Positions 1-64,000 of a stretch of 64,000 nt of DNA are shown here, one piece after another (position 1 is the first letter of the stretch; each line of letters begins with the position of its first letter). The notes under the pieces were generated by a model. That model saw nothing but the letters and a program-made list of their open reading frames with translations. It searched no databases and was not told where the DNA came from. Origin of the DNA: Pontibacter actiniarum (GTDB lineage Bacteria; Bacteroidota; Bacteroidia; Cytophagales; Hymenobacteraceae); assembly GCF_003585765.1 (NCBI RefSeq), contig NZ_CP021235.1, positions 3,100,001 through 3,164,000 of the forward strand, read 5' to 3'. Made by a program: the position numbers and the translations under genes.

Positions 1-554
1 GAAAGCAGCACCAGAAAAGCCGCGATGTACTTGATCTTAACAGGGCCGATCAGGATCAGGTTAAAGGCAAAGTTCGGCAGCAGGGTAGCCGCCCCCACTA
101 CAATCGCCAGCACACTCGCCGAGGCCCCGATCATAAAAGAGAAGGCCGCACGGTCTGCAAAGTACGGCACAAAGTTGTAGCTCAGCATGTAGAGCGCGCC
201 GCCGGCTACACCGCCCAGCACGTACAGGCTCAGCAGCTTGCGGTCGCCGAGGTACTCGCGCAGCAGCTGCCCGAACCAGTACAGGTTGAGCATGTTGAAG
301 ATGATGTGTAAAAAGCCCTCATGGGTAAAGAAGTAGGTGATCAATGTCCAGGGGCGGGTAATGAACACGAGCGGATCGGAGTTCAGCGCCAGGAAACGCA
401 TGATGATGTTGTACACCCACGACCCGCTGGTCAGGACCAGGATGGTGCGTGTGATGATCAGCACCACAAACACAATCACGTTGATGAGTATGAGCTGCTT
501 GAGTGTATTGTTGGGTTGCCGGAAGGCAGACTTTATATCGTTGATTATACTCAT
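1..554 (-). CDS. Rhomboid family intramembrane serine protease, C-terminus cut by window edge
   Basis: Reading leftward from an ATG at 552-554, the frame stays open to base 1, so only the first 184 residues are present. The protein is strongly hydrophobic. It carries HEGFLHIIFNMLNLYWFG around residues 77-94, typical of rhomboid TM2, and a GASAS motif whose Ser (about residue 145) sits where the rhomboid nucleophile lies. The catalytic His helix would be outside the window. Rhomboids cut transmembrane substrates inside the bilayer; the substrate cannot be told from sequence. The start lies 6 bases after the stop of the next rhomboid gene, so the two are almost certainly co-transcribed. The nucleophile context GASAS, rather than the common GASG, is a slight departure. 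Confidence 0.85.
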   Translation of the reverse strand, partial: MSIINDIKSAFRQPNNTLKQLILINVIVFVVLIITRTILVLTSGSWVYNIIMRFLALNSDPLVFITRPWTLITYFFTHEGFLHIIFNMLNLYWFGQLLREYLGDRKLLSLYVLGGVAGGALYMLSYNFVPYFADRAAFSFMIGASASVLAIVVGAATLLPNFAFNLILIGPVKIKYIAAFLVLL

Positions 555-560
555 TATGCC

Positions 561-1340
561 TTAGTAGTTACTGTAGTCATTACGTTGCCACATCCTCACC
601 AGTATATACGCGAACAGCATCCCCCCCAGGTGCGCGAAATGTGCTACGTTGTCGCCAGGCACACGGTTAAAGCCGGAGTACAGCTCAAAGGCTCCGTAAA
701 ACAGCACAAAGTACTTCGCCTTGATAGGTATGGGCAGAAACAGCAGCATGAGCTCCAGGTTCGGGAACAAAAGCCCGAAGGCCATCAGGATACCGAAAAC
801 GGCCCCGGAGGCCCCTAGCATCGGGCTGTTGAAGACCTGGCTGTACACGTAACGCACTGCCTCCTTGCTTTCTTCTACATAGGTCGGGTTATCGGGGTTG
901 CGGCGAAACTCCACGGCAAACTCTGTGTTGTAACGCCCGCTGTAGTGCTCCTCCATGTAGTTGTAGAACTTCATCGGCTCCGGGTCGAGCATGTAGGTGG
1001 CTGTTTCCTCTTCCAGGCCGTTGAGCTCGTAGGCGCGCACGCCCGAGTACAGCAGGCTTGCGCCAAGGCCGGTTATCAGGTAAAAGGCGAGGAAGCGCTG
1101 CGGCCCCCAGAAGCGCTCCAGCAGGGGCCCGAAGATAAAGAGGCTGAACATGTTGCTGAACAGGTGCGCCCACCCGCCATGCATGAACATGTGCGTGAAC
1201 AGCTGCACCGGCTGGAACATGTCGGAGCCAAAGTAGTACAGCGCGAAATTCTCTACGCTGATTAGCCCGCTGAGCTGAAGTAAAAAGACAACCACATTGA
1301 TGATCAGGAGGTTCCTGACCATGGGGGTGATATTGAACAT
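561..1340 (-). CDS. Rhomboid family intramembrane serine protease
   Basis: A 259-residue polytopic membrane protein. It shows HGGWAHLFSNMFSLFIFG (TM2 His/Asn region), GASGAVFG with the probable nucleophile Ser178, and HFAHLGG with the probable catalytic His237, so the full Ser-His dyad is present. Between the TM3 region and the nucleophile helix there is a long charged, Glu/Tyr-rich insertion of about 65 residues (roughly residues 105-170). This is larger than the loop in minimal rhomboids and probably extramembrane. It is followed after 6 bases by a second rhomboid gene on the same strand, so a two-rhomboid operon is likely. Substrate unknown. Confidence 0.88.
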   Translation of the reverse strand: MFNITPMVRNLLIINVVVFLLQLSGLISVENFALYYFGSDMFQPVQLFTHMFMHGGWAHLFSNMFSLFIFGPLLERFWGPQRFLAFYLITGLGASLLYSGVRAYELNGLEEETATYMLDPEPMKFYNYMEEHYSGRYNTEFAVEFRRNPDNPTYVEESKEAVRYVYSQVFNSPMLGASGAVFGILMAFGLLFPNLELMLLFLPIPIKAKYFVLFYGAFELYSGFNRVPGDNVAHFAHLGGMLFAYILVRMWQRNDYSNY

Positions 1341-1483
1341 GCTTCTTTCGTTCTATGGTACAGGCCCCGCGCTACTGCAACATCGCTGTAACACCCGGAG
1401 CTATGGCTTGCGGCGCCTCACCCCCGGGGAACTGGCCCACAGGCAAAGCAGCAGCTTACACGTTAACTGTTTACAATTTACAC

Positions 1484-3346
1484 TCAGCCCTTTAGAAAAA
1501 GCTCATGCAGTTGGCCAAGCTCCATGATCACCAGTGTTTTCTGCCCGCCCGGCGTGTAATTGGGCACCTGGCACGCAAAAAGCTTATCTACGAGAGAATT
1601 CATCTCCAGGTCGCTCATGCGCGCCAGCGAGCGCGAGGCCAGCCTTTTGGCCATGGCGCGGGCCAGGTTCTCGCTTTTATCAAGCTTTAACGTGGCCGAA
1701 TTGTTTTTGTACTGCTCAATCAGCTCCTCCAGCAGCTCTTTTTCATCTGCAGCATGCACATCGGCGGGTATACCGTTCAGGATGATGGTGTTGCCCCCAA
1801 AATCCTCAAACTGGAAGCCCATGTCCTTGAACTCAGCCGCCAGCTCTTTTATCAGCACGGCATCGGCCGCCGAGAGCTCCACCGTCTGCGGGAAGAGCAG
1901 CGCCTGCGAGGCACCGGTTTTCTTCTGCAGCGAGGCGTTATACTTCTCGTACAGAATGCGCTCCTGCGCCGCCTGCTGGTCGATGATCATCACACCGGAC
2001 TTAACCTGCACCAGCAGGTACTTCTGGTGTATCTGGATGGCTTTTTTGGTAGAGGCAGGCGCTGCATCGGGGGCGGCAAAGGCATCGTCCAGCAGGCCCA
2101 TGCCCGATGTGGCGGTGCTGGTTCGCTCCTCCTGGTCTACCTCTTTGAGCGGCTCGTACAGCGGCTCCCAGCCCCTGGAGGTGGCGCGCTTGGTTGTGGT
2201 GGCCGGCGGCGTGAAGCCGGGGAAAGGGCTGCCTCCCCCACTGCTACTGCGGGGCTTACCCTCCGGCTCAAACTCGCTGTTAAAGCCGCCCTGCAGGCGG
2301 ATCGGCTGCAGCGGTGCATAGTTAACGTCCTGCTCAAAGTCCAGCGAGGGCGCAATGTTATAGGCTCCGAGGGCACGTTTCACAGCCGCGTGCACAATCG
2401 CATACACTGTTTTCTCGTCCTCGAACTTGATTTCGGTTTTAGTCGGGTGTACGTTGATGTCGATCTTCTCCGGGTCGATTTCGATGAAGAGCACGTAGAA
2501 CGGGTGATTGTCCTTGGCCACCAGCCCCTCAAAGGCCGTCATCACGGCGTGGTTCAGGTAGCCGCTCTTCACGAAGCGGTTGTTTACGAAGAAGAACTGC
2601 TCGCCGCGCGCCTTCTTGGCATGCTCCGGCTTGCCCACATAGCCCTTCACCACCAGAAAGCCCGTGTCTTCCTCGCAGTAGGCCATCTGGTTCTTGTACG
2701 TGCTGCCAAAGATGCTCACGATGCGCTGGCTCAGCTTGGTGGCCGGCAGGTTAAACACCTCCATCTCGTTGTGGTGCAGCGTGAAAGCCACCTCCGGGTA
2801 AGCCAGCGCCACCCGCTGGAACTCCTCCAGGATGTGGCGCATCTCCACGGCGTTACTCTTCAGGAAGTTGCGCCGCGCCGGCACGTTGTAGAACAGGTTC
2901 TTTACGGCAATGGAGGTTCCCTCCGGCGTTACCACCGGCTCCTGCACCACTACCTCCGAGCCTTCGATAAGCATTTTGGTGCCGGTGTCGGCCCCTTGCG
3001 GCCGCGTTTTAAGCTCCACCTGCGCCACCGCCCCGATAGAGGCCATGGCCTCGCCCCGAAAGCCCATCGTCCGGATCTGGAAAAGGTCTTCGGTGGTGCG
3101 GATCTTGGAGGTGGCGTGGCGCTCAAAGCACATGCGGGCATCCGTCTCAGACATACCTATACCATTGTCCACCACCTGTACCAACTGCTTGCCTGCCTCC
3201 TTCACGATCAGCTGTACGCTGGTGGCCTGCGCATCGATGGCATTCTCCAGCAGCTCCTTCACCACTGAGGCCGGTCGTTGCACCACCTCACCAGCCGCAA
3301 TCTGGTTCGCGAGGAAATCAGGCAGTAAATGTATGATGTCGGGCAT
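1484..3346 (-). CDS. mutL: DNA mismatch repair protein MutL
   Basis: 620 residues. The N-terminal GHKL ATPase is intact: ANQIAAGEVVQRPASVVKEL with ELLENAIDA near residues 14-40, then VVDNGIGM, and GFRGEAMASI of the lid. A Ser/Pro/Thr-rich linker spans about residues 350-430. The C-terminal dimerisation domain contains DQQAAQERILYE from about residue 456, which is the MutL endonuclease motif DQHAxxExxxxE with His replaced by Gln. The usual Cys/His zinc motifs near the C-terminus are also not visible: the CPHGRP position reads TPGGQK. The protein couples MutS mismatch recognition to downstream repair, but nicking activity is doubtful. No partner gene adjoins it; the preceding spacer is shared with the divergent glycosidase gene at 3774. 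Confidence 0.97.
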   Translation of the reverse strand: MPDIIHLLPDFLANQIAAGEVVQRPASVVKELLENAIDAQATSVQLIVKEAGKQLVQVVDNGIGMSETDARMCFERHATSKIRTTEDLFQIRTMGFRGEAMASIGAVAQVELKTRPQGADTGTKMLIEGSEVVVQEPVVTPEGTSIAVKNLFYNVPARRNFLKSNAVEMRHILEEFQRVALAYPEVAFTLHHNEMEVFNLPATKLSQRIVSIFGSTYKNQMAYCEEDTGFLVVKGYVGKPEHAKKARGEQFFFVNNRFVKSGYLNHAVMTAFEGLVAKDNHPFYVLFIEIDPEKIDINVHPTKTEIKFEDEKTVYAIVHAAVKRALGAYNIAPSLDFEQDVNYAPLQPIRLQGGFNSEFEPEGKPRSSSGGGSPFPGFTPPATTTKRATSRGWEPLYEPLKEVDQEERTSTATSGMGLLDDAFAAPDAAPASTKKAIQIHQKYLLVQVKSGVMIIDQQAAQERILYEKYNASLQKKTGASQALLFPQTVELSAADAVLIKELAAEFKDMGFQFEDFGGNTIILNGIPADVHAADEKELLEELIEQYKNNSATLKLDKSENLARAMAKRLASRSLARMSDLEMNSLVDKLFACQVPNYTPGGQKTLVIMELGQLHELFLKG

Positions 3347-3773
3347 CCGATTCTCTAGCTCCTTATTACTATATATACTTTTTTATTCTAAATCAGCCAA
3401 TTGAACTTCTGTGGCCAAATTATTGCTTCTACTAAATTGTAAACGCAGAACTAATTCAGAATTAAAATTATTATTAATTTACAGACTGATTCTTATCAGA
3501 GGCTGGAAATTTAGCCAACAGAATCGCTTTTCTTTTCGTCTTATAAAGTATAGCGATGTTTATATCAAAGCTGGGGCTGGTGGCGTTAGCACAGTGAGCT
3601 ACTCTTGATGCCACGTTAGCTGCAGGTAGGCTGTAAGGCTCTCCACCTTCTCTTCAAATCAGCTGCCGGCAGTATCGGGGTAACCTCTGGAAAGGTCTGT
3701 GTTTCCGAACCGCCTTTTGCAAAATTAGGCTTAATTTTGACTTGTTCCAATTAATAAAATATAGTAGCGTAGG
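3347..3773. other. Divergent spacer between mutL and the NagZ fusion gene
   Basis: 427 bases without a convincing gene. It is AT-rich near both ends. Two AAGTATA/TATACTT words lie here (3374-3380, 3546-3552). A TAATTTTG at 3732-3739 fits the Bacteroidota -7 element TAnnTTTG for the gene at 3774, but I see no TTG at the right distance upstream, so the promoter call is weak. Confidence 0.4.
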
Positions 3774-6722
<2,949 letters not shown>

Positions 6723-6743
6723 AATAATATCAGTAGTTTAGCA

Positions 6744-6781
6744 GGTGCAGCAACAAAAGTTGGCTGCACTTGTTGTTTTGT
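6744..6781 (+). terminator. Probable intrinsic terminator after the GH3 fusion gene
   Basis: Arms GTGCAGC (6745-6751) and GCTGCAC (6763-6769) are separated by 11 bases and followed by a T-rich run TTGTTGTTTTG. It lies 22 bases after the stop codon and just before the bshA start. Confidence 0.5.
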
Positions 6782-6796
6782 CACACATCTGAAACT

Positions 6797-7933
6797 ATGA
6801 GAATTGGTATAGTTTGTTACCCAACCTTCGGCGGAAGCGGCGTGGTAGCCACTGAACTAGGCAAGGCGCTTGCCCTGAAAGGGCATAACGTGCACTTTAT
6901 CACCTATAGCCAACCTGCCCGCCTGGACATGTTCAGCGAGAACCTGTTTTACCACGAAGTATATATTCCTTCTTACCCGCTCTTCCAGTACCCGCCCTAT
7001 GAGCTGGCGCTGGCGAGCAAAATGGTGGACATCGTGCGGTTTGAGAAACTGGATGTACTGCACGTGCACTATGCCATTCCGCATGCCTCGGCGGCCTACA
7101 TGGCCAAGCAGATACTGCGCACCAAGGGCATCAACATCCCGATCATCACCACCCTCCACGGCACCGACATCACCCTGGTGGGCAAGGATGCCTCCTTTGA
7201 GCCGGTGGTTACCTTCAGCATCAACCAGTCGGATGGCGTGACAGCCGTGTCCGACAGCCTGCGCGCCGAAACCTACGACTACTTCCAGATAGAGAAAGAC
7301 ATTGAGGTGATCCCTAACTTTATCAACCTGGAGAAGTTTAAGCGCCAGAAAAAAGAGCACTTCCGCATGGCCATCGCGCCGAACAATGAGAAACTGCTGG
7401 TGCACACCTCCAACTTCAGGGGCGTAAAGCGTGTGGAGGATGTGATCCGTATTTTTGCGAAGGTGCGCCAGAAGGTGTCGAGCAAGCTGCTGATGGTGGG
7501 CGACGGGCCGGAGCGCCCGAAAATGGAGAAGCTGTGCCGTGAGCTGCAGATTTGCCAGGATGTCCGCTTTTTGGGCAAGCTGGAGGCCGTGGAGGAAGTA
7601 CTCTCTATAGCCGACCTGTTCCTGATGCCATCCGAGAAGGAGAGCTTTGGCCTGGCCGCACTGGAAGCCATGGCCTGCGAGGTGCCGGTGATATCCTCTA
7701 ACGCCGGTGGCATTCCGGAGCTGAACATAAACGGGGAAACCGGCTTTGTGAGCCCTGTGGGAGCCGTGGATGAGATGGTGGAGAACGCCCTCTACATTCT
7801 GGACGAGGAGCACCTGCCCCACTTTAAGGCCAACGCCCTGAAGCGCGCCCATGACTTTGATATCGAAAAGATAGTGCCGCTGTACGAAAAGCTGTACCAG
7901 CGGACAATTAACGAGCAACTGGCACTGCTGTAG
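6797..7933 (+). CDS. bshA: N-acetyl-alpha-D-glucosaminyl L-malate synthase (bacillithiol step 1)
   Basis: 378 residues from ATG 6797; an in-frame TTG at 6770 would add nine residues, but homologues begin MRIGIVCYP. It is a GT-B, family 4 glycosyltransferase. FGGSGVVATELG near the N-terminus, HVHYAIPHA around residue 94, HGTDIT in the nucleotide/malate site, and KESFGLAALEAMAC (the E-x7-E region, about residues 280-295) together identify BshA. It joins GlcNAc from UDP-GlcNAc to L-malate, the first step to bacillithiol, the main thiol of many Bacteroidota and Firmicutes. BshB and BshC are not in this window. It stands alone between two terminators. Confidence 0.93.
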   Translation: MRIGIVCYPTFGGSGVVATELGKALALKGHNVHFITYSQPARLDMFSENLFYHEVYIPSYPLFQYPPYELALASKMVDIVRFEKLDVLHVHYAIPHASAAYMAKQILRTKGINIPIITTLHGTDITLVGKDASFEPVVTFSINQSDGVTAVSDSLRAETYDYFQIEKDIEVIPNFINLEKFKRQKKEHFRMAIAPNNEKLLVHTSNFRGVKRVEDVIRIFAKVRQKVSSKLLMVGDGPERPKMEKLCRELQICQDVRFLGKLEAVEEVLSIADLFLMPSEKESFGLAALEAMACEVPVISSNAGGIPELNINGETGFVSPVGAVDEMVENALYILDEEHLPHFKANALKRAHDFDIEKIVPLYEKLYQRTINEQLALL

Positions 7934-7961
7934 CCTCTTTGCTTTAGATAGGAAGCAATAA

Positions 7962-8000
7962 AAAGAACCGGTCACCTGCTGCGTGGCCGGTTCTTTTTTT
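7962..8000 (+). terminator. Intrinsic terminator after bshA
   Basis: AAAGAACCGGTCAC pairs with GTGGCCGGTTCTTT across a 7-base loop, followed by a run of seven T. It lies 28 bases after the bshA stop. Confidence 0.85.
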
Positions 8001-8050
8001 ATACCTTAAAGGCTTCTTTATGTGCGCCTTCTTACGCCCTATACTAAACC

Positions 8051-9943
8051 ATGAGCAAAGACAAGTACTTTATTATTGACTTCGACAGCACCTTTACACA
8101 GGTAGAGGCGCTGGATGAGTTAGGAGCCATCTCGCTGCAGAACCACCCGGAGCGCGAGCGCATTCTGGAGCAGGTGAAGCAGATCACCGATAGCGCCATG
8201 GCCGGCAGCAGCTCGTTCGCTGAAGGCCTGGCCAAGCGCCTGGAGCTCCTGCAGGCTCACCAGAGCCACCTGCCGCTGCTGATCAACAGGCTAAAGGAGC
8301 GCGTGTCCGAGTCCATTCGCCGCAACAGGGACTTTCTGCAGGAGTACGCCGACCAGATCCTGATCGTGTCGAGCGGCTTTAAAGAGTTCATCACCCCGAT
8401 TGTAACAGAGTACGGTATAAAGGAGGAGAACATCTACGCCAACACGTTTCACGTGGATGCGCAGGGCAACCTGACCGGCTTCGACAAGGAAAACCTGCTG
8501 AGCCTGGACAAAGGCAAAATAAAGCTCCTGGAGCAGTTGGCGCTGCCCGGCGACGTGTACGTGCTGGGCGACGGCTACACCGATTACGAGATAAAAGAGG
8601 CGGGCATGGCCAACAAGTTCTACGCCTTCACCGAAAACGTAGTGCGCGACAGCGTGGTGGCCAAGGCAGAGCATATTGCCCCAAGCCTGGATGAGTTCCT
8701 GTACCAAAACAAACTTCCGATGGCAATATCATACCCTAAAAACCGCATTAGCGTGCTGTTGCTCGAAAATGTGCACCCTCAGGCTGTGGAGCTGTTCCGC
8801 AGAGAAGGCTACCAGGTAGAGACGGTAAGCGGGGCGCTGAGCGAGGAGGAGCTTTGCGAGAGGATAAAGAATGTTTCCATACTTGGTATCCGCAGCAAGA
8901 CACACGTAACACGCAAGGTGCTGGAGCACGCCAACCGCCTGATGTGCGTGGGCGCCTTCTGCATCGGCACCAACCAAATAGACCTGGATGCCTGCCTGGA
9001 AGCCGGTATAACGGTGCTTAACGCCCCCTACAGCAACACCCGCAGTGTGGTGGAGCTGGCGCTGGGGGAGATTATCATCCTGAGCCGCAACGTGCTGGAC
9101 AAGAGCAGTAAAATGCACCAGGGCAAGTGGGATAAGTCTGCCTCGGGCAGCTTTGAGGTGCGCGACAAGAAGCTGGGCATCGTTGGCTACGGCAACATCG
9201 GGGCACAGCTGTCGGTGCTGGCAGAGGCGATGGGCATGGAGGTCTACTACTACGATGTGGTGGAGAAGCTGCAACTGGGGAACGCCCGCAAATGCAACAC
9301 GCTGCACGAGTTGTTGGAGAAGGCCGATTATGTGACCCTGCACGTGGACGGGCGCCCGGAGAACAAGCACATGTTCGGAGCCGAGGAGTTCGCCACCATG
9401 AAAGAGGGCGCTATTTTCTTGAACCTGAGCCGCGGCCACGTGGTGGACCTGCAGGCACTCGTAGCAAGTCTAAAGTCCGGCAAGATCAGCGGCGCCGGTA
9501 TAGATGTGTTCCCCGAAGAGCCCGCCACCAACAGCGACCCGTTTGAAAGCGAGCTGCGCGACCTGCCCAACGTGATCCTGACGCCGCATATCGGCGGCAG
9601 CACCTCCGAGGCACAGGTCAACATCGCCAACTTTGTCCCGAACCGCATCATGGACTACATTAACTCCGGCAATACCTACGGCAGCGTGAACTTCCCGAAC
9701 CTGCAGTTGCCGGAGCTGAAGAACGCACACCGCCTCATCCACATCCACGCCAACGTGCCGGGCGTGCTGGCCAATATCAACCAGGTGCTGGCAAAGAACC
9801 ACGTCAACATCCTGGGCCAGTACCTGAAAACGAATGAGCGTGTGGGCTATGTCATCACCGATATCGACAAAGCCTACGACAAGCAGGTGGTAAACGACAT
9901 GAAGCAGGTACCGCACACCATCAAGTTCCGCATCCTTTATTAA
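8051..9943 (+). CDS. serA: Phosphoserine phosphatase-D-3-phosphoglycerate dehydrogenase fusion (SerB-SerA)
   Basis: 630 residues combining two non-adjacent steps of serine synthesis. Residues 1-215 are a HAD phosphatase of SerB type: FDSTFT (DxDxT nucleophile motif) near residue 10 and GDGYTDYE (motif IV) near 175. Residues 230-530 are phosphoglycerate dehydrogenase: GYGNIG NAD-binding loop near 378, LSRGHVVD with the substrate Arg near 460, and TPHIGGST with the catalytic His near 513. Residues about 560-630 form an ACT domain (HIHANVPGVLANINQVL), the usual site of serine feedback. The phosphoserine aminotransferase gene follows 67 bases downstream, so this locus encodes the whole route from 3-phosphoglycerate to serine. 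The order is phosphatase first, dehydrogenase second, with no frameshift visible. Confidence 0.93.
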   Translation: MSKDKYFIIDFDSTFTQVEALDELGAISLQNHPERERILEQVKQITDSAMAGSSSFAEGLAKRLELLQAHQSHLPLLINRLKERVSESIRRNRDFLQEYADQILIVSSGFKEFITPIVTEYGIKEENIYANTFHVDAQGNLTGFDKENLLSLDKGKIKLLEQLALPGDVYVLGDGYTDYEIKEAGMANKFYAFTENVVRDSVVAKAEHIAPSLDEFLYQNKLPMAISYPKNRISVLLLENVHPQAVELFRREGYQVETVSGALSEEELCERIKNVSILGIRSKTHVTRKVLEHANRLMCVGAFCIGTNQIDLDACLEAGITVLNAPYSNTRSVVELALGEIIILSRNVLDKSSKMHQGKWDKSASGSFEVRDKKLGIVGYGNIGAQLSVLAEAMGMEVYYYDVVEKLQLGNARKCNTLHELLEKADYVTLHVDGRPENKHMFGAEEFATMKEGAIFLNLSRGHVVDLQALVASLKSGKISGAGIDVFPEEPATNSDPFESELRDLPNVILTPHIGGSTSEAQVNIANFVPNRIMDYINSGNTYGSVNFPNLQLPELKNAHRLIHIHANVPGVLANINQVLAKNHVNILGQYLKTNERVGYVITDIDKAYDKQVVNDMKQVPHTIKFRILY

Positions 9944-9959
9944 GACGCAACAGGTTTGC

Positions 9960-9985
9960 CCGGCACAAGCAGACACTTGCGCCAG
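9960..9985. repeat. Dispersed inverted repeat, copy 1 (serA-serC spacer)
   Basis: A 22-base core at 9962-9983 has arms GGCACAAG and CTTGCGCC. Read on the minus strand it matches the copy at 12632-12653 at 20 of 22 positions, and the match extends to about 25 bases. It sits between two genes of one pathway and could form a small stem-loop in their mRNA. Confidence 0.6.
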
Positions 9986-10010
9986 GGTCTATTATTTACA
10001 GGAAACATCC

Positions 10011-11099
10011 ATGAACAACAACATATACTTTACACCCGGCCCGTCTGAGCTGTACCCCACGGTGCCGCAGCACCTGCAGGAGGCGCTGGCACAGAAGATC
10101 GGCAGCATCTCGCACCGCAGCAAACAGTTTCAGGAGATCTATGCCAGTGCTGAGGCGGGCCTGAGGCAGCTGCTGCAACTGCCGGATGAGTATGAGGTGC
10201 TTTTCTTGTCATCAGCCACGGAGATTTGGGAACGGGCTGTTCAGAACAACGTGCGCCGCGAGAGCTTTCACCTGGTGAACGGCTCCTTCTCCAAACGCTT
10301 TTACGAAACAGCCCAGGAACTGGGCCGGGAGGCGCAGCAGCACACGGTCCCTTTCGGCCAGGGGTTTGATACGGCAAGTATAAAGGTGCCTGCTTCGGCA
10401 GAGTTGGTGGCTTTGATCCAGAACGAAACCAGCTCCGGTGCCTGCATGCCGGTAGAGGAAATTAACCAGTTCAGAGCAAAGTCCCCGGCTGAAGCCTTGA
10501 TTTACGTGGATGCCGTTTCCTCGCTGCCCTACCCCGCGTTTGACTATGCCAAAGTAGACTCGGTGTACTTTTCGGTGCAGAAGTGCTTTGGCTTGCCCGC
10601 CGGCTTGGGGGTGTGGCTGGTGAACGACCGCTGCATGGCCAAGGCCAGAGAGCTGCAGGAGCTTGGCCTGTCGACAGGGTCTTACCACACGCTGCCGTCG
10701 CTGCTGGAAAAAGCGCTGAGCCACCAGACAGTGGAAACTCCAAACGTGCTCAACATTTACCTGTTAAGCAAGGTGCTGGAGGATATGAACAGCAAAGGCA
10801 TTGAAGCCATCAGGAAGGAAACAGAAGCCAAAGCAGCCAAGATTTATACTTACCTGGAGAGCAGCAGCGTTTTTTCTCCTGCCGTTGAGAACCCACAGCA
10901 CCGCTCCAATACGACCATCGTAGCCAACTCAACTGTACCTGCCTCAGAAGTAAACAAACACCTGGCAGCGTTCAACATGCAGGTTGGCAGCGGCTACGGC
11001 AAGTATAAGGAGAGCCAAATCCGTATTGCCAATTTCCCGGCCCATAGTCCGGAGCAGGTTGATAGGCTACTAGAAAAGCTTCAGGACCAATTTAGGTAG
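10011..11099 (+). CDS. serC: Phosphoserine aminotransferase (SerC-like class V)
   Basis: 362 residues, a fold type I PLP enzyme. It starts NNNIYFTPGPSELYP, the class V aminotransferase opening. SISHRSKQF follows at about residues 32-40, and SVQKCFGLPAGLG holds the probable PLP-binding Lys191. It converts 3-phosphohydroxypyruvate and glutamate to phosphoserine, the step between the two activities of the upstream SerB-SerA fusion. The 67-base gap holds the dispersed inverted repeat, and a terminator follows the stop, so co-transcription with serA is likely. It is of the shorter, divergent SerC type, so annotation as a generic class V aminotransferase (serine-glyoxylate type) would be the main alternative; context favours SerC. 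Confidence 0.88.
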   Translation: MNNNIYFTPGPSELYPTVPQHLQEALAQKIGSISHRSKQFQEIYASAEAGLRQLLQLPDEYEVLFLSSATEIWERAVQNNVRRESFHLVNGSFSKRFYETAQELGREAQQHTVPFGQGFDTASIKVPASAELVALIQNETSSGACMPVEEINQFRAKSPAEALIYVDAVSSLPYPAFDYAKVDSVYFSVQKCFGLPAGLGVWLVNDRCMAKARELQELGLSTGSYHTLPSLLEKALSHQTVETPNVLNIYLLSKVLEDMNSKGIEAIRKETEAKAAKIYTYLESSSVFSPAVENPQHRSNTTIVANSTVPASEVNKHLAAFNMQVGSGYGKYKESQIRIANFPAHSPEQVDRLLEKLQDQFR

Positions 11100-11103
11100 T
11101 CAT

Positions 11104-11143
11104 AAAAAAGAGGGTCAAGGGCAATCCTTAACCCTCTTTTTTA
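11104..11143. terminator. Bidirectional intrinsic terminator after serC
   Basis: AAAAAAGAGGGT and ACCCTCTTTTTT form a long stem around an internal AAGG/CCTT pair. It has A-run and T-run flanks on both sides, so it can also serve the converging small membrane protein gene. Confidence 0.8.
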
Positions 11144-11170
11144 TATGTAAGTCAGCTCACCTGCGCCCTC

Positions 11171-11359
11171 TCAACGGGAAAAGGCAACAAACTCTATTGC
11201 CGTTAACAGCACAAGCAGGCAAAAGGTAACCACCAGAGCTAGTCCGGCTTTCTTAAACTTTGAGTTGTCCTTTTGAATAAGACCAGCAAGCAGATAGCCG
11301 AGCATACATAACAGCCCCACAGCTGTACCTAAAAGCTTTGTTAGCCAAATCCACGTCAT
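11171..11359 (-). CDS. Small two-helix membrane protein, unknown function
   Basis: 62 residues with two hydrophobic segments, about 8-27 and 40-60, separated by a short Lys/Asp-rich loop (QKDNSKFKK). No family recognised. It ends just before the terminator shared with serC and starts 33 bases after the stop of the next upstream gene on the same strand. A purine-rich GAGAGAG precedes the ATG. The hydrophobic pattern and operon-like placement favour a real gene over a chance frame. Confidence 0.6.
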   Translation of the reverse strand: MTWIWLTKLLGTAVGLLCMLGYLLAGLIQKDNSKFKKAGLALVVTFCLLVLLTAIEFVAFSR

Positions 11360-11392
11360 TCTCTCTCAGTAGTCGCTCTTAATTGCGCCTCT

Positions 11393-11926
11393 TTAAAAAG
11401 TCTGCCGCGCCTCCTGTTTCGCCGCGCTGATGGCACGGGCAGTCGGGTCCAGCTCATTGGTGAGCACGCTTTCCAGCACGCGCTTCGCCAGGTCTGTACC
11501 TCTGGCGCCTTCCGGCAACTCTTTAAACCCCTTGTTGATCATGTTCACAACATCTTCGCGGGCATGGTTTACCTGCTGCCACACCTGCTCGCTCATGTAC
11601 ACCTGCTGCGACATGTTATGGCTAAACTCGTTGCGGATCTCTGCCAGCAGCACCCGGTGGTACTCGGAGGCCGACTGCCCTGCCGGGCTTACGCGCAGCA
11701 GCAGGTTGCTCGGTGTAATGCGCTCCAGCAACAGCACGACCCGCTCGTATGCCTGCAGCCGTATTGGCAGCACCACGCCTGTGTTTTTCTCGTCTTTTTG
11801 GGTTGCCCGCAGCCGGTCCTCACGCTCGTAATGCTTTTGCAACAGGTAATAGGCCCCTGCCACCAGCACCAGCGCAGGTAAAACCAGCTTTAAAAGGTCC
11901 ACCAGCAGAATTATAAAATCACTCAT
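11393..11926 (-). CDS. Membrane-anchored conserved protein of unknown function
   Basis: 177 residues. One N-terminal transmembrane helix (about residues 5-27) is followed by a charged cytoplasmic helix (QKHYEREDRLRATQKDE) and an all-alpha soluble part with RLQAYERVVLLLERI and LLAEIRNEFSHNMSQQVYMS. I recall this pattern from Bacteroidota proteins of unknown function (possibly DUF7935), but I cannot confirm the family. It is co-directional with the small membrane gene downstream and divergent from the Fe-S carrier gene at 12069. Confidence 0.8.
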   Translation of the reverse strand: MSDFIILLVDLLKLVLPALVLVAGAYYLLQKHYEREDRLRATQKDEKNTGVVLPIRLQAYERVVLLLERITPSNLLLRVSPAGQSASEYHRVLLAEIRNEFSHNMSQQVYMSEQVWQQVNHAREDVVNMINKGFKELPEGARGTDLAKRVLESVLTNELDPTARAISAAKQEARQTF

Positions 11927-12068
11927 CTCGTCTGTATTTGAAAGTATAAATATCGCAAAAAATTAATTTAGGATACATGAATCATTTCCGTACTTTGCCT
12001 GTTAAGGAAGTACAGGGCACAGCCTAAGCATTTTTGCTTAAAATTGCCTAAGTTTGTGGCTACAAATA

Positions 12069-12428
12069 ATGATCGATACTATGGCAACAGAAACTAAAAC
12101 TGCACCTATAAGTTTGACGGAAAGAGCCTTGGAAGAGGTAAAAAATATTTTAAAGGAGAAGAATGTACCTGCAGAGTACGGCTTGCGCGTTGGTGTGCAG
12201 GGCGGTGGCTGCTCCGGGCTTTCTTACCTGCTCGGCTTTGATAAGCCAAAAGAGTCTGATGAGACGTTTCTGCTGGATGGCGTGACCCTCATTATGGATA
12301 AGAAGCACGGCATGTACGTGATGGGTATGGAGGTAGACTTTCAGGATGGACTGAACGCCCGCGGCTTTACCTTTAACAACCCACAGGCTAGCAGCACTTG
12401 CGGCTGTGGCAGCTCCTTCTCCGCTTAA
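12069..12428 (+). CDS. HesB/IscA-family iron-sulfur cluster assembly protein
   Basis: About 119 residues from ATG 12069; ATG 12081 (MATETK) is an equally reasonable start, and a TTG at 12054 is less likely. The A-type carrier signature is complete: GGGCSGLSY with the first Cys in the first half and TCGCGSSFSA at the C-terminus, giving the C-x(n)-CxC ligand set. It transfers assembled Fe-S clusters to client enzymes in the cytoplasm. No suf or isc partners lie beside it here. A strong terminator follows, so it appears monocistronic. Confidence 0.93.
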   Translation: MIDTMATETKTAPISLTERALEEVKNILKEKNVPAEYGLRVGVQGGGCSGLSYLLGFDKPKESDETFLLDGVTLIMDKKHGMYVMGMEVDFQDGLNARGFTFNNPQASSTCGCGSSFSA

Positions 12429-12455
12429 CCGAGAAACCTTCTTTCTCTTAGATAG

Positions 12456-12493
12456 GCAAAGCCCGGCTAGTACAGCCGGGCTTTGCTGTTTTT
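12456..12493 (+). terminator. Intrinsic terminator after the IscA-like gene
   Basis: GCAAAGCCCGGCT and AGCCGGGCTTTGC form a 13-bp perfect stem with a 5-base loop, followed by TGTTTTT. Confidence 0.88.
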
Positions 12494-12932
12494 AGAGCTA
12501 CAGCGCATCTCCCTTCTCTGGCCTTCCTAGCCCTATTCTAGCGCAAGTATTCAGACTCGTGTCTTAAACAGTATCGAGCTCGACCGGCTTGAAAAGCCAC
12601 ACTTACAGCTTATATTTGAAATAGCTTCTCTGGCGCAAGCGTCCGCTTGTGCCGCGACTGCCGCTGCTATACTTCCATAGCCTCTGCTTTCTAGCTTCCG
12701 CTCATCCTACAGCTCCCACGCACCTACCGTTTCACCTTACGCTTTGGAGCGCTCACGGCCGCGAGGCCTCGTGCTGGGGCCAGGGGTGGGGCCTCCTGAG
12801 TAGCTCTAAGCACAGTGTTTATACTTGGGCAGAGGCAGTTACAGACTCCACTCCTTAGACAAGCAGGGACAGGCGCGGTTGCACCCGAAGCTACAAGACT
12901 AACTCAAGACTCTGAACTGTTGACTCAGAACT
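12494..12932. other. Gene-free spacer with repeat copies
   Basis: 439 bases with no credible gene; a 69-codon plus-strand frame at 12649 has no protein-like pattern. It contains the best copy of the dispersed inverted repeat (12630-12654) and a degenerate one (12539-12565, left arm AGCGCAAG, right arm CTCGTGTC). Two TATACTT words lie at 12668-12674 and 12830-12836. From about 12650 to 12740 the plus strand is markedly pyrimidine-rich. The stretch looks like accumulated repeat debris, though this is inference. Confidence 0.5.
12630..12654. repeat. Dispersed inverted repeat, copy 2 (best copy)
   Basis: Arms GGCGCAAG and CTTGTGCC flank a 6-base centre CGTCCG, with the stem extendable by the G/C next to each arm. 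It shares 20 of 22 core positions with copy 1 at 9962-9983 and the same 22-base length as copy 3 at 59081-59102. Confidence 0.65.
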
Positions 12933-13814
12933 CTAAAAGGTCCGTGTCATGCTTTCAGGCACCACAAGTATAAAATCAGCTTTTTCTCTATTCTCCGCTG
13001 CCAGCTTTGCTAGGTCCTGCTGCAGCACGGTCGTGATCGTACGGGTTTTCACGCCCGGTTTCGCCTGCTTTAGATACCAGCCAATGCCTTCGAAGTTATC
13101 GGAGTGGTAAGCCCCGTTGAGGTGCAGCACCTGCCTACCCTGCTTTACCTGCTCCAGTATGAAGTGCGCCATGGTAGCGTCTTTCAATGCCTGTGCCTGC
13201 ACAATGTTTAGGCTCTTTGTGTTGCCGTGGGTGCCGCCGCCGAACATCGCCAGCATGTTTTTGTAGCCCGGCAACTCCATATCCACTGCCACAGGCAAGG
13301 GAGCCATGTACTTCTTGGCATCTTCTGACACACCTTCTAAAGCCGACAAGCTTCCGCCGGACACCATGGCGGCATAGCGGCGCGGCACGTTGGTCGCAGC
13401 AACCGGAATGTTTTGCTCCCTGGCATAGCGGATAACAGGTCTATAATCGGTGGCGTAGTTTGGCCACGGCCTCGACTCCTGCTCAAAGTTCTTTTCCGGC
13501 ACCTGCCCCGCCAGGTACTCGTCCAGCACCAGCTGCACGTCTGCCTCAAACATTTCAGCGCCTATGGCAAAGCTCTGTGGCTTAAGCTGGTGCAGGTCTT
13601 TGGCCAGCTCCAGCTGCATCCAGTGGGCGATCGGGTCGTTGTGCTGCTCGCCAAACAACACCACGTCTGCCTTCTGAAGCTCATCCAGCATTTTGCCGTA
13701 GCTTATACTTTTGCCCTCCCTAGTAAAGAGGCGGTAAGCAGGTTTATCGTTTTTCTGCGCCATGGCTAGCACTGTTACAGTCAGGAAAAAGAGGGTGAAC
13801 AAGCTGTGTTTCAT
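12933..13814 (-). CDS. ChaN family putative haem-binding protein (secreted)
   Basis: 293 residues with a cleavable signal (hydrophobic stretch ending LAMAQ). The mature part has VVLFGEQHND near residue 50 and HLNGAYHSDNFEGIGWYL near 230, the two conserved blocks of the ChaN/DUF399 family (PF04187). Campylobacter ChaN binds haem as a cofacial dimer and is linked to iron uptake; a role in haem handling here is inferred from the family only. No TonB or iron gene adjoins it, and it appears to be a single gene. Confidence 0.85.
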   Translation of the reverse strand: MKHSLFTLFFLTVTVLAMAQKNDKPAYRLFTREGKSISYGKMLDELQKADVVLFGEQHNDPIAHWMQLELAKDLHQLKPQSFAIGAEMFEADVQLVLDEYLAGQVPEKNFEQESRPWPNYATDYRPVIRYAREQNIPVAATNVPRRYAAMVSGGSLSALEGVSEDAKKYMAPLPVAVDMELPGYKNMLAMFGGGTHGNTKSLNIVQAQALKDATMAHFILEQVKQGRQVLHLNGAYHSDNFEGIGWYLKQAKPGVKTRTITTVLQQDLAKLAAENREKADFILVVPESMTRTF

Positions 13815-13847
13815 ACAATACTGCTGTCTGGTTTAGCAACCTAAGTT

Positions 13848-13882
13848 AACAAAAATAGCCGGCACCAACGGTACCCGGCTAT
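13848..13882 (-). terminator. Intrinsic terminator for the DUF6624-like gene
   Basis: On the minus strand ATAGCCGG and CCGGCTAT pair across a 12-base loop and are followed by TTTTTGTT. Confidence 0.65.
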
Positions 13883-13915
13883 CGTTATACTGTAACAAGG
13901 CTGCAAAGGCTGTTA

Positions 13916-14578
13916 CTAAAAGCTTACATGCTCTTCCGGCAGCTTTTCCTCAGGATCAAAAACAGCTCCTAACCTTTTCGCGTTCTCCTCAACGGTCAGT
14001 TCGAAACCTGCCGCTGCCCTGCGTTTGTTCACGTTCTTTACATCCTCAACAGGCCATACAGCAGCTCTCCCGTCCTCCCTGATATAGGAGACCACCTGCG
14101 TGCCGTACCGCTGTTTCTTTCCCTGGAACATCAGTAACCGATCTCTCATCATGGCCGCATCTGCAGTGCTTGCCTCCCCCTGAAGGGCAAGCTCCTCCAT
14201 TTCGGGCAGGTACTTCTCAATCGTATTCAGGCTGGCGTGCTGCACTACCACGAATAAGGCGTCAGCTGCCTTCTCTCCTATTTTACTCTTTGGCAGCCAA
14301 CCGTACCGGTCAAGGATAGGGAGCACCTTTGCCTGATTAAGGGAGTCCACCTGCCGCATCTGCTTCATAAACTCTTGCTGTACACCAGGGGTAGCGTTCA
14401 CAGAGTCCCAGTTTACATCCCGCACGCCCTGGTCAAGGTCATAGGTTTCCTCCAGTTCCGCTTGCAGCAGCGCATAGTTAGGCTCCTCCTCCTTTACAGC
14501 TACAGCCGTGTTACTGTCTGCCGCGTTTTGGCAACCAATGGCTAGCAGCAGCAGGATAGCCGGTAATATCGTTCTCAT
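13916..14578 (-). CDS. Lipoprotein of the DUF6624 type, unknown function
   Basis: 220 residues from the ATG at 14576-14578, chosen because it begins a clean lipoprotein signal (MRTILPAILLLLAIGC); an upstream in-frame start at 14617 would bury it. The mature protein has LPILDRYGWLPKSKIGEKAADALFVVVQHA split around residues 95-125 and MRDRLLMFQGKKQRYGTQ near 160, which match my memory of the DUF6624 family. Function is unknown. It is followed by a terminator and preceded on the same strand, after 75 bases, by the ABC permease gene. Confidence 0.82.
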   Translation of the reverse strand: MRTILPAILLLLAIGCQNAADSNTAVAVKEEEPNYALLQAELEETYDLDQGVRDVNWDSVNATPGVQQEFMKQMRQVDSLNQAKVLPILDRYGWLPKSKIGEKAADALFVVVQHASLNTIEKYLPEMEELALQGEASTADAAMMRDRLLMFQGKKQRYGTQVVSYIREDGRAAVWPVEDVKNVNKRRAAAGFELTVEENAKRLGAVFDPEEKLPEEHVSF

Positions 14579-14653
14579 GCTTTTTTCTTGAGGCCGGACA
14601 CCGCGCCACACAAACACGCTGTGCCGTGCGATCTGGTACCCAGCGTTTTTAAC

Positions 14654-16009
14654 CTATACCCTGTAGAACAGCCACTTCGACAGCTCCTTGTAGTTTACCT
14701 TCTTGCCGTACATCAGAATGCCCACACGGTAAATGCGGCTGGCAATCCAGGTCGTGAAGATAAAGCCGGCAACCAGTAAGCCCATCGAAAGCAGCAGCTC
14801 CCAGGCAGGCACGCCGAACGGCACGCGCACCATCATCACGATTGGGGAGGTTAGGGGTATGATCGACATCCAGAAGGCCACCGGCCCATCAGGGTTCTTG
14901 AGCACAACGGAGTACGACATAATGAAGGAGATAACCAGCGGAATGGTAATCGGCATCATAAACTGCTGCGTATCGGTTTCGTTGTCCACGGCGGCACCTA
15001 TGGCCCCGAACAGCGAGCCGTACAGCAGATAGCCGCCCAGGAAGTAAAACAGGAAGCATACGAAGATCAGCCCCACATTCAGGTTAGCGAGGCTCTGCTT
15101 CACATCCCGGATGGTGCTGGCGAACTCATCCTTCTCTGCCGGGTTATCCACTGTCGCCCCGCCTTCCTCGACGTCCTCGCCTTGCGCGGCCACCTGGCCA
15201 GCGGCGTACTGCGCGGCCGGCGACGGAGCGGCATCAATGCCAAACGCAGCCGAGACGCCCGTAACGGCCACAAAGGAAAGTACAATCCAGAGCAGAAACT
15301 GCGTGAGGCCCACGGCGGCGATGCCGATGATCTTGCCCATCATCAACTGAAACGGCTTCACCGACGAAATCATCACCTCCACAATACGGCTGGTCTTCTC
15401 CTCTATCACGCCCCGCATAATCTGCACCCCGTACAGGAAGATGAAGAAGTATATGACCACGGCACCGACCACGCCTGCTATTGAGGTAATGATGGCGTTG
15501 TTGTCCTTCTCTCCCTGGTCACTCAGGTTAATGGCCGTCAGGTCAACGTTTGCTTTTATCTTATCGAGCGTTTCGCGGTCCAGGCCGGAGGCCAGGTAGC
15601 GCTGGCTTTCGATCTCCTTCTCCAGCATGTTCTCCAGGCGCACCTGTGTCTGTATGCTGATGTTCTTCTTGCCGTACACCACAAAGCCCTCGGGGTTGCT
15701 CAAAGACATCTCCGGGATGTACAGCAGCGCCGTGTTATCGGTCTCCTGGTACACGGTTTTGGCCTGATCGAGGGTGCCGGCCAGCGGAATGAAGTTCAGG
15801 TCCTTCTTGTTCTGCAGCTTCCCTTCGAACAGGCCGCTCTTGTCCAGTACCATCACCGTCTCCGTTTCATCGGACATGGAGATAAGCAGGCCTGGCAGAA
15901 CCATGAAGGTGGCCAGTAGCAGCGGCGTGAGCAGGGTCATGATGATGAAGCTCTTCTTGCGCACGCGCGACAGGTACTCGCGCTGTATTATCAGCCATAC
16001 TTTAGACAT
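14654..16009 (-). CDS. ABC-2 type transporter permease (NatB-like)
   Basis: 451 residues. It has an N-terminal transmembrane helix (KSFIIMTLLTPLLLATFMVL), then a large extracytoplasmic domain to about residue 175. The C-terminal bundle of helices includes IVEVMISSVKPFQLMMGKIIG, the conserved ABC-2 coupling region. An acidic, Ala/Pro-rich loop lies around residues 265-300. With the overlapping ATPase gene upstream it forms an exporter of the NatAB class; the substrate is unknown. Its start codon lies inside the last codons of the ATPase gene (8-base overlap), which implies translational coupling. Confidence 0.9.
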   Translation of the reverse strand: MSKVWLIIQREYLSRVRKKSFIIMTLLTPLLLATFMVLPGLLISMSDETETVMVLDKSGLFEGKLQNKKDLNFIPLAGTLDQAKTVYQETDNTALLYIPEMSLSNPEGFVVYGKKNISIQTQVRLENMLEKEIESQRYLASGLDRETLDKIKANVDLTAINLSDQGEKDNNAIITSIAGVVGAVVIYFFIFLYGVQIMRGVIEEKTSRIVEVMISSVKPFQLMMGKIIGIAAVGLTQFLLWIVLSFVAVTGVSAAFGIDAAPSPAAQYAAGQVAAQGEDVEEGGATVDNPAEKDEFASTIRDVKQSLANLNVGLIFVCFLFYFLGGYLLYGSLFGAIGAAVDNETDTQQFMMPITIPLVISFIMSYSVVLKNPDGPVAFWMSIIPLTSPIVMMVRVPFGVPAWELLLSMGLLVAGFIFTTWIASRIYRVGILMYGKKVNYKELSKWLFYRV

Positions 16010-16913
16010 GGTGTGTTTCCTTTACTTTACGGATGAAGATATCGTTTATACTTGGCACCAGCTCTACGAAAGAGTGCACCTCTACGCGCTGAATCAGGTA
16101 GCGCAGCAGGTCGTTTGGCGTGGTGTTGTTCAGCAGCCGCACGTTTGCCCTAAAAACGCTGTGGTGGTTGTGCTGCTCCAGCACCTCAAAGTCCGGGGAG
16201 GTGATCATGAGCTGCCCGTTGCCGATGATCTGGTAGGTATCGGTTTTGTAGGCGTCTCTTATCTCCCTCACAGGCCCGTCCAGCACTTTATGGGCGCGGT
16301 TAATCAAGGCAATGTTATCGCAGAGCTCCTCCACCGACTCCATCCTGTGCGTGGAGAAGATAATGGAGGCCCCTTTATCGCGCAGGCTCAGGATCTCGTC
16401 CTTGATCAGGTTCGCGTTGATCGGGTCAAAGCCGGAGAAAGGCTCGTCCAGGATGATCAGCGACGGCTCATGCAGCACCGTGGCGATAAACTGCACCTTC
16501 TGCTGCATCCCCTTCGACAGGTCCTCGATGTTCTTGCCCAGCCACTCCCGTATCTCGAAGCGGTCTACCCACGCCTTGATACGGGCCGTTGCCTCCGGTT
16601 TGCTCAGGCCCTTTAACTGTGCCAGGTACAGCAGCTGCTCCCCCACCTTCATTTTCTTGTACAGGCCCCGCTCCTCCGGCAGGTAGCCCATTTCCCGGAT
16701 GTGGTCGGGCCGCAGGCGCTGGCCTCTAAAGTACACACTGCCGCTGTCGGCGCCCGTAATCTGGGTGATAATGCGGATGAGAGAGGTTTTGCCGGCACCG
16801 TTTGGCCCCAGCAAGCCAAAAATACAGCCCTGCGGAATTTCGAAGCTCACGTTGTCGAGGGCAGTGTGGTTGGCGTAGGTTTTGGTTACGCCGTCAATCT
16901 TCAGAATGCTCAA
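16002..16913 (-). CDS. ABC transporter ATP-binding protein (NatA-like)
   Basis: 303 residues. It has Walker A GPNGAGKTSL near residue 35, signature LSKGMQQK near 132, Walker B LIILDEPFSGFDP near 155, and a switch His in STHRM. A C-terminal extension of about 80 residues is usual for ABC-2 exporter ATPases. It is transcribed first in a two-gene operon with the permease at 14654-16009. Export of sodium, a drug or a lipid is possible, and sequence alone does not decide. Confidence 0.93.
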   Translation of the reverse strand: MSILKIDGVTKTYANHTALDNVSFEIPQGCIFGLLGPNGAGKTSLIRIITQITGADSGSVYFRGQRLRPDHIREMGYLPEERGLYKKMKVGEQLLYLAQLKGLSKPEATARIKAWVDRFEIREWLGKNIEDLSKGMQQKVQFIATVLHEPSLIILDEPFSGFDPINANLIKDEILSLRDKGASIIFSTHRMESVEELCDNIALINRAHKVLDGPVREIRDAYKTDTYQIIGNGQLMITSPDFEVLEQHNHHSVFRANVRLLNNTTPNDLLRYLIQRVEVHSFVELVPSINDIFIRKVKETHHV

Positions 16914-17040
16914 GGATATCTGTTTTTGGTATGTTCAAATATATACATTCTGCCGTATAGTACGCCAGCGCCACGCTATTTAATCGACTAAGGCAAGAAT
17001 AAAGCGGACGAAACCGAGCCATGCCCTCTGGGAGGAGGGA

Positions 17041-17080
17041 AAACAAAAAGCCCGGCCTTCCTTATACGGAAAGCCGGGCT
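17041..17080 (-). terminator. Intrinsic terminator after dnaJ
   Basis: AGCCCGGC and GCCGGGCT form the stem, with an inner TTCC/GGAA pair around TTATAC. On the minus strand it is followed by TTTTTGTTT, 25 bases after the dnaJ stop. Confidence 0.85.
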
Positions 17081-17104
17081 AAACTATAGTTGAGGGAAGT
17101 CCTT

Positions 17105-18256
17105 TTACTGGAAGTAGTCTTTCACCTTCTCAAAGAACCCTTTCTCGTTCTTACCGGGGTTCGGGGTAAAGTTGCTGGAGTAGCGCAGCCCTTCCAGCAC
17201 GGCCTTTTCATCGCTGCTCAGGCTCTTCGGCGTCCAAACGTTCACATGGATCAGCTGGTCGCCCTTGCCGTAGCCGTTGATGTCCTGGATGCCTTTGCCG
17301 CGCAGCCTGAAGATCTCACCGCTCTGGGTACCCGGCTTGATGTTGATCTTCACCTTGCCAGAGATGGTGGGCACCTCTACCTCTGCGCCCAGGGCAGCGT
17401 CTACAAAGCTGATGTACTGCTCATAGATCACGTTGTTGCCTTCGCGCTTCAGGGTTGGGTGCGGCTCCTCCTCAATCTGGATCAGCAAGTCGCCCGGCAC
17501 GCCGCCTCGCTCCGGCACATTGCCCTTGCCGCTCATAGACAGCTGCATGCCGTCCATTACGCCGCCCGGCACGTTGATGGCGATCACCTCCTCCTGCAGC
17601 TCTCTGCCGCTTCCGTGGCAGGCCTCGCAGTTATTGGTCACGATGCGGCCCTCGCCGTTACAGGTAGGGCAGGTTGCCGTAGACACCATCTGCCCCAGCA
17701 TGGTATTAACCACCTTACGCACCTGGCCCGAGCCTTGGCAGGTACCGCAGGTTTGCATGTCGGTGCCGTTTTTGGCGCCGTTGCCCCCGCAGGTGCTACA
17801 GGCCACATAACGCTTCACCTTGATTTTTTTCTCTACGCCGTTGGCTATCTCCTCCAGGTTCAGCTTTAGCTTAATGCGTAGGTTAGAGCCTTTACGGGTA
17901 CGGCGCCCGCCCCCTGAGCGAGCACCTCCGAAGAAGCTCTCAAACGGGCTGCCACCGCCGCCGCCAAATATGTCACCGAACTGCGAGAAAATATCCTCCA
18001 TGTTCATGCCACCGCCGCCGCCGAAGCCGCCGTTCATGCCCTGGTGGCCGAACTGGTCGTAGCGCTGGCGCTTCTGCTGATCGCTCAGCACTTCGTACGC
18101 CTCGGCCGCTTCCTTAAACTTGTCCTCAGCCGTAGGGTCGTCCGGGTTTTTATCGGGGTGGAATTTAATGGCGATCTTGCGGTAAGCCTTCTTTATCTCT
18201 TCCTGGCTCGCGCTCTTGCTTACCCCCAAAATCTCATAATAATCTCTCTTAGCCAT
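17105..18256 (-). CDS. dnaJ: Chaperone DnaJ
   Basis: 383 residues with the full type I layout. The J domain carries HPDKNP near residue 33, followed by a Gly/Phe-rich segment (about 75-110). Four CxxCxGxG zinc motifs run about 148-215: [24 protein letters not shown] and CEACHGSG. Two C-terminal substrate-binding domains complete it. It stimulates DnaK ATPase and delivers unfolded clients. It lies 3 bases after grpE, so the two are co-transcribed; dnaK is not in the window. Confidence 0.98.
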
Positions 18257-18259
18257 TAC

Positions 18260-18826
18260 TTACGCTCCTATTATTACTTTCGCGAATCGGATAACCTTCT
18301 CGTTCAGGGTGTACCCTTTCTCTATTACATCTACAATCTTGCCTTTCAGCTCGTCGGACGGCGCAGGGATCTGCGTTACGGCCTCGTGCAGTTCGCTGTC
18401 AAACTCATCGCCGGCCTTCGTCTCCATGGGTTTCAGGCCTTTCTGCTGCGTTACGTGCTTTAGTTTATGGAACACCAGTTCCAGGCCCTGTAGTATCGCA
18501 TCCGGGTCAACCTTCGCCTCTATCGACTGGCGCGCACGCTCCATATCGTCCAGCACCGGCAACAGATCCGACATCACATCCTGGGAAGCCGTTTTGGCCA
18601 GCTCCAGGCGCTCTTTGGCTGTGCGGCGGCGGAAGTTCTCAAACTCGGCCATCAGGCGCACAAATTTATCTTTCATCTCTGCCAGCTCTATCGCCGTGGT
18701 GTCTTCCTGCGTTTCTGCAGCAGTGTCTCCGGCTGCTTCGTTCTGCTCCTCTTCAGTAGCCGCGTTGGCAGTTTTTTCCTGCAATTCCTCTTGTTCCTGC
18801 TCCTTTTTAATATTTTTATCTGACAT
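18260..18826 (-). CDS. grpE: Nucleotide exchange factor GrpE
   Basis: 188 residues. A very acidic, Gln/Glu/Ala-rich N-terminal tail (about 1-45) precedes the long coiled coil (KDKFVRLMAEFENFRRRTAK). The beta-domain follows, with HEAVTQIPAP and GYTLNEKVIRFAKVII at the C-terminus. It releases ADP from DnaK. It is the first gene of a grpE-dnaJ operon. On the minus strand upstream, TTGGCA and TATAGA are spaced by 18 bases, which resembles a -35/-10 pair, but this is not the usual Bacteroidota form and I do not rely on it. Confidence 0.97.
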   Translation of the reverse strand: MSDKNIKKEQEQEELQEKTANAATEEEQNEAAGDTAAETQEDTTAIELAEMKDKFVRLMAEFENFRRRTAKERLELAKTASQDVMSDLLPVLDDMERARQSIEAKVDPDAILQGLELVFHKLKHVTQQKGLKPMETKAGDEFDSELHEAVTQIPAPSDELKGKIVDVIEKGYTLNEKVIRFAKVIIGA

Positions 18827-19063
18827 AATGCCTTAAAAAAGTTAGGTTGATTGGTCTATAATGTCTTGTCAATTGTCTTGCCAAACATGCCGTCGTGCCA
18901 TTCTGACACCAATTAATTTTAATTGAGTGACTGTGTGCACATTGGGCGGCCGGCTTTGTCACCCGACAGGCACCCGCCACCACAGCCGCTGCTGCCTTTC
19001 TGCCCCTCCGCAAAAGGATAAGTGAAAGCAGCCGCTGTTTAGGCAGCACGCCTCTTGGCGCAT
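18827..19063. other. Upstream region of grpE, no gene seen
   Basis: With the obg terminator, about 307 bases separate grpE from obg. A repeated CAAGACA (minus strand, around 18865-18882) lies upstream of grpE and might be a stress-control site; I find no CIRCE element. The stretch nearest obg is GC-rich. A 77-codon frame here lacks protein-like composition. Confidence 0.35.
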
Positions 19064-19102
19064 CAAAAAAAATCGGTAGAAAGCTTTGCAGCCTCTACCG
19101 AT
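19064..19102 (-). terminator. Intrinsic terminator after obg
   Basis: ATCGGTAGA and TCTACCGAT form a 9-bp perfect stem. On the minus strand a run of eight T follows, and the hairpin lies about 32 bases after the obg stop. Confidence 0.8.
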
Positions 19103-19133
19103 CCTTGGTTTTATACTTGTTCCGGGCTGTACG

Positions 19134-20126
19134 CTAGCTGTTGAGTGCCTCCCAGATCATATCTTTTAATTGGGTGATGTTCTTGCCCGTTATACTGGAG
19201 ATGAACACCGCCGGAAGCTCCTCTGGCAAGGTTTTGCGCATTTCCTCCTCCAGCTCCTCATCCAGCATGTCGGATTTGGTGATGGCCAGGATGCGCTTCT
19301 TGTCCAGCAGCTCCGGGTTAAAGGTTCTCAGCTCGTTGAGCAGCACCTGGTATTCCTCGGCAATGTCTGCGCTCTCACAGGCAACCATAAACAGCAGCAT
19401 GGAGTTCCGCTCTATGTGCCGCAGGAAGCGCAGCCCAAGCCCTCTTCCTTCCGAGGCCCCCTCGATGATACCCGGAATATCGGCCATCACAAAGGATTTG
19501 TAGTCGCGGTAGGCTACCACGCCCAGGTTGGGCTCCAAGGTGGTGAAGGCATAGTTGGCAATCTTAGGTTTGGCCGCCGAAACCACCGACAGCAACGTCG
19601 ATTTACCGGCGTTCGGGAAGCCGACAAGGCCCACATCGGCCAGCAGCTTCAGCTCCAGCACCACCCACTCCTCGATGCCTGGCTCGCCTGGCTGGGCGTA
19701 GCGCGGGGTCTGGTTGGTAGGCGATTTAAAGTGTGCGTTGCCCAGGCCGCCTCTGCCGCCGGGTGTAAGTATGATTTCCTGCCCGTCTTCGGTGATCTCG
19801 CACATTACCTCGCCGGTCTCCACGTTTCTGGCAATCGTGCCGAGCGGCACTTCCAGCACCTCGTCTTTGCCTTGCGCGCCGAAAGAGTGGTTAGGCCCAC
19901 CGTTCTGGCCGTTCTCGGCAATAATGTGCTTGCGGTACTGCAAGTGCAGCAGCGTCCAGAGCTGGGCGTTGCCGCGAAGTATGATATGCCCGCCACGGCC
20001 GCCGTCGCCCCCGTCGGGGCCGCCTTTGGCCGTTAGCTTGTCGCGGTGCAAGTGCGCGGAACCTCCGCCACCATGCCCTGAGCGCGAGCAGATTTTAACG
20101 TAGTCTATAAAGTTGCTTGATGCCAA
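19134..20126 (-). CDS. obg: GTPase Obg/CgtA
   Basis: 330 residues. The N-terminal Obg fold is glycine-rich ([16 protein letters not shown], then GGDGGRGGH). The G domain follows from about residue 160: [12 protein letters not shown] (G1), FTTLEPNLG (G2), DIPGIIEGA (G3), TKSD (G4) and SSITG (G5). It is an essential, slow GTPase associated with the 50S subunit, ribosome maturation and stringent control. The short C-terminal OCT domain of some Obg proteins is absent, as is common in this phylum. It starts 21 bases after adk stops, so hpt-adk-obg form a probable housekeeping cluster. Confidence 0.97.
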
Positions 20127-20147
20127 ATCTTCTGTTTAAGCGTTCGC

Positions 20148-20744
20148 TTATTTTTTCTCGTCCTGCTTTTCCTTCACTGCATCAACCTGCTGGCACAGCG
20201 CCTTGAAGATATCCTCTATCTCCCCGATGCCATCCACCGCGTAGAATTTGCCCTGGCCGGCATAGTAGTCTGCCACAGGTGCTGTTTTGGTATTGTACTC
20301 CTGCACGCGCTTGCGAATCAGCTCTTCGTTCTGGTCGTCCGGGCGGCCAGAGGTTTTGCCGCGCAGCAACAGGCGCTTGGTTAGCTCCTCGTCATCCACG
20401 CGCAACGCGATCATGCAGGAGATCTCCGTGCCGTTGTCCTGCAGCAGCTTATCGAGCCCCTGTGCCTGCGGCACTGTGCGCGGAAAGCCGTCGAAGATGA
20501 AGCCCGGTGCATGGCGGTGCTCTTTCACCTTGTTTTCGATCATGCCGATCACGACCTCATCCGGCACCAGCAGGCCGTTGTCCATCAGTTTTTTTGCTTC
20601 CAGGCCCAGGGCTGTGCCAGCGGCAATCTCAGAGCGAAGCAGGTCACCAGTCGAAAGGTGAATCAGGTTGTATTTATCAATCAGATTTTGACTTTGGGTA
20701 CCTTTACCAGCACCTGGAGGGCCAAACAAAACGATGTTGAGCAT
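20148..20744 (-). CDS. adk: Adenylate kinase
   Basis: 198 residues. The P-loop is GPPGAGKGTQ at residues 8-17, followed by HLSTGDLLR, DGFPRTVPQA and the lid-region RGKTSGRPDD. The lid has no Cys4 zinc site. The length suits the Bacteroidota short form. It catalyses ATP + AMP to 2 ADP. It lies directly upstream of obg, and a TATATTTG promoter element lies 24 bases upstream of the ATG. Confidence 0.97.
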   Translation of the reverse strand: MLNIVLFGPPGAGKGTQSQNLIDKYNLIHLSTGDLLRSEIAAGTALGLEAKKLMDNGLLVPDEVVIGMIENKVKEHRHAPGFIFDGFPRTVPQAQGLDKLLQDNGTEISCMIALRVDDEELTKRLLLRGKTSGRPDDQNEELIRKRVQEYNTKTAPVADYYAGQGKFYAVDGIGEIEDIFKALCQQVDAVKEKQDEKK

Positions 20745-20767
20745 ATCTTCTAGCTTAATGTAAAAAG

Positions 20768-20775
20768 CAAATATA
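20768..20775 (-). promoter_or_regulatory. Candidate -7 element upstream of adk
   Basis: On the minus strand this reads TATATTTG, matching TAnnTTTG. No clear TTG lies 19-23 bases upstream, so only half the promoter is supported. It abuts an AAGTATA word at 20775-20781. Confidence 0.4.
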
Positions 20776-20872
20776 AGTATAAATCCTATGTACTTTCTGA
20801 ATATTTGAGCGGCAGGCTGAGTAGCTACTTCAACGGCGCTAAAAGCCTCCTAACGCTAGTCTTACCCCAGGG

Positions 20873-21415
20873 TTACGACACAATCTTGTAAATATCGCGA
20901 AGGTTTCTGCCCAGGCCGTTGTAGTCCAGACCGTAGCCCACCACAAAGTCGTTGGGAATGCTGCGGGCCACGTATTTCACCTCTATCTGGTGCTGCAGGC
21001 ACTCTGGCTTCATCAGCAGCGTCGCTATCTCCACCGAGGCCGGGTTGTGCTCTTTCAGCTGCTGTAGCAGGCCGTGCACGGTGTGGCCGGTGTCCACGAT
21101 ATCCTCCAGCACGACCACATGGCGGCCGCGGATATCCTCGGTCAGGCCCAGCAGCTCTTTCACTTTGCCTGTGCTGTGCATGTCCTGGTAGCTCTTCAGG
21201 CGGATAAACGAAATCTCGCAGGGTACGGAAACGCGCTTCAGCAGATCAGAAACGAACATAAAAGAGCCATTGAGCACAGCCAGGAAAAGTGGCTGCTTAT
21301 CGGCGTAATCTTCATCGATCTGCTCTGCCAGTATATTAATGCGGGCAATGATCTCTTCCTCAAAAATATAAGTGCTAAACTCACAATCGTGAATCTTAAC
21401 GGTACGCGGTTCCAT
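20873..21415 (-). CDS. hpt: Hypoxanthine phosphoribosyltransferase
   Basis: 180 residues. The PRPP-binding motif VVVLEDIVDTGHTVHGLL lies around residues 98-115. The flexible-loop region (SYQDMHSTGKVKE) and the purine-binding VVGYGLDYNGLGRNL near the C-terminus both fit HGPRT. It salvages hypoxanthine and guanine to IMP and GMP. It is followed by adk and obg on the same strand and has its own promoter candidate upstream. Confidence 0.96.
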   Translation of the reverse strand: MEPRTVKIHDCEFSTYIFEEEIIARINILAEQIDEDYADKQPLFLAVLNGSFMFVSDLLKRVSVPCEISFIRLKSYQDMHSTGKVKELLGLTEDIRGRHVVVLEDIVDTGHTVHGLLQQLKEHNPASVEIATLLMKPECLQHQIEVKYVARSIPNDFVVGYGLDYNGLGRNLRDIYKIVS

Positions 21416-21438
21416 ATAATAGTTAGTTAATACCTGTA

Positions 21439-21471
21439 CAAAGGTAGGTATAAAATAAAAAACAAGCCCAA
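21439..21471 (-). promoter_or_regulatory. Candidate promoter of hpt
   Basis: On the minus strand TTG, 22 bases, then TACCTTTG, fitting TTG-N19-23-TAnnTTTG. The predicted start point lies about 15 bases before the ATG. It overlaps the terminator of the upstream pyrophosphatase gene. Confidence 0.45.
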
Positions 21472-21490
21472 CACAAAGGCTGGGCTTGTT
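21451..21490 (-). terminator. Intrinsic terminator after the membrane pyrophosphatase gene
   Basis: ACAAGCCCA and TGGGCTTGT form a 9-bp stem with a 10-base loop. On the minus strand TTTTTTATTTTA follows. Confidence 0.82.
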
Positions 21491-21508
21491 AATTTAAAGC
21501 GACAAAGT

Positions 21509-23773
<2,265 letters not shown>

Positions 23774-23973
23774 TCGGTGTCTTTAAGGGTTAAAGAGATA
23801 TTCATATATACCTATTATAAATAAAAAAGATTCTCTAGACTTTTCCAAACATTAAACGTCCTTTCCTGCAGCGGCACCCGCAGGCTATCCCCTTAAAGCT
23901 TAACAGGTTGCATGGCTTGTGGCAAAATCACCCCTGGCACGCCCCATACCGCCTCTCCTGCTGGCCCACAGGC

Positions 23974-24010
23974 ACAAAAAAAGCCGACACCGCTACAGTA
24001 TCAGCTCTTC
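23974..24010 (-). terminator. Intrinsic terminator after the M42 peptidase gene
   Basis: On the minus strand AGCTGATAC pairs with GTGTCGGCT (two G-T pairs) across 7 bases, followed by seven T. Confidence 0.65.
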
Positions 24011-24048
24011 TTGTTAATCCTTTGGAAACGGGGGCTACCGGACTAATC

Positions 24049-24963
24049 CTAAAGCTTGTCCATAAGCACCTTGTACAGGGCCACCATACTTTCGATATCC
24101 TTCTTGTGCACGATTTCGTTGGGCGTGTGCACATTGTCTTCAGGCGCTCCTACAAAGCACCAGTCCCAGGGGTAGGCGCTGTGCTGCAACTCCTTGGCAT
24201 CGCTTCCGCCCGAACCCTCCACCTCCAGCTGGTAAGGCACCCCGGCTTCTTTGGCAATACCGATAATGCGCTCTACATAAGCGCGGCGCGGGATAAGGCT
24301 GTCGCGCATGGAAATTACGACCCCGTTCCCTGCCTGCACACCCTCCGTTACCCAGGTAATGTCTGAGATGAGCCCCTGCTTTACGCGGTACTGCTCATAG
24401 ATGTACTTCGCCAGGTAGGCCACGGAACCACCGCCGTGCTCTTCCCAGCAACTGAAGGCAATAATGCCGTTCTCCATCGTTTCGGCTACCTGCAAGGCGC
24501 TCCAGATGCCCAGGCGGTTATCCAGGTAGCAGCTCTGCACGCTTTCCTCCGTCTCCCTGAAATCGCATTTAAAGACCAGTTCCGTCCCTCTTTCTATCTC
24601 GCGCTCATAGGCATAGGTAAGGGCATGGGTGTCTTCGTCAAACTCCAGCGTACACTCAATCTCTCCCTGGCTATCCTTGCCCACCAGCTTATAGCCCGTC
24701 TCCAGGTCCGGGCCGCCGATCCTTACCAGTTGATTGCCGTAGCGCACCGTGAAACCGATGGAGTCCATGTGAGCGAAAATTGCACTCCTCGGCTTGCCGA
24801 ACACCAGCAGAACACAGTCCTGAAAGCCCTCTCCGCACAGCACCAGCGGCGGCTGTTTCCAGTGAACTTTCTGTTCTTCGATATAGTTTACCAGAAAATT
24901 TGACAGATTTTGCTCATTACCAGAAGGCGCGTGAATTTTGCAGAGCTTTTCCAGAAGTTTCAT
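24049..24963 (-). CDS. M42-family metallo-aminopeptidase-like protein
   Basis: 304 residues. The co-catalytic zinc pattern of clan MH is visible in order: AHMDSIG (His), YLDNRLG (bridging Asp), WEEHGGG (catalytic Glu-Glu), WVTEG where many relatives have Asp, and VHTPNE near the C-terminus (last His). The expected product is a cytoplasmic dinuclear aminopeptidase acting on peptides; some relatives are annotated as cellulases, which is usually wrong. At about 300 residues it is shorter than typical M42 proteins (about 350), so the PDZ-like dodecamerisation domain may be reduced. Single gene, divergent from the TPR gene. Confidence 0.85.
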
Positions 24964-24986
24964 AATTAATTTCTTTTTATGGAATT

Positions 24987-24994
24987 CAAAATTA
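24987..24994 (-). promoter_or_regulatory. Candidate -7 element of the M42 peptidase gene
   Basis: Minus strand TAATTTTG, a TAnnTTTG match 23 bases before the ATG. The nearest TTTG upstream is at 26-base spacing, longer than ideal. Confidence 0.4.
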
Positions 24995-25074
24995 GCAGAT
25001 TTGTTGTACTTTTATTCTAGCAAACTTAATAGCGCCACAGGTAGCTTCTAACCTCTAATATTATCCGGCTTTAC

Positions 25075-26322
25075 ATGAAGAAGTTCTTTTCCGCCCTCTT
25101 CACACTTTTCTTTCCTTTCCTGGCTATAGCACAACAGCCTGCCGCGCCTTCTGACTCGACGGCCATGCGGCAGGTAACGTTCAATGAGATCGAAGTATTG
25201 CCGTCTGCTACCAAGGTAAAGGGCATGCTGCTCCTTAACAAGGACGTGCAGTACGAGCTGGAGGGCGCGGTTGACAACATGTACAACTTCAAGTATGAGC
25301 GTGCCGAGAAGCAGTTTAAATCGCTGCGAAGAAGGTATCCGGAGCACCCGCTGCCATACTTCCTGATGGGCCTGAGCCAGTGGTGGAAGATAGTTCCGAC
25401 CAATATTCAGACACTCAAGTACGACGACCTCTTCTTCGCTTACATGGATACGACTATTCAGAAGGCAGAGGCCATGTATGACGCCGACGACAGCAATGTG
25501 GAGGCTGCCTTTTTCCTGGCTGCCTCTTATGGCTTTACAGCACGCCTGCACTCTGAGCGCAGCAACTGGCGCAAAGCCACTGTAGACAGCAAGCGCTCCC
25601 TGGACTTTATGGAGAAAGCAAAAGCAGGAAACGGCCTGAGCCCGGAGTTCCTGTTCGGGGAGGCGCTCTTTAACTACTACGCAGTTTGGATACCAGAAAA
25701 TTACCCTATGCTGCGCCCTGTGCTGGTTTTCTTCCCCAACGGAGATAAGCGCCTGGGCCTTAAGCAGCTCTCTTTCGTAGCCAACTCCGGCTTTTATACC
25801 GGCACCGAGTCTAAGCTCTTCCTGATGAAAATTCTCGCCAATGAGGAGAAGGACATGGAGGGCGCCCTGAAGATTGCAGAGGACCTGGCACTTAAATACC
25901 CTGACAACGCCTACTTTGCCCGCTTCTATGCACGCCTGCTGTTTGTACAGGGGCACTTTACCAAGGCAGAGCGTGTGTCGCTGGATATCTTGCAGAAACT
26001 GGAGCAAAATATGCCTGGCTATGAACCGGTCAGCGGCCGCTACGCCTCTTACATCCTGGCGTATATTAACCAGCACAAATACCGTGATTTTGAAAAGGCC
26101 AAGCAGTACTACCAGGGTGCCATCGCTTTTGCCGAAATGACAAATGAGCGCGACTCCGGCTACTTTATCAATTCATACCTGAACCTGGCCCGTATCGCCA
26201 AGCAACAAAAAGACCGAGCCGCCGCCAAAAAGTACTACGCTGTGGTCATTAAGGCAAGCGATAAAAAGTCACCGAACTACAAGGAAGCCAAAAGCTACCT
26301 GAAGGCAAACAAAAAGAGCTAA
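25075..26322 (+). CDS. Secreted TPR-repeat protein, unknown function
   Basis: 415 residues with a signal peptide (MKKFFSALFTLFFPFLAIAQ). The mature protein is alpha-helical with tetratricopeptide-like pairs: NFKYERAEKQFKSLRRRYPEHP near residue 68, LKIAEDLALKYPDNAYFARF near 265, KAERVSLDILQKLEQ near 300, and DFEKAKQYYQGAIAF near 342. It ends in a Lys-rich tail. The export signal places it in the periplasm or at the outer membrane, where TPR proteins serve as scaffolds; the partner is unknown. It converges on uxs with a shared palindromic terminator. Confidence 0.88.
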   Translation: MKKFFSALFTLFFPFLAIAQQPAAPSDSTAMRQVTFNEIEVLPSATKVKGMLLLNKDVQYELEGAVDNMYNFKYERAEKQFKSLRRRYPEHPLPYFLMGLSQWWKIVPTNIQTLKYDDLFFAYMDTTIQKAEAMYDADDSNVEAAFFLAASYGFTARLHSERSNWRKATVDSKRSLDFMEKAKAGNGLSPEFLFGEALFNYYAVWIPENYPMLRPVLVFFPNGDKRLGLKQLSFVANSGFYTGTESKLFLMKILANEEKDMEGALKIAEDLALKYPDNAYFARFYARLLFVQGHFTKAERVSLDILQKLEQNMPGYEPVSGRYASYILAYINQHKYRDFEKAKQYYQGAIAFAEMTNERDSGYFINSYLNLARIAKQQKDRAAAKKYYAVVIKASDKKSPNYKEAKSYLKANKKS

Positions 26323-26344
26323 AGCTGTAACAAGCAGTAGTAGC

Positions 26345-26394
26345 TACAAACAGAAGGGGCTGCCGATAAAGATCGGCAGCCCCTTCTGTTTGTA
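26345..26394. terminator. Bidirectional perfect-palindrome terminator
   Basis: Two 23-base perfect arms (26345-26367 and 26372-26394) surround a 4-base loop AAAG, with GGGGCTGCCGAT in the GC core. It lies between the converging TPR and uxs genes and serves both. Confidence 0.9.
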
Positions 26395-26409
26395 TTTAGT
26401 AGGGTGTAA

Positions 26410-27374
<965 letters not shown>

Positions 27375-27378
<4 letters not shown>

Positions 27379-28733
27379 AATTTAACGGTTGCCTCTGTTT
27401 GCTGGGTTTGCTTCTTCACACCGATGCCGTAGTAGGAGAATCCTTTCTCACTCAGATCAACGCCATCGTAGATGTTTCTGCCGTCGAAAACCACCTTGTC
27501 CTTCATTAGCTTGCTTACTACAGCGAAGTTCGGGGAGCGGAACTCAGGCCACTCGGTCACCAGTAGCAGCGCATCGGCGTCGATAAGTGCCTCGTACTCA
27601 TCCTTGCCGTACTCAATGGTGTCACCCAGGATGTGACGGGCTTCCTCCATGGCCACCGGATCATAGGCTCTTACCTTGGCGCCCTGCTCCAGCAGCTTGC
27701 GGATGATCACCAGCGAAGGAGCCTCACGCATATCGTCAGTCTTTGGCTTGAAAGACAAGCCCCAGATGGCAAATGTCTTGCCCGACAGGTTGCCCTGGAA
27801 ATGGCTGTGAATTTTATTATAGAGCACCGACTTCTGGTTCTCATTCACCTCCTCCACAGACTGCAGCACGCGCATTTGGTAGCCGTTCTCAGAGGCTGTG
27901 CGGATCAGCGCCTTCACATCTTTCGGAAAGCAGGAGCCCCCGTAACCGATGCCCGGGTAGATGAACTTATTGCCAATGCGCACATCGGAGCCGATGCCCT
28001 TGCGCACCATGTTCACGTCAGCGCCCATGATCTCGCACAGGTTGGCGATGTCGTTCATGAAGCTGATCTTGGTGGCCAGCATGGCGTTGGCAGCGTACTT
28101 GGTCATCTCGGCAGAAGGGATGTCCATGAAGATGAGCGGGTGACCGTTCATCAGGAAGGGCTTGTAGAGCTTCTTCATCACCTTCTCAGCCTTTTCGGAG
28201 GCTACTCCCACCACAATGCGGTCCGGCTTGAGGAAATCTTCGATAGCGGCACCCTCCTTGAGGAACTCCGGGTTAGAGGCCACGTCAAACGGGATGTCCA
28301 CGCCGCGTATCTCCAGCTCCTCCTCAATGGCCTGGCGCACCTTCTGGGCTGTGCCAACCGGTACGGTACTCTTGGTTACCACCACCATATAGTCGGTCAT
28401 GTTGCGCCCGATCTCGCGGGCCACGCCCAGCACGTACTTCAGGTCAGCCGAGCCATCCTCTCCCGGAGGGGTGCCCACAGCGATAAAGGCCGCCTCGCAG
28501 CCACAGCCCTGGATAGAGCCGGCAAGATCAGTGGAGAAGGAGAGACGCTCCTTCTGCGCATTGCGCGCCACCATCTCATCCAGCCCCGGTTCATATATGG
28601 GAAGGATCCCCTTTTTCAGGTTCTCTATCTTTTTCTCGTCAATGTCGATGCACGTCACATCGATACCCACCTCGGCAAAGCATGTGCCCGTTACCAGGCC
28701 AACGTACCCGGTGCCAACTACAGCTATTCTCAT
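27375..28733 (-). CDS. ugd: UDP-glucose 6-dehydrogenase
   Basis: 452 residues. [15 protein letters not shown] forms the NAD-binding loop at the N-terminus, and [16 protein letters not shown] holds the catalytic Cys around residue 275. The UDP-binding domain includes [18 protein letters not shown] near 332. It oxidises UDP-glucose to UDP-glucuronate in two NAD steps, and the product is the substrate of the overlapping downstream uxs gene. A promoter with TATATTTG lies about 20 bases upstream. Confidence 0.97.
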
Positions 28734-28752
28734 AGATAATTTCTTAAGGCTA

Positions 28753-28786
28753 CAAATATAATAGTATTAAAGAAGACAGTTTGCAA
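28753..28786 (-). promoter_or_regulatory. Candidate promoter of the ugd-uxs operon
   Basis: Minus strand: TTG, 23 bases, TATATTTG. This is a full match to the Bacteroidota pattern at the upper end of spacing, ending 19 bases before the ugd ATG. Confidence 0.5.
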
Positions 28787-29329
28787 GCAAGCTGTTAAAC
28801 AATTCAAAGATGTACGGTTTTATGGGGTGCTACTGGCATTCTTCTAAAGTACAGCGTACAGCAGTGGTTTCATACCTACACCTCAACCTAGGTAGAGCAA
28901 GATGGGTTCAAACTCCGAAAGCCTCCTCTCATTCAGCCCCTCCTCTTGCGGAGTAGAAACACGCACATTCAGGATAACGCTAGTCTAACCGAAACGGATA
29001 CACCTGCAGGCGCAATCTGTCAGCAGCAGCATCCTCTAGTCGGCACAAGATACGGCGTTTATACTATATTTGTTTTCCTGTGTGCCTGCCCCTCCTAAGT
29101 AATGGGCAATTCAGGCAGCTACTACAGCGGCCCTAAGACTACTTTCCTCTGCTCTGCCGCGTTTGCCAGTCATGTTCCACAGGCTAAAGTTATACTTTAC
29201 TGCAGATAGACACCAGGGCTACCTCCTTTAAAATATTGTTTTCGCCTGAAGGGCATCCATTTTTAAGTTAAACGAACAACCTCCCCCCCATTTCAAAGTA
29301 TAGCCTAGTAGCAATCACCCTAACTTACT
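28787..29329. other. Gene-free spacer upstream of the hydrolase gene
   Basis: About 540 bases with no coding pattern on either strand. The plus strand is pyrimidine-rich around 28920-28970. Two AAGTATA/TATACTT words occur at 29191-29197 and 29296-29302. The 11-mer AACGCTAGTCT at about 28977 recurs near 20852, another spacer. I see no complete repeat or RNA structure. Confidence 0.4.
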
Positions 29330-30223
29330 ATGAAACCGGACTGGCTGGATAAAAAGGAATACCCCTTTACATCTAAATACCTAGAGGTTGAGGCAGGCAG
29401 GATGCACTATATAGATGAGGGAGCAGGCAAACCGATCGTGATGATACACGGCACGCCATCCTGGTCTTTTCTCTACCGCAACCTGATTAAGATCCTACGC
29501 AAAGAGTACCGCTGCATTGCCTTCGACATGATTGGCTTTGGGCTGTCAGACAAACCGAAGGACTGGAACTACAAGCCGCGCTCCCATGCCGCTAACTTTG
29601 AGCGCCTAATGGAGCACCTGCAGCTAAAGGACATCACGCTTCTGTTACATGACTTCGGTACCCCGATAGGCCTGTCTTATGCCATCCGCCACCCTGAGAA
29701 TGTTTCCAGCATCGTAATGCTTAACTCCTGGACGTGGTCGCTCTCCAAGCACCAGAGCTTCTCAAAGGCCAGCAAATATCTGGTTGGGCCTCTGGGCAAG
29801 TTCCTGCACTCCAAGCTGCACGTTTCAACGCACACGCTGATTCACGAACTGTTTAAGGATGAGGAGGAAATGCCCGATCCCATCAAAGAGCACTATATAA
29901 AAGCGCTTGGCAACCCCGAGGACCGCGTACGCAACCTGGCATGCGCCCGTGAGTTGGTCGGGGCCAGCAAATGGTACGATGAGCTGTGGAAGGAGCGCAA
30001 GAAGATACAGGACACCCCTACCCTTATTCTGTGGGGTGAGCGCGACAAGCTAATCAAGGTGGAGGCGCTGCAACGCTGGAAGAAGTTTTTCCACGAGTGC
30101 TATGTCATTCCGTTTGAAGACGGGGGGCACTTCTTACAGGAAGAAAGCGCCGACGAACTCGCGAGCTACGTCAGCAACTTTATCAAGGAGGAGAAGAAAA
30201 AACACGAGCTGGTAGATGAGTAG
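29330..30223 (+). CDS. Alpha/beta hydrolase of the haloalkane dehalogenase-like group
   Basis: 297 residues. HGTPSWSFLYRN forms the oxyanion region near residue 40, HDFGTPIG is the nucleophile elbow with Asp108, and GGHFLQEE carries the catalytic His267. An Asp nucleophile places it with haloalkane dehalogenases and related enzymes rather than Ser esterases. The halide-stabilising Trp that follows the Asp in true dehalogenases is Phe109 here, and the Asn/Glu of the HGxP loop is Thr, so dehalogenase activity is doubtful. The substrate is unknown. No signal peptide; a single gene. Confidence 0.88.
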   Translation: MKPDWLDKKEYPFTSKYLEVEAGRMHYIDEGAGKPIVMIHGTPSWSFLYRNLIKILRKEYRCIAFDMIGFGLSDKPKDWNYKPRSHAANFERLMEHLQLKDITLLLHDFGTPIGLSYAIRHPENVSSIVMLNSWTWSLSKHQSFSKASKYLVGPLGKFLHSKLHVSTHTLIHELFKDEEEMPDPIKEHYIKALGNPEDRVRNLACARELVGASKWYDELWKERKKIQDTPTLILWGERDKLIKVEALQRWKKFFHECYVIPFEDGGHFLQEESADELASYVSNFIKEEKKKHELVDE

Positions 30224-30321
30224 CAGGCCCTGCCATAAAAAATCAGCAACACACCGACGCCGACTACAGTAAAAAACAATAAAGGAAGTTTAACTCAATA
30301 TATACCAACACAATTCATGCT

Positions 30322-30507
30322 ATGAGAATCCCACAAAAAAATACCCCCACCCCCAATACACAAAAAGAGGCACCACTCAACGAATCACATATTAACCTGA
30401 TGCAGTCCTGGCTAAACCTGCGCGGCATGGACAACAAGCTGGCCGACACCAGGTACAGAGACATGGCAGAACCGCCAAAGACGGAGAGAAAGGGGAAGAG
30501 CCTATGA
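30322..30507 (+). CDS. Small hydrophilic protein, unknown
   Basis: 61 residues, basic and hydrophilic: a Pro/Thr-rich start, then LNESHINLMQSWLNLRGMDNKL, which could form one amphipathic helix, and a charged tail. No family recognised. It lies between the hydrolase gene and a bidirectional terminator. No ribosome-binding site is evident, as usual in this phylum. It may be a chance frame. Confidence 0.4.
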   Translation: MRIPQKNTPTPNTQKEAPLNESHINLMQSWLNLRGMDNKLADTRYRDMAEPPKTERKGKSL

Positions 30508-30551
30508 GCTATAGCCTCCGCAGTAGAAAGGCCACTCACACCGCTCACTAT

Positions 30552-30595
30552 AAAAAGCAGGCGCAGCACCATGGTACTGCGCCTGTTCTTTGTTT
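30552..30595. terminator. Bidirectional intrinsic terminator
   Basis: CAGGCGCAG and CTGCGCCTG (30558-30585) enclose ACCATGGT, itself palindromic, with TAAAAAG before and TTCTTTGTTT after. It serves the small gene and the converging glcD-like gene. Confidence 0.75.
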
Positions 30596-30596
30596 A

Positions 30597-32000
30597 TTAA
30601 AAAATCTTCCCCGGGTTAAGTATGCCCCGCGGGTCGAAGAGGTCTTTGATGCCGCGCATCAACCGCAGCTGGATGTCGTTCAGGGCTATGTTGATATACT
30701 GCCGCTGCACCAGTCCAATACCGTGCTCCCCGGAGATGGTACCGCCAAGCTCCACGCACAGCCTGAAAATCTCTTTGATCCCCTCCGGTAGTTTGTTGTT
30801 CCAGTCTTCATCGCTCATGTCGCCTTTTACGATGTTGATGTGCAGGTTACCGTCGCCGGCGTGGCCGTAGCACACGGACTTGAAGTTATACCTGGCTCCG
30901 ATCTCCTTCACACCTTTCAGCAGCCTTGGCAGCTCCGCACGCGGCACCACGGTATCCTCCTCTTTATAGATAGAGTTTCCTTTAACGGCATGGGCTACAT
31001 TGCGGCGCAGTAGCCACAGGTCGTTTTTTTGCTTCTCAGTGTCGGCCACCAATATCTCGCCCACGTCAAACGCCTCCAGCACATCGTACACGCGCTCCGC
31101 GTCTTTGAACAGCAGGTCCATGTCGTTGCCGTCCAGCTCTATGAGCAGGTGGGCTTTTATGTCCTCCGGCAGGCTTACCTCCAGGTTCAGGTAACGGGAG
31201 GCCCACTCAATGGCTTCACGCTCCATAAACTCCATCGCCGACGGCACAATGCCCGCCACGAATATTTTAGATACCGCCGCGCAGGCTTCCTCCTCGCTCC
31301 GGAAGGGCACCAGCATGACCAGGTTCTGAGGCGGGTAAGGGATGAGCTTGAATACAACTTTGGTAATAATTCCCAAAGTACCCTCGCTGCCCACCATCAA
31401 CTGTGTCAGGTTATAGCCCGTGGCGTTTTTTAGCACATTGGCACCCGTCCAGGTGATTTCACCGGTCGGCAGCACCACTTCCACGTTCAGCACATAGTCC
31501 TTCGTTACACCGTACTTCACAGCCCGCGGCCCGCCGCTCGACTCGCTCAGGTTACCGCCTAGAAAGCAGCTGCCGCGGCTGGACGGGTCCGGTGGGTAAA
31601 ACAGGCCGCGCTCAATTACAGCCTCCTGAAACACTTGGGTAATCACACCTGGCTCCACGGTGGCTTGCAGGTTGCGCTCATCGATCTCGATAATCTGGTT
31701 CAGGCGCTCCGTAGAAAGTATAACGCCTTTGTGTACCGCCAGGGCACCGCCACTCAGGCCCGTTCCGGCACCACGCGGTGTCACGGGGATGGTATTTTCG
31801 TGGCAGTACTGCATAATACGGCTGATCTCGGCAGCGTTAGCAGGTTTGAGTACGATTTCCGGCTCATAGCGCAGGTCTTCGGTCTCGTCGTGGGTGTAGC
31901 GCAGCATGTCTTCGGCGGCGGCAGGCAGTAGCACATACTCCTCCCCGACGATTGCCGAAAATGCTTTTACAGCCTCAGGTGTGATTGGATTGAATTTCAT
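30597..32000 (-). CDS. FAD-linked oxidase, GlcD type (glycolate/D-lactate dehydrogenase family)
   Basis: 467 residues. The FAD-binding domain (PF01565 type) has TPRGAGTGLSGGAL near residue 78 and GGNLSESSGGPRAVKYG near 148. The C-terminal FAD-oxidase domain ends GTISGEHGIGLVQRQYI near 425, containing the conserved His of this family. Members oxidise D-2-hydroxyacids such as glycolate, D-lactate or 2-hydroxyglutarate and pass electrons on. No glcE/glcF iron-sulfur partner adjoins it, so the physiological acceptor and substrate are open. Confidence 0.93.
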   Translation of the reverse strand: MKFNPITPEAVKAFSAIVGEEYVLLPAAAEDMLRYTHDETEDLRYEPEIVLKPANAAEISRIMQYCHENTIPVTPRGAGTGLSGGALAVHKGVILSTERLNQIIEIDERNLQATVEPGVITQVFQEAVIERGLFYPPDPSSRGSCFLGGNLSESSGGPRAVKYGVTKDYVLNVEVVLPTGEITWTGANVLKNATGYNLTQLMVGSEGTLGIITKVVFKLIPYPPQNLVMLVPFRSEEEACAAVSKIFVAGIVPSAMEFMEREAIEWASRYLNLEVSLPEDIKAHLLIELDGNDMDLLFKDAERVYDVLEAFDVGEILVADTEKQKNDLWLLRRNVAHAVKGNSIYKEEDTVVPRAELPRLLKGVKEIGARYNFKSVCYGHAGDGNLHINIVKGDMSDEDWNNKLPEGIKEIFRLCVELGGTISGEHGIGLVQRQYINIALNDIQLRLMRGIKDLFDPRGILNPGKIF

Positions 32001-32073
32001 TTTTAAAAAGCTGGGCTTATCCTTAAATTAGCCAGTGATTATATATTGTTCTACTTGCATTGCAAAATACACT

Positions 32074-32685
32074 TTGAAAACACTTTTTACTACATCTGCC
32101 CTTTTTATCTTTTTTTTACTGCTGATGGCTTCTTGTCAGTCATCGCAGGTGGTGTTCAGCAAACGAGGAGAAGAGTACAAATCGGCCCGTGAGATTGCCG
32201 CCGAGAAACGCGCCGCGCGCAAAAGCGGCAAAAGCCGGGAGCGCATTGCCTCCACCTCCAAGGACCGCACCAGCCGCACCCGTGTCCGCAACCTAGATAA
32301 AGACGTTGCCACTGTTATACAAACAGCACGCTCCTATACTGGCGTTCCATACCGTTGGGGCGGCACTACCCGTGTGGGCATGGACTGCTCCGGCTTGCTG
32401 TGCACCTCCTTCCAAAGTATAGACGCCACCCTTCCCCGTACCTCCGAAGAGCAGAGCCGCTACGGCGATGAGGTGAAGCCGAAAGACCTGCGCGAAGGCG
32501 ACCTCGTGTTTTTTGGCGAGAACAAGCGCAACATTACCCATGTGGGCATGGTAACAGAAGTCGTAAGCCGGGAGGAGGTACGTTTCATACATGCTTCCAC
32601 ATCGCTGGGCGTGATGGAAAACAACCTCTACTCCGATTACTATAAAAAGCTGTTCATAAAGGCTGTCCGCCCGCCTGTTTTTTAG
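32074..32685 (+). CDS. NlpC/P60 family lipoprotein, cell-wall peptidase
   Basis: 203 residues from a TTG at 32074, chosen because it opens a textbook lipoprotein signal (KTLFTTSALFIFFLLLMASC). A GTG at 32035 would add 13 residues and spoil the signal. After a basic linker comes the NlpC/P60 domain: GMDCSGLL with the nucleophilic Cys, HVGMV with the first His and FIHAST with the second. It is predicted to cut D-gamma-glutamyl-diaminopimelate bonds in peptidoglycan at the outer-membrane inner face. It lies upstream of a TonB-dependent receptor but is separated by 136 bases. Confidence 0.92.
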   Translation: MKTLFTTSALFIFFLLLMASCQSSQVVFSKRGEEYKSAREIAAEKRAARKSGKSRERIASTSKDRTSRTRVRNLDKDVATVIQTARSYTGVPYRWGGTTRVGMDCSGLLCTSFQSIDATLPRTSEEQSRYGDEVKPKDLREGDLVFFGENKRNITHVGMVTEVVSREEVRFIHASTSLGVMENNLYSDYYKKLFIKAVRPPVF

Positions 32686-32821
32686 TTTACTCCCTGCCCT
32701 GCATAGAGCAATTATTATACTTATATTTCAAATTTTTATAATTATGTAATATTAAAAGGCTGCAAGTCACGTACTTAATAACTAATTGAAATGATTGTGT
32801 CTCATTTAGTTATCAGGTACT

Positions 32822-35800
32822 ATGAAACTTCTCTACAACGTATTTCTCCTTTTTATTTTCTGCGTACTTCCGGTGCAACTTTTATGGGCCCAGGGAGCAA
32901 CGACAGCAGCGCTTAGCGGCACCGTAAAAGACCAGACGGGTACAGCCCTGCCCGGCGCTACGGTGATCGCCATCCACACACCAACGAACACGCAGTATGT
33001 GGCCAGCACGAACACCGATGGCTACTACAACATCCAGAACATGCGCGTTGGCGGGCCCTACACCGTCACCACCTCCTACATCGGCTATCAGGAGCAGCGC
33101 ATTAGCAGCGTGAACCTGGCGCTAGGCCAGACCGCCCGGGTCGACTTTTCGCTGGCGGAGAGCTCTCGCCAGTTGGGAGAGGTGGAAATTGTGGGCGAGC
33201 AGAACGACGTCTTTAACCAGGACCGGACGGGCGCTGCCACCAACGTATCGCGGGACCAGATAGAAAACCTGCCTACCCTGAGCCGCAGCCTGCAGGACTT
33301 CACAAGGCTTACACCGCAGGCGTCGGGCAACTCCATCGCCGGCTCCAACAACCGCTACAACAACATCACCATAGACGGTGCCGTGAACAATGACGTTTTT
33401 GGCCTGTCCGGCAGTGGTACACCGGGGGGCCAGGCTGGCTCCCAGCCTATTTCGCTGGACGCGATTCAGGAGATACAGGTGGTGGTGGCACCCTACGATG
33501 TGAAGCTCGGCAACTTTACGGGCGGGGGCGTGAACGCCGTGACCCGCTCCGGCACCAACACCTTTACCGGCTCCGTGTATGGCTACGGCCGCAACGAGGA
33601 CATCATTGGCAAATCGGTGGTGGAGCCGCGGGAAAAAGCGGATGAGTTTAAGAACTACCAGTACGGGGTACGCTTAGGGGGCCCCATCATCCAGGATAAG
33701 CTCTTCTTCTTCTTTAACTACGACGCCACCCGCTTTACAGAGCCAGTGCGCTTTGCCCCGGGCTCCACGGAGTCACAGATCCCCTTTGATGTGGCGCAGG
33801 AGTTGTCGGAATATGTGCAAAGCACCTATGGCTACGACGTTGGCTCCTTCGGCGCCATTGACCGGGAAACGCAAAGCGACAAGTTCTTCGGCCGTATTGA
33901 CTGGAACATCAACGACAAGCACCAGCTAACCGTCCGCCATAACGTGGTGGATGCTTTTGACGATAACATCTCGCGCAGCAGCGATGAAATCCGTTTCGGG
34001 AACAACGCCTACCGCTTTAACAGCACCACCCACAGCTCGGTGCTGGAGCTTAACAGCCGCTTCTCCAATGAGTTCTCCAACAACCTGATTATAGGCTATA
34101 CCCGCATCCGGGACAGCCGGGAAGCGCAGGGGGAGTTTTTCCCGCAGGTCACGATCTTTGACCCCATCGCCGACTTTGAATTTGGCTCACAGCGCTCCTC
34201 CACCGCAAACGAACTGGACCAGGACATCTTTGAGTTTACAGACAACTTTACCTACCTGCTGGGCCGCCACAACTTCACCATCGGCACACACAACGAGTTC
34301 TTCGATTTCCGGAACCTGTTTATCAACAACTTTAACGGGCGCTGGGAGTTCAACAGCCTGGAGGATTTCTACAACAACAACCCGAGGCGGGTGCGCGCCA
34401 CGTACTCGCTCCTGGACAACAACCCCACCCCTGCGGCTGAGTTCAACGCCCTCCAGCTGGGTTTTTACGCGCAGGATGAGTACACTGCGTCAGAGCAGCT
34501 GCGCCTGACACTGGGCCTGCGCGTAGACATTCCCGTGTTCCCGGACAAGCCGCAGGAGAACACGCAGTTCGAGAACGACTTCCGGAACGTGTACCCGGGG
34601 CTTGAGACGGATCGCACGCCAAGCGGACAACTGCTCTGGGCGCCCCGCTTCGGCTTTAACTTTACCCCGACCGAAGACCGCTCGCTGCAGTTCCGGGGTG
34701 GTACCGGTATCTTCACCGGCCGTGTGCCATTTGTGTGGCTGTCGAACCAGTTCGTGAACACTGGCACCATACTCGGCACCATCGACCGCCGCAACCCCGA
34801 CAGCTTTGTGGAGGATGTTAACCAACTGATCGACCCCTCCCAGCCGCAGACCTTTGAGATAAACGTAATCGAAGATGACTTTAAGCTGCCGCAAGTATGG
34901 CGTAGCAACCTGGCTATAGACTACACGCTGCCGTACGAGGTCTTCCTGACCGTGGAGGGAATCTACTCCAAAACCCTGAACGACGTGGTGTACAAAGACC
35001 TGAACCTCGTTGACCCCGTTGGCACCTTGCCCGGAGACAGCCCGGACAACCGCGAAATCTACCCGAGCAACAGGCGCATTAACGAAAGCTACACCAACGT
35101 GATCCTGTTGGACAACACAGACGAAGGGTACCGCTACAGCCTAACAGGCCAGCTGCGCAAGGACTTTGTAAACGGGCTGCAGATGACGCTGGCGTACACC
35201 TACGGCAAGTCGAAGGATGTGAACAGCGGCACCAACTCCACGGCGCTTTCCAACTATGAGTTCAACCAGATCGTGAACAACCCGAACGACCCGCAGCTCT
35301 CGTACTCCCGCTTCGATATCCGCCACCGCATTATTGGCAGCGCCGGCTACACTTTCCGGTACGGGGCTAACGACAACTTCGCCACAGGTATATCCCTGTT
35401 TTACCAGGGGCAGTCTGGCCAGCCGTTTACCTACCTTTACAACGGAGACCTGAACCGGGAGGGCAACTTTGCCAATGACCTGATTTACGTGCCCCGCGAC
35501 CAAAGCGAGATCAACCTGGTGCCTTTCAGCTCCGGCGGGGTAACCTACTCAGCAGACGAGCAATGGGAAGCGCTGGACGACTTTATAGAGAACGATGACT
35601 ACCTCAGCGACCGCCGCGGCCAGTACGCCGAGCGCAACGGGGCCCGCATGCCCTGGACACACCAGTTCGACCTCCGCGTGTTTCAGGACTTTATGCTCGA
35701 AGCAGGCAACAACCGCCACAAGTTCCAAATCACGTTCGATATCTTTAACGTGGGCAACCTCCTCAACCATGAGTGGGGCCACCAGTACTTTGTGAGCAAC

Positions 35801-35956
35801 GAGGCGAACGAGATAATCCGCTACGCCGGCCTTGACGACGACGGCATCCCCACCTTTACCTTTAACCCCAACAGCAGGCGGTACAACATCGCCCCCTTCG
35901 CCTCCAGGTGGCAGGGCCAGCTAGGCTTAAGGTATTTGTTTAACGACCGGCAGTAA
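32822..35956 (+). CDS. TonB-dependent receptor, Oar-like, with N-terminal carboxypeptidase-regulatory-like domain
   Basis: 1044 residues with a signal peptide ending LLWAQ. Residues about 25-115 form a CarboxypepD_reg-like Ig domain (GTVKDQTGTALPGATVIA, NMRVGGPYTV). The plug follows with NLPTLSRSLQDFTRLTPQAS, then NAVTRSGTNTFTGSVYGYGR, typical of Oar proteins. The C-terminal two thirds is a beta barrel ending in an aromatic-rich strand. It imports or secretes a ligand across the outer membrane with TonB energy; the ligand is unknown, and Oar proteins are also linked to protease secretion and development. It is a paralogue of the receptor at 40784-44110. A palindromic terminator follows. Confidence 0.94.
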   Translation: MKLLYNVFLLFIFCVLPVQLLWAQGATTAALSGTVKDQTGTALPGATVIAIHTPTNTQYVASTNTDGYYNIQNMRVGGPYTVTTSYIGYQEQRISSVNLALGQTARVDFSLAESSRQLGEVEIVGEQNDVFNQDRTGAATNVSRDQIENLPTLSRSLQDFTRLTPQASGNSIAGSNNRYNNITIDGAVNNDVFGLSGSGTPGGQAGSQPISLDAIQEIQVVVAPYDVKLGNFTGGGVNAVTRSGTNTFTGSVYGYGRNEDIIGKSVVEPREKADEFKNYQYGVRLGGPIIQDKLFFFFNYDATRFTEPVRFAPGSTESQIPFDVAQELSEYVQSTYGYDVGSFGAIDRETQSDKFFGRIDWNINDKHQLTVRHNVVDAFDDNISRSSDEIRFGNNAYRFNSTTHSSVLELNSRFSNEFSNNLIIGYTRIRDSREAQGEFFPQVTIFDPIADFEFGSQRSSTANELDQDIFEFTDNFTYLLGRHNFTIGTHNEFFDFRNLFINNFNGRWEFNSLEDFYNNNPRRVRATYSLLDNNPTPAAEFNALQLGFYAQDEYTASEQLRLTLGLRVDIPVFPDKPQENTQFENDFRNVYPGLETDRTPSGQLLWAPRFGFNFTPTEDRSLQFRGGTGIFTGRVPFVWLSNQFVNTGTILGTIDRRNPDSFVEDVNQLIDPSQPQTFEINVIEDDFKLPQVWRSNLAIDYTLPYEVFLTVEGIYSKTLNDVVYKDLNLVDPVGTLPGDSPDNREIYPSNRRINESYTNVILLDNTDEGYRYSLTGQLRKDFVNGLQMTLAYTYGKSKDVNSGTNSTALSNYEFNQIVNNPNDPQLSYSRFDIRHRIIGSAGYTFRYGANDNFATGISLFYQGQSGQPFTYLYNGDLNREGNFANDLIYVPRDQSEINLVPFSSGGVTYSADEQWEALDDFIENDDYLSDRRGQYAERNGARMPWTHQFDLRVFQDFMLEAGNNRHKFQITFDIFNVGNLLNHEWGHQYFVSNEANEIIRYAGLDDDGIPTFTFNPNSRRYNIAPFASRWQGQLGLRYLFNDRQ

Positions 35957-35966
35957 CTGCAGCTGT

Positions 35967-36013
35967 AAAAGCAAAAAGGCCTCCCGCTGTATGCGGGAGG
36001 CCTTTTTGCTTTT
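35967..36013. terminator. Bidirectional palindromic terminator
   Basis: Two 21-base perfect arms (35967-35987 and 35993-36013), core AAGGCCTCCCGC, around a 5-base loop, between two converging surface-protein genes. Confidence 0.9.
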
Positions 36014-36027
36014 AAACTACTCTACAA

Positions 36028-37170
36028 CTACTCACCTTCTTCAGCAAGTGTGTAGTCTCCGGACTCTCTCTTGATTAAAGTCACCGTGTTGGTTTTGTTA
36101 CCACTCTTATAGTAGGCATACGTTACTTCAAACTTCTGCCCTACTTCTTCGTTAGGGAACTTGTTCTTCAGGAAGCCTGAAAGTGCAACAAGAACATCTT
36201 CGTCGCTCCAGTAGTTGTCGTTACCCGCCCAGCTTTGGTAGAAATTAAGATACTTTGGATCCCCCAGGTTATCTCTTTGTGGCTGAGTTCCCAACTCAGG
36301 CTGTTTTGAGATCCAAACATAATCGTCAGCTACCAGCGTGTAGCTCTTGGTAAGGTCTGGCACCCAGGTACCTTGTTTCTTCTTAAGCTGCAGAACGGCT
36401 TCTTCTACCGCTTCAGGGTTCACTTTAACCCATTCGCTTCCGTTGTAGACCATCCCCAGCACCTGCTGCGTAGTAGTTTTGTTGCTATAGTAAGCATAGC
36501 TTACATACTTCACATCGCCTGCTACTGCACCGAATACAGTATTAGACAGAAGTTTATTAAAATACTCCGGAAGCAGATCGTCATCAGAGGATGAGAAGTC
36601 CGAACGCTTACCTACAGACGCATAATCTTCATCAGATACGTGATAAATATTACGCCACGCGCCATCTTTAAAATAGAAAGAATCTGTCACAGTGCTTGTT
36701 GCACCATTCTGGTAGTAATCATAAGTTAGCACCACCAGCTGATTCTCTACAGCATCCGGATATTTGTGCTCCAGCAGCTTAACCAAGTCACCGGCAGAGT
36801 TGAAGTTATCATGCGATTCTCCGGTGAAATCATAGTCCTCTGCCACTGCAGTATACTTTTCTACTTCTGATACCGAGCTGTTATAGCCCGGGAACATAAG
36901 TTTGTTGTAAGTAACTCGCACCGTAGAACCATTTTCTAAGTGGGAGTACGCCTCGTTTAGGAACTCCGGAATTGCTGCAGCAGCCTTCTCCTCTGTGGTG
37001 AAGTAGCTTTTGCCTTTAACCTCGGTGTAATCCTCGGACGATAGCGTAACATCTACTTTCTTGGTGAACGGCCCTTTTAGGGCGTCTAACTCATCGTAAA
37101 CGTCTTCCATCGGGTCACATGCACTGAACACGACCATCAAAGAAGACAGAAGGTATAATATCTTTTTCAT
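36028..37170 (-). CDS. Lipoprotein built of four related repeats, partner of a TonB-dependent receptor
   Basis: 380 residues. The lipoprotein signal ends VVFSAC with Cys18. The mature protein is acidic and made of about four related units of 70-100 residues, starting near residues 38, 106, 176 and 262. Each has an EDY/ADDY-type turn, a helical middle and a strand of the pattern VTYxYYxxG or VSYAYYSN, then a Trp/Tyr near the end (DGAWRNIY, GSEWVKV). No known family is recognised, and it has no SusD-like TPR pattern. The gene lies 11 bases after the receptor gene at 37182-39752 and so is almost certainly co-expressed. It probably sits on the outer membrane as a ligand-binding or lid component; this is inference from context. 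Confidence 0.85.
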   Translation of the reverse strand: MKKILYLLSSLMVVFSACDPMEDVYDELDALKGPFTKKVDVTLSSEDYTEVKGKSYFTTEEKAAAAIPEFLNEAYSHLENGSTVRVTYNKLMFPGYNSSVSEVEKYTAVAEDYDFTGESHDNFNSAGDLVKLLEHKYPDAVENQLVVLTYDYYQNGATSTVTDSFYFKDGAWRNIYHVSDEDYASVGKRSDFSSSDDDLLPEYFNKLLSNTVFGAVAGDVKYVSYAYYSNKTTTQQVLGMVYNGSEWVKVNPEAVEEAVLQLKKKQGTWVPDLTKSYTLVADDYVWISKQPELGTQPQRDNLGDPKYLNFYQSWAGNDNYWSDEDVLVALSGFLKNKFPNEEVGQKFEVTYAYYKSGNKTNTVTLIKRESGDYTLAEEGE

Positions 37171-37181
37171 CTAAGTATTTT

Positions 37182-39752
37182 TTAGAAGTTAATTTTTAGG
37201 CCTGTAGTCCAGGTTCTGCCGATGCCGTAGAACACGGTAGAGTTGGCAGCGTTGCTAACCGTTCTCTCGTTGTCAGTGCCTGCGTTTACTGTTTCGAACA
37301 CCGCCTGCGCATCAGAGATGTACTCTGTGTTGAGAACGTTATTCACATTTGCATAAAGCGACGCGTCCAGGCCTGCAATTTTAATCTTAAACACAGCGTT
37401 CAGGTCTAGCAGTGAGTAGTTTGGCACTTTCCAAGGTGTTAAACCCGGCTTGTCCAGCGTTGTTGGGTCAAACTCAGAGTAGAAGTCGCCATAATAGTTA
37501 TAATCTACACCAACCTTAAGCTCTTTGAATACTTTGTAGTCCACACCAAGAGCCGCAGTAGTCTGAGCAGCGTCCCCAACTTTAAGCCCTTCCATGTAAA
37601 GCGGACCTATAGTTTTGGAGATTGTCTGTGTTTCGTCAGTTACCGTTACCTCATCCAGGTTGCTATTCCACTCCCAGTCACCAAATGACGCCATACCTCT
37701 GATAGTAAGCTTATCAGTAGGCATATAGCTGAAGTCAACTTCCACACCCTGGTGCAGGGCATCAACACCAAGAATGTTAGCAAAGAAAAAGCTTCCTGAC
37801 TCCTGACCTGGGAATCTCTGTGTGAAAGAGCGGTCTCTCCAGTTGGTTCTGTACAGGTTGATGTTGGCGTTCAGCTTTGAAGTTCTGTAACCGTAGCCTA
37901 ATTCGTAGCTAAGGATCTTCTCGTTCTGCGCATCCGGGTTTACTACGTTCTGGTTGTTCAGGAACACAGCGTTGAAGAACGGTGCTTTCTCAAAATAGCC
38001 AAGGTTAGCAAACACGTTGTGGTTTTCATTCAGGTTGTAGTTGGCACCACCTTTTGCCTGGTAGCCGAAGAAGTGCTGGAAGTCTGTTTCCTGGTTGCCT
38101 TCTTCATACAGAAAGTGGTCAATTCTCTTGTAGGAGGTGTTAGAGGCCGCAAGCGAAACGAAAGCAGAAAGTGGTCCTGAGCTGTACTCACCCTGCAGGA
38201 AGCCACCCTCCCACAGCACAACGCCATCGTTGTAGTAGTTGATCTTGTCGCCTACAGTAGCTCTGTTGTTAGGGTTGTTCACATTGCTCTGGTCCAGCAC
38301 ATACTCAGCACCCAGCAAATCGGTTACTTCTGTAAAGTGTTTGCCTTTGTAGTATCTCAAGTCAAGGCCGGCAAGCAGGTTTATCTTCTCGTTCAGGCTC
38401 TTTTGGTATGTACTCAGGGCACCATACCAGTTGTGGTCGTTTCTGGAGGCACGAAGGTAAGTCAAAGCATGGCCGTCAGCAGAGTTGGTGTTCGCTTCAA
38501 CCGCTGCATCCAAATCGTAAGGTGAGTATGCGTTACCTGTTCTTGGCAGTACACCTGTGAAAGCGCCACCACCACCTGTGCCAACAGAAGCATAAAGTGC
38601 AGTAGAAAGGAAAGAGTTCTCGTCGATAGTCCAGTAGTGGTTAAGAGAGAACTGTGGTTTGTGGTAGAAGTTATCCTCTACACTTACTTTTTCTCCGTTC
38701 AGTACACCCCAGTCAGGGTTCCACTTAATGCCTTGTGGAGCATCTCTGAACTCCTGGATAGATTTGCGGGTTTGTCTCTGGCCGTGCCACTGTGGTGCGC
38801 CGAAACCAGTAAGGGAGATTGTGTGGTTCTTGTTGATCAGCTTAGAAACGTTGAAGAAGTAGTTGTACGCCTCAAACTGCAGGCCGTCAGCCCAACCGTT
38901 GCCTTCTGTTTTAGAGCCGGAAGCTGCAAACGCCCAGCCATCCTCAGTTAAACCTGTTGAGTAGGTAAAGGCAACTTTGTTATAGCCATCGTTACCGATG
39001 CCGTAGAAAACAGAGCCTCCTTTTGTAGCATCAGTAGTTTTAGTGATGATGTTGATCGTACCACCGATAGAAGGCACCGCCACTTTAGAGGCACCAAGGC
39101 CACGCTGCACCTGCATTGACTTCGTCACGTCTGTCAGACCGGCCCAGTTAGACCAGTACACCGAGCCGTTCTCCATGTCGTTTACCGGCACACCGTTGAT
39201 CATTACGGCGATGTTAGCGTTTTTAAAACCTCTCAGGTTTATTCTCGAGTCACCGAAGCCGCCACCTTGCTTCGTTGCGTACACACCTGGTGTAGACTTC
39301 AGAAGCTCAGGGAACTCCTGGTTTGAGGCTTTCTCGGTGATGATCTCGCTGGTGATCGTGGAGATAGCCACCGGCGTTTCCCTGTCAATGGCGTAGCTGT
39401 TCGCAGTGATCAGTACTTCGTTGATAGAGGTTACGTTAGGCTCCAGAAGGATAGTGCCCAGGTTCTTCTTGCCGTTCAAACCGGCAATGGAAACTTCTTT
39501 CTGCATATAGCCAACATAGTTAACTAATACAGCAGACGCATTCGCGTCATCTACCTGTAGGGTAAAGGTACCGTCCAGCGTGGTAGGCGCTGCTTTTTCT
39601 GTACCTTTTAGGATAACTGTTGCTCCTGGCAAGGGCTCTTTCGTTGTGGCGTCCACAACTTTACCTGTAACGGTGCCTTGAGCAAACAAGTCCCTTGGCG
39701 TTAAACTGGTTAGCAACACCAGAAAAACAAGACTAAGTAAATTGTACTTCAT
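37182..39752 (-). CDS. TonB-dependent receptor with CarboxypepD_reg-like domain
   Basis: 856 residues, signal peptide ending DLFAQ. It has a regulatory-like domain at about 25-110 (GKVVDATTKEPLPGATVIL). The plug starts near 120 and includes TPGVYATKQGGGFGDSRI and RGFKNANIAVMINGVPVNDM, followed by a barrel with Tyr/Asn-rich strands. It is shorter than, and not closely similar to, the two Oar-like receptors around it. It forms an operon with the repeat lipoprotein gene downstream, and a full Bacteroidota promoter precedes it. Codon use is visibly less GC-rich than in the housekeeping genes, with many T-ending codons, which suggests high expression or a different history. Confidence 0.94.
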   Translation of the reverse strand: MKYNLLSLVFLVLLTSLTPRDLFAQGTVTGKVVDATTKEPLPGATVILKGTEKAAPTTLDGTFTLQVDDANASAVLVNYVGYMQKEVSIAGLNGKKNLGTILLEPNVTSINEVLITANSYAIDRETPVAISTITSEIITEKASNQEFPELLKSTPGVYATKQGGGFGDSRINLRGFKNANIAVMINGVPVNDMENGSVYWSNWAGLTDVTKSMQVQRGLGASKVAVPSIGGTINIITKTTDATKGGSVFYGIGNDGYNKVAFTYSTGLTEDGWAFAASGSKTEGNGWADGLQFEAYNYFFNVSKLINKNHTISLTGFGAPQWHGQRQTRKSIQEFRDAPQGIKWNPDWGVLNGEKVSVEDNFYHKPQFSLNHYWTIDENSFLSTALYASVGTGGGGAFTGVLPRTGNAYSPYDLDAAVEANTNSADGHALTYLRASRNDHNWYGALSTYQKSLNEKINLLAGLDLRYYKGKHFTEVTDLLGAEYVLDQSNVNNPNNRATVGDKINYYNDGVVLWEGGFLQGEYSSGPLSAFVSLAASNTSYKRIDHFLYEEGNQETDFQHFFGYQAKGGANYNLNENHNVFANLGYFEKAPFFNAVFLNNQNVVNPDAQNEKILSYELGYGYRTSKLNANINLYRTNWRDRSFTQRFPGQESGSFFFANILGVDALHQGVEVDFSYMPTDKLTIRGMASFGDWEWNSNLDEVTVTDETQTISKTIGPLYMEGLKVGDAAQTTAALGVDYKVFKELKVGVDYNYYGDFYSEFDPTTLDKPGLTPWKVPNYSLLDLNAVFKIKIAGLDASLYANVNNVLNTEYISDAQAVFETVNAGTDNERTVSNAANSTVFYGIGRTWTTGLKINF

Positions 39753-39793
39753 CTTTTAGATGTTAAGAATTGGTTGGTTGATTGATTTTGGCG

Positions 39794-39825
39794 CAAAAAT
39801 ACAACCCTAGTTCGTTAACTTTCAA
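39794..39825 (-). promoter_or_regulatory. Promoter of the receptor-lipoprotein operon
   Basis: Minus strand: TTG (39823-39825), 21 bases, TATTTTTG (39794-39801). This full match to TTG-N19-23-TAnnTTTG predicts a start point about 35 bases before the ATG. Confidence 0.65.
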
Positions 39826-40729
39826 CTAAAAGCATTAAAAAAAGATAAATTAACCTCTCTATACTTTATGCTTTTTTAATATAAAAACCTCAGTGTTTTT
39901 ATGCATATACAAGATTTACAACCAATTGCAAATCACAACTAAACACACCACCAAACCAATCCTGTTTATATAATACAACAATCACACATCAGTTAATCCA
40001 GCCTGAAAAATTTAACTATATAATGATTATCAGGTTTACTCCATAGAGGAACATAGACCTAAAAACAACCGCCAATAAAGGCTTAATGCTTATAAAAGTA
40101 TATATTTATAAATACATCGTTCAGAAACACAACCAAAGCTACCTTGTATTATTTAACCTTTTACCAAGCAACAAACAAAGCACAGCATAATTATAATTAT
40201 ACAAGCTACCTTAAAGGTACTTATAGTAAAATAAATAAATTTAATAACATTTGTTAAGCGATAAACACCATAATCACAAAACAACAACTAGTACGTTTCC
40301 CATACATACACTAACTTATATAGCCAAGAAATAATAAAACAAAAGCAGGAGAAGCTCACCTGAAATAAAAGACCGCCACTACAGCAAAAGCGAAGCAAGC
40401 AACGCCAGCCACAACTTACCCACCTCACTCCATCATAAAGCAGAAGCATAGAACAGAACTTAAGCCATAAAAGACAACAAGCGCCACAGCAACAAATATT
40501 GCATTTTAGCAACAAAAGCGCTAAAGCCACGGCAAACACACCACACATATATTTGCCAAAGCAGATATATGATATTAGCATGGCACCGGAACAAGGAACA
40601 CCAACCCGATACTTGTGAAACACCTCCTTATAAGTCACTACAGATCAAATTATTACTAGCCGCTATCTGGAAATTCGGGTAAACGGTTAAACATCAACTT
40701 TGGAAACAAATAAATAATATCAGGTGTGC
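39826..40729. other. AT-rich, A/C-skewed spacer between two divergent receptor promoters
   Basis: About 900 bases with no supported gene, visibly the most AT-rich part of the window. From about 39900 to 40620 the plus strand is dominated by A and C, with few G. A 116-codon minus-strand frame (40288-40638) is an artefact of this skew: very Cys- and Leu-rich with no domain. Two AAGTATA/TATACTT words lie at 39860-39866 and 40096-40102. No clear inverted repeats were found. Confidence 0.5.
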
Positions 40730-40759
40730 TTGTATTATCACCAACACCGGTTACTTTTG
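40730..40759 (+). promoter_or_regulatory. Promoter of the Oar-like receptor gene at 40784
   Basis: TTG (40730-40732), 19 bases, TACTTTTG (40752-40759). Transcription would start near 40766, which rules out the in-frame GTG at 40724 and supports the ATG at 40784. Confidence 0.7.
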
Positions 40760-40783
40760 CGGGCAAAATCAATCAACCCATTT

Positions 40784-43700
40784 ATGAAAAACTTTTATAA
40801 TGCCTCGCTGCCCACACTTAACGGTATAAGGCGTAGTAAGGAGCAAAGAGTTACAGCCCAACATCACAAGAATTTCTTCAAGAGATTCTTACTCTCCAGT
40901 ATGCTCATGTTGTTATTTGCCGCCGGTGTACAGGCCCAGGTAACGACAAGTGGCATCAACGGTGTCGTTAAAGACTCGCAGGGCGAAACCCTGATCGGCG
41001 CTACCGTGCAAGCGATCCATCAGCCCTCAGGCACCACCTATGGTACGACAACCAACGCTGAAGGCCAGTTCACAATCCCTAACATGCGTGTTGGCGGCCC
41101 TTATACGGTTAACGTTTCGTATATCGGCTTTAACACCAGAACGTACAACGGCCTTAACTTAACGCTGGGTAACCCGCTGAGACTGGATGTGGCACTGGAA
41201 ATGCAGTCAAACGCTTTGTCAGAGGTTACAATCGTTTCAGACAAGAACTCTGTGATCAGCGCCCAAAGAAACGGCACAGCTACAAACGTGTCGCAGGAGC
41301 AGATTTCGGAGCTTCCGACTATCAGCAGAAGCGTGCAGGATTTTGCCCGCCTGACGCCACAGGCTTCGGCCATGACCAACAACTCTGACGGCAGCCCGAT
41401 GGGTGTTACATTTGCCGGCCAGTCTAACAAGTTCAACCAGTTTACAGTAGACGGTGCCAACGCCAATGACGCCTTTGGCCTTTCTGCCTCAGGTACCAAC
41501 GGCGGACAGGCTGCCGCTAACCCAATCCCGCTTGAGTCTGTTCAGGAACTCCAGGTGTTGCTTTCTCCGTACGAAGTAACACAGGGTGGTTTCACAGGTG
41601 GTGGTATCAACGCCGTTACAAAGAGTGGTACCAACGCCTTCCACGGTTCAGCTTATACTTATTACCAGAACCAGGACTTTATTGGCGAAGGGGTTACAAC
41701 TGACCTGAAGTACGCTGATTTTAGCAAGAAGACCTACGGTGCCAGCCTTGGCGGCCCTATCCTGAAGAACAAACTGTTCTTCTTTGCTAACGCTGAAAGA
41801 ATCGAGAGCTCTACCCCGTTACCTTTTAACCCAGCTGAAGCTGGCTCAGGCTCTAAATTCGATGTGGAGACGCTGCAGTCGATCCGCGATTATGTTAGAA
41901 ACACCTACAACTACGACCTTGGCGGCTTTACCGACATCAACAAAGAGATTACCTCTACTTCTTTGTTTGCCCGTCTGGACTGGAACATCAGCAACAAGCA
42001 TAAGTTAACGCTTCGCCACAGCTATATCCAGGGCGACAACGACGCCTTGAGCCGCAGCGCCAACAGCATAACGTTCGCAAACAGTGGCTATACGTTCTCT
42101 AACAACCAGAACTCCTCTGTGATTGAGTTGAACAGTAACTTCGACAACAACACGTCTAACGTGTTCCGCGTTACCTACAACCGCATCCGCGACAGCAGAA
42201 AGACAGGCCTGTTCCCGAACGTGTCTATCCAGTCTAACTCATTGAACTACAACCTGGGTTCAGATTATTCTTCAGCCCGCAACAGCCTTGACCAGGACAA
42301 CTTTACGTTGGTAGATAACTTCACCATCTACAAGGGAGCTCACACGATCACGATCGGTACCAACAACGAGTTCTATAACACGAATAACGTGTTCCTGCAG
42401 AACTACTACGGCTCTTATACTTACAAAGACGTAGAGGTGAAAGACGCAAATGGCAAAGTGATAGGCAGCATCCCAGCCTACCAGCTGTTTATGGAAAACA
42501 AGAAGGCTCCGTCTAACTACTATGTAGGCTTCTCTACGAAGGGTGGTAACGATGATGCCGCGTCAGTGATACATGCTGCTCAGTTTGGTTTGTACGCCCA
42601 GGATGTCTGGAACGTGACGGACAGGTTCAGATTGACGTACGGCTTGCGTGTAGACATGCCAGTGTTCTTCAACAAACCGGATGAAAACGAGCTGTTCAAC
42701 AAGTCTGAGTTTGCCTCGAAGTATGACGTAGCCACAAACAAGCCTCCGAAGACAACGCTGTACTACTCTCCGCGTGTGGGCTTTAACCTGGATGTTAACG
42801 GCGATGGAGCAACACAGCTGCGCGGTGGTGCCGGTTTATTCACAGGCCGTGTTCCTTTTGTATGGATCTCTAACCAGTATGGTGGTACAGGCGTAGCCTC
42901 TATCAGATACAGCACGACAGGCTCAAAGTCTCCGGACCTGCGCTTCGAGTATGACCCTACCGACACGCACTTGGGTTCATTTATCCCATCGGAGTACAAA
43001 ACAGCTGCTACTGAGATCAACGTAACAGACCGTAATTTCAAGTTCCCGCAGGTTTTCCGCACCAACTTAGCCGTTGACCAGCAACTGCCTTGGTGGGGAC
43101 TGGTAGGAACCCTGGAAGGTATGTACACCAAAACGCTGAACAACATCGAGTACAAGAACCTTAACCTGAAAGCGCCTGAGGGAGATGTAACCATCGGTAA
43201 CTCTACGCGCCCTTGGTATAGCTCAAGAATCAGCTCTGACTTTACAGACGTTATTTACTTAACCAACACAAGCAAAGGCTACTCTTACAACTTTACAGCG
43301 CAGTTGCAAAAGCCAATGGAAAGAGGCTGGACTGGTAGCATCGCCTACACCTACGGCCACTCCATGTCCCTGAACGACGGCACCAGCTCTACAGCGATGT
43401 CTAACTGGCGTTATGCGTACAACGTAGACGGCCTTAACAACCTGGACCTGGCGCGCTCTAACTACGACCTTGGCTCACGTGTGGTAGGCTACGCTTCTAA
43501 AACCGTGAAGTATGGTCGCTTTGCCACCACTGTTGGCTTAGTGTACACCGGTCAGTCTGGTTCTACACTGTCTTACCTGTACGATGGCAACATCAACGGT
43601 GATGACCTTTCTGGCAACACCAATGATGCGAGCTTGTTCTATGTACCGGCAACGTTTGAAGAAGCAAACCTTGTGGCCTTCACAAGAGACGGCAAAACAG

Positions 43701-44110
43701 TTGCTCCAGAGCAGCAGTGGGCCGACTTCCAGGCTTTCGTAGCTGACAACGAGTACCTGAAGGACAACATGGGCAAAGTTACTGAGCGCAACGGCGACAG
43801 AATGCCTTGGGAAAACCACTTCGACCTGAAGATTGCTCAGGACATCTACGTAGTGAAAGACCACAAGCTGCAGTTGGGTATCGACGTGATCAACGTTAGC
43901 AACCTGCTGAACAAAGACTGGGGCTGGAGCTACTATCAGTCTAACCAGAGCATGAACATCTTCCAACGCTCAGGAGACCCTTCACAAACGCCAGGCTTTA
44001 AGTTCGATATAACGAAAATGAATGAGGTTGAAGGCAAACTGAAGCCGTACACTGTAAGTGACTACGGTTCACGCTGGAAAGCTCAGGTAAGCTTACGTTA
44101 CTCTTTCTAG
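40784..44110 (+). CDS. TonB-dependent receptor, Oar-like
   Basis: 1108 residues from the ATG at 40784, the first start downstream of the promoter. A long basic N-terminal region of about 30 residues precedes the hydrophobic signal core (SSMLMLLFAAGVQAQ), an unusually extended signal. It then has the CarboxypepD_reg-like domain (GVVKDSQGETLIGATVQA, NMRVGGPYTVNVSYIGF), the plug (ELPTISRSVQDFARLTPQAS, NAVTKSGTNAFHGS) and an Asn/Tyr-rich barrel ending SRWKAQVSLRYSF. It is paralogous to the receptor at 32822-35956. Codon use is less GC-rich, like the neighbouring 37182 gene, consistent with strong expression. The ligand is unknown. Confidence 0.94.
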   Translation: MKNFYNASLPTLNGIRRSKEQRVTAQHHKNFFKRFLLSSMLMLLFAAGVQAQVTTSGINGVVKDSQGETLIGATVQAIHQPSGTTYGTTTNAEGQFTIPNMRVGGPYTVNVSYIGFNTRTYNGLNLTLGNPLRLDVALEMQSNALSEVTIVSDKNSVISAQRNGTATNVSQEQISELPTISRSVQDFARLTPQASAMTNNSDGSPMGVTFAGQSNKFNQFTVDGANANDAFGLSASGTNGGQAAANPIPLESVQELQVLLSPYEVTQGGFTGGGINAVTKSGTNAFHGSAYTYYQNQDFIGEGVTTDLKYADFSKKTYGASLGGPILKNKLFFFANAERIESSTPLPFNPAEAGSGSKFDVETLQSIRDYVRNTYNYDLGGFTDINKEITSTSLFARLDWNISNKHKLTLRHSYIQGDNDALSRSANSITFANSGYTFSNNQNSSVIELNSNFDNNTSNVFRVTYNRIRDSRKTGLFPNVSIQSNSLNYNLGSDYSSARNSLDQDNFTLVDNFTIYKGAHTITIGTNNEFYNTNNVFLQNYYGSYTYKDVEVKDANGKVIGSIPAYQLFMENKKAPSNYYVGFSTKGGNDDAASVIHAAQFGLYAQDVWNVTDRFRLTYGLRVDMPVFFNKPDENELFNKSEFASKYDVATNKPPKTTLYYSPRVGFNLDVNGDGATQLRGGAGLFTGRVPFVWISNQYGGTGVASIRYSTTGSKSPDLRFEYDPTDTHLGSFIPSEYKTAATEINVTDRNFKFPQVFRTNLAVDQQLPWWGLVGTLEGMYTKTLNNIEYKNLNLKAPEGDVTIGNSTRPWYSSRISSDFTDVIYLTNTSKGYSYNFTAQLQKPMERGWTGSIAYTYGHSMSLNDGTSSTAMSNWRYAYNVDGLNNLDLARSNYDLGSRVVGYASKTVKYGRFATTVGLVYTGQSGSTLSYLYDGNINGDDLSGNTNDASLFYVPATFEEANLVAFTRDGKTVAPEQQWADFQAFVADNEYLKDNMGKVTERNGDRMPWENHFDLKIAQDIYVVKDHKLQLGIDVINVSNLLNKDWGWSYYQSNQSMNIFQRSGDPSQTPGFKFDITKMNEVEGKLKPYTVSDYGSRWKAQVSLRYSF

Positions 44111-44128
44111 TCTTCGAGGCTTTAAGAT

Positions 44129-44170
44129 CAAATAAAAAGGGGGCAGCTTTCGCTGCCCCCTTTTTATTTG
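44129..44170. terminator. Palindromic terminator after the Oar-like receptor gene
   Basis: Two 19-base arms (44129-44147, 44152-44170) with core GGGGGCAGC around the loop TTTC, rich in A before and T after. Confidence 0.9.
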
Positions 44171-44229
44171 ATTATTTTTTTGCCGTATGTTTTGCTTCTA
44201 AAATATTTCCCCTATTTTTGTGCTCACAA

Positions 44230-44304
<75 letters not shown>

Positions 44305-44306
44305 CG

Positions 44307-44335
44307 AAAGGCAACCCCACCGGTTGCCTTTTTTG
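44307..44335 (+). terminator. Intrinsic terminator after tRNA-Ala
   Basis: AAAGGCAACC and GGTTGCCTTT pair around CCACC and are followed by TTT, starting 3 bases after the tRNA. Confidence 0.85.
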
Positions 44336-44922
44336 TTTCCCATGTTGCCAAGTGCTTTTACTCAGCTGTCAGACTAAAAACGGCAGAGGCTCATAAAGTA
44401 AGTATTCCGGCATGGATGTTTCAGCAGCACAGTGAAGTAAATAAAAGGGCTCCCCTCACGGCTAATTAGCCTCTACGCCTGCTGCCCTGCTCTCCACAAA
44501 CACGCCACTTGATCAAATTATCAGATTTGTTTGGTTGGCCCCTCCCCCTGGTGCCGCAAAAGTTGATTGGCTGTAGCGTCTTGCCCCTCACCTTTCCACC
44601 TAAAGCCTTTTGAGCTTAGCAAGAGGTTACTATCTGTGTATTGATAGCCAACTTGCCTGCTCATCTCGCCTTCGCCTACTTAGGCCGTACTTTTATCCGC
44701 TTTATAGCTATTAACACCGAGGGAGAACCAGTACTGGTAGTATACAAGCACCGCCTTATTCTCCCCATCATCTTCCCCTTTTATGCGTGCCAGCCCATAC
44801 TTTAACAGCTGTACCGAGCGCTTACCCTTACCTAAATATAGCAGAGGCTTCACCGCTTAACGCCTGCCACTCCGGAACCGGCGCGCGGCCAGGCCGTATT
44901 TTCATAGAAGTGTTTCACCAAA
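44336..44922. other. Spacer between tRNA-Ala and the DUF2267 gene
   Basis: About 590 bases with no long gene. The first half is pyrimidine-rich on the plus strand and shows nothing I can name. The second half holds a short minus-strand frame with protein-like composition (44680-44853), listed separately as doubtful. Confidence 0.4.
44680..44853 (-). pseudogene. Possible small or frameshifted gene, unknown
   Basis: A 57-codon frame opens with GTG at 44851-44853 and ends TAA at 44680. Its product has a convincing amino-acid mix with KPLLYLGKGKRSVQLLKYG and a central LVYYQYWFSLG. In another frame an ATG at 44903-44905 opens 25 codons (KIRPGRAPVPEWQALSG) that run into this segment and then stop, so one frameshift could join them into a protein of about 80 residues. 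I recognise no family. It may be the remnant of a lost gene or a chance frame. Confidence 0.25.
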
Positions 44923-44929
44923 AAGGAGG
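44923..44929 (+). promoter_or_regulatory. Strong Shine-Dalgarno site
   Basis: AAGGAGG, a perfect anti-SD match, lies 5 bases before the ATG at 44935. Most genes in this window lack such a site, as usual in Bacteroidota. Confidence 0.7.
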
Positions 44930-44934
44930 CAGCT

Positions 44935-45369
44935 ATGGGTTTTAACTTTGAGGACAAACAGAAAGACGCCATCAACCTACTGAAAAAAGTAGCCGAGGAG
45001 ATGGGGACGGAAGACCTTAACCAGGCAGCCCGAGTATTTCGGGCAGTGCTGCAGGCAATCCGCGACAGGCTTCCGGTAAACGACGCCGTGCACTTCGCCG
45101 CACAGCTCCCCATTATCTGGAAAGGCGTGTACTACGACCAATACGACCCGGCCAAAGTGCCGGTAAAGATCCGCGACAGGAAAGAGTGGATTGAGTTTAT
45201 ACGCAGCAAGAACGCTTTTGCAGCCAACAACGACTTTCAGCAGGACAGCGATATTGTGGAGGCGTTCCAGGAGGTGTTTAAGGCGCTGCACCACTGTGTG
45301 TCGGCGGAAGAGCTGCAGAAGGTGAAAGACGCCATGCACCAGGATATTCAGGAGCTGCTGGAAGTATAA
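44935..45369 (+). CDS. DUF2267 domain protein
   Basis: 144 residues, a single DUF2267 (PF10025) helical domain: AARVFRAVLQAIRDRLPVNDAVHF near residues 37-60, then AAQLPIIWKGVYYDQYDP near 61-79, with a second helical half containing VEAFQEVFKALHHCVSAEE. The family is small, cytoplasmic and of unknown role, and is often found near stress or envelope genes. Its ATG is fixed by a strong Shine-Dalgarno site. A hairpin terminator separates it from the next gene. Confidence 0.88.
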   Translation: MGFNFEDKQKDAINLLKKVAEEMGTEDLNQAARVFRAVLQAIRDRLPVNDAVHFAAQLPIIWKGVYYDQYDPAKVPVKIRDRKEWIEFIRSKNAFAANNDFQQDSDIVEAFQEVFKALHHCVSAEELQKVKDAMHQDIQELLEV

Positions 45370-45388
45370 CCCTGCTAAAACGAAGTAC

Positions 45389-45432
45389 AAAAGGCACAGT
45401 TTGCGTATACGAGGCAGATTGTGCCTTTTATA
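45389..45432 (+). terminator. Intrinsic terminator after the DUF2267 gene
   Basis: AAAAGGCACA pairs with TGTGCCTTTT, with an inner TTTGC/GCAGA pairing. The run continues into TATACTTT. Confidence 0.65.
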
Positions 45433-45444
45433 CTTTAGCTCCCT

Positions 45445-46212
45445 ATGAAAAAAACCTTTATTGCCCTGCTCGCTATACTTGGCCTCGGCGCCTGTGGCCA
45501 GCAGGAATCAGAACTCACACGAAGCACAGCAGCCGTAGAAGCAACCGCAGAGGACACAGTGGCCAGTGCCACCGAACCCACAGCCAACTGCCAGGTAGCC
45601 GCCCCTGTGCTACTGCCGCCACAGCAGCCCGTAGCAGACCCGAGCCTTGCCAGCTACCTGCAACAGCTACAAGAGGCGGTTCAAACCCTTGATGAGGCAC
45701 AGCTGCGCCAGCTCCTCTCCCCCAACATTAGTACCAGCTTTGGAGGCAGCGGTGGCTGGGAAAGCTTTCAGGGGCAGTGGCACCCGGAAAATGACAGCGC
45801 TGAAGTATGGCTACTGCTCGAGCGCCTGCTGCGCCTGGGCGGCGGTTACCCACTGGAGCGCAACCAAGGCCTGTATGCCCTGCCTTACGTCTACAGCAAC
45901 TGGCCAGACTCCCTGGACGCTTTTTCGCATGTGGCTGTTACGAGCAGAAGTGCCGTGTTGCGGCAGGAGCCTGCCGCTAACGCGCCCGCCGTCTGCACGC
46001 TCGACCGGCTTATCCTTCAGGCAGACTACGCCAAGTCTTACCCACAACAGCAGGGGCCTCAAAAGGAATGGTGGTACGTAGAGACTACAGACGGCAGCCA
46101 AAGCGGTTACATCAACCACGCAGACGTGTACAGCCCCGTCGGCTACCGGGCCATCTTTAACAAAGACGCGCAGGGCCAGTGGCGTATGACGGCGCTCGTC
46201 TCGGGCGATTAA
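45445..46212 (+). CDS. Lipoprotein with bacterial SH3-like domain
   Basis: 255 residues. The lipoprotein signal ends LGLGAC with Cys17. An Ala/Glu/Thr-rich linker to about 60 and a helical part with LQQLQEAVQTLDEAQLRQLL lead to a C-terminal SH3b-type segment. That segment has AVTSRSAVLRQEPAANAPAV (about 170-190) and EWWYVETTDGSQSGYINHADV (about 205-226), the usual start and end of such domains. SH3b domains bind peptidoglycan peptides; the cell-wall role is inferred. Own terminator. Confidence 0.85.
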   Translation: MKKTFIALLAILGLGACGQQESELTRSTAAVEATAEDTVASATEPTANCQVAAPVLLPPQQPVADPSLASYLQQLQEAVQTLDEAQLRQLLSPNISTSFGGSGGWESFQGQWHPENDSAEVWLLLERLLRLGGGYPLERNQGLYALPYVYSNWPDSLDAFSHVAVTSRSAVLRQEPAANAPAVCTLDRLILQADYAKSYPQQQGPQKEWWYVETTDGSQSGYINHADVYSPVGYRAIFNKDAQGQWRMTALVSGD

Positions 46213-46213
46213 A

Positions 46214-46247
46214 AAAAGCCTCCCGCCAGCGAATGGCGGGAGGCTTT
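46214..46247. terminator. Bidirectional intrinsic terminator
   Basis: AAAAGCCTCCCGCC and GGCGGGAGGCTTTT form a 14-bp perfect stem with a 7-base loop between the SH3-lipoprotein gene and converging cysM. Confidence 0.9.
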
Positions 46248-46271
46248 TATACTTTCGAGGCGATTTTATAC

Positions 46272-47189
46272 TTACACGAACAGCCCCTCTACAGACAGAT
46301 AGCGCTCGCCGGTATCGTAGCAGAAAGTAAGCACCTTGGCTCCCTCGGGAACTTCCTCCTCTATCTTTTTACCAACAGCCGCCAGCGAGGCCCCGGAAGA
46401 AATGCCGACAAACAGCCCTTCTTCGCGGGCGGCACGGCGAGTGTAGTCAAAGGCTTCGTCCTGCTGTACCTTTATCACGCCATCCAGCAGCGTGGTATCC
46501 ATAATCTGAGGAATGAACCCTGCGCCAATACCCTGCAGCGGGTGCGGCCCCGGCTCCCCTCCGCTCAGCACGGGCGAAGCGGCAGGCTCCACAGCAAACA
46601 CTTTCAGGTTCGGGAACTTATCTTTCAGCACTTTAGCCACCCCGGTGATATGCCCTCCGGTGCCCACGCCAGTAATCAGGTAGTCCAGCCCGTCCGGGAA
46701 GTCCTGCAGAATCTCCTGGGCAGTCGTATCTATGTGGATCTGCGTGTTCGCCTCGTTGTCGAACTGCATCGGCATCCAGGCATCGCTGTTTTCCTGCACC
46801 ATCTCCCGCGCACGCTCTATGGCGCCTTTCATCCCCTTCTCACGCGGCGTCAGCTCCAGCTTGGCCCCGTAGGCGGCCATCAGGCGGCGGCGCTCAATCG
46901 ACATCGACTCCGGCATAACCAAAATGAGCTGGTAGCCTTTTACAGCCGCCACCATGGCCAGCCCCACGCCCGTGTTACCGGAGGTAGGCTCGATAATCAC
47001 GCTATCCTCTTTCAGGATGCCCTTGCGTTCGGCATCTTCAATCATGGCCAGGGCAATGCGGTCTTTTATGCTGCCGCCCGGGTTGCTGCGCTCCAGCTTC
47101 ATCCAGACTTCCACGTCCTTGTTATAAAGCTTATTGATGCGCACGTGCGGTGTGTTGCCTATGGCTTCGAGTACTGTATTCGCTTTCAT
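46272..47189 (-). CDS. cysM: Cysteine synthase (O-acetylserine sulfhydrylase)
   Basis: 305 residues, fold type II PLP enzyme. [10 protein letters not shown] holds the PLP Lys42, [12 protein letters not shown] near 69-80 is the substrate loop, and [10 protein letters not shown] near 175 binds phosphate. It makes cysteine from O-acetylserine and sulfide. The serine acetyltransferase gene ends 18 bases upstream on the same strand, so the operon supplies and uses O-acetylserine. CysK versus CysM type cannot be settled by eye; the motif is closer to CysM/CBS-like forms. Confidence 0.93.
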
Positions 47190-47207
47190 ATGTTTCTCTG
47201 TTTTTGT

Positions 47208-48041
47208 TTAGATGGAAAAATTGATGATGCCGGTCGGATCAGCGGAACGGCGCACGTTTATCTGCGGGTTGTGGTACACGCGCGAGTAGGGCGGTACGCT
47301 TTCGGTCAGCCACACGTTGCCCCCGATGATGCTGTTGGAGCCTACCACCGTGTTGCCGCCCAGTATGGTTGCCCCGGCGTAAATCACCACGTTATCCTCT
47401 ATGGTGGGGTGGCGCTTGATGTTGGCCATCGCTTTGTCCACGCTAAGCGCCCCGAGCGTTACGCCCTGGTACACCTTCACATGGTTACCGATCACGCAGG
47501 TCTCCCCGATCACGAGGCCGGTGCCGTGGTCTATGCAGAAGCGCGAGCCGATCTGGGCACCGGGATGGATGTCGATACCGGTGCGGGCGTGGGCATACTC
47601 GGTCAGCACACGCGGCAGCAGCGGCACCCGCAACTGGTAAAGGGTATGCGCCATGCGGTAAATGGCCACGGCCTTAAAGCCCGGGTAGGTGCGGATCACC
47701 TCTTCTATACTTTGTGCCGCGGGATCGCCGGCGGCAATGGCTTTGGCATCCAGCAGAAGCAGTTCGTAAGTATAGGGCAGCTCCTGCATCATGCGCTCGG
47801 CCAGCTCCCCTGCCGGCATCGGCAGCTCCTGCTCCATGCTCGTCAGGATGCGCATCATGTTCACCTGCAAGCCGTCGGCAAACGCCTCCAGCTCCTGCAC
47901 CGTATCGAAGCGCTCATCAGCCAGCGGCGGGAACAGTAGTTGCAGCACCCCCTCCACCAGGTTGCACATGGCAGAGGCCGGCACCTGGTGCTTCGCCTTT
48001 TGATGGCTGTTGAATAAGGTCTCTAAAAGTTGACTGTTCAT
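47208..48041 (-). CDS. cysE: Serine O-acetyltransferase
   Basis: 277 residues from the ATG at 48039-48041. An in-frame start at 48212 is rejected because a 46-base palindrome lies between it and the conserved region. A helical N-terminal half precedes the left-handed beta-helix: TGIDIHPGAQIG, FCIDHGTGLVIGETCVIG with the catalytic His, VKVYQGVTLGA, and HPTIEDNVVIYAGATILGG. It acetylates serine with acetyl-CoA as the first step of cysteine synthesis and is the feedback-inhibited enzyme in most bacteria. Operon with cysM. Confidence 0.94.
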   Translation of the reverse strand: MNSQLLETLFNSHQKAKHQVPASAMCNLVEGVLQLLFPPLADERFDTVQELEAFADGLQVNMMRILTSMEQELPMPAGELAERMMQELPYTYELLLLDAKAIAAGDPAAQSIEEVIRTYPGFKAVAIYRMAHTLYQLRVPLLPRVLTEYAHARTGIDIHPGAQIGSRFCIDHGTGLVIGETCVIGNHVKVYQGVTLGALSVDKAMANIKRHPTIEDNVVIYAGATILGGNTVVGSNSIIGGNVWLTESVPPYSRVYHNPQINVRRSADPTGIINFSI

Positions 48042-48131
48042 GCTCTCTCTAAAAACGTATGCCGCAAGTTGGTGTTTTAGGCTCAACAAAAAAAGAGGCC
48101 GGTTGTTATGATAAAACACCTTCTGAGGCCC

Positions 48132-48177
48132 ATACAACAGGAAAGGGTGCCCCTGGGGGCACCCTTTCCTGTTGTAT
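48132..48177. terminator. 46-base perfect palindrome, terminator-like
   Basis: Arms of 22 bases (48132-48153 and 48156-48177) with only TG between them and core AAAGGGTGCCCC. It lies between the lipoprotein gene ending at 48193 and cysE, both on the minus strand. There is no T-run after it on the minus strand, so efficient intrinsic termination is uncertain. Confidence 0.7.
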
Positions 48178-48192
48178 ATCTTTAGGTTATGC

Positions 48193-48894
48193 TTAGTCGC
48201 GGCAGAACTCAATCACATCGATGGCTCCACCTCCGCTGCGGCTGTTTTCGTTGCCGAACACCACGCGCAGCTTTGCCACACCCGGTGTGTCCACGCGCAG
48301 GCGGGTGGCGCCGTAGGCACCGGTTACCGGCAGCGGCATGGTTTTTATCACCTCGCCCTCCTTGTCCAGCAGTTCCAGCCTGGAGTCTGCCTCATCTTCG
48401 GTAATATCGAGCACGTGCAGGCCTTTCAGGGTAATGCTGCCCATGGCAGAGAAGTCCAGTTCAATACTAGAGCCTCTGTCGTACAGGCTGGCGAACTTGC
48501 TGTTGCTGCGCCCCACCGTGAGCACATTGCCCATTGGGCGGATAGCGGCCGGGCTAGGCGTTTTAAAGTCCTGGTTCCGGCGGTCGGGCGCGCTTGTATC
48601 AAACAGCAGCGCCGTATTTTGCCTGAAGTAGCGGTCCTGGAACATGCGGTAATGCGCCGAAACGCGAACCGGCGTGTTTTGGCTGTACACTGTCGTCACC
48701 GTGCCGTGGCTCGTTTCTACTGGCGTATCCTCCTCGAACTCAATAATCTCGCAGCTGGAGGGGTCCGTTCCGAAGTTTTTGCTCTGGGAGGCTGCAAAAG
48801 GGTTTACTTCTTGTTGCTCTTCCGCCTTGTCACACCCCATCAACACGACACTAAACACACCACAAGCCAAGGCTTTCAAAGTAAAATTTTTCAT
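48193..48894 (-). CDS. Surface lipoprotein with a beta-sandwich-like domain, unknown function
   Basis: 233 residues. The lipoprotein signal ends VVLMGC with Cys21. The mature part starts SSCEIIEFEED, contains SIELDFSAMGSITLKGLHVLDI near 145-165 and ends GGGAIDVIEFCRD, so two Cys bracket the domain and may form a disulfide. The alternating pattern suggests a jelly-roll fold. It is a paralogue of the first two thirds of the protein encoded at 49218-50390. It has no catalytic motif and is probably a surface adhesin or carbohydrate-binding module, which is inference. Confidence 0.82.
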   Translation of the reverse strand: MKNFTLKALACGVFSVVLMGCDKAEEQQEVNPFAASQSKNFGTDPSSCEIIEFEEDTPVETSHGTVTTVYSQNTPVRVSAHYRMFQDRYFRQNTALLFDTSAPDRRNQDFKTPSPAAIRPMGNVLTVGRSNSKFASLYDRGSSIELDFSAMGSITLKGLHVLDITEDEADSRLELLDKEGEVIKTMPLPVTGAYGATRLRVDTPGVAKLRVVFGNENSRSGGGAIDVIEFCRD

Positions 48895-49078
48895 ACTACA
48901 CGTTTTTGATAACTGGATAATTCTAAAAAACGCAGTCCTATCTTTTGCAGCCCTATAGCAAGGGAGCCAAGCAGGTATACCTCAATAAAAAAAGTTGAAT
49001 ATAGAAGTATAAAGGAAATAGAATAGAACTGCGGTATGGAGTTGTGTACGACACCTCTTCAGAAACGGCTATAAAAAT

Positions 49079-49119
49079 GTGCAATTTTTAGCAGGCCGGT
49101 TGCGCTACAAAAATTGCAC
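49079..49119. repeat. Imperfect inverted repeat upstream of the lipoprotein gene
   Basis: GTGCAATTTTTAGC and, after 11 bases, GCTACAAAAATTGCAC are complementary apart from a 2-base insertion. It lies about 190 bases before the gene start at 48894 and is not needed as a terminator, since a stronger one stands at 49157-49208. Confidence 0.5.
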
Positions 49120-49156
49120 TTGTACTATACTACCCGGCGCACCTGCCTTACCAGCC

Positions 49157-49208
49157 GCACCATAAAAAAAGGGGAGTACCTGCAGGTGCTCCCCTTTTTT
49201 TATGGTGC
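49157..49208. terminator. Long palindromic terminator after the TQGYWK lipoprotein gene
   Basis: GCACCATAAAAAAAGGGGAG and its complement enclose an inner ACC/GGT pair around TGCA, with one T-G mismatch position. A and T runs give it terminator character in both directions. Confidence 0.85.
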
Positions 49209-49217
49209 GGTGCGGTG

Positions 49218-50390
49218 TTAGTCGCAGTGGCCCGGGCCGATAACGCCGTTGTTATACTTATCCAGTGTGGTAGCCAGAGAGGTAAACTGCTCGCGCAGCG
49301 CCTTCTCATGCTTTGTTACCTGGCTTGGCTTGTACTTGTTAAACAGCTCTGTAGCCTTGTTGTACGCCTCCAGCGCCTCTCCGCTCATGCCTGCACCGGC
49401 AGCTACGTTGAGCGTGGCAGCCACGTACTGGTGCGCCAGAACGATGTACGCGCTTCCCTTTGGCGACTGTGGCAGAATGCTGAAGTAGGTGTAACCCGAC
49501 ATAAAGAAAGGCTTGCTGTAGTACGCATCCCAGGTGTTGTCATACTTCTTCTGGTTATTACTGTCGGCATGCGTTTTCCAATAGCCTTGCGTACGGGTGC
49601 AGCCCCCGGTAGCCGGTGGTGTCGGCGTGGCGGCTTCGGTGCAGAACAGGATGTTGTCGATACCCCCTGAGCCCACGTTCGCATCGCCGTCCAGCACCAC
49701 GATCAGTTTCTCCACGTTTTTCGTGCCTTTCAGATCCACCGTCTGCACGCTTCCCTCCTCCTCGTTGGTGGCAAGCGGGAAGTCCACGGTTCCGCCTCCG
49801 GTCAGCATCAGCCTTACGTAGGACTTGTTCTCCAGAGGCGTTGCGTCGATATCCACTACATCGATGGACTGCAGCGTCACAGCCCCTTCCACCTCTCTGA
49901 AGTCCAGCTCTATTGTTGCGCCCCAGGCGTTGTCGTTAGGGCCGGCTATTCTGATGCCGTTCCCGGTGCCGGACGGGTCGTAGGTGCCGTCGGGGTTATT
50001 GGCGATTTCCTGCTGCGTAAACTGGTTTGCGATCAGGATTTTGCCCAGCTTGGTTGCTCGGCCCAGGTCATGGGCATCATCCCCGGTAGGCTTCACCGTA
50101 TCATAAACCCTGGCAACGTTTACATCCGAGTAAACGCCTCCCTCGCTTCTGTGGGTATTTTTTACCCGCACAGGCCCGAACGGTGTGGCCACATGGTCAA
50201 TAAACGGCAGGGCCTCAGGGTTATCAGCAGTGTACTCTTCAAAATTGATGGCGTAGCAGTTCCCATCAATCACGTTGTCGTTTATCTGATCCATCATTCC
50301 CGGGGTTACCTCCTCTGTGTTCTCACAGCCCATCAGCACCACCGCAGCCAGGCCACAGCCAAGCGCACTCCAATAAAAGTTCTTTTTCAT
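49218..50390 (-). CDS. Surface lipoprotein with beta-sandwich domain and C-terminal TQGYWK domain
   Basis: 390 residues. The lipoprotein signal ends VVLMGC with Cys22. Residues about 40-250 match the neighbouring lipoprotein: GNCYAINFEEYT, TIELDFREVEGAVTLQSIDVV, GSGGIDNILFCTE. A Thr/Pro linker leads to CTRTQGYWKTH (about 263-273). The C-terminal helical domain has conserved Trp/Tyr and many Ala/Asn and ends GPGHCD. The TQGYWKTH signature is known from secreted and surface proteins of several phyla, with function unknown. The two genes probably arose by tandem duplication with gain or loss of the tail. Confidence 0.85.
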   Translation of the reverse strand: MKKNFYWSALGCGLAAVVLMGCENTEEVTPGMMDQINDNVIDGNCYAINFEEYTADNPEALPFIDHVATPFGPVRVKNTHRSEGGVYSDVNVARVYDTVKPTGDDAHDLGRATKLGKILIANQFTQQEIANNPDGTYDPSGTGNGIRIAGPNDNAWGATIELDFREVEGAVTLQSIDVVDIDATPLENKSYVRLMLTGGGTVDFPLATNEEEGSVQTVDLKGTKNVEKLIVVLDGDANVGSGGIDNILFCTEAATPTPPATGGCTRTQGYWKTHADSNNQKKYDNTWDAYYSKPFFMSGYTYFSILPQSPKGSAYIVLAHQYVAATLNVAAGAGMSGEALEAYNKATELFNKYKPSQVTKHEKALREQFTSLATTLDKYNNGVIGPGHCD

Positions 50391-50588
50391 AGTTAACGTA
50401 TAGGATTGTTTAAATTTTACTCCTTGCCTTGCACCACTGCTACAGCAGCATGATCAGCAATAAACACCCATACTTGTTTCGTTCAAAAAAAGATACTCTA
50501 CAACCCTAAAAAACAACAAACGGCAGCTGTAGCAACGGGATATAGTGCAAAACATGAAAAAACAGCGGCAGCAGGAACGCCATACTTT

Positions 50589-50630
50589 CAGGAGCGTGCA
50601 ACAGAGTCTTTTCGGCGCTGCACGCTCCTG
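50589..50630. repeat. Inverted repeat downstream of the MFS gene
   Basis: CAGGAGCGTGCA and TGCACGCTCCTG are perfect 12-base arms with an 18-base loop, about 14 bases after the MFS stop. It may act as a terminator, but no T-run follows on the minus strand. Confidence 0.5.
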
Positions 50631-50643
50631 CACCGGGCGAGGT

Positions 50644-51825
50644 TTAGGAGTAGTGCAGTACAGCCTTCCGCCGCACGACCAGCACCAGGTACAGAAAGGC
50701 CATCAGGGAAAACACCGCTGCGGTCCAGAACACCAGGGTAAAGTTGCTGCTCTCGTTGCCGTAAAGCCAGCCAGAGCACAGCGCCCCCAGCCCGATGCCT
50801 GCCTCCAGGGCAATGTACATGGTGGCCATGGCCCTGCCCCGGTGCTCCTCGTGGCTCAGGTCGATCGTCCAGGCGTAGACTGTGGGCGAGTTCATGCCGG
50901 TGGCCATACCAAAGAGCACCCCGGCCAGCAGCAGCTCCGTCGCCGACGACACGGTCCCGATCACGAGCATTGCCAGCGTCAGCAGCCCGGTGCTGACACG
51001 CAGCACCGCCACCCGCCCATACCTGTCGGAGGCGCGACCGGCCAGAAAACGTATGGTCAGCGAGGAAAGCGTGAAGGAAGTGAAGAAAAGGCCTTTGTTC
51101 TCGATCCCCAGGTATTCGCTAAAGTCTGGAATGATGGTGAGGATGGTGCCAAAGGAAAAGGCAGTCAGCAGCATGACCAGCGAAGGAGCCAGCACACGCG
51201 GCTCCACAAGCTCTTTGCGTGAGATGCGCAGCAGGCCCAGGCGAAACCGCTGCGGGTTTTTAACGGTTTCGTGCATGTGCCAGATAACCGCCACCGACAG
51301 GAAAGCCGCCGCCGAAGAGGCATAGAACATCACATCCACATTATAATGGGCCGCGATAAAGCCGCCCAGTGCCGGTCCCGCCGCCATGCCCAGGCTCCCC
51401 GACAGCCCCAGCAGGCCCATTGCCTCCCCGCGCCGCTCCACCGGCACCACATCGGCCACGTAGGCCGACTTCCCCGTGGGCGTAAAACCCGTGGAAAAAC
51501 CGTGGATGAAGCGCAGCAGCAGAAAGGCCGCCACAGAGCCCACCAAGGGATACATAAAGCCCGCTACAATGCAAACCACACCACCGGCCACCATCACCGG
51601 CACACGGCCGATCCGGTCGGCCAGCTTACCGCTGAAGGGCCTGGAGAGGCCTGCGGTCAGGGTGAAGAGGGCGATGATGAGCCCCTTGTACTCTTCGCCG
51701 CCCAGGCTGGTAAGGTAGTCGGGCAGCTCCGGGATAATCATGTTAAAGCTAGAGAAAAAAAGAAAGGAGCTTAGGCAAAGTAATCCAAACTGCAATCCAT
51801 ACACCCGCTTTATCTGTTCTGCCAT
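50644..51825 (-). CDS. Major facilitator superfamily transporter
   Basis: 393 residues from the ATG at 51823-51825, which gives the usual 12-helix length; an upstream in-frame start at 51942 would add a soluble tail. Motif A is SGKLADRIGRVPVM after TM2, and its echo in the second half is GRASDRYGRVAVL. FSTGFTPTGKSAYVADVVP resembles the drug-antiporter motif C region. It is probably a proton-driven efflux carrier; the substrate is unknown. A single gene followed by an inverted repeat. Confidence 0.9.
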   Translation of the reverse strand: MAEQIKRVYGLQFGLLCLSSFLFFSSFNMIIPELPDYLTSLGGEEYKGLIIALFTLTAGLSRPFSGKLADRIGRVPVMVAGGVVCIVAGFMYPLVGSVAAFLLLRFIHGFSTGFTPTGKSAYVADVVPVERRGEAMGLLGLSGSLGMAAGPALGGFIAAHYNVDVMFYASSAAAFLSVAVIWHMHETVKNPQRFRLGLLRISRKELVEPRVLAPSLVMLLTAFSFGTILTIIPDFSEYLGIENKGLFFTSFTLSSLTIRFLAGRASDRYGRVAVLRVSTGLLTLAMLVIGTVSSATELLLAGVLFGMATGMNSPTVYAWTIDLSHEEHRGRAMATMYIALEAGIGLGALCSGWLYGNESSNFTLVFWTAAVFSLMAFLYLVLVVRRKAVLHYS

Positions 51826-51902
51826 AATTTTTACGTCAAGCTGCAAAATTGGGAAAGGTTTCTGTCTTGTGCTAATCGTGCCGCGCAACGGCACACCCCG
51901 AT

Positions 51903-51955
51903 GTACAAAGAAAGGCGCAGATGCCGCCTTTGCCGCATCCACGCCTTTGTTGTAC
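51903..51955 (-). terminator. Hairpin after the aldehyde dehydrogenase gene
   Basis: GTACAAAGAAAGGCG and CGCCTTTGTTGTAC pair with one bulge, and an inner GATGC/GCATC pairing extends the stem. No long T-run follows on the minus strand. Confidence 0.45.
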
Positions 51956-51993
51956 TTCCGGAGAAATCCCCCCCGTTTACGCGTTATCTATCT

Positions 51994-53457
51994 TTAGAAG
52001 GGGTACTTACGCTGCTTGTGCTGCACCGTTATCCACTGCACGGTGGTAAACTCCTCCAGCACAAACTCGCCGTTGAAGCGCCCCAGCCCCGACTCCTTCA
52101 TACCTCCGAAGGCGGCATTGGCCTCATCGTTCACCGACTGGTCGTTTACGTGCACCATGCCCGTTTCAATACGCTGCGCCAGCTGCACGCCCCGCTCCGT
52201 ATCGTTGGTCTGGATTGCCCCGCTCAGGCCGTACTGCGTGCCGTTGGCGATTTCCACCGCCTCCTCATCGGTTTTATACTTGATGATCACGGCTACCGGC
52301 CCGAATATCTCGTTGTGGGCGATGGGCATGTCGTTTTTCACGTCCGCCAGTACGACAGGCTCCATCAGACGCTCGCTCCGCATCTGGCCATCCACCACTT
52401 TTCGGGCACCGGCGCTTATACTGTCCTCCAGGTCGTTCTGGATGCGCTCCACGGCATCTGTATCAATGAGCGGGCCTACAATCGTGCCGTCGTCGGCGGG
52501 GTTGCCCACCGGCAGGCCTTTCACCTTGGCGGCAAACTTCTCCACAAACTCATCATGGATCTTCTCGTGCACCAGGATGCGGTTAATGGCGATGCAAATC
52601 TGGCCCTGGTGCAGGAACTTGCCAAACACCGCCGCGTCAACGGCCTTGTCCACATCGGCATCGTCCAGCACGATCATCACGTTGTTACCGCCGAGCTCCA
52701 GGGAGAGCTTCTTGAGCTTTTTGCCCGCCAGTTCGGCGATCCCCTCCCCTACCGGTGTGGAGCCTGTAAAGGAGATGAGCTTCGGCACGTCATGCGTCAC
52801 AAAGTCGTCGCCGATATCGGAGCCGCTGCCCACCACCACGCTGAAGAGGCCTTTGGGTAGGCCCGCCTCCTCGAATATCTTCGCCAGCAGCGTGCCTCCG
52901 GTAACGGGTGTGTGGGAGGCCGGCTTCAGCACCACGGCGTTGCCCGTTGCCAGGGCCGGCGCCACAGAGCGCATCGACAGGTGGAAGGGGAAGTTCCAGG
53001 GGCTGATGACGCCGATCACACCTAAAGGCCTGCGGTACATGCGGCTTTCTTTGCCCGGCGTGTACGAAGGTACAATCAGGCCATGCATGCGCCCCGGGAA
53101 AGAGGAGGCCTCGCGGGTGATCTCGAAGGCGTTTTTCCACTCCAGCGTTGCCTTCAGCTTGCTGCTGCCGGATTCCTTCACCAGCCACTCTATGATTTCC
53201 TCTTTGCGTTCTTTAATGATCTGGGCGGCTTTCTCGATCACATCGCGCTTCTCGCCCACCGTAGTGGCGGCCCATGCTTTCTGCGCCTCCTGCGCCGCCT
53301 TGTAGGCCTCGTCCAGGTCTTGCTTGGTGCCGGGCACAAAAGTGGCCACCGTGCTGCCGTCGAAGGGGTTGATGACCTCCTGCTCCTTGTCTTTTTTGGA
53401 GCCGTCGCGCCACTGGCCGTTAATGTATAGCTTGTTTAAGTTTGTATATCGTTCCAT
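51994..53457 (-). CDS. Aldehyde dehydrogenase (NAD(P)+)
   Basis: 487 residues. SPWNFPFHLSMR forms the nucleotide region near 152-163, LSLELGGNN carries the general-base Glu near 255, and GQICIA holds the catalytic Cys288. EIFGPVAVIIKYKTDEEAV near 390 is typical of the family. It oxidises aldehydes to acids. The closest group by eye is the benzaldehyde/vanillin-type dehydrogenase set, which is a tentative view. Single gene. Confidence 0.94.
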   Translation of the reverse strand: MERYTNLNKLYINGQWRDGSKKDKEQEVINPFDGSTVATFVPGTKQDLDEAYKAAQEAQKAWAATTVGEKRDVIEKAAQIIKERKEEIIEWLVKESGSSKLKATLEWKNAFEITREASSFPGRMHGLIVPSYTPGKESRMYRRPLGVIGVISPWNFPFHLSMRSVAPALATGNAVVLKPASHTPVTGGTLLAKIFEEAGLPKGLFSVVVGSGSDIGDDFVTHDVPKLISFTGSTPVGEGIAELAGKKLKKLSLELGGNNVMIVLDDADVDKAVDAAVFGKFLHQGQICIAINRILVHEKIHDEFVEKFAAKVKGLPVGNPADDGTIVGPLIDTDAVERIQNDLEDSISAGARKVVDGQMRSERLMEPVVLADVKNDMPIAHNEIFGPVAVIIKYKTDEEAVEIANGTQYGLSGAIQTNDTERGVQLAQRIETGMVHVNDQSVNDEANAAFGGMKESGLGRFNGEFVLEEFTTVQWITVQHKQRKYPF

Positions 53458-53598
53458 AGCTTAGGGGTTATTGGTTCCATAGCAGTGCCTATGCACTGGC
53501 TATTATTATACAACTAAGCCCATGCTATTGTTGTGTATACAAAGGTGTAGGTGGGTTTAATTTGGGGAAGCTGCCGCGAAACAAGCGTAAGTACAGGT

Positions 53599-54099
53599 TT
53601 AAACGAGCATGGCCGGCTCCTGCGGCGTGGGTTTTACCCCATTGATGATGAGCCCCTTTTCGAGGGCGGCCAGGTGAATGCTGCGTGAGACGTGGCGGGC
53701 GATCTCAGGCTGCTGGATCGCTCCCAGCCGCATGGCCACACCGCTGCCGCTAACCAGCTTAAAGCGCACAAGCGACTCCGAAATAATCAGCTCCTGCACC
53801 TCCTCCCAGGCAATCCTCCGCTCACGGCCGAGCAGCGACAGGCGGTAGACGATGCGCTCCGGCGTCATGGAGAAAAAGGCATCCTTAAAGCGGAAGACTT
53901 CCGTTCCGTAGGCTACAAACAACAGCCCGAGGCCCAGCAGCATGGCGCTGGCAACAGCCCACCCCGTACGGAAAGCATCTATCCATAGAAACTCGCGGAG
54001 CAAGGCATACCCACCTCCGAAGAACAGGAACAACCCCGTCACAAGCAAGGACTTTCTGGTGGACCGCAGCTGCTTGCCCGGGTACAGGTTTATGTACAT
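53599..54099 (-). CDS. Two-helix membrane protein with possible PH-like domain
   Basis: 166 residues. Two hydrophobic helices (about 19-35 and 47-66) are followed by a beta-rich soluble part: VFRFKDAFFSMTPERIVYRLSL, RRIAWEEVQELIISES and VRFKLVSGSGVAMRLG. The order of two helices then a beta domain with a WEEV segment resembles bacterial PH-domain membrane proteins, but I cannot assign a family. The next upstream gene has the same layout, so the pair may be diverged duplicates. Confidence 0.75.
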   Translation of the reverse strand: MYINLYPGKQLRSTRKSLLVTGLFLFFGGGYALLREFLWIDAFRTGWAVASAMLLGLGLLFVAYGTEVFRFKDAFFSMTPERIVYRLSLLGRERRIAWEEVQELIISESLVRFKLVSGSGVAMRLGAIQQPEIARHVSRSIHLAALEKGLIINGVKPTPQEPAMLV

Positions 54100-54121
54100 A
54101 TGGTTTTAGTTTGGGGAAAGT

Positions 54122-54598
54122 TCAGCAGAGTTCGATTTCTTTAGACCGTACCAGCTGCCGTATCTGCTCTTTTACCTGATGCAGCACCGCGTCGTTCTGT
54201 ATCCGATCCAGGCTGACTTCGTGCACCTCATCATTCTTTAATACAAATATAACTTTGTAAAGTTTCAAATCAACAAAATCTATTTCGTCCCAGTCGAACG
54301 CGTGCTCCTCCTGCATAAAGCGGCTGCGGTAGCGCACCCCCTCGGCCGTGAGGGTGAGGTGCCTGCGGTACTGCGGCTTGTGGTCTAGCCAGACGGTGAA
54401 CAGAAAGTAGCCCGGCACCAGCAGGTTGATCAGGAAGACAAACAGCAGCCCCGTGGTGAACGTCTTGGTAACGACCAGGTACAGCAACAGCCCCACCTGC
54501 AGCGCCATGGCTGCCCCAACCAGCAGCATCAGCCGCCGCTCCGCGCGTGGCTTCAAAGTATAGGCTCCTTCAAAAAGTCTGATACTGATTTCTTGCAT
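54122..54598 (-). CDS. Two-helix membrane protein with possible PH-like domain
   Basis: 158 residues from the ATG at 54596-54598; a start at 54676 would add a polar tail reaching almost to the divergent gene. Two helices (about 24-40 and 48-66) are followed by HLTLTAEGVRYRSRFM, HAFDWDEIDFVDLKLYKVIF and a C-terminal helix. It has the same helix-helix-beta layout as the gene 22 bases downstream, including an aromatic-acid WDEI/WEEV turn. Probably an operon of two; function unknown. Confidence 0.72.
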   Translation of the reverse strand: MQEISIRLFEGAYTLKPRAERRLMLLVGAAMALQVGLLLYLVVTKTFTTGLLFVFLINLLVPGYFLFTVWLDHKPQYRRHLTLTAEGVRYRSRFMQEEHAFDWDEIDFVDLKLYKVIFVLKNDEVHEVSLDRIQNDAVLHQVKEQIRQLVRSKEIELC

Positions 54599-54699
54599 GG
54601 CTCTGCACCTGTTTCTGCCTAAAATAAGCAAATCCGCCAAAAAGTCAAAATTAAAGCTGCCGCTGCTTTGCGCCAATTTTGCTATCTTAGGCTTCCTTT

Positions 54700-56700
54700 A
54701 TGAAACAACGCATGAATTTACGCTATTCCTGGCTGCTGGCTCTGGGCACGCTCGCCTCTTGCCAATACCTGCCCCTGCAGCGCAGCACCACCCCCAGCGA
54801 ACCGTTGGTCAACAAGTTCGGAGACGCCTCCCTACAGCGGATTTACACGTTGCAGGATGAACGCAAGACCAGCGAGCTGCTCCCTTTCCTTAGCGACCCT
54901 AACACGGCGCACCGGGCGCAGGCGGCCCTGGCTTTCGGCTCTGTGCAGGATACCGTCGCCCTGCCCGCGCTGCAGGCCCTGTTGTCTGACTCAGCGGTAG
55001 CCGTTCGCGAGGCCAGCGCCTACGCCTTAGGGCAAATAGGCCACCACCAAGCGGAAGAGGCCATTATCCGGAGCCTTGCCACAGAGCAGCGCCCGGAGGT
55101 GCAGGCCGAGCTGTTAGAGGCCCTGGGGAAGGTGGCAAGCACCAAGGGGGCTGACTTTCTGGCCAAGTACAGCGCTCCGAACCCTACCGCGCTCACCGGC
55201 CAGGCCTGGGGGCTGTACCGCGCCGGCCTACGCCAGCAGTACACGCCGCAGGGTGTGGAGACGGCCACCGGCCTGATGGCGGCGCGGCACCCGTATGAGG
55301 CACGGCTGGCGGCGGCGCATTTTCTGGCCCGCACCCCCAAACTGGACCTGACACAGTACCGGCAGCAGCTTCTGAACACGGCCACCTCCGACCAGTCTGC
55401 CGATGTGCGCATGGCAGCGGCACAGGCGCTGAACAAAGTGCGCGCAGTAGACAAGGCCCAGTTTCTGTCCAACATCGCCCAGAGCGACCCCGACTACCGC
55501 GTGCGCCTGAACGCCGTGCGCGCCATGGCCGGCTTGGAGTTCGAGGAGATAAAGCCAGCCATACTTGCCGCACTGCAGGATCAGAACATCAACACCGCTG
55601 TGGCCACCTCTGAGTTTCTGCTCAGCAACCGCAGCGGCGCAGACCCGCAGGTCCTGCTCCAGGTGCTGCCCAACCTGCTCGATGCCCGCGTGCGAAGCAA
55701 CGTCATCTGGGTGATCCTGAACAACAGCCAGCCGCAGAACCGCCCTTACCTGAACCAGCGCTACAAGCAGCAGTACCAGCACGCCCGCACGCCTTACGAC
55801 AAGGCCCACCTGCTGAAGGCTCTTTCCGGTGATTATAAGAACTATGCATTTATCGCCCAGGAGATGTTCGGTGCTGAGCAGCCCGTTATCGCAACCACGG
55901 CCATGGATGCCCTCATCCTGATGCGCCAGCAGCCCGACTTCCCCAGAAGTATGGAGGGGGCTTTTGCCGATATCTTTAAGCGCGCCGTCGGGAGCGGCGA
56001 TGTGGCCCTGGTTGGCATGGCCGCCGCCGCCATCCGCGACCCGAAGCTAAACCTGCGCAGCCAGTACAGCACCTATGACTTTCTGGCCCAGGCACAGCAA
56101 AAGCTGCAGCTGCCCCGCGAAATGGAGACCAACATCGAGCTGCAGAAGACCATCGACTACCTGAACGGCAAACAGGAAAGCGAGACGCCCCAAAACCCGT
56201 TCACGCACCCGATCGACTGGGCACTGGTGAAGACCATACCGGTGGACCAGCAGGTGCTGCTGCGCACAGACAAAGGCAACGTGACGCTGCAGCTGTTTGT
56301 AGAGGACGCACCCGGCACTGTGGCCAACTTCGTGCAACTGAGCCAGCAGGACTTCTTCGATAACCTGTACTTCCACCGTGTGGTGCCTAACTTTGTGGTG
56401 CAGGGCGGCGATAAGCGCGGCGACGGCTGGGGCAGCTCCGACTACTCCATTCGCTCGGAGTTCGCTCCGCTGCATTTTCTGGAGGGCTACCTGGGCATAG
56501 CCTCCGCAGGCAAAGACACAGAGAGCAACCAGTGGTTTATCACCCACTCTCCCACACCGCACCTCGACGGCCGTTACACCATCTTCGCTAAGGTGGTGGA
56601 CGGGATGGATGTGGTGCACCGCCTGGAGGTAGGCGACAAGATTCTGGATGTGCAGCTGGCAGAGCCTTTACCGCCGGTAACAAGCGCCGCCCATAAGTAA
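54700..56700 (+). CDS. Lipoprotein with HEAT repeats fused to a cyclophilin-type peptidyl-prolyl isomerase
   Basis: 666 residues. The lipoprotein signal ends LGTLASC with Cys21. Residues about 50-450 are HEAT-like repeats, e.g. HRAQAALAFGSVQDTVALPA, AVREASAYALGQIGHHQAEE and DYRVRLNAVRAMAGLEFEEI. From about 515 to 655 there is a cyclophilin domain: NVTLQLFVEDAPGTVANFV, YFHRVVPNFVVQGGD (catalytic Arg region), NQWFITHSPTPHLDGRYTIF. A membrane-tethered periplasmic folding helper with a protein-binding solenoid is the natural reading. The VOC gene follows 16 bases later. Confidence 0.92.
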   Translation: MKQRMNLRYSWLLALGTLASCQYLPLQRSTTPSEPLVNKFGDASLQRIYTLQDERKTSELLPFLSDPNTAHRAQAALAFGSVQDTVALPALQALLSDSAVAVREASAYALGQIGHHQAEEAIIRSLATEQRPEVQAELLEALGKVASTKGADFLAKYSAPNPTALTGQAWGLYRAGLRQQYTPQGVETATGLMAARHPYEARLAAAHFLARTPKLDLTQYRQQLLNTATSDQSADVRMAAAQALNKVRAVDKAQFLSNIAQSDPDYRVRLNAVRAMAGLEFEEIKPAILAALQDQNINTAVATSEFLLSNRSGADPQVLLQVLPNLLDARVRSNVIWVILNNSQPQNRPYLNQRYKQQYQHARTPYDKAHLLKALSGDYKNYAFIAQEMFGAEQPVIATTAMDALILMRQQPDFPRSMEGAFADIFKRAVGSGDVALVGMAAAAIRDPKLNLRSQYSTYDFLAQAQQKLQLPREMETNIELQKTIDYLNGKQESETPQNPFTHPIDWALVKTIPVDQQVLLRTDKGNVTLQLFVEDAPGTVANFVQLSQQDFFDNLYFHRVVPNFVVQGGDKRGDGWGSSDYSIRSEFAPLHFLEGYLGIASAGKDTESNQWFITHSPTPHLDGRYTIFAKVVDGMDVVHRLEVGDKILDVQLAEPLPPVTSAAHK

Positions 56701-56716
56701 CACCAACTACAAACCC

Positions 56717-57139
56717 ATGAAGGAGGAGCAATGGCCTGCGGAGCTGCCTGTGGCACAGGTACGGGTGGCCCGGCCAACAGACAAGCTACCGGAGGTGGAG
56801 CGCTTCTACTGCGAAGGCTTGGGGCTGAAGAGGCTGGGTAGCTTTGAGAAGCACAGCGGCTACGATGGCGTGATGCTGGGCCTGCCCGGCTTCGCGTACC
56901 ACCTGGAGTTTACGCAGCACGAGCACGGCAGCCCCTGCCCCGCCCCGTCTGCAGATAACCTGCTGGTGCTCTACATCCCGGACCGGCAAAGTATAAACAA
57001 AATAGTGCAGCGGCTGGCACGGCTGGGGTACCCCGAGGCAGAGCCGGAGAACCCGTACTGGAAGGAGAAAGGCGCTGTAACCATAGCAGACCCGGACGGC
57101 TGGCGGCTGGTGCTCATGCCCTCCGCTGGCATAGGCTAA
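56717..57139 (+). CDS. VOC superfamily protein (glyoxalase-like)
   Basis: 140 residues forming two beta-alpha-beta-beta-beta modules: VARPTDKLPEVERFYCEGLGLKRLG split around residues 16-40, and LVLYIPDRQSINKIVQRLARLGY in the second, ending TIADPDGWRLVLMPS. Metal-binding positions are not all evident, so it could be a glyoxalase, a resistance protein or a non-catalytic member. It directly follows the HEAT-cyclophilin gene and is probably co-transcribed, although no functional link is obvious. Confidence 0.86.
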   Translation: MKEEQWPAELPVAQVRVARPTDKLPEVERFYCEGLGLKRLGSFEKHSGYDGVMLGLPGFAYHLEFTQHEHGSPCPAPSADNLLVLYIPDRQSINKIVQRLARLGYPEAEPENPYWKEKGAVTIADPDGWRLVLMPSAGIG

Positions 57140-57144
57140 AAAAG

Positions 57145-57176
57145 AAAGGCGGCACCCGCACGGGTGCCGCCTTTTA
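57145..57176. terminator. Bidirectional intrinsic terminator
   Basis: AAAGGCGGCACCCG and CGGGTGCCGCCTTT form a 14-bp stem with CA at the centre, between converging VOC and thioredoxin-like genes. Confidence 0.88.
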
Positions 57177-57198
57177 TATGTAATGGCATTCCTTATCT

Positions 57199-57858
57199 TT
57201 AAGAGCAGCGGGCAACAGACATATCTGCCGGAGCTGTAAGCTCAGACCACTTGCTGATGAGGCATATAAACTCCTGCTGCAACGTACGCGTTTTGTCTTT
57301 GGCATACCAGCCGTGCAGTTTCTCAGCAAACTCCTGGTACGGGACGTTCTGCGCCTTCAGATCCAGGAAAAGCTGCTGTGCCGGCTCAGGCCGCGGCCCC
57401 CAGGTGCCCAGCACCTCCAGTGTTTCGGCGTCCAGGGCGATCAGCTTCGGTATGGAGCGGCCACCGTTTGTCAGGTAAGCATCCATCACCTCCGGGTTCT
57501 CATCGCGCAGCAGCAGCTTTACCTCAATCAGCGGCGAGGCATCGGCAAACTTCACAATGGCCGGCACGTTCTGCGCGGCATCGCCGCACCACGCCTCCGT
57601 CAGCACAACCCATACCATTTTCGTCTGCACGCTCAGCAGCACCTGGATCAGGTCATCCTCCAACACTGTTTTCTCCACGCGGCGCATGCGGTGCATGTTC
57701 ATGCGGGTATACTCTACCATGTCCTCAGAGTGGTTGGTGCCCGTGGTTTTGTTCTCGGCAAGCAGCTTATCGATCATGTCGCGGTACTGCGAGTAAGTGA
57801 TTGCCTTGGCCAGATGTTCGTTTGTGATAGTGGGTGTTGCCATTTTGATATCTTCCAT
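57199..57858 (-). CDS. Thioredoxin-fold protein with single-Cys site
   Basis: 219 residues. The central part WVVLTEAWCGDAAQNVPAIVKFA (around residues 85-108) and RSIPKLIALDAETLEVLGTWGPRP (with the cis-Pro) form a thioredoxin fold of the PF14595 (thioredoxin_9) kind. The site is WCGDA, with one Cys rather than CxxC, so disulfide oxidoreduction of the usual type is unlikely. The N-terminal 80 residues are helical and charged. Another Cys pair occurs near the C-terminus (FICLIS, ARCS). Cytoplasmic, no signal peptide; function unknown. Confidence 0.85.
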   Translation of the reverse strand: MEDIKMATPTITNEHLAKAITYSQYRDMIDKLLAENKTTGTNHSEDMVEYTRMNMHRMRRVEKTVLEDDLIQVLLSVQTKMVWVVLTEAWCGDAAQNVPAIVKFADASPLIEVKLLLRDENPEVMDAYLTNGGRSIPKLIALDAETLEVLGTWGPRPEPAQQLFLDLKAQNVPYQEFAEKLHGWYAKDKTRTLQQEFICLISKWSELTAPADMSVARCS

Positions 57859-58020
57859 ATGGTTCGTTTTCGTGAAAAATATTGTATTGATAATATATTA
57901 CAGTCTCTTTTGTGCAAAAAGTTCCTCCTTTCGCCGTACCAGCGGCACAGCTGGTGTGCTGTTTGCGCGATTGGCCAAGCGGTTTGCGGCATCTGCCAAG
58001 CGTAAAGCCGTTGATAGCCA

Positions 58021-58028
58021 TACCTTTG
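58021..58028 (+). promoter_or_regulatory. Candidate -7 element
   Basis: TACCTTTG fits TAnnTTTG 26 bases before the ATG at 58055. No TTG sits at the standard distance. The repeated GCCAAGCG at about 57974 and 57995 just upstream could be a regulator site. Confidence 0.35.
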
Positions 58029-58054
58029 CCGTATAACAACACAACCACAGCATC

Positions 58055-59008
58055 ATGGCTTTAAACACCTTCAGTTTTTTAGTGCTCGGCGGAACAGGCA
58101 GTATAGGCTATGCCTTTACACAGGAGCTTTTGCGGCACCAGGAGCAGGTAACCCTGCTGGTACGCAACAAGCAGAAGGCGCAAAAGTTATTCGGGCCGCA
58201 GCCTACGTTACAGCTGATAGAGGGAGATGCGCAAGACGGTGATCTGCTGTTGCAACTAGGTGCAGAGGCGACGCACATCTTCCATGGGGTAAACTACCCT
58301 TTCGAGAAGTGGCAAAACAATATGGAGCGTGTAACGCAAAACGTCATTCAGGCCGCAGCCATATCCAAATCTACAATTTTTTTCCCAGGAAACATATATA
58401 ATTTTGGATTAATTGATGTCATCACAGAGGAAACCCCTCCCAGCCCCACTACTAAAAAGGGGGTGATACGGGTTAAACTGGAGCAGATGCTGCAGCAGGC
58501 GGCGGAACAGGGCAAGTGCGCTGTGGTGAACCTGCGCCTGCCCGACTTTTGGGGGCCAAACGTAATGAATGAGGGTATAGCACCTGTTTTCAGGGGTGCC
58601 CTGGCCGGCAAAGCGATGCCCTGGCTCTTCCGCAACGACATCCCGCACCAGCTGGTGTACACCCCCGATGCCGCTAAGGTATACTACATGCTGGCCAAGC
58701 ACCCTCCCCGGCAGCCGTACACCGTTTATAACTTTGCCGGGGAGGTGGTGCCAAGCATAAAACAGTGGCAGGCGCAGATAGCAAAGGCAGCAGGTACCGA
58801 GCCCAGGCATAAAGTATACCCGGGCTGGCTGTTTAAGGTGATGGGGCTCTTTTCACCGGGCATGCGCGAAATAGCCGAGATGGGCTACCTCTGGCAAAAC
58901 ACCATCCTGCTAAACGACGACAAGCTGCGCCAAACCCTGCCCAATATCCCGCACACACCTATGCAACAGGCCATTGAGGAGACGCTGGCTTGGCACCGGG
59001 AACAATGA
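58055..59008 (+). CDS. NAD(P)-dependent epimerase/dehydratase-like protein
   Basis: 317 residues, an atypical short-chain dehydrogenase. LGGTGSIGYAFTQELL is the nucleotide-binding loop at residues 12-27, and VTLLVRNKQKAQ follows. STIFFPGNIYNFG near 109-121 replaces the usual catalytic block, and no clear YxxxK is visible in the normal place. LRLPDFWGPNVMNEG near 163-177 is typical of the NmrA/epimerase group. It may act on a nucleotide sugar or serve as an NAD(P)-sensing protein; substrate unknown. Single gene. Confidence 0.85.
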   Translation: MALNTFSFLVLGGTGSIGYAFTQELLRHQEQVTLLVRNKQKAQKLFGPQPTLQLIEGDAQDGDLLLQLGAEATHIFHGVNYPFEKWQNNMERVTQNVIQAAAISKSTIFFPGNIYNFGLIDVITEETPPSPTTKKGVIRVKLEQMLQQAAEQGKCAVVNLRLPDFWGPNVMNEGIAPVFRGALAGKAMPWLFRNDIPHQLVYTPDAAKVYYMLAKHPPRQPYTVYNFAGEVVPSIKQWQAQIAKAAGTEPRHKVYPGWLFKVMGLFSPGMREIAEMGYLWQNTILLNDDKLRQTLPNIPHTPMQQAIEETLAWHREQ

Positions 59009-59080
59009 ATGCTACTAATTAGGAATGCTGAATTATTAATTATGAATGAGCACGTGCACCGTTAGTGGCTACGTGTGCAT

Positions 59081-59102
59081 GGCACAAGTGGAGGCCTGCG
59101 CC
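59081..59102. repeat. Dispersed inverted repeat, copy 3 (degenerate)
   Basis: Arms GGCACAAG and CTGCGCC with the same 22-base length as copies 1 and 2, matching copy 1 at 17 of 22 positions. It lies in the spacer between the epimerase-like and DUF1684 genes. Confidence 0.5.
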
Positions 59103-59151
59103 TTAAAGCGTCATCAGGAGCGGGTGAAATAAAGTATGGTAGAAGCATAAA

Positions 59152-59192
59152 TGCCATCCGTGGAGTAGAGTACTTCCCCTCCACGGATGGCA
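59152..59192. repeat. Inverted repeat, possible terminator
   Basis: TGCCATCCGTGGAG and CTCCACGGATGGCA are perfect 14-base arms with a 13-base loop. It lies downstream of the DUF1684 gene (minus strand) and may terminate it; no T-run follows. Confidence 0.55.
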
Positions 59193-59245
59193 CTTACGCC
59201 AACGTTAAACCTGCGGCTTAACGTTACCTTTCGATTCCGGTGTTC

Positions 59246-60175
59246 TTAATGTGCGCTTTTCTCGCCGGCAGTAACCGCTATGGGCAGGAAGTTCTGCTTA
59301 GGCGGTAGCGGGCATGTGGCGTAGCCCGTAAAGGCGCAAGGCGGGCTGTAGGCTTTGTTAAAGTCAATAACCGTTTTGCCATCTGCCCCTGGCTTCGGTA
59401 TGTACAGGTAGCGACCGGAGCCGTAGGTTTCGGTGCCGTTGGTTTTATCGGCGAAAATAATGAACAGCTCCTCGCCTTCTTCCAGCGCATCGAGGCGGTG
59501 CTGCTGGCCGTTAACCGTAAACACGACCGCGCCCGGTGAAGGCTCCTGCGACGTCTGCCCCAGCACGTTGGTAATAGCGATCTGCTTTGGCAGCGGGTTC
59601 TGTTCCAGCCTTGCCTCCAGCCGCCACTCCGGCTGCACCGGATAGCGCTCTATACCTGAAAAGCTCTGGCGCGCCGCGTTCTCAGCATCCCACAACCTAA
59701 CGCCATACTTATCTCCGCGCCTGATCACTACCCACTTCAGAGAGCCGTGGCGCATTTCGGGTGCGTGCTCCATGCCGGCAGTATAAATCACCGCCTGCTG
59801 CTGCACGGGTACGCTATCCAGCGTAACCTCAGCTGCTTTGTTCACCTGCAGCTTCACCTCATCCCCTTCAAGTATAAAACTACCAGCCTGGGCCGCTATT
59901 TTGCCTTCCGGAAACACAATCGCGTTGCTTTCATCACTGCCAAAGGTATTGCTGCCGGGCTCCAGCCAGTACAACCCCGACAGCGCCAGCCAGCTATCCT
60001 CTTTCTGCAGGTTCTCCACCCGCTCTGCGTGCCACTTGTCTATACTTGCGACGTAACTGGTATCAGCCTCAGCTGTGGCAGTAGCGGAGCCTTGCCTGTC
60101 TGCCTCAGGTTGGTTTTGGGAGCAGGAGGCAAGTATAAATCCTGCCAAGCCACAGGCTATAATGATTCTTTTCAT
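59246..60175 (-). CDS. DUF1684 family lipoprotein
   Basis: 309 residues from the ATG at 60173-60175, chosen because it opens a lipoprotein signal (MKRIIIACGLAGFILASC). The family pattern is clear: DSWLALSGLYWLEPGSNTFG near residues 60-80, GVRLWDAENAARQSF near 160, and the C-terminal block NKAYSPPCAFTGYATCPLPP with its two Cys. DUF1684 (PF07920) proteins are widespread and of unknown function. Single gene with an inverted repeat behind it. Confidence 0.9.
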   Translation of the reverse strand: MKRIIIACGLAGFILASCSQNQPEADRQGSATATAEADTSYVASIDKWHAERVENLQKEDSWLALSGLYWLEPGSNTFGSDESNAIVFPEGKIAAQAGSFILEGDEVKLQVNKAAEVTLDSVPVQQQAVIYTAGMEHAPEMRHGSLKWVVIRRGDKYGVRLWDAENAARQSFSGIERYPVQPEWRLEARLEQNPLPKQIAITNVLGQTSQEPSPGAVVFTVNGQQHRLDALEEGEELFIIFADKTNGTETYGSGRYLYIPKPGADGKTVIDFNKAYSPPCAFTGYATCPLPPKQNFLPIAVTAGEKSAH

Positions 60176-60478
60176 TTCTAAGATTGAGGTATTCTTTGAT
60201 AAACTGAAAGGCAAAGGTACAAACTACGGGCATGAGCCACAGGCAAAAGTGCAGACCTTGTTCCCTGCCCGCAGGGCGCACAGCTTTTAGGATGCACTGC
60301 CCCGGCATTCATGGGAAAGACTATATCAACTTTGGGCTTTTTGCAAGAACTCGTCCTTCGGCTAAAAAACCTGTTTATAAAAAAGCTCCTCCCACAGAAA
60401 AACAGGCTTTTATAAGTGGTTGAAAAGGGCTCTGCCAGACAGATAAGTATAGGATAAAGCGGTCTCTTTTGAAAGCGC

Positions 60479-61522
60479 TCAGGCGCGCTGCTCAGAGTCC
60501 GGTACGTCATAGCAAAGCTGCCGGTAAGCCATCGGAGGCATGCCTGTCCATTTTTTGAAGGAGCGGGAGAAAACGCTTGGTTCGGCAAAGCCCAGCAGGT
60601 AAGCAATGTCGGAGATGGTCTGCTGGTTGTCCTGCAGGTGCTGTACGGCGATCTCCTTACGGACTTCGTTCAGCAGCGCCTGGTAAGTTGTTCCCTCTTC
60701 CTTTAGCTTAGCCTGCAGGCTGCGCACGCTTATGGCCATACTCCGGGAAACGCTGTTTATACCTGGCTCCTCACCCTTCAGCTGCTTTGCAATCTCTTGC
60801 TGCACCCGCTCCCGTAGCGTACTCGGCTCAAACAGCCTCTGCAGGTACGCATCGGCATACTTCTCGAACAGCTGGTTTAGCTCCGCGTTGGCCGACACCA
60901 CCGGCAACTGCAGGCAAGCGGCCTCAAACACAAGGCCGCTGTAGGCTGCGTTAAACACCAGTTCAGCCCCGGCAAAGATCCGCTCGTGCTCGGCTACATT
61001 TCCAGGTGCAGGATAGGCCAGCAGCACCTTTTTATACTTTATCTCCTGCCCCACCAGTGCCGGAAAAGCGTTCTTGTAGATCACCAGCTCCGAGTCCAGC
61101 GCATGGCGCGGGTGCTGCAGCGCCGGGCTTGCCACCTCCAGCTTTACCAGCGCCTGCTCTCCCTGCACCTCCAGGCTCGTCCGGATGGCGCCGCAAATGA
61201 TATCCTGGTACTTGCACAGCTTCAGCAACGACTCCTGCAGTGTGGCGGCATTCATCATCACGTAAGCAATGGTGCCCATAGAGGTCGGGTTGATCGCCTC
61301 GGCCACGTGCAGGGCCAGGTCGGGGTCTTGGGTGGCAGCGACGGCAGCACGCCACAGGTCCTGCGCCATCTCCACCGGGATACGGGCATTTACATCCTGC
61401 ACCAGCCGCTGGTCCAGGCCCACCTGCCGGCAGATATGCCCCACATCCTGCCCCTGCTGGCGCAAAACGTGCAGCAGCAGCCCTACCGATGGCGCGCTTA
61501 AGGAGTGAGCTTCCTGAGTCAT
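60479..61522 (-). CDS. AraC-family transcriptional regulator
   Basis: 347 residues. The N-terminal ligand domain resembles the arabinose-binding-like domain (PF12625) of OruR/ArgR-type AraC proteins (INPTSMGTIAYVMMNAATLQE near 77-97). The C-terminal DNA-binding domain has two helix-turn-helix units: SVRSLQAKLKEEGTTYQALL, and ISDIAYLLGFAEPSVFSRSF followed by KKWTGMPP. It likely senses a small molecule. A 20-base palindrome lies 64 bases upstream of its start, in the spacer it shares with the divergent gene at 61613. Confidence 0.92.
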   Translation of the reverse strand: MTQEAHSLSAPSVGLLLHVLRQQGQDVGHICRQVGLDQRLVQDVNARIPVEMAQDLWRAAVAATQDPDLALHVAEAINPTSMGTIAYVMMNAATLQESLLKLCKYQDIICGAIRTSLEVQGEQALVKLEVASPALQHPRHALDSELVIYKNAFPALVGQEIKYKKVLLAYPAPGNVAEHERIFAGAELVFNAAYSGLVFEAACLQLPVVSANAELNQLFEKYADAYLQRLFEPSTLRERVQQEIAKQLKGEEPGINSVSRSMAISVRSLQAKLKEEGTTYQALLNEVRKEIAVQHLQDNQQTISDIAYLLGFAEPSVFSRSFKKWTGMPPMAYRQLCYDVPDSEQRA

Positions 61523-61585
61523 GGTACAAAGTATGGTTGCTGTAAAAATAACAGATCGCTTAACTAGATACAGCGATAGCTTGAC

Positions 61586-61605
61586 AAGGTATAATTTTAT
61601 ACCTT
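61586..61605. promoter_or_regulatory. 20-base palindrome, candidate operator
   Basis: AAGGTATAA and TTATACCTT are perfect 9-base arms with TT between. It ends 8 bases before the start codon at 61613 and lies in the AraC divergent spacer. Nearly the same sequence recurs at 63481-63502 within a coding region. Confidence 0.5.
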
Positions 61606-61612
61606 AGAATAT

Positions 61613-61996
61613 ATGAAAAGTATGACAGAGCTTGACGGCCTGACCGGAAAAGAAGTAACACAGGCCTTTACGCTACACGACCTGGAGCAGGGGTGGCTAC
61701 AGCAGGTAGTGTTTCAGGTGGAGGATACTTACCTGGTGGTGAAGGTAGACGCTGACACGGACGAGGTTATACTTGACTTACTTGCAGCGATGGACTTACA
61801 GGCGCTGGACAAGCAGTTCAGCAGAACACAGCTCTCGAACCAGCGCAAGCGCATCAGCTACCTCTGGCGCATGACCAACCAGCGCGGCTACGAAGATGGT
61901 TTTCAGCTGGAGTTCGACGACATGGAAGGCACCAGCGTGCAAGTGCTGGCAGAGGCGTCGCGGCTGTACCTGACCATCTTCCAACGGTACCGATAA
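61613..61996 (+). CDS. Small acidic cytoplasmic protein, unknown
   Basis: 127 residues; a second ATG at 61622 is possible. The pattern VVFQVEDTYLVVKVDADTDEVILDLL (residues about 32-57) and a late ASRLYLTIFQRYR suggest a small alpha/beta domain. It resembles immunity-like or DUF6334-like proteins in shape, but I cannot name the family with confidence. It is divergent from the AraC regulator with a 20-base palindrome close to its start, so regulation by it is possible. Confidence 0.7.
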   Translation: MKSMTELDGLTGKEVTQAFTLHDLEQGWLQQVVFQVEDTYLVVKVDADTDEVILDLLAAMDLQALDKQFSRTQLSNQRKRISYLWRMTNQRGYEDGFQLEFDDMEGTSVQVLAEASRLYLTIFQRYR

Positions 61997-62324
61997 GCCA
62001 CCGGGCTGTACAGGAAAACGATGAAGTGGCACACGCTAACCTTCCTGCTCTTTCTCTGCCGCCGCAACTGCTTTGCTTAGAGTTTGTGGGGGAAAACCGG
62101 CAGTGGCTGCATGAAAAGAGCGCTGCGCCAGCAGCAACGGTTTACCTGTTGCTGAAAAGGCAGAAGCCAAGTCCCTCACGCCAAACACCGCTCGTGGGCA
62201 ATGCAACGCCGGCAGTAAGACTGGGGAAGCTTATACTTTGATCAACCTCTGAACGATGAAGGCTAGAACCTGCAACTGTCATGGGCTTTGAGAAAGAAGT
62301 ATCAGCACCATCACAACCTATAGA
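61997..62324. other. Spacer without a supported gene
   Basis: About 330 bases. A 71-codon plus-strand frame (62026-62241) has no convincing protein pattern. One TATACTT word lies at 62232-62238. I see no repeat or RNA structure before the terminator at 62325. Confidence 0.4.
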
Positions 62325-62370
62325 GTAAAAAAAGAGCTTTTGGCACTGCAAAGGAACACCGAAAGCCCTC
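62325..62370 (-). terminator. Probable intrinsic terminator after the ABC ATPase gene
   Basis: On the minus strand GGGCTTTCGGTG pairs with TGCCAAAAGCTC, allowing two mismatches and G-T pairs, followed by seven T. Confidence 0.55.
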
Positions 62371-62391
62371 ACATCATTCAATGCAAAGAAA

Positions 62392-63087
62392 CTACACCGT
62401 GAAGTATGTCTCCAGCTCTTTAAGCGTGTTTTCGTTTGTCTGCATGTCCTGCACCAGCTGCCCTTTCTCCAGGATCACAATGCGCTCGCATACTTCTATC
62501 ACATGGCTCAGGTCGTGGCTGGAGATCAGCATGGTCATGCGCTTCTGCTCACGCAGGGTTCGCAGCAGGTTCTTGAGTCGGATCTGAGAACTGGGGTCGA
62601 GGTTGGCGAAAGGCTCATCCAGGATCAGCAACTCCGGATTAGAGAGCGCGGCAGCGGCAATACCTATTTTCTTCTGGTTACCTTTCGAGAAATCACGGAT
62701 GTACTTGCGCTGGTGCAGGATCTCTTCGTTAAACAGGTCCATGAACGGCAGCAGGCGCTCGGTAATGTCGCCATCCGAGAGGCCGTGCAGGTCGCCGATA
62801 AACTTGAAGTACTCCTCCGCCGTCAGGTAGTCGATCAGGAAGCCCTCGTCCAGGTGAGAGCCGGTGTACTCCTTCCACTCCTCCGACTTAGCCACGTTTA
62901 TGCCTTTGGAGTAAACTTCGCCTTTGCTCGGCCGGATCAGGTCCAGCACCATCCGGAACAGCGTGGTTTTGCCGGCCCCGTTGTTACCGACCAACCCAAC
63001 CGCCTCTCCAGCGGCAACGCTTAGCTCCGGTATGTTTACAACCACCTTGCCGCTGTATATTTTCTCAATGCTTTTTACCTCTATCAT
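62392..63087 (-). CDS. ABC transporter ATP-binding protein
   Basis: 231 residues. Walker A GNNGAGKTTLF near 34-44, signature FSKGNQKK near 133, Walker B LLILDEPFANLDP near 153, switch His in SSHDLSHV. It is the downstream gene of a pair with the membrane protein at 63147, 59 bases apart, so together they form an ABC-2-like exporter. The substrate is unknown. Confidence 0.93.
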   Translation of the reverse strand: MIEVKSIEKIYSGKVVVNIPELSVAAGEAVGLVGNNGAGKTTLFRMVLDLIRPSKGEVYSKGINVAKSEEWKEYTGSHLDEGFLIDYLTAEEYFKFIGDLHGLSDGDITERLLPFMDLFNEEILHQRKYIRDFSKGNQKKIGIAAAALSNPELLILDEPFANLDPSSQIRLKNLLRTLREQKRMTMLISSHDLSHVIEVCERIVILEKGQLVQDMQTNENTLKELETYFTV

Positions 63088-63146
63088 GTGCTGGGGGAGT
63101 TATCTTATCAAGGATGTTTTTAAAGTCTTATACTTTGTCGCTCTGC

Positions 63147-64000
63147 CTAGTCCTGCCGAAAGCCGGAGGCCAGTTTATACTTATGCTTCAGGAACCAGTT
63201 CGCCGTCCAGTGCAGCATTTGCTTCTGAAAGGCAAAGCCAGCCAGCCCTAGTAGCCCGATGGCAACAACACCCAGGTCGGGCACGCCCATAAACTTAAAG
63301 GGCAGGTAGATGAGGACAGGCAGGAGCATCATCGGCAGCATCATCACAAAGCGGGAGGCGCCTACGCCCTGCCAGCTAAAGGCGGAGCCCTTGCTCAGGT
63401 CCAGGCGGTTGGTGTTGTACACGGAAAAGAAGAAAATGATGAACGTGTTCACGCCGATGTTAAAAAGCAGGGCGGCTGTATTGACAAGTATAATTTTATA
63501 CCCGAAAAAGCCGTAAGGCAGCGTGAGCAGGTAAGCTAGCGTAACCACGGACACAAAAATCCACAGCTTGGCCGCATAGAACTGGTAGGGCGAAATACGC
63601 CGGGTAAGGATGGCGTCGAAGTGGCCACTCTGCCAGCTGGGCACAAACTGGCCGTAGTTGAACATCGGCATGCCCGTAATTATGATGCCCACGAAAATCA
63701 GCACCACAAAGCTGTCCAGGTAGCTCTCGTTCCGGTAGAAGATCAGCCCGTAGAACAGGAAAAACAACGACATGGTCAGGAGCGACTTAGAGCGTTTGTG
63801 CCGCCAGATAAGCTTTATTTCCAGCTCTATCAGCTTGCCTATCTCCCCGAACCGTCTCAGGAAGGCGATGCCCTTACCTTCTGCCCTCGTTGTTTTGCGA
63901 ATGGCCAGCTCCTCCGGGTAGGTATGGTTTTTCAGGTACTGAAAGTTAAGCGCGTACGCAGCCGCCACCAGCAGCACCGGCACTACCGCCAGCCACGGCC
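63147..64000 (-). CDS. ABC-associated membrane protein (DUF5687-like), N-terminus cut by window edge
   Basis: The frame remains open past a GTG at 63983 to the edge at 64000, so the true start lies outside. The visible 284 residues have several hydrophobic helices: SLLTMSLFFLFYGLIFY, FVVLIFVGIIITGMPMF and LPMMLLPVLIYLPFKFMG. A polar GQFVPSWQSGHFDAILTRRI segment with RISPYQFYAAKLW is recalled from DUF5687 membrane proteins of Bacteroidota, which accompany an ABC ATPase as here. It contains the near copy of the 61586 palindrome. Probable permease; substrate unknown. Confidence 0.82.
   Translation of the reverse strand, partial: PWLAVVPVLLVAAAYALNFQYLKNHTYPEELAIRKTTRAEGKGIAFLRRFGEIGKLIELEIKLIWRHKRSKSLLTMSLFFLFYGLIFYRNESYLDSFVVLIFVGIIITGMPMFNYGQFVPSWQSGHFDAILTRRISPYQFYAAKLWIFVSVVTLAYLLTLPYGFFGYKIILVNTAALLFNIGVNTFIIFFFSVYNTNRLDLSKGSAFSWQGVGASRFVMMLPMMLLPVLIYLPFKFMGVPDLGVVAIGLLGLAGFAFQKQMLHWTANWFLKHKYKLASGFRQD

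Follow-up and report, generated by a model that had tools for sequence, protein, structure and literature searches.

A TonB-dependent receptor gene adjoining a four-repeat lipoprotein gene in Pontibacter actiniarum, with nucleic-acid breakdown products as candidate ligands

Two adjacent genes in the analysed window, a stretch of 64,000 nucleotides from Pontibacter actiniarum, encode a TonB-dependent receptor and a lipoprotein built of four related repeats. The pair plausibly forms one operon and specifies a TonB-driven uptake complex of the outer membrane, the ligand of which would be nucleic-acid fragments; the probability of this reading is set at about 0.5. Judged from gene neighbourhood, the ligand most likely falls in the class of oligonucleotides, nucleotides or nucleosides: the pair adjoins the gene of a secreted DNA-cutting enzyme in many distant relatives, and may thus import pieces of DNA as food. 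The original prediction had left the ligand open, and the genes flanking the pair in relatives narrow it to nucleic-acid breakdown products, though the window locus itself lacks such neighbours.

The receptor and lipoprotein genes

The two genes are separated by 11 bases and lie on the same strand (Table 1), and their coordinates and strand agree with the original prediction. The distance is comparably short, 10 to 77 bases, in 17 of the 18 pairs measured, and reaches 291 bases in locus L038. The promoter-like site located 5' of the receptor gene is retained across many relatives in the upstream alignment, and is judged by the -33/-7 promoter consensus.

Table 1. Features of the gene pair (window positions).
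Feature	Positions	Strand	Basis
TonB-dependent receptor with CarboxypepD_reg-like, plug and barrel domains, 856 aa	37182..39752	-	ORF, Pfam domains
Four-repeat lipoprotein, 380 aa	36028..37170	-	ORF, repeats; without Pfam/NCBIfam family
Promoter-like site TTG ... TAnnTTTG, 42-73 bases 5' of receptor start	39794..39825	-	upstream alignment
Lipobox cysteine codon (Cys18; lipobox FSAC)	37117..37119	-	sequence, alignment
Repeat 1, residues 36-104	36859..37065	-	repeat HMM
Repeat 2, residues 101-178	36637..36870	-	repeat HMM; modelled alone
Repeat 3, residues 173-253	36412..36654	-	repeat HMM
Repeat 4, residues 272-378	36037..36357	-	repeat HMM

The larger product is identified as a TonB-dependent receptor by its predicted plug and beta-barrel domains. 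CarbopepD_reg_2, Plug and TonB_dep_Rec_b-barrel are all found above the Pfam cut-offs (PF07715, 53.7 bits; PF00593, 68.7 bits). The protein is acidic, with a net charge of -23, and in the tree groups with 22 other pair receptors on one side of a branch with support 87/92. Among solved receptors, its sequence is nearest to 9gbc (a 'TonB-linked outer membrane receptor', matched over residues 7-275 at E 4.4e-18) and to BtuB (E about 5e-7), with both matches confined to the N-terminal third.

A TonB-dependent receptor with a CarboxypepD_reg-like domain, adjoining a lipoprotein gene, is likewise found in the SusCD / RagAB importers. Yet membership in this class was rejected, because the receptor scores 81.4 bits on TIGR04056 (SusC/RagA), far under the cut-off of 368.25, and the lipoprotein is not SusD-like. 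The SusD family in Pfam is unmatched by the window protein at E 1, and none of the 18 members of the lipoprotein family matches any Pfam family, SusD included, at E 0.01. The placement of the pair outside the SusCD class is therefore supported.

The repeated structure of the lipoprotein, also predicted, is borne out by profile comparison. All six pairs of the four units, the borders of which were set by us on an 18-row alignment, are 96.4-99.0% probable (E 1.4e-9 to 2.6e-18) versus a maximum of 2.03% in 120 comparisons of column-shuffled control units; the repeat HMM was trained on the same units. The anticipated EDY/ADDY turn and VTYxYY strand are features of the repeat, the majority consensus of which reads YxLxxxDY..NF..KYP..VTYxxY, as obtained from 60 of the 65 units listed for the A3 repeat alignment. 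An acidic stretch follows the lipobox cysteine in the window protein, and at this place the sequence DPMEDVY is invariant among the 14 sequences of A1 and looser among the 18 of A2. In a crude comparison with 62 other lipobox-like ORFs, the family is rich in aromatic residues (14.7% vs 8.9%), and the median net charge per 100 residues is -10.1 in the lipoproteins vs -3.4 in the comparison ORFs.

Searches in Pfam, NCBIfam and the PDB sequences matched the repeat to no described family. One of the 18 members hit TrsH weakly in NCBIfam (E 0.0037). The window lipoprotein has no match by sequence in the PDB, and the profiles reach E 0.22 to 0.83 at best against the PDB sequences. The predicted model of the whole lipoprotein has pLDDT 86 and pTM 0.57, and that of repeat 2 alone pLDDT 94. 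At E 0.001 Foldseek retrieved nothing from the PDB with either the whole model (best E 2.0e-3, TM 0.13) or the single repeat (best E 4.1e-2). The best VIA-align scores, Z 4.2 in one comparison and 5.0 in another, the latter to a phage T5 tail-tip chain, as well as those of SH2 domains (Z about 3), are treated as probable chance matches between model and structures, though the repeat may still have a known fold. A description of the pair of receptor and repeat lipoprotein was not found in the literature searched, the coverage of which excludes subscription papers and preprints.

Distribution of the pair and neighbouring nuclease genes

The distribution of the pair in Bacteroidota is patchy. Counting the window, it was found in 21 of 204 genomes of the family and in 8 of 395 genomes of the phylum. 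At the level of the class the count is 12 of 395, again including the window, but four of the 12 are weak, N-terminal matches (G470, G705, G624 and G607) spanning only the first 33-65 positions. Loci L018-L031 and L039-L053, short or duplicate stretches around the same matches, were left out. Neither condition named as refuting the original prediction came true, the repeat being unmatched in Pfam, NCBIfam and the PDB sequences and the pair recurring in relatives.

Outside the genus of the window, Endonuclease I (PF04231, confirmed by Pfam) is encoded within 4.3 kb of the pair at 12 of 21 loci, and an S1/P1 nuclease gene, without Endonuclease I, adjoins the pair at L035, which brings the nuclease-linked loci to 13. 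The Endonuclease I gene is convergent with the pair in L007, L011, L012, L013, L068 and L072, downstream on the same strand in L014, L015, L032 and L037, and upstream on the same strand in L056 and L070. Neither enzyme is encoded near the pair at eight of the 21 loci, among which is L069, on a contig that stops about 3 kb beyond the pair. Eight of the 25 genomes hosting the pair have Endonuclease I within 6 kb of it, versus an expectation of 0.09, a value which ignores kinship and concerns a linkage noticed in some loci before the test. Ten control Endonuclease I loci unlinked to the pair (L058-L067) revealed no repeat lipoprotein nearby. Other receptor-like genes lie within several kilobases of the enzyme gene in two of them, L066 and L067, so that a receptor in the vicinity of a nuclease is not special in itself.

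Linkage to nucleotidase and to phoU/pst-type genes is seen in relatives as single cases. In L056 the genes for a DUF5689 protein, Endonuclease I, 5'-nucleotidase, receptor and lipoprotein follow one another on a single strand, and phoU adjoins the linked nuclease gene in L007 and L068. Eight of the 12 linked Endonuclease I proteins end in a T9SS tail. Tails of this type give 35 matches in the genome of P. actiniarum.

None of the 15 loci of the window's genus, the window included, has a linked nuclease, and an Oar-like receptor gene is convergent downstream of the pair in all 15. Endonuclease I was not found in the P. actiniarum genome, which encodes an S1/P1 nuclease unlinked to the pair.

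Candidate ligands

Secreted nucleases such as Endonuclease I would free fragments from extracellular DNA. The lipoprotein, which would be anchored in the outer membrane and plausibly exposed at the surface, may act as the capture arm or lid of the receptor, presumably encoded on the same transcript, and hold the ligand by its aromatic-rich repeats. The receptor would then carry the ligand to the periplasm, presumably with energy supplied by TonB, and nucleotidases and the Pst system would act after uptake. The window copy may have kept a nucleic-acid ligand in spite of the absence of linked nuclease genes from its genus. On a further, doubtful reading, the pair would be a novel type of outer-membrane transporter, in which oligonucleotides or DNA strands pass from the repeat lipoprotein to the TonB-dependent receptor and are imported still polymeric. 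Were this true, DNA foraging in Bacteroidota would have its outer-membrane step in this pair, which in function would be a sister of the Riemerella transformation receptor.

Evidence against a nucleic-acid ligand includes the genus without linked nuclease, the genome without Endonuclease I, the region of the pair without a Pho-box-like site, the strongly acidic lipoprotein, and the eight loci outside the genus at which neither nuclease is encoded nearby. As the lipoproteins and the window receptor are both acidic, direct binding of polyanionic DNA is not favoured. The acidity of the lipoprotein, the Oar-like neighbour that in the genus stands in place of a linked nuclease, and the partial resemblance of the receptor to 9gbc and BtuB would suit a different ligand, for example a metal complex, a cofactor, a peptide or some other nutrient. 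Linkage to nucleases in relatives would then be incidental or mirror ligands that vary between lineages, with the genus of the window using something else. Such a ligand is rather unlikely, since the linkage is repeated in several lineages with varied gene orders, far above expectation. It is unlikely, too, that the pair scavenges phosphorus, being induced by phosphate starvation and taking up organic phosphates at large, such as phosphodiesters, nucleotides and lipid headgroups, rather than nucleic acids specifically. PhoU beside the linked nuclease in two loci fits this possibility, as does Flavobacterium johnsoniae, in which, according to PMC8115612, phosphate depletion induces loci for a receptor and a hypothetical lipoprotein (Fjoh_0545/0546 and Fjoh_3857/3856), likened to the pair by description only, along with two Endonuclease I enzymes. 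A site resembling TTAACA-N5-TTAACA, a motif chosen after viewing upstream sequences and not a validated Pho box, occurs with one mismatch upstream of five of 17 other pairs and of the L007 nuclease gene. The shuffle fractions of the five are 0.01-0.07, and these sites are not taken as support. Unlike the F. johnsoniae loci, the window pair lacks such a site: its best candidate has three mismatches and is equalled by 96 of 100 shuffles, and the whole window holds one match with up to two mismatches, at 24012-24028, far from the pair, vs 3.71 expected. The pst genes of P. actiniarum are located away from the pair, and a perfect repeat of the motif is found upstream of pstS. The genome holds nine perfect matches vs none for the backwards pattern, but the other eight mostly adjoin genes which, judged from ORF starts, are not recognised as phosphate genes.

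A role of the pair as DNA-uptake receptor for natural transformation is very improbable. In Riemerella anatipestifer the pair RA0C_RS04915-RS04920, a receptor-like barrel with a DUF5689/DUF5017 companion protein, is needed for transformation (PMC8459023). Mutation of either of two tonB genes reduces transformation in the same species, and for one of them the authors point to iron supply (PMC8383284). A DUF5017-like domain is located between repeats 2 and 3 in some members of the lipoprotein family (above cut-off in L014, below it in L015 and L036), and DUF5689 genes adjoin the pair in L037 and L056. In contrast, the window lipoprotein lacks both domains (DUF5689 has no match at E 1), the repeat HMM finds nothing in two DUF5689 proteins, and the enzymes linked to the repeat pair are degradative; the two systems are compared by description only.

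Relation to known DNA-degradation loci

A nucleic-acid ligand would place the pair next to the DNA-degradation loci of PMC8289736, which combine genes for secreted nuclease, nucleotidase and phosphate transport. Import in Izemoplasmatales is there assigned to ABC transporters, unlike the receptor of the window pair, and TonB and SusC have no occurrence in the main text of that paper. Recurring beside secreted nucleases, the pair is a concrete candidate for the passage of DNA pieces across the outer membrane, and would add a TonB partner with a repeat undescribed in Pfam and NCBIfam. According to PMC8289736, Bacteroidota play an important part in the use of extracellular DNA in marine sediments, and Lutibacter, the genus of locus L011, is listed there among the DNA users and has been demonstrated to take carbon from DNA.

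The receptor-lipoprotein pair and its repeats

The predicted pairing of a TonB-dependent receptor with a lipoprotein has been confirmed, and the lipoprotein gene indeed follows the receptor gene on the minus strand at a spacing of 11 bases. The receptor scored below the cut-offs of all NCBIfam receptor subfamilies, and the lipoprotein, found as a single copy in a search of its own genome, matched no Pfam or NCBIfam family. Both results bear out the placement of the pair outside the SusCD class, and the lipoprotein has no named family in the libraries searched. The TTG...TAnnTTTG site upstream of the receptor gene is promoter-like. The pair is flanked by two Oar-like receptor genes, both confirmed by domain.

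Features of the window and of related loci (L numbers: loci from relatives, L080 from the own genome; positions within each locus)
Feature	Position	Strand	Remarks
Oar-like receptor	window 32822-35956	+	OMP_b-brl_4, CarboxypepD_reg
Lipoprotein	window 36028-37170	-	no Pfam or NCBIfam family
Receptor	window 37182-39752	-	CarbopepD_reg_2, plug and barrel domains (Pfam)
Promoter-like TTG...TAnnTTTG	42-73 bases upstream of receptor start		
Oar-like receptor	window 40724-44110	+	OMP_b-brl_4, CarboxypepD_reg
Convergent Oar-like receptor ORF	L005 11960-14395		811 aa
Two 100-aa ORFs	L012 16131-16881		
Two pairs, two nuclease genes	L037 700-12952		about 12 kb
Lipoprotein ORF	L038 8447-10370		no normal start
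TTAACA direct repeats	L080 9038-10236		C1, about 4352200

The lipoprotein had been supposed to consist of about four related units, and this holds. When an alignment of 18 sequences was divided into four units, six of six unit pairs aligned at 96.4-99.0% probability in profile comparison, against at most 2.03% in 120 column-shuffled controls. Searched with an HMM trained on the four units (domain E <0.1), 15 of the 18 lipoproteins listed gave four copies; L037 gave six matches, corresponding to about five units, and L038 and L056 gave three each, interrupted by a long central gap. In L014, L015 and L036, repeats 2 and 3 are separated by a DUF5017-like domain, which passes the Pfam cut-off in L014 only. 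The whole lipoprotein was modelled with pLDDT 86 and pTM 0.57, the single repeat with pLDDT 94 and pTM 0.82; the latter is predicted to fold as a strand, two helices and three strands. No confident PDB match was found for either model.

Conservation of the pair

A search for related loci retrieved 15, each with a receptor gene directly upstream. The pair recurs patchily in Bacteroidota: counting the own genome, it was identified in at least 8 of 395 genomes in the phylum survey, at least 12 of 395 in the class survey (4 of these weak) and at least 21 of 204 in the family survey (15 own genus, 6 a second genus, g330). These counts may be too low, because no more than 4 (phylum, class) or 9 (family) candidates per genome were scored. 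The receptor tree has a branch (support 87/92) that separates 23 pair receptors from 8 other receptors, most of which sit on very long branches. In 17 of the 18 measured pairs the two genes lie 10-77 bases apart. The exception is L038, with 291 bases. Its lipoprotein gene may be broken or frameshifted, given this wide spacing and an N-terminal match that falls in a different frame of 50 aa.

Nuclease genes beside the pair in relatives

Neighbours were scanned around 36 pair loci, up to about 10 kb on each side and less at contig ends, with HMMs built from the neighbours and mostly Pfam-confirmed. Fifteen loci belong to the own genus (window, L001-L006, L008-L010, L073-L077) and 21 do not (L007, L011-L015, L032-L038, L054-L056, L068-L072). 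A gene for Endonuclease I (PF04231) is found no more than 4.3 kb from the pair in 12 of these 21, Pfam-confirmed in all 12 and with a T9SS tail in 8. It is convergent in L007, L011-L013, L068 and L072, on the same strand downstream in L014, L015, L032 and L037, and upstream in L056 and L070; this varied arrangement is to be set against the kinship of the genomes. L035 carries an S1/P1 nuclease instead. The sole nuclease hit in L038 and L055, an Exo_endo_phos gene a few kb off, was left out of the count, and the scanned flanks of L033, L034, L036, L054, L069 and L071 gave no such match. Nor was a linked nuclease detected in the scanned flanks of any of the 15 own-genus loci. A search of the window's genome found no Endonuclease I, and an S1/P1 nuclease unlinked to the pair.

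PF04231 is present in 18 of 25 pair genomes (a set excluding that of L013), and Endonuclease I in 128 of 395 phylum genomes. In 8 of the 25 the Endonuclease I gene is no more than 6 kb from the pair, against 0.09 expected from gene counts and genome sizes (Poisson 1.2e-13; at 10 kb, 0.13 expected, Poisson 2.3e-12), figures that serve only as a guide because the genomes are kin and some linkages were noticed before the test.

L056 carries, on one strand, genes for DUF5689, Endonuclease I, 5'-nucleotidase, receptor and lipoprotein. In L037 the pair and Endonuclease I adjoin a receptor-like gene with DUF5689 and Exo_endo_phos_3 genes; the locus holds two receptor-lipoprotein pairs, of repeat and DUF5689 type. 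The two ORFs of L012, about 450 bases apart, share their first 45 listed residues.

Ligand and phosphate

The loci of relatives give the pair a testable ligand class. Extracellular DNA would be cut by secreted Endonuclease I; we infer all later steps, in which the lipoprotein would capture the products, via base stacking or metal ions, and hand them on to the receptor. In a crude comparison with 62 other lipobox-like ORFs, the lipoprotein family is richer in aromatic residues (14.7% vs 8.9%) and more negative in net charge per 100 residues (-10.1 vs -3.4). Its acidity is the main physical objection to this mechanism.

According to published reports, R. anatipestifer requires both a receptor-like barrel and a protein combining DUF5689 with DUF5017 for its transformation; the model of DNA binding and transport proposed there is speculative in its authors' own view (PMC8459023). 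Transformation is likewise inhibited by a mutation in either of two tonB genes, the authors pointing to iron for one (PMC8383284). Lutibacter, the genus of L011, takes up carbon from DNA; neither TonB nor SusC occurs in the main text of that report (PMC8289736). In F. johnsoniae, the proteins induced when phosphate is depleted include EndA1, EndA2, hypothetical lipoproteins and receptors, among them Fjoh_3841 (annotated pf13620) (PMC8115612).

PhoU adjoins the nuclease in L007 and L068, and L007 also has a Pfam-confirmed PstS-type binding protein. The window's genome has pst-type genes elsewhere, named from ORF starts except for the binding protein. An Oar-like receptor (OMP_b-brl_4 type) is convergent downstream of the pair in all 15 own-genus loci; that of L005, against about 1040-1070 aa in most relatives, may be shortened or frameshifted. 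TTAACA direct repeats with 11-base spacing lie upstream of pstS in the own genome, which has 9 perfect two-unit matches versus 0 for the backwards pattern; they are possibly a site for a Bacteroidota regulator.
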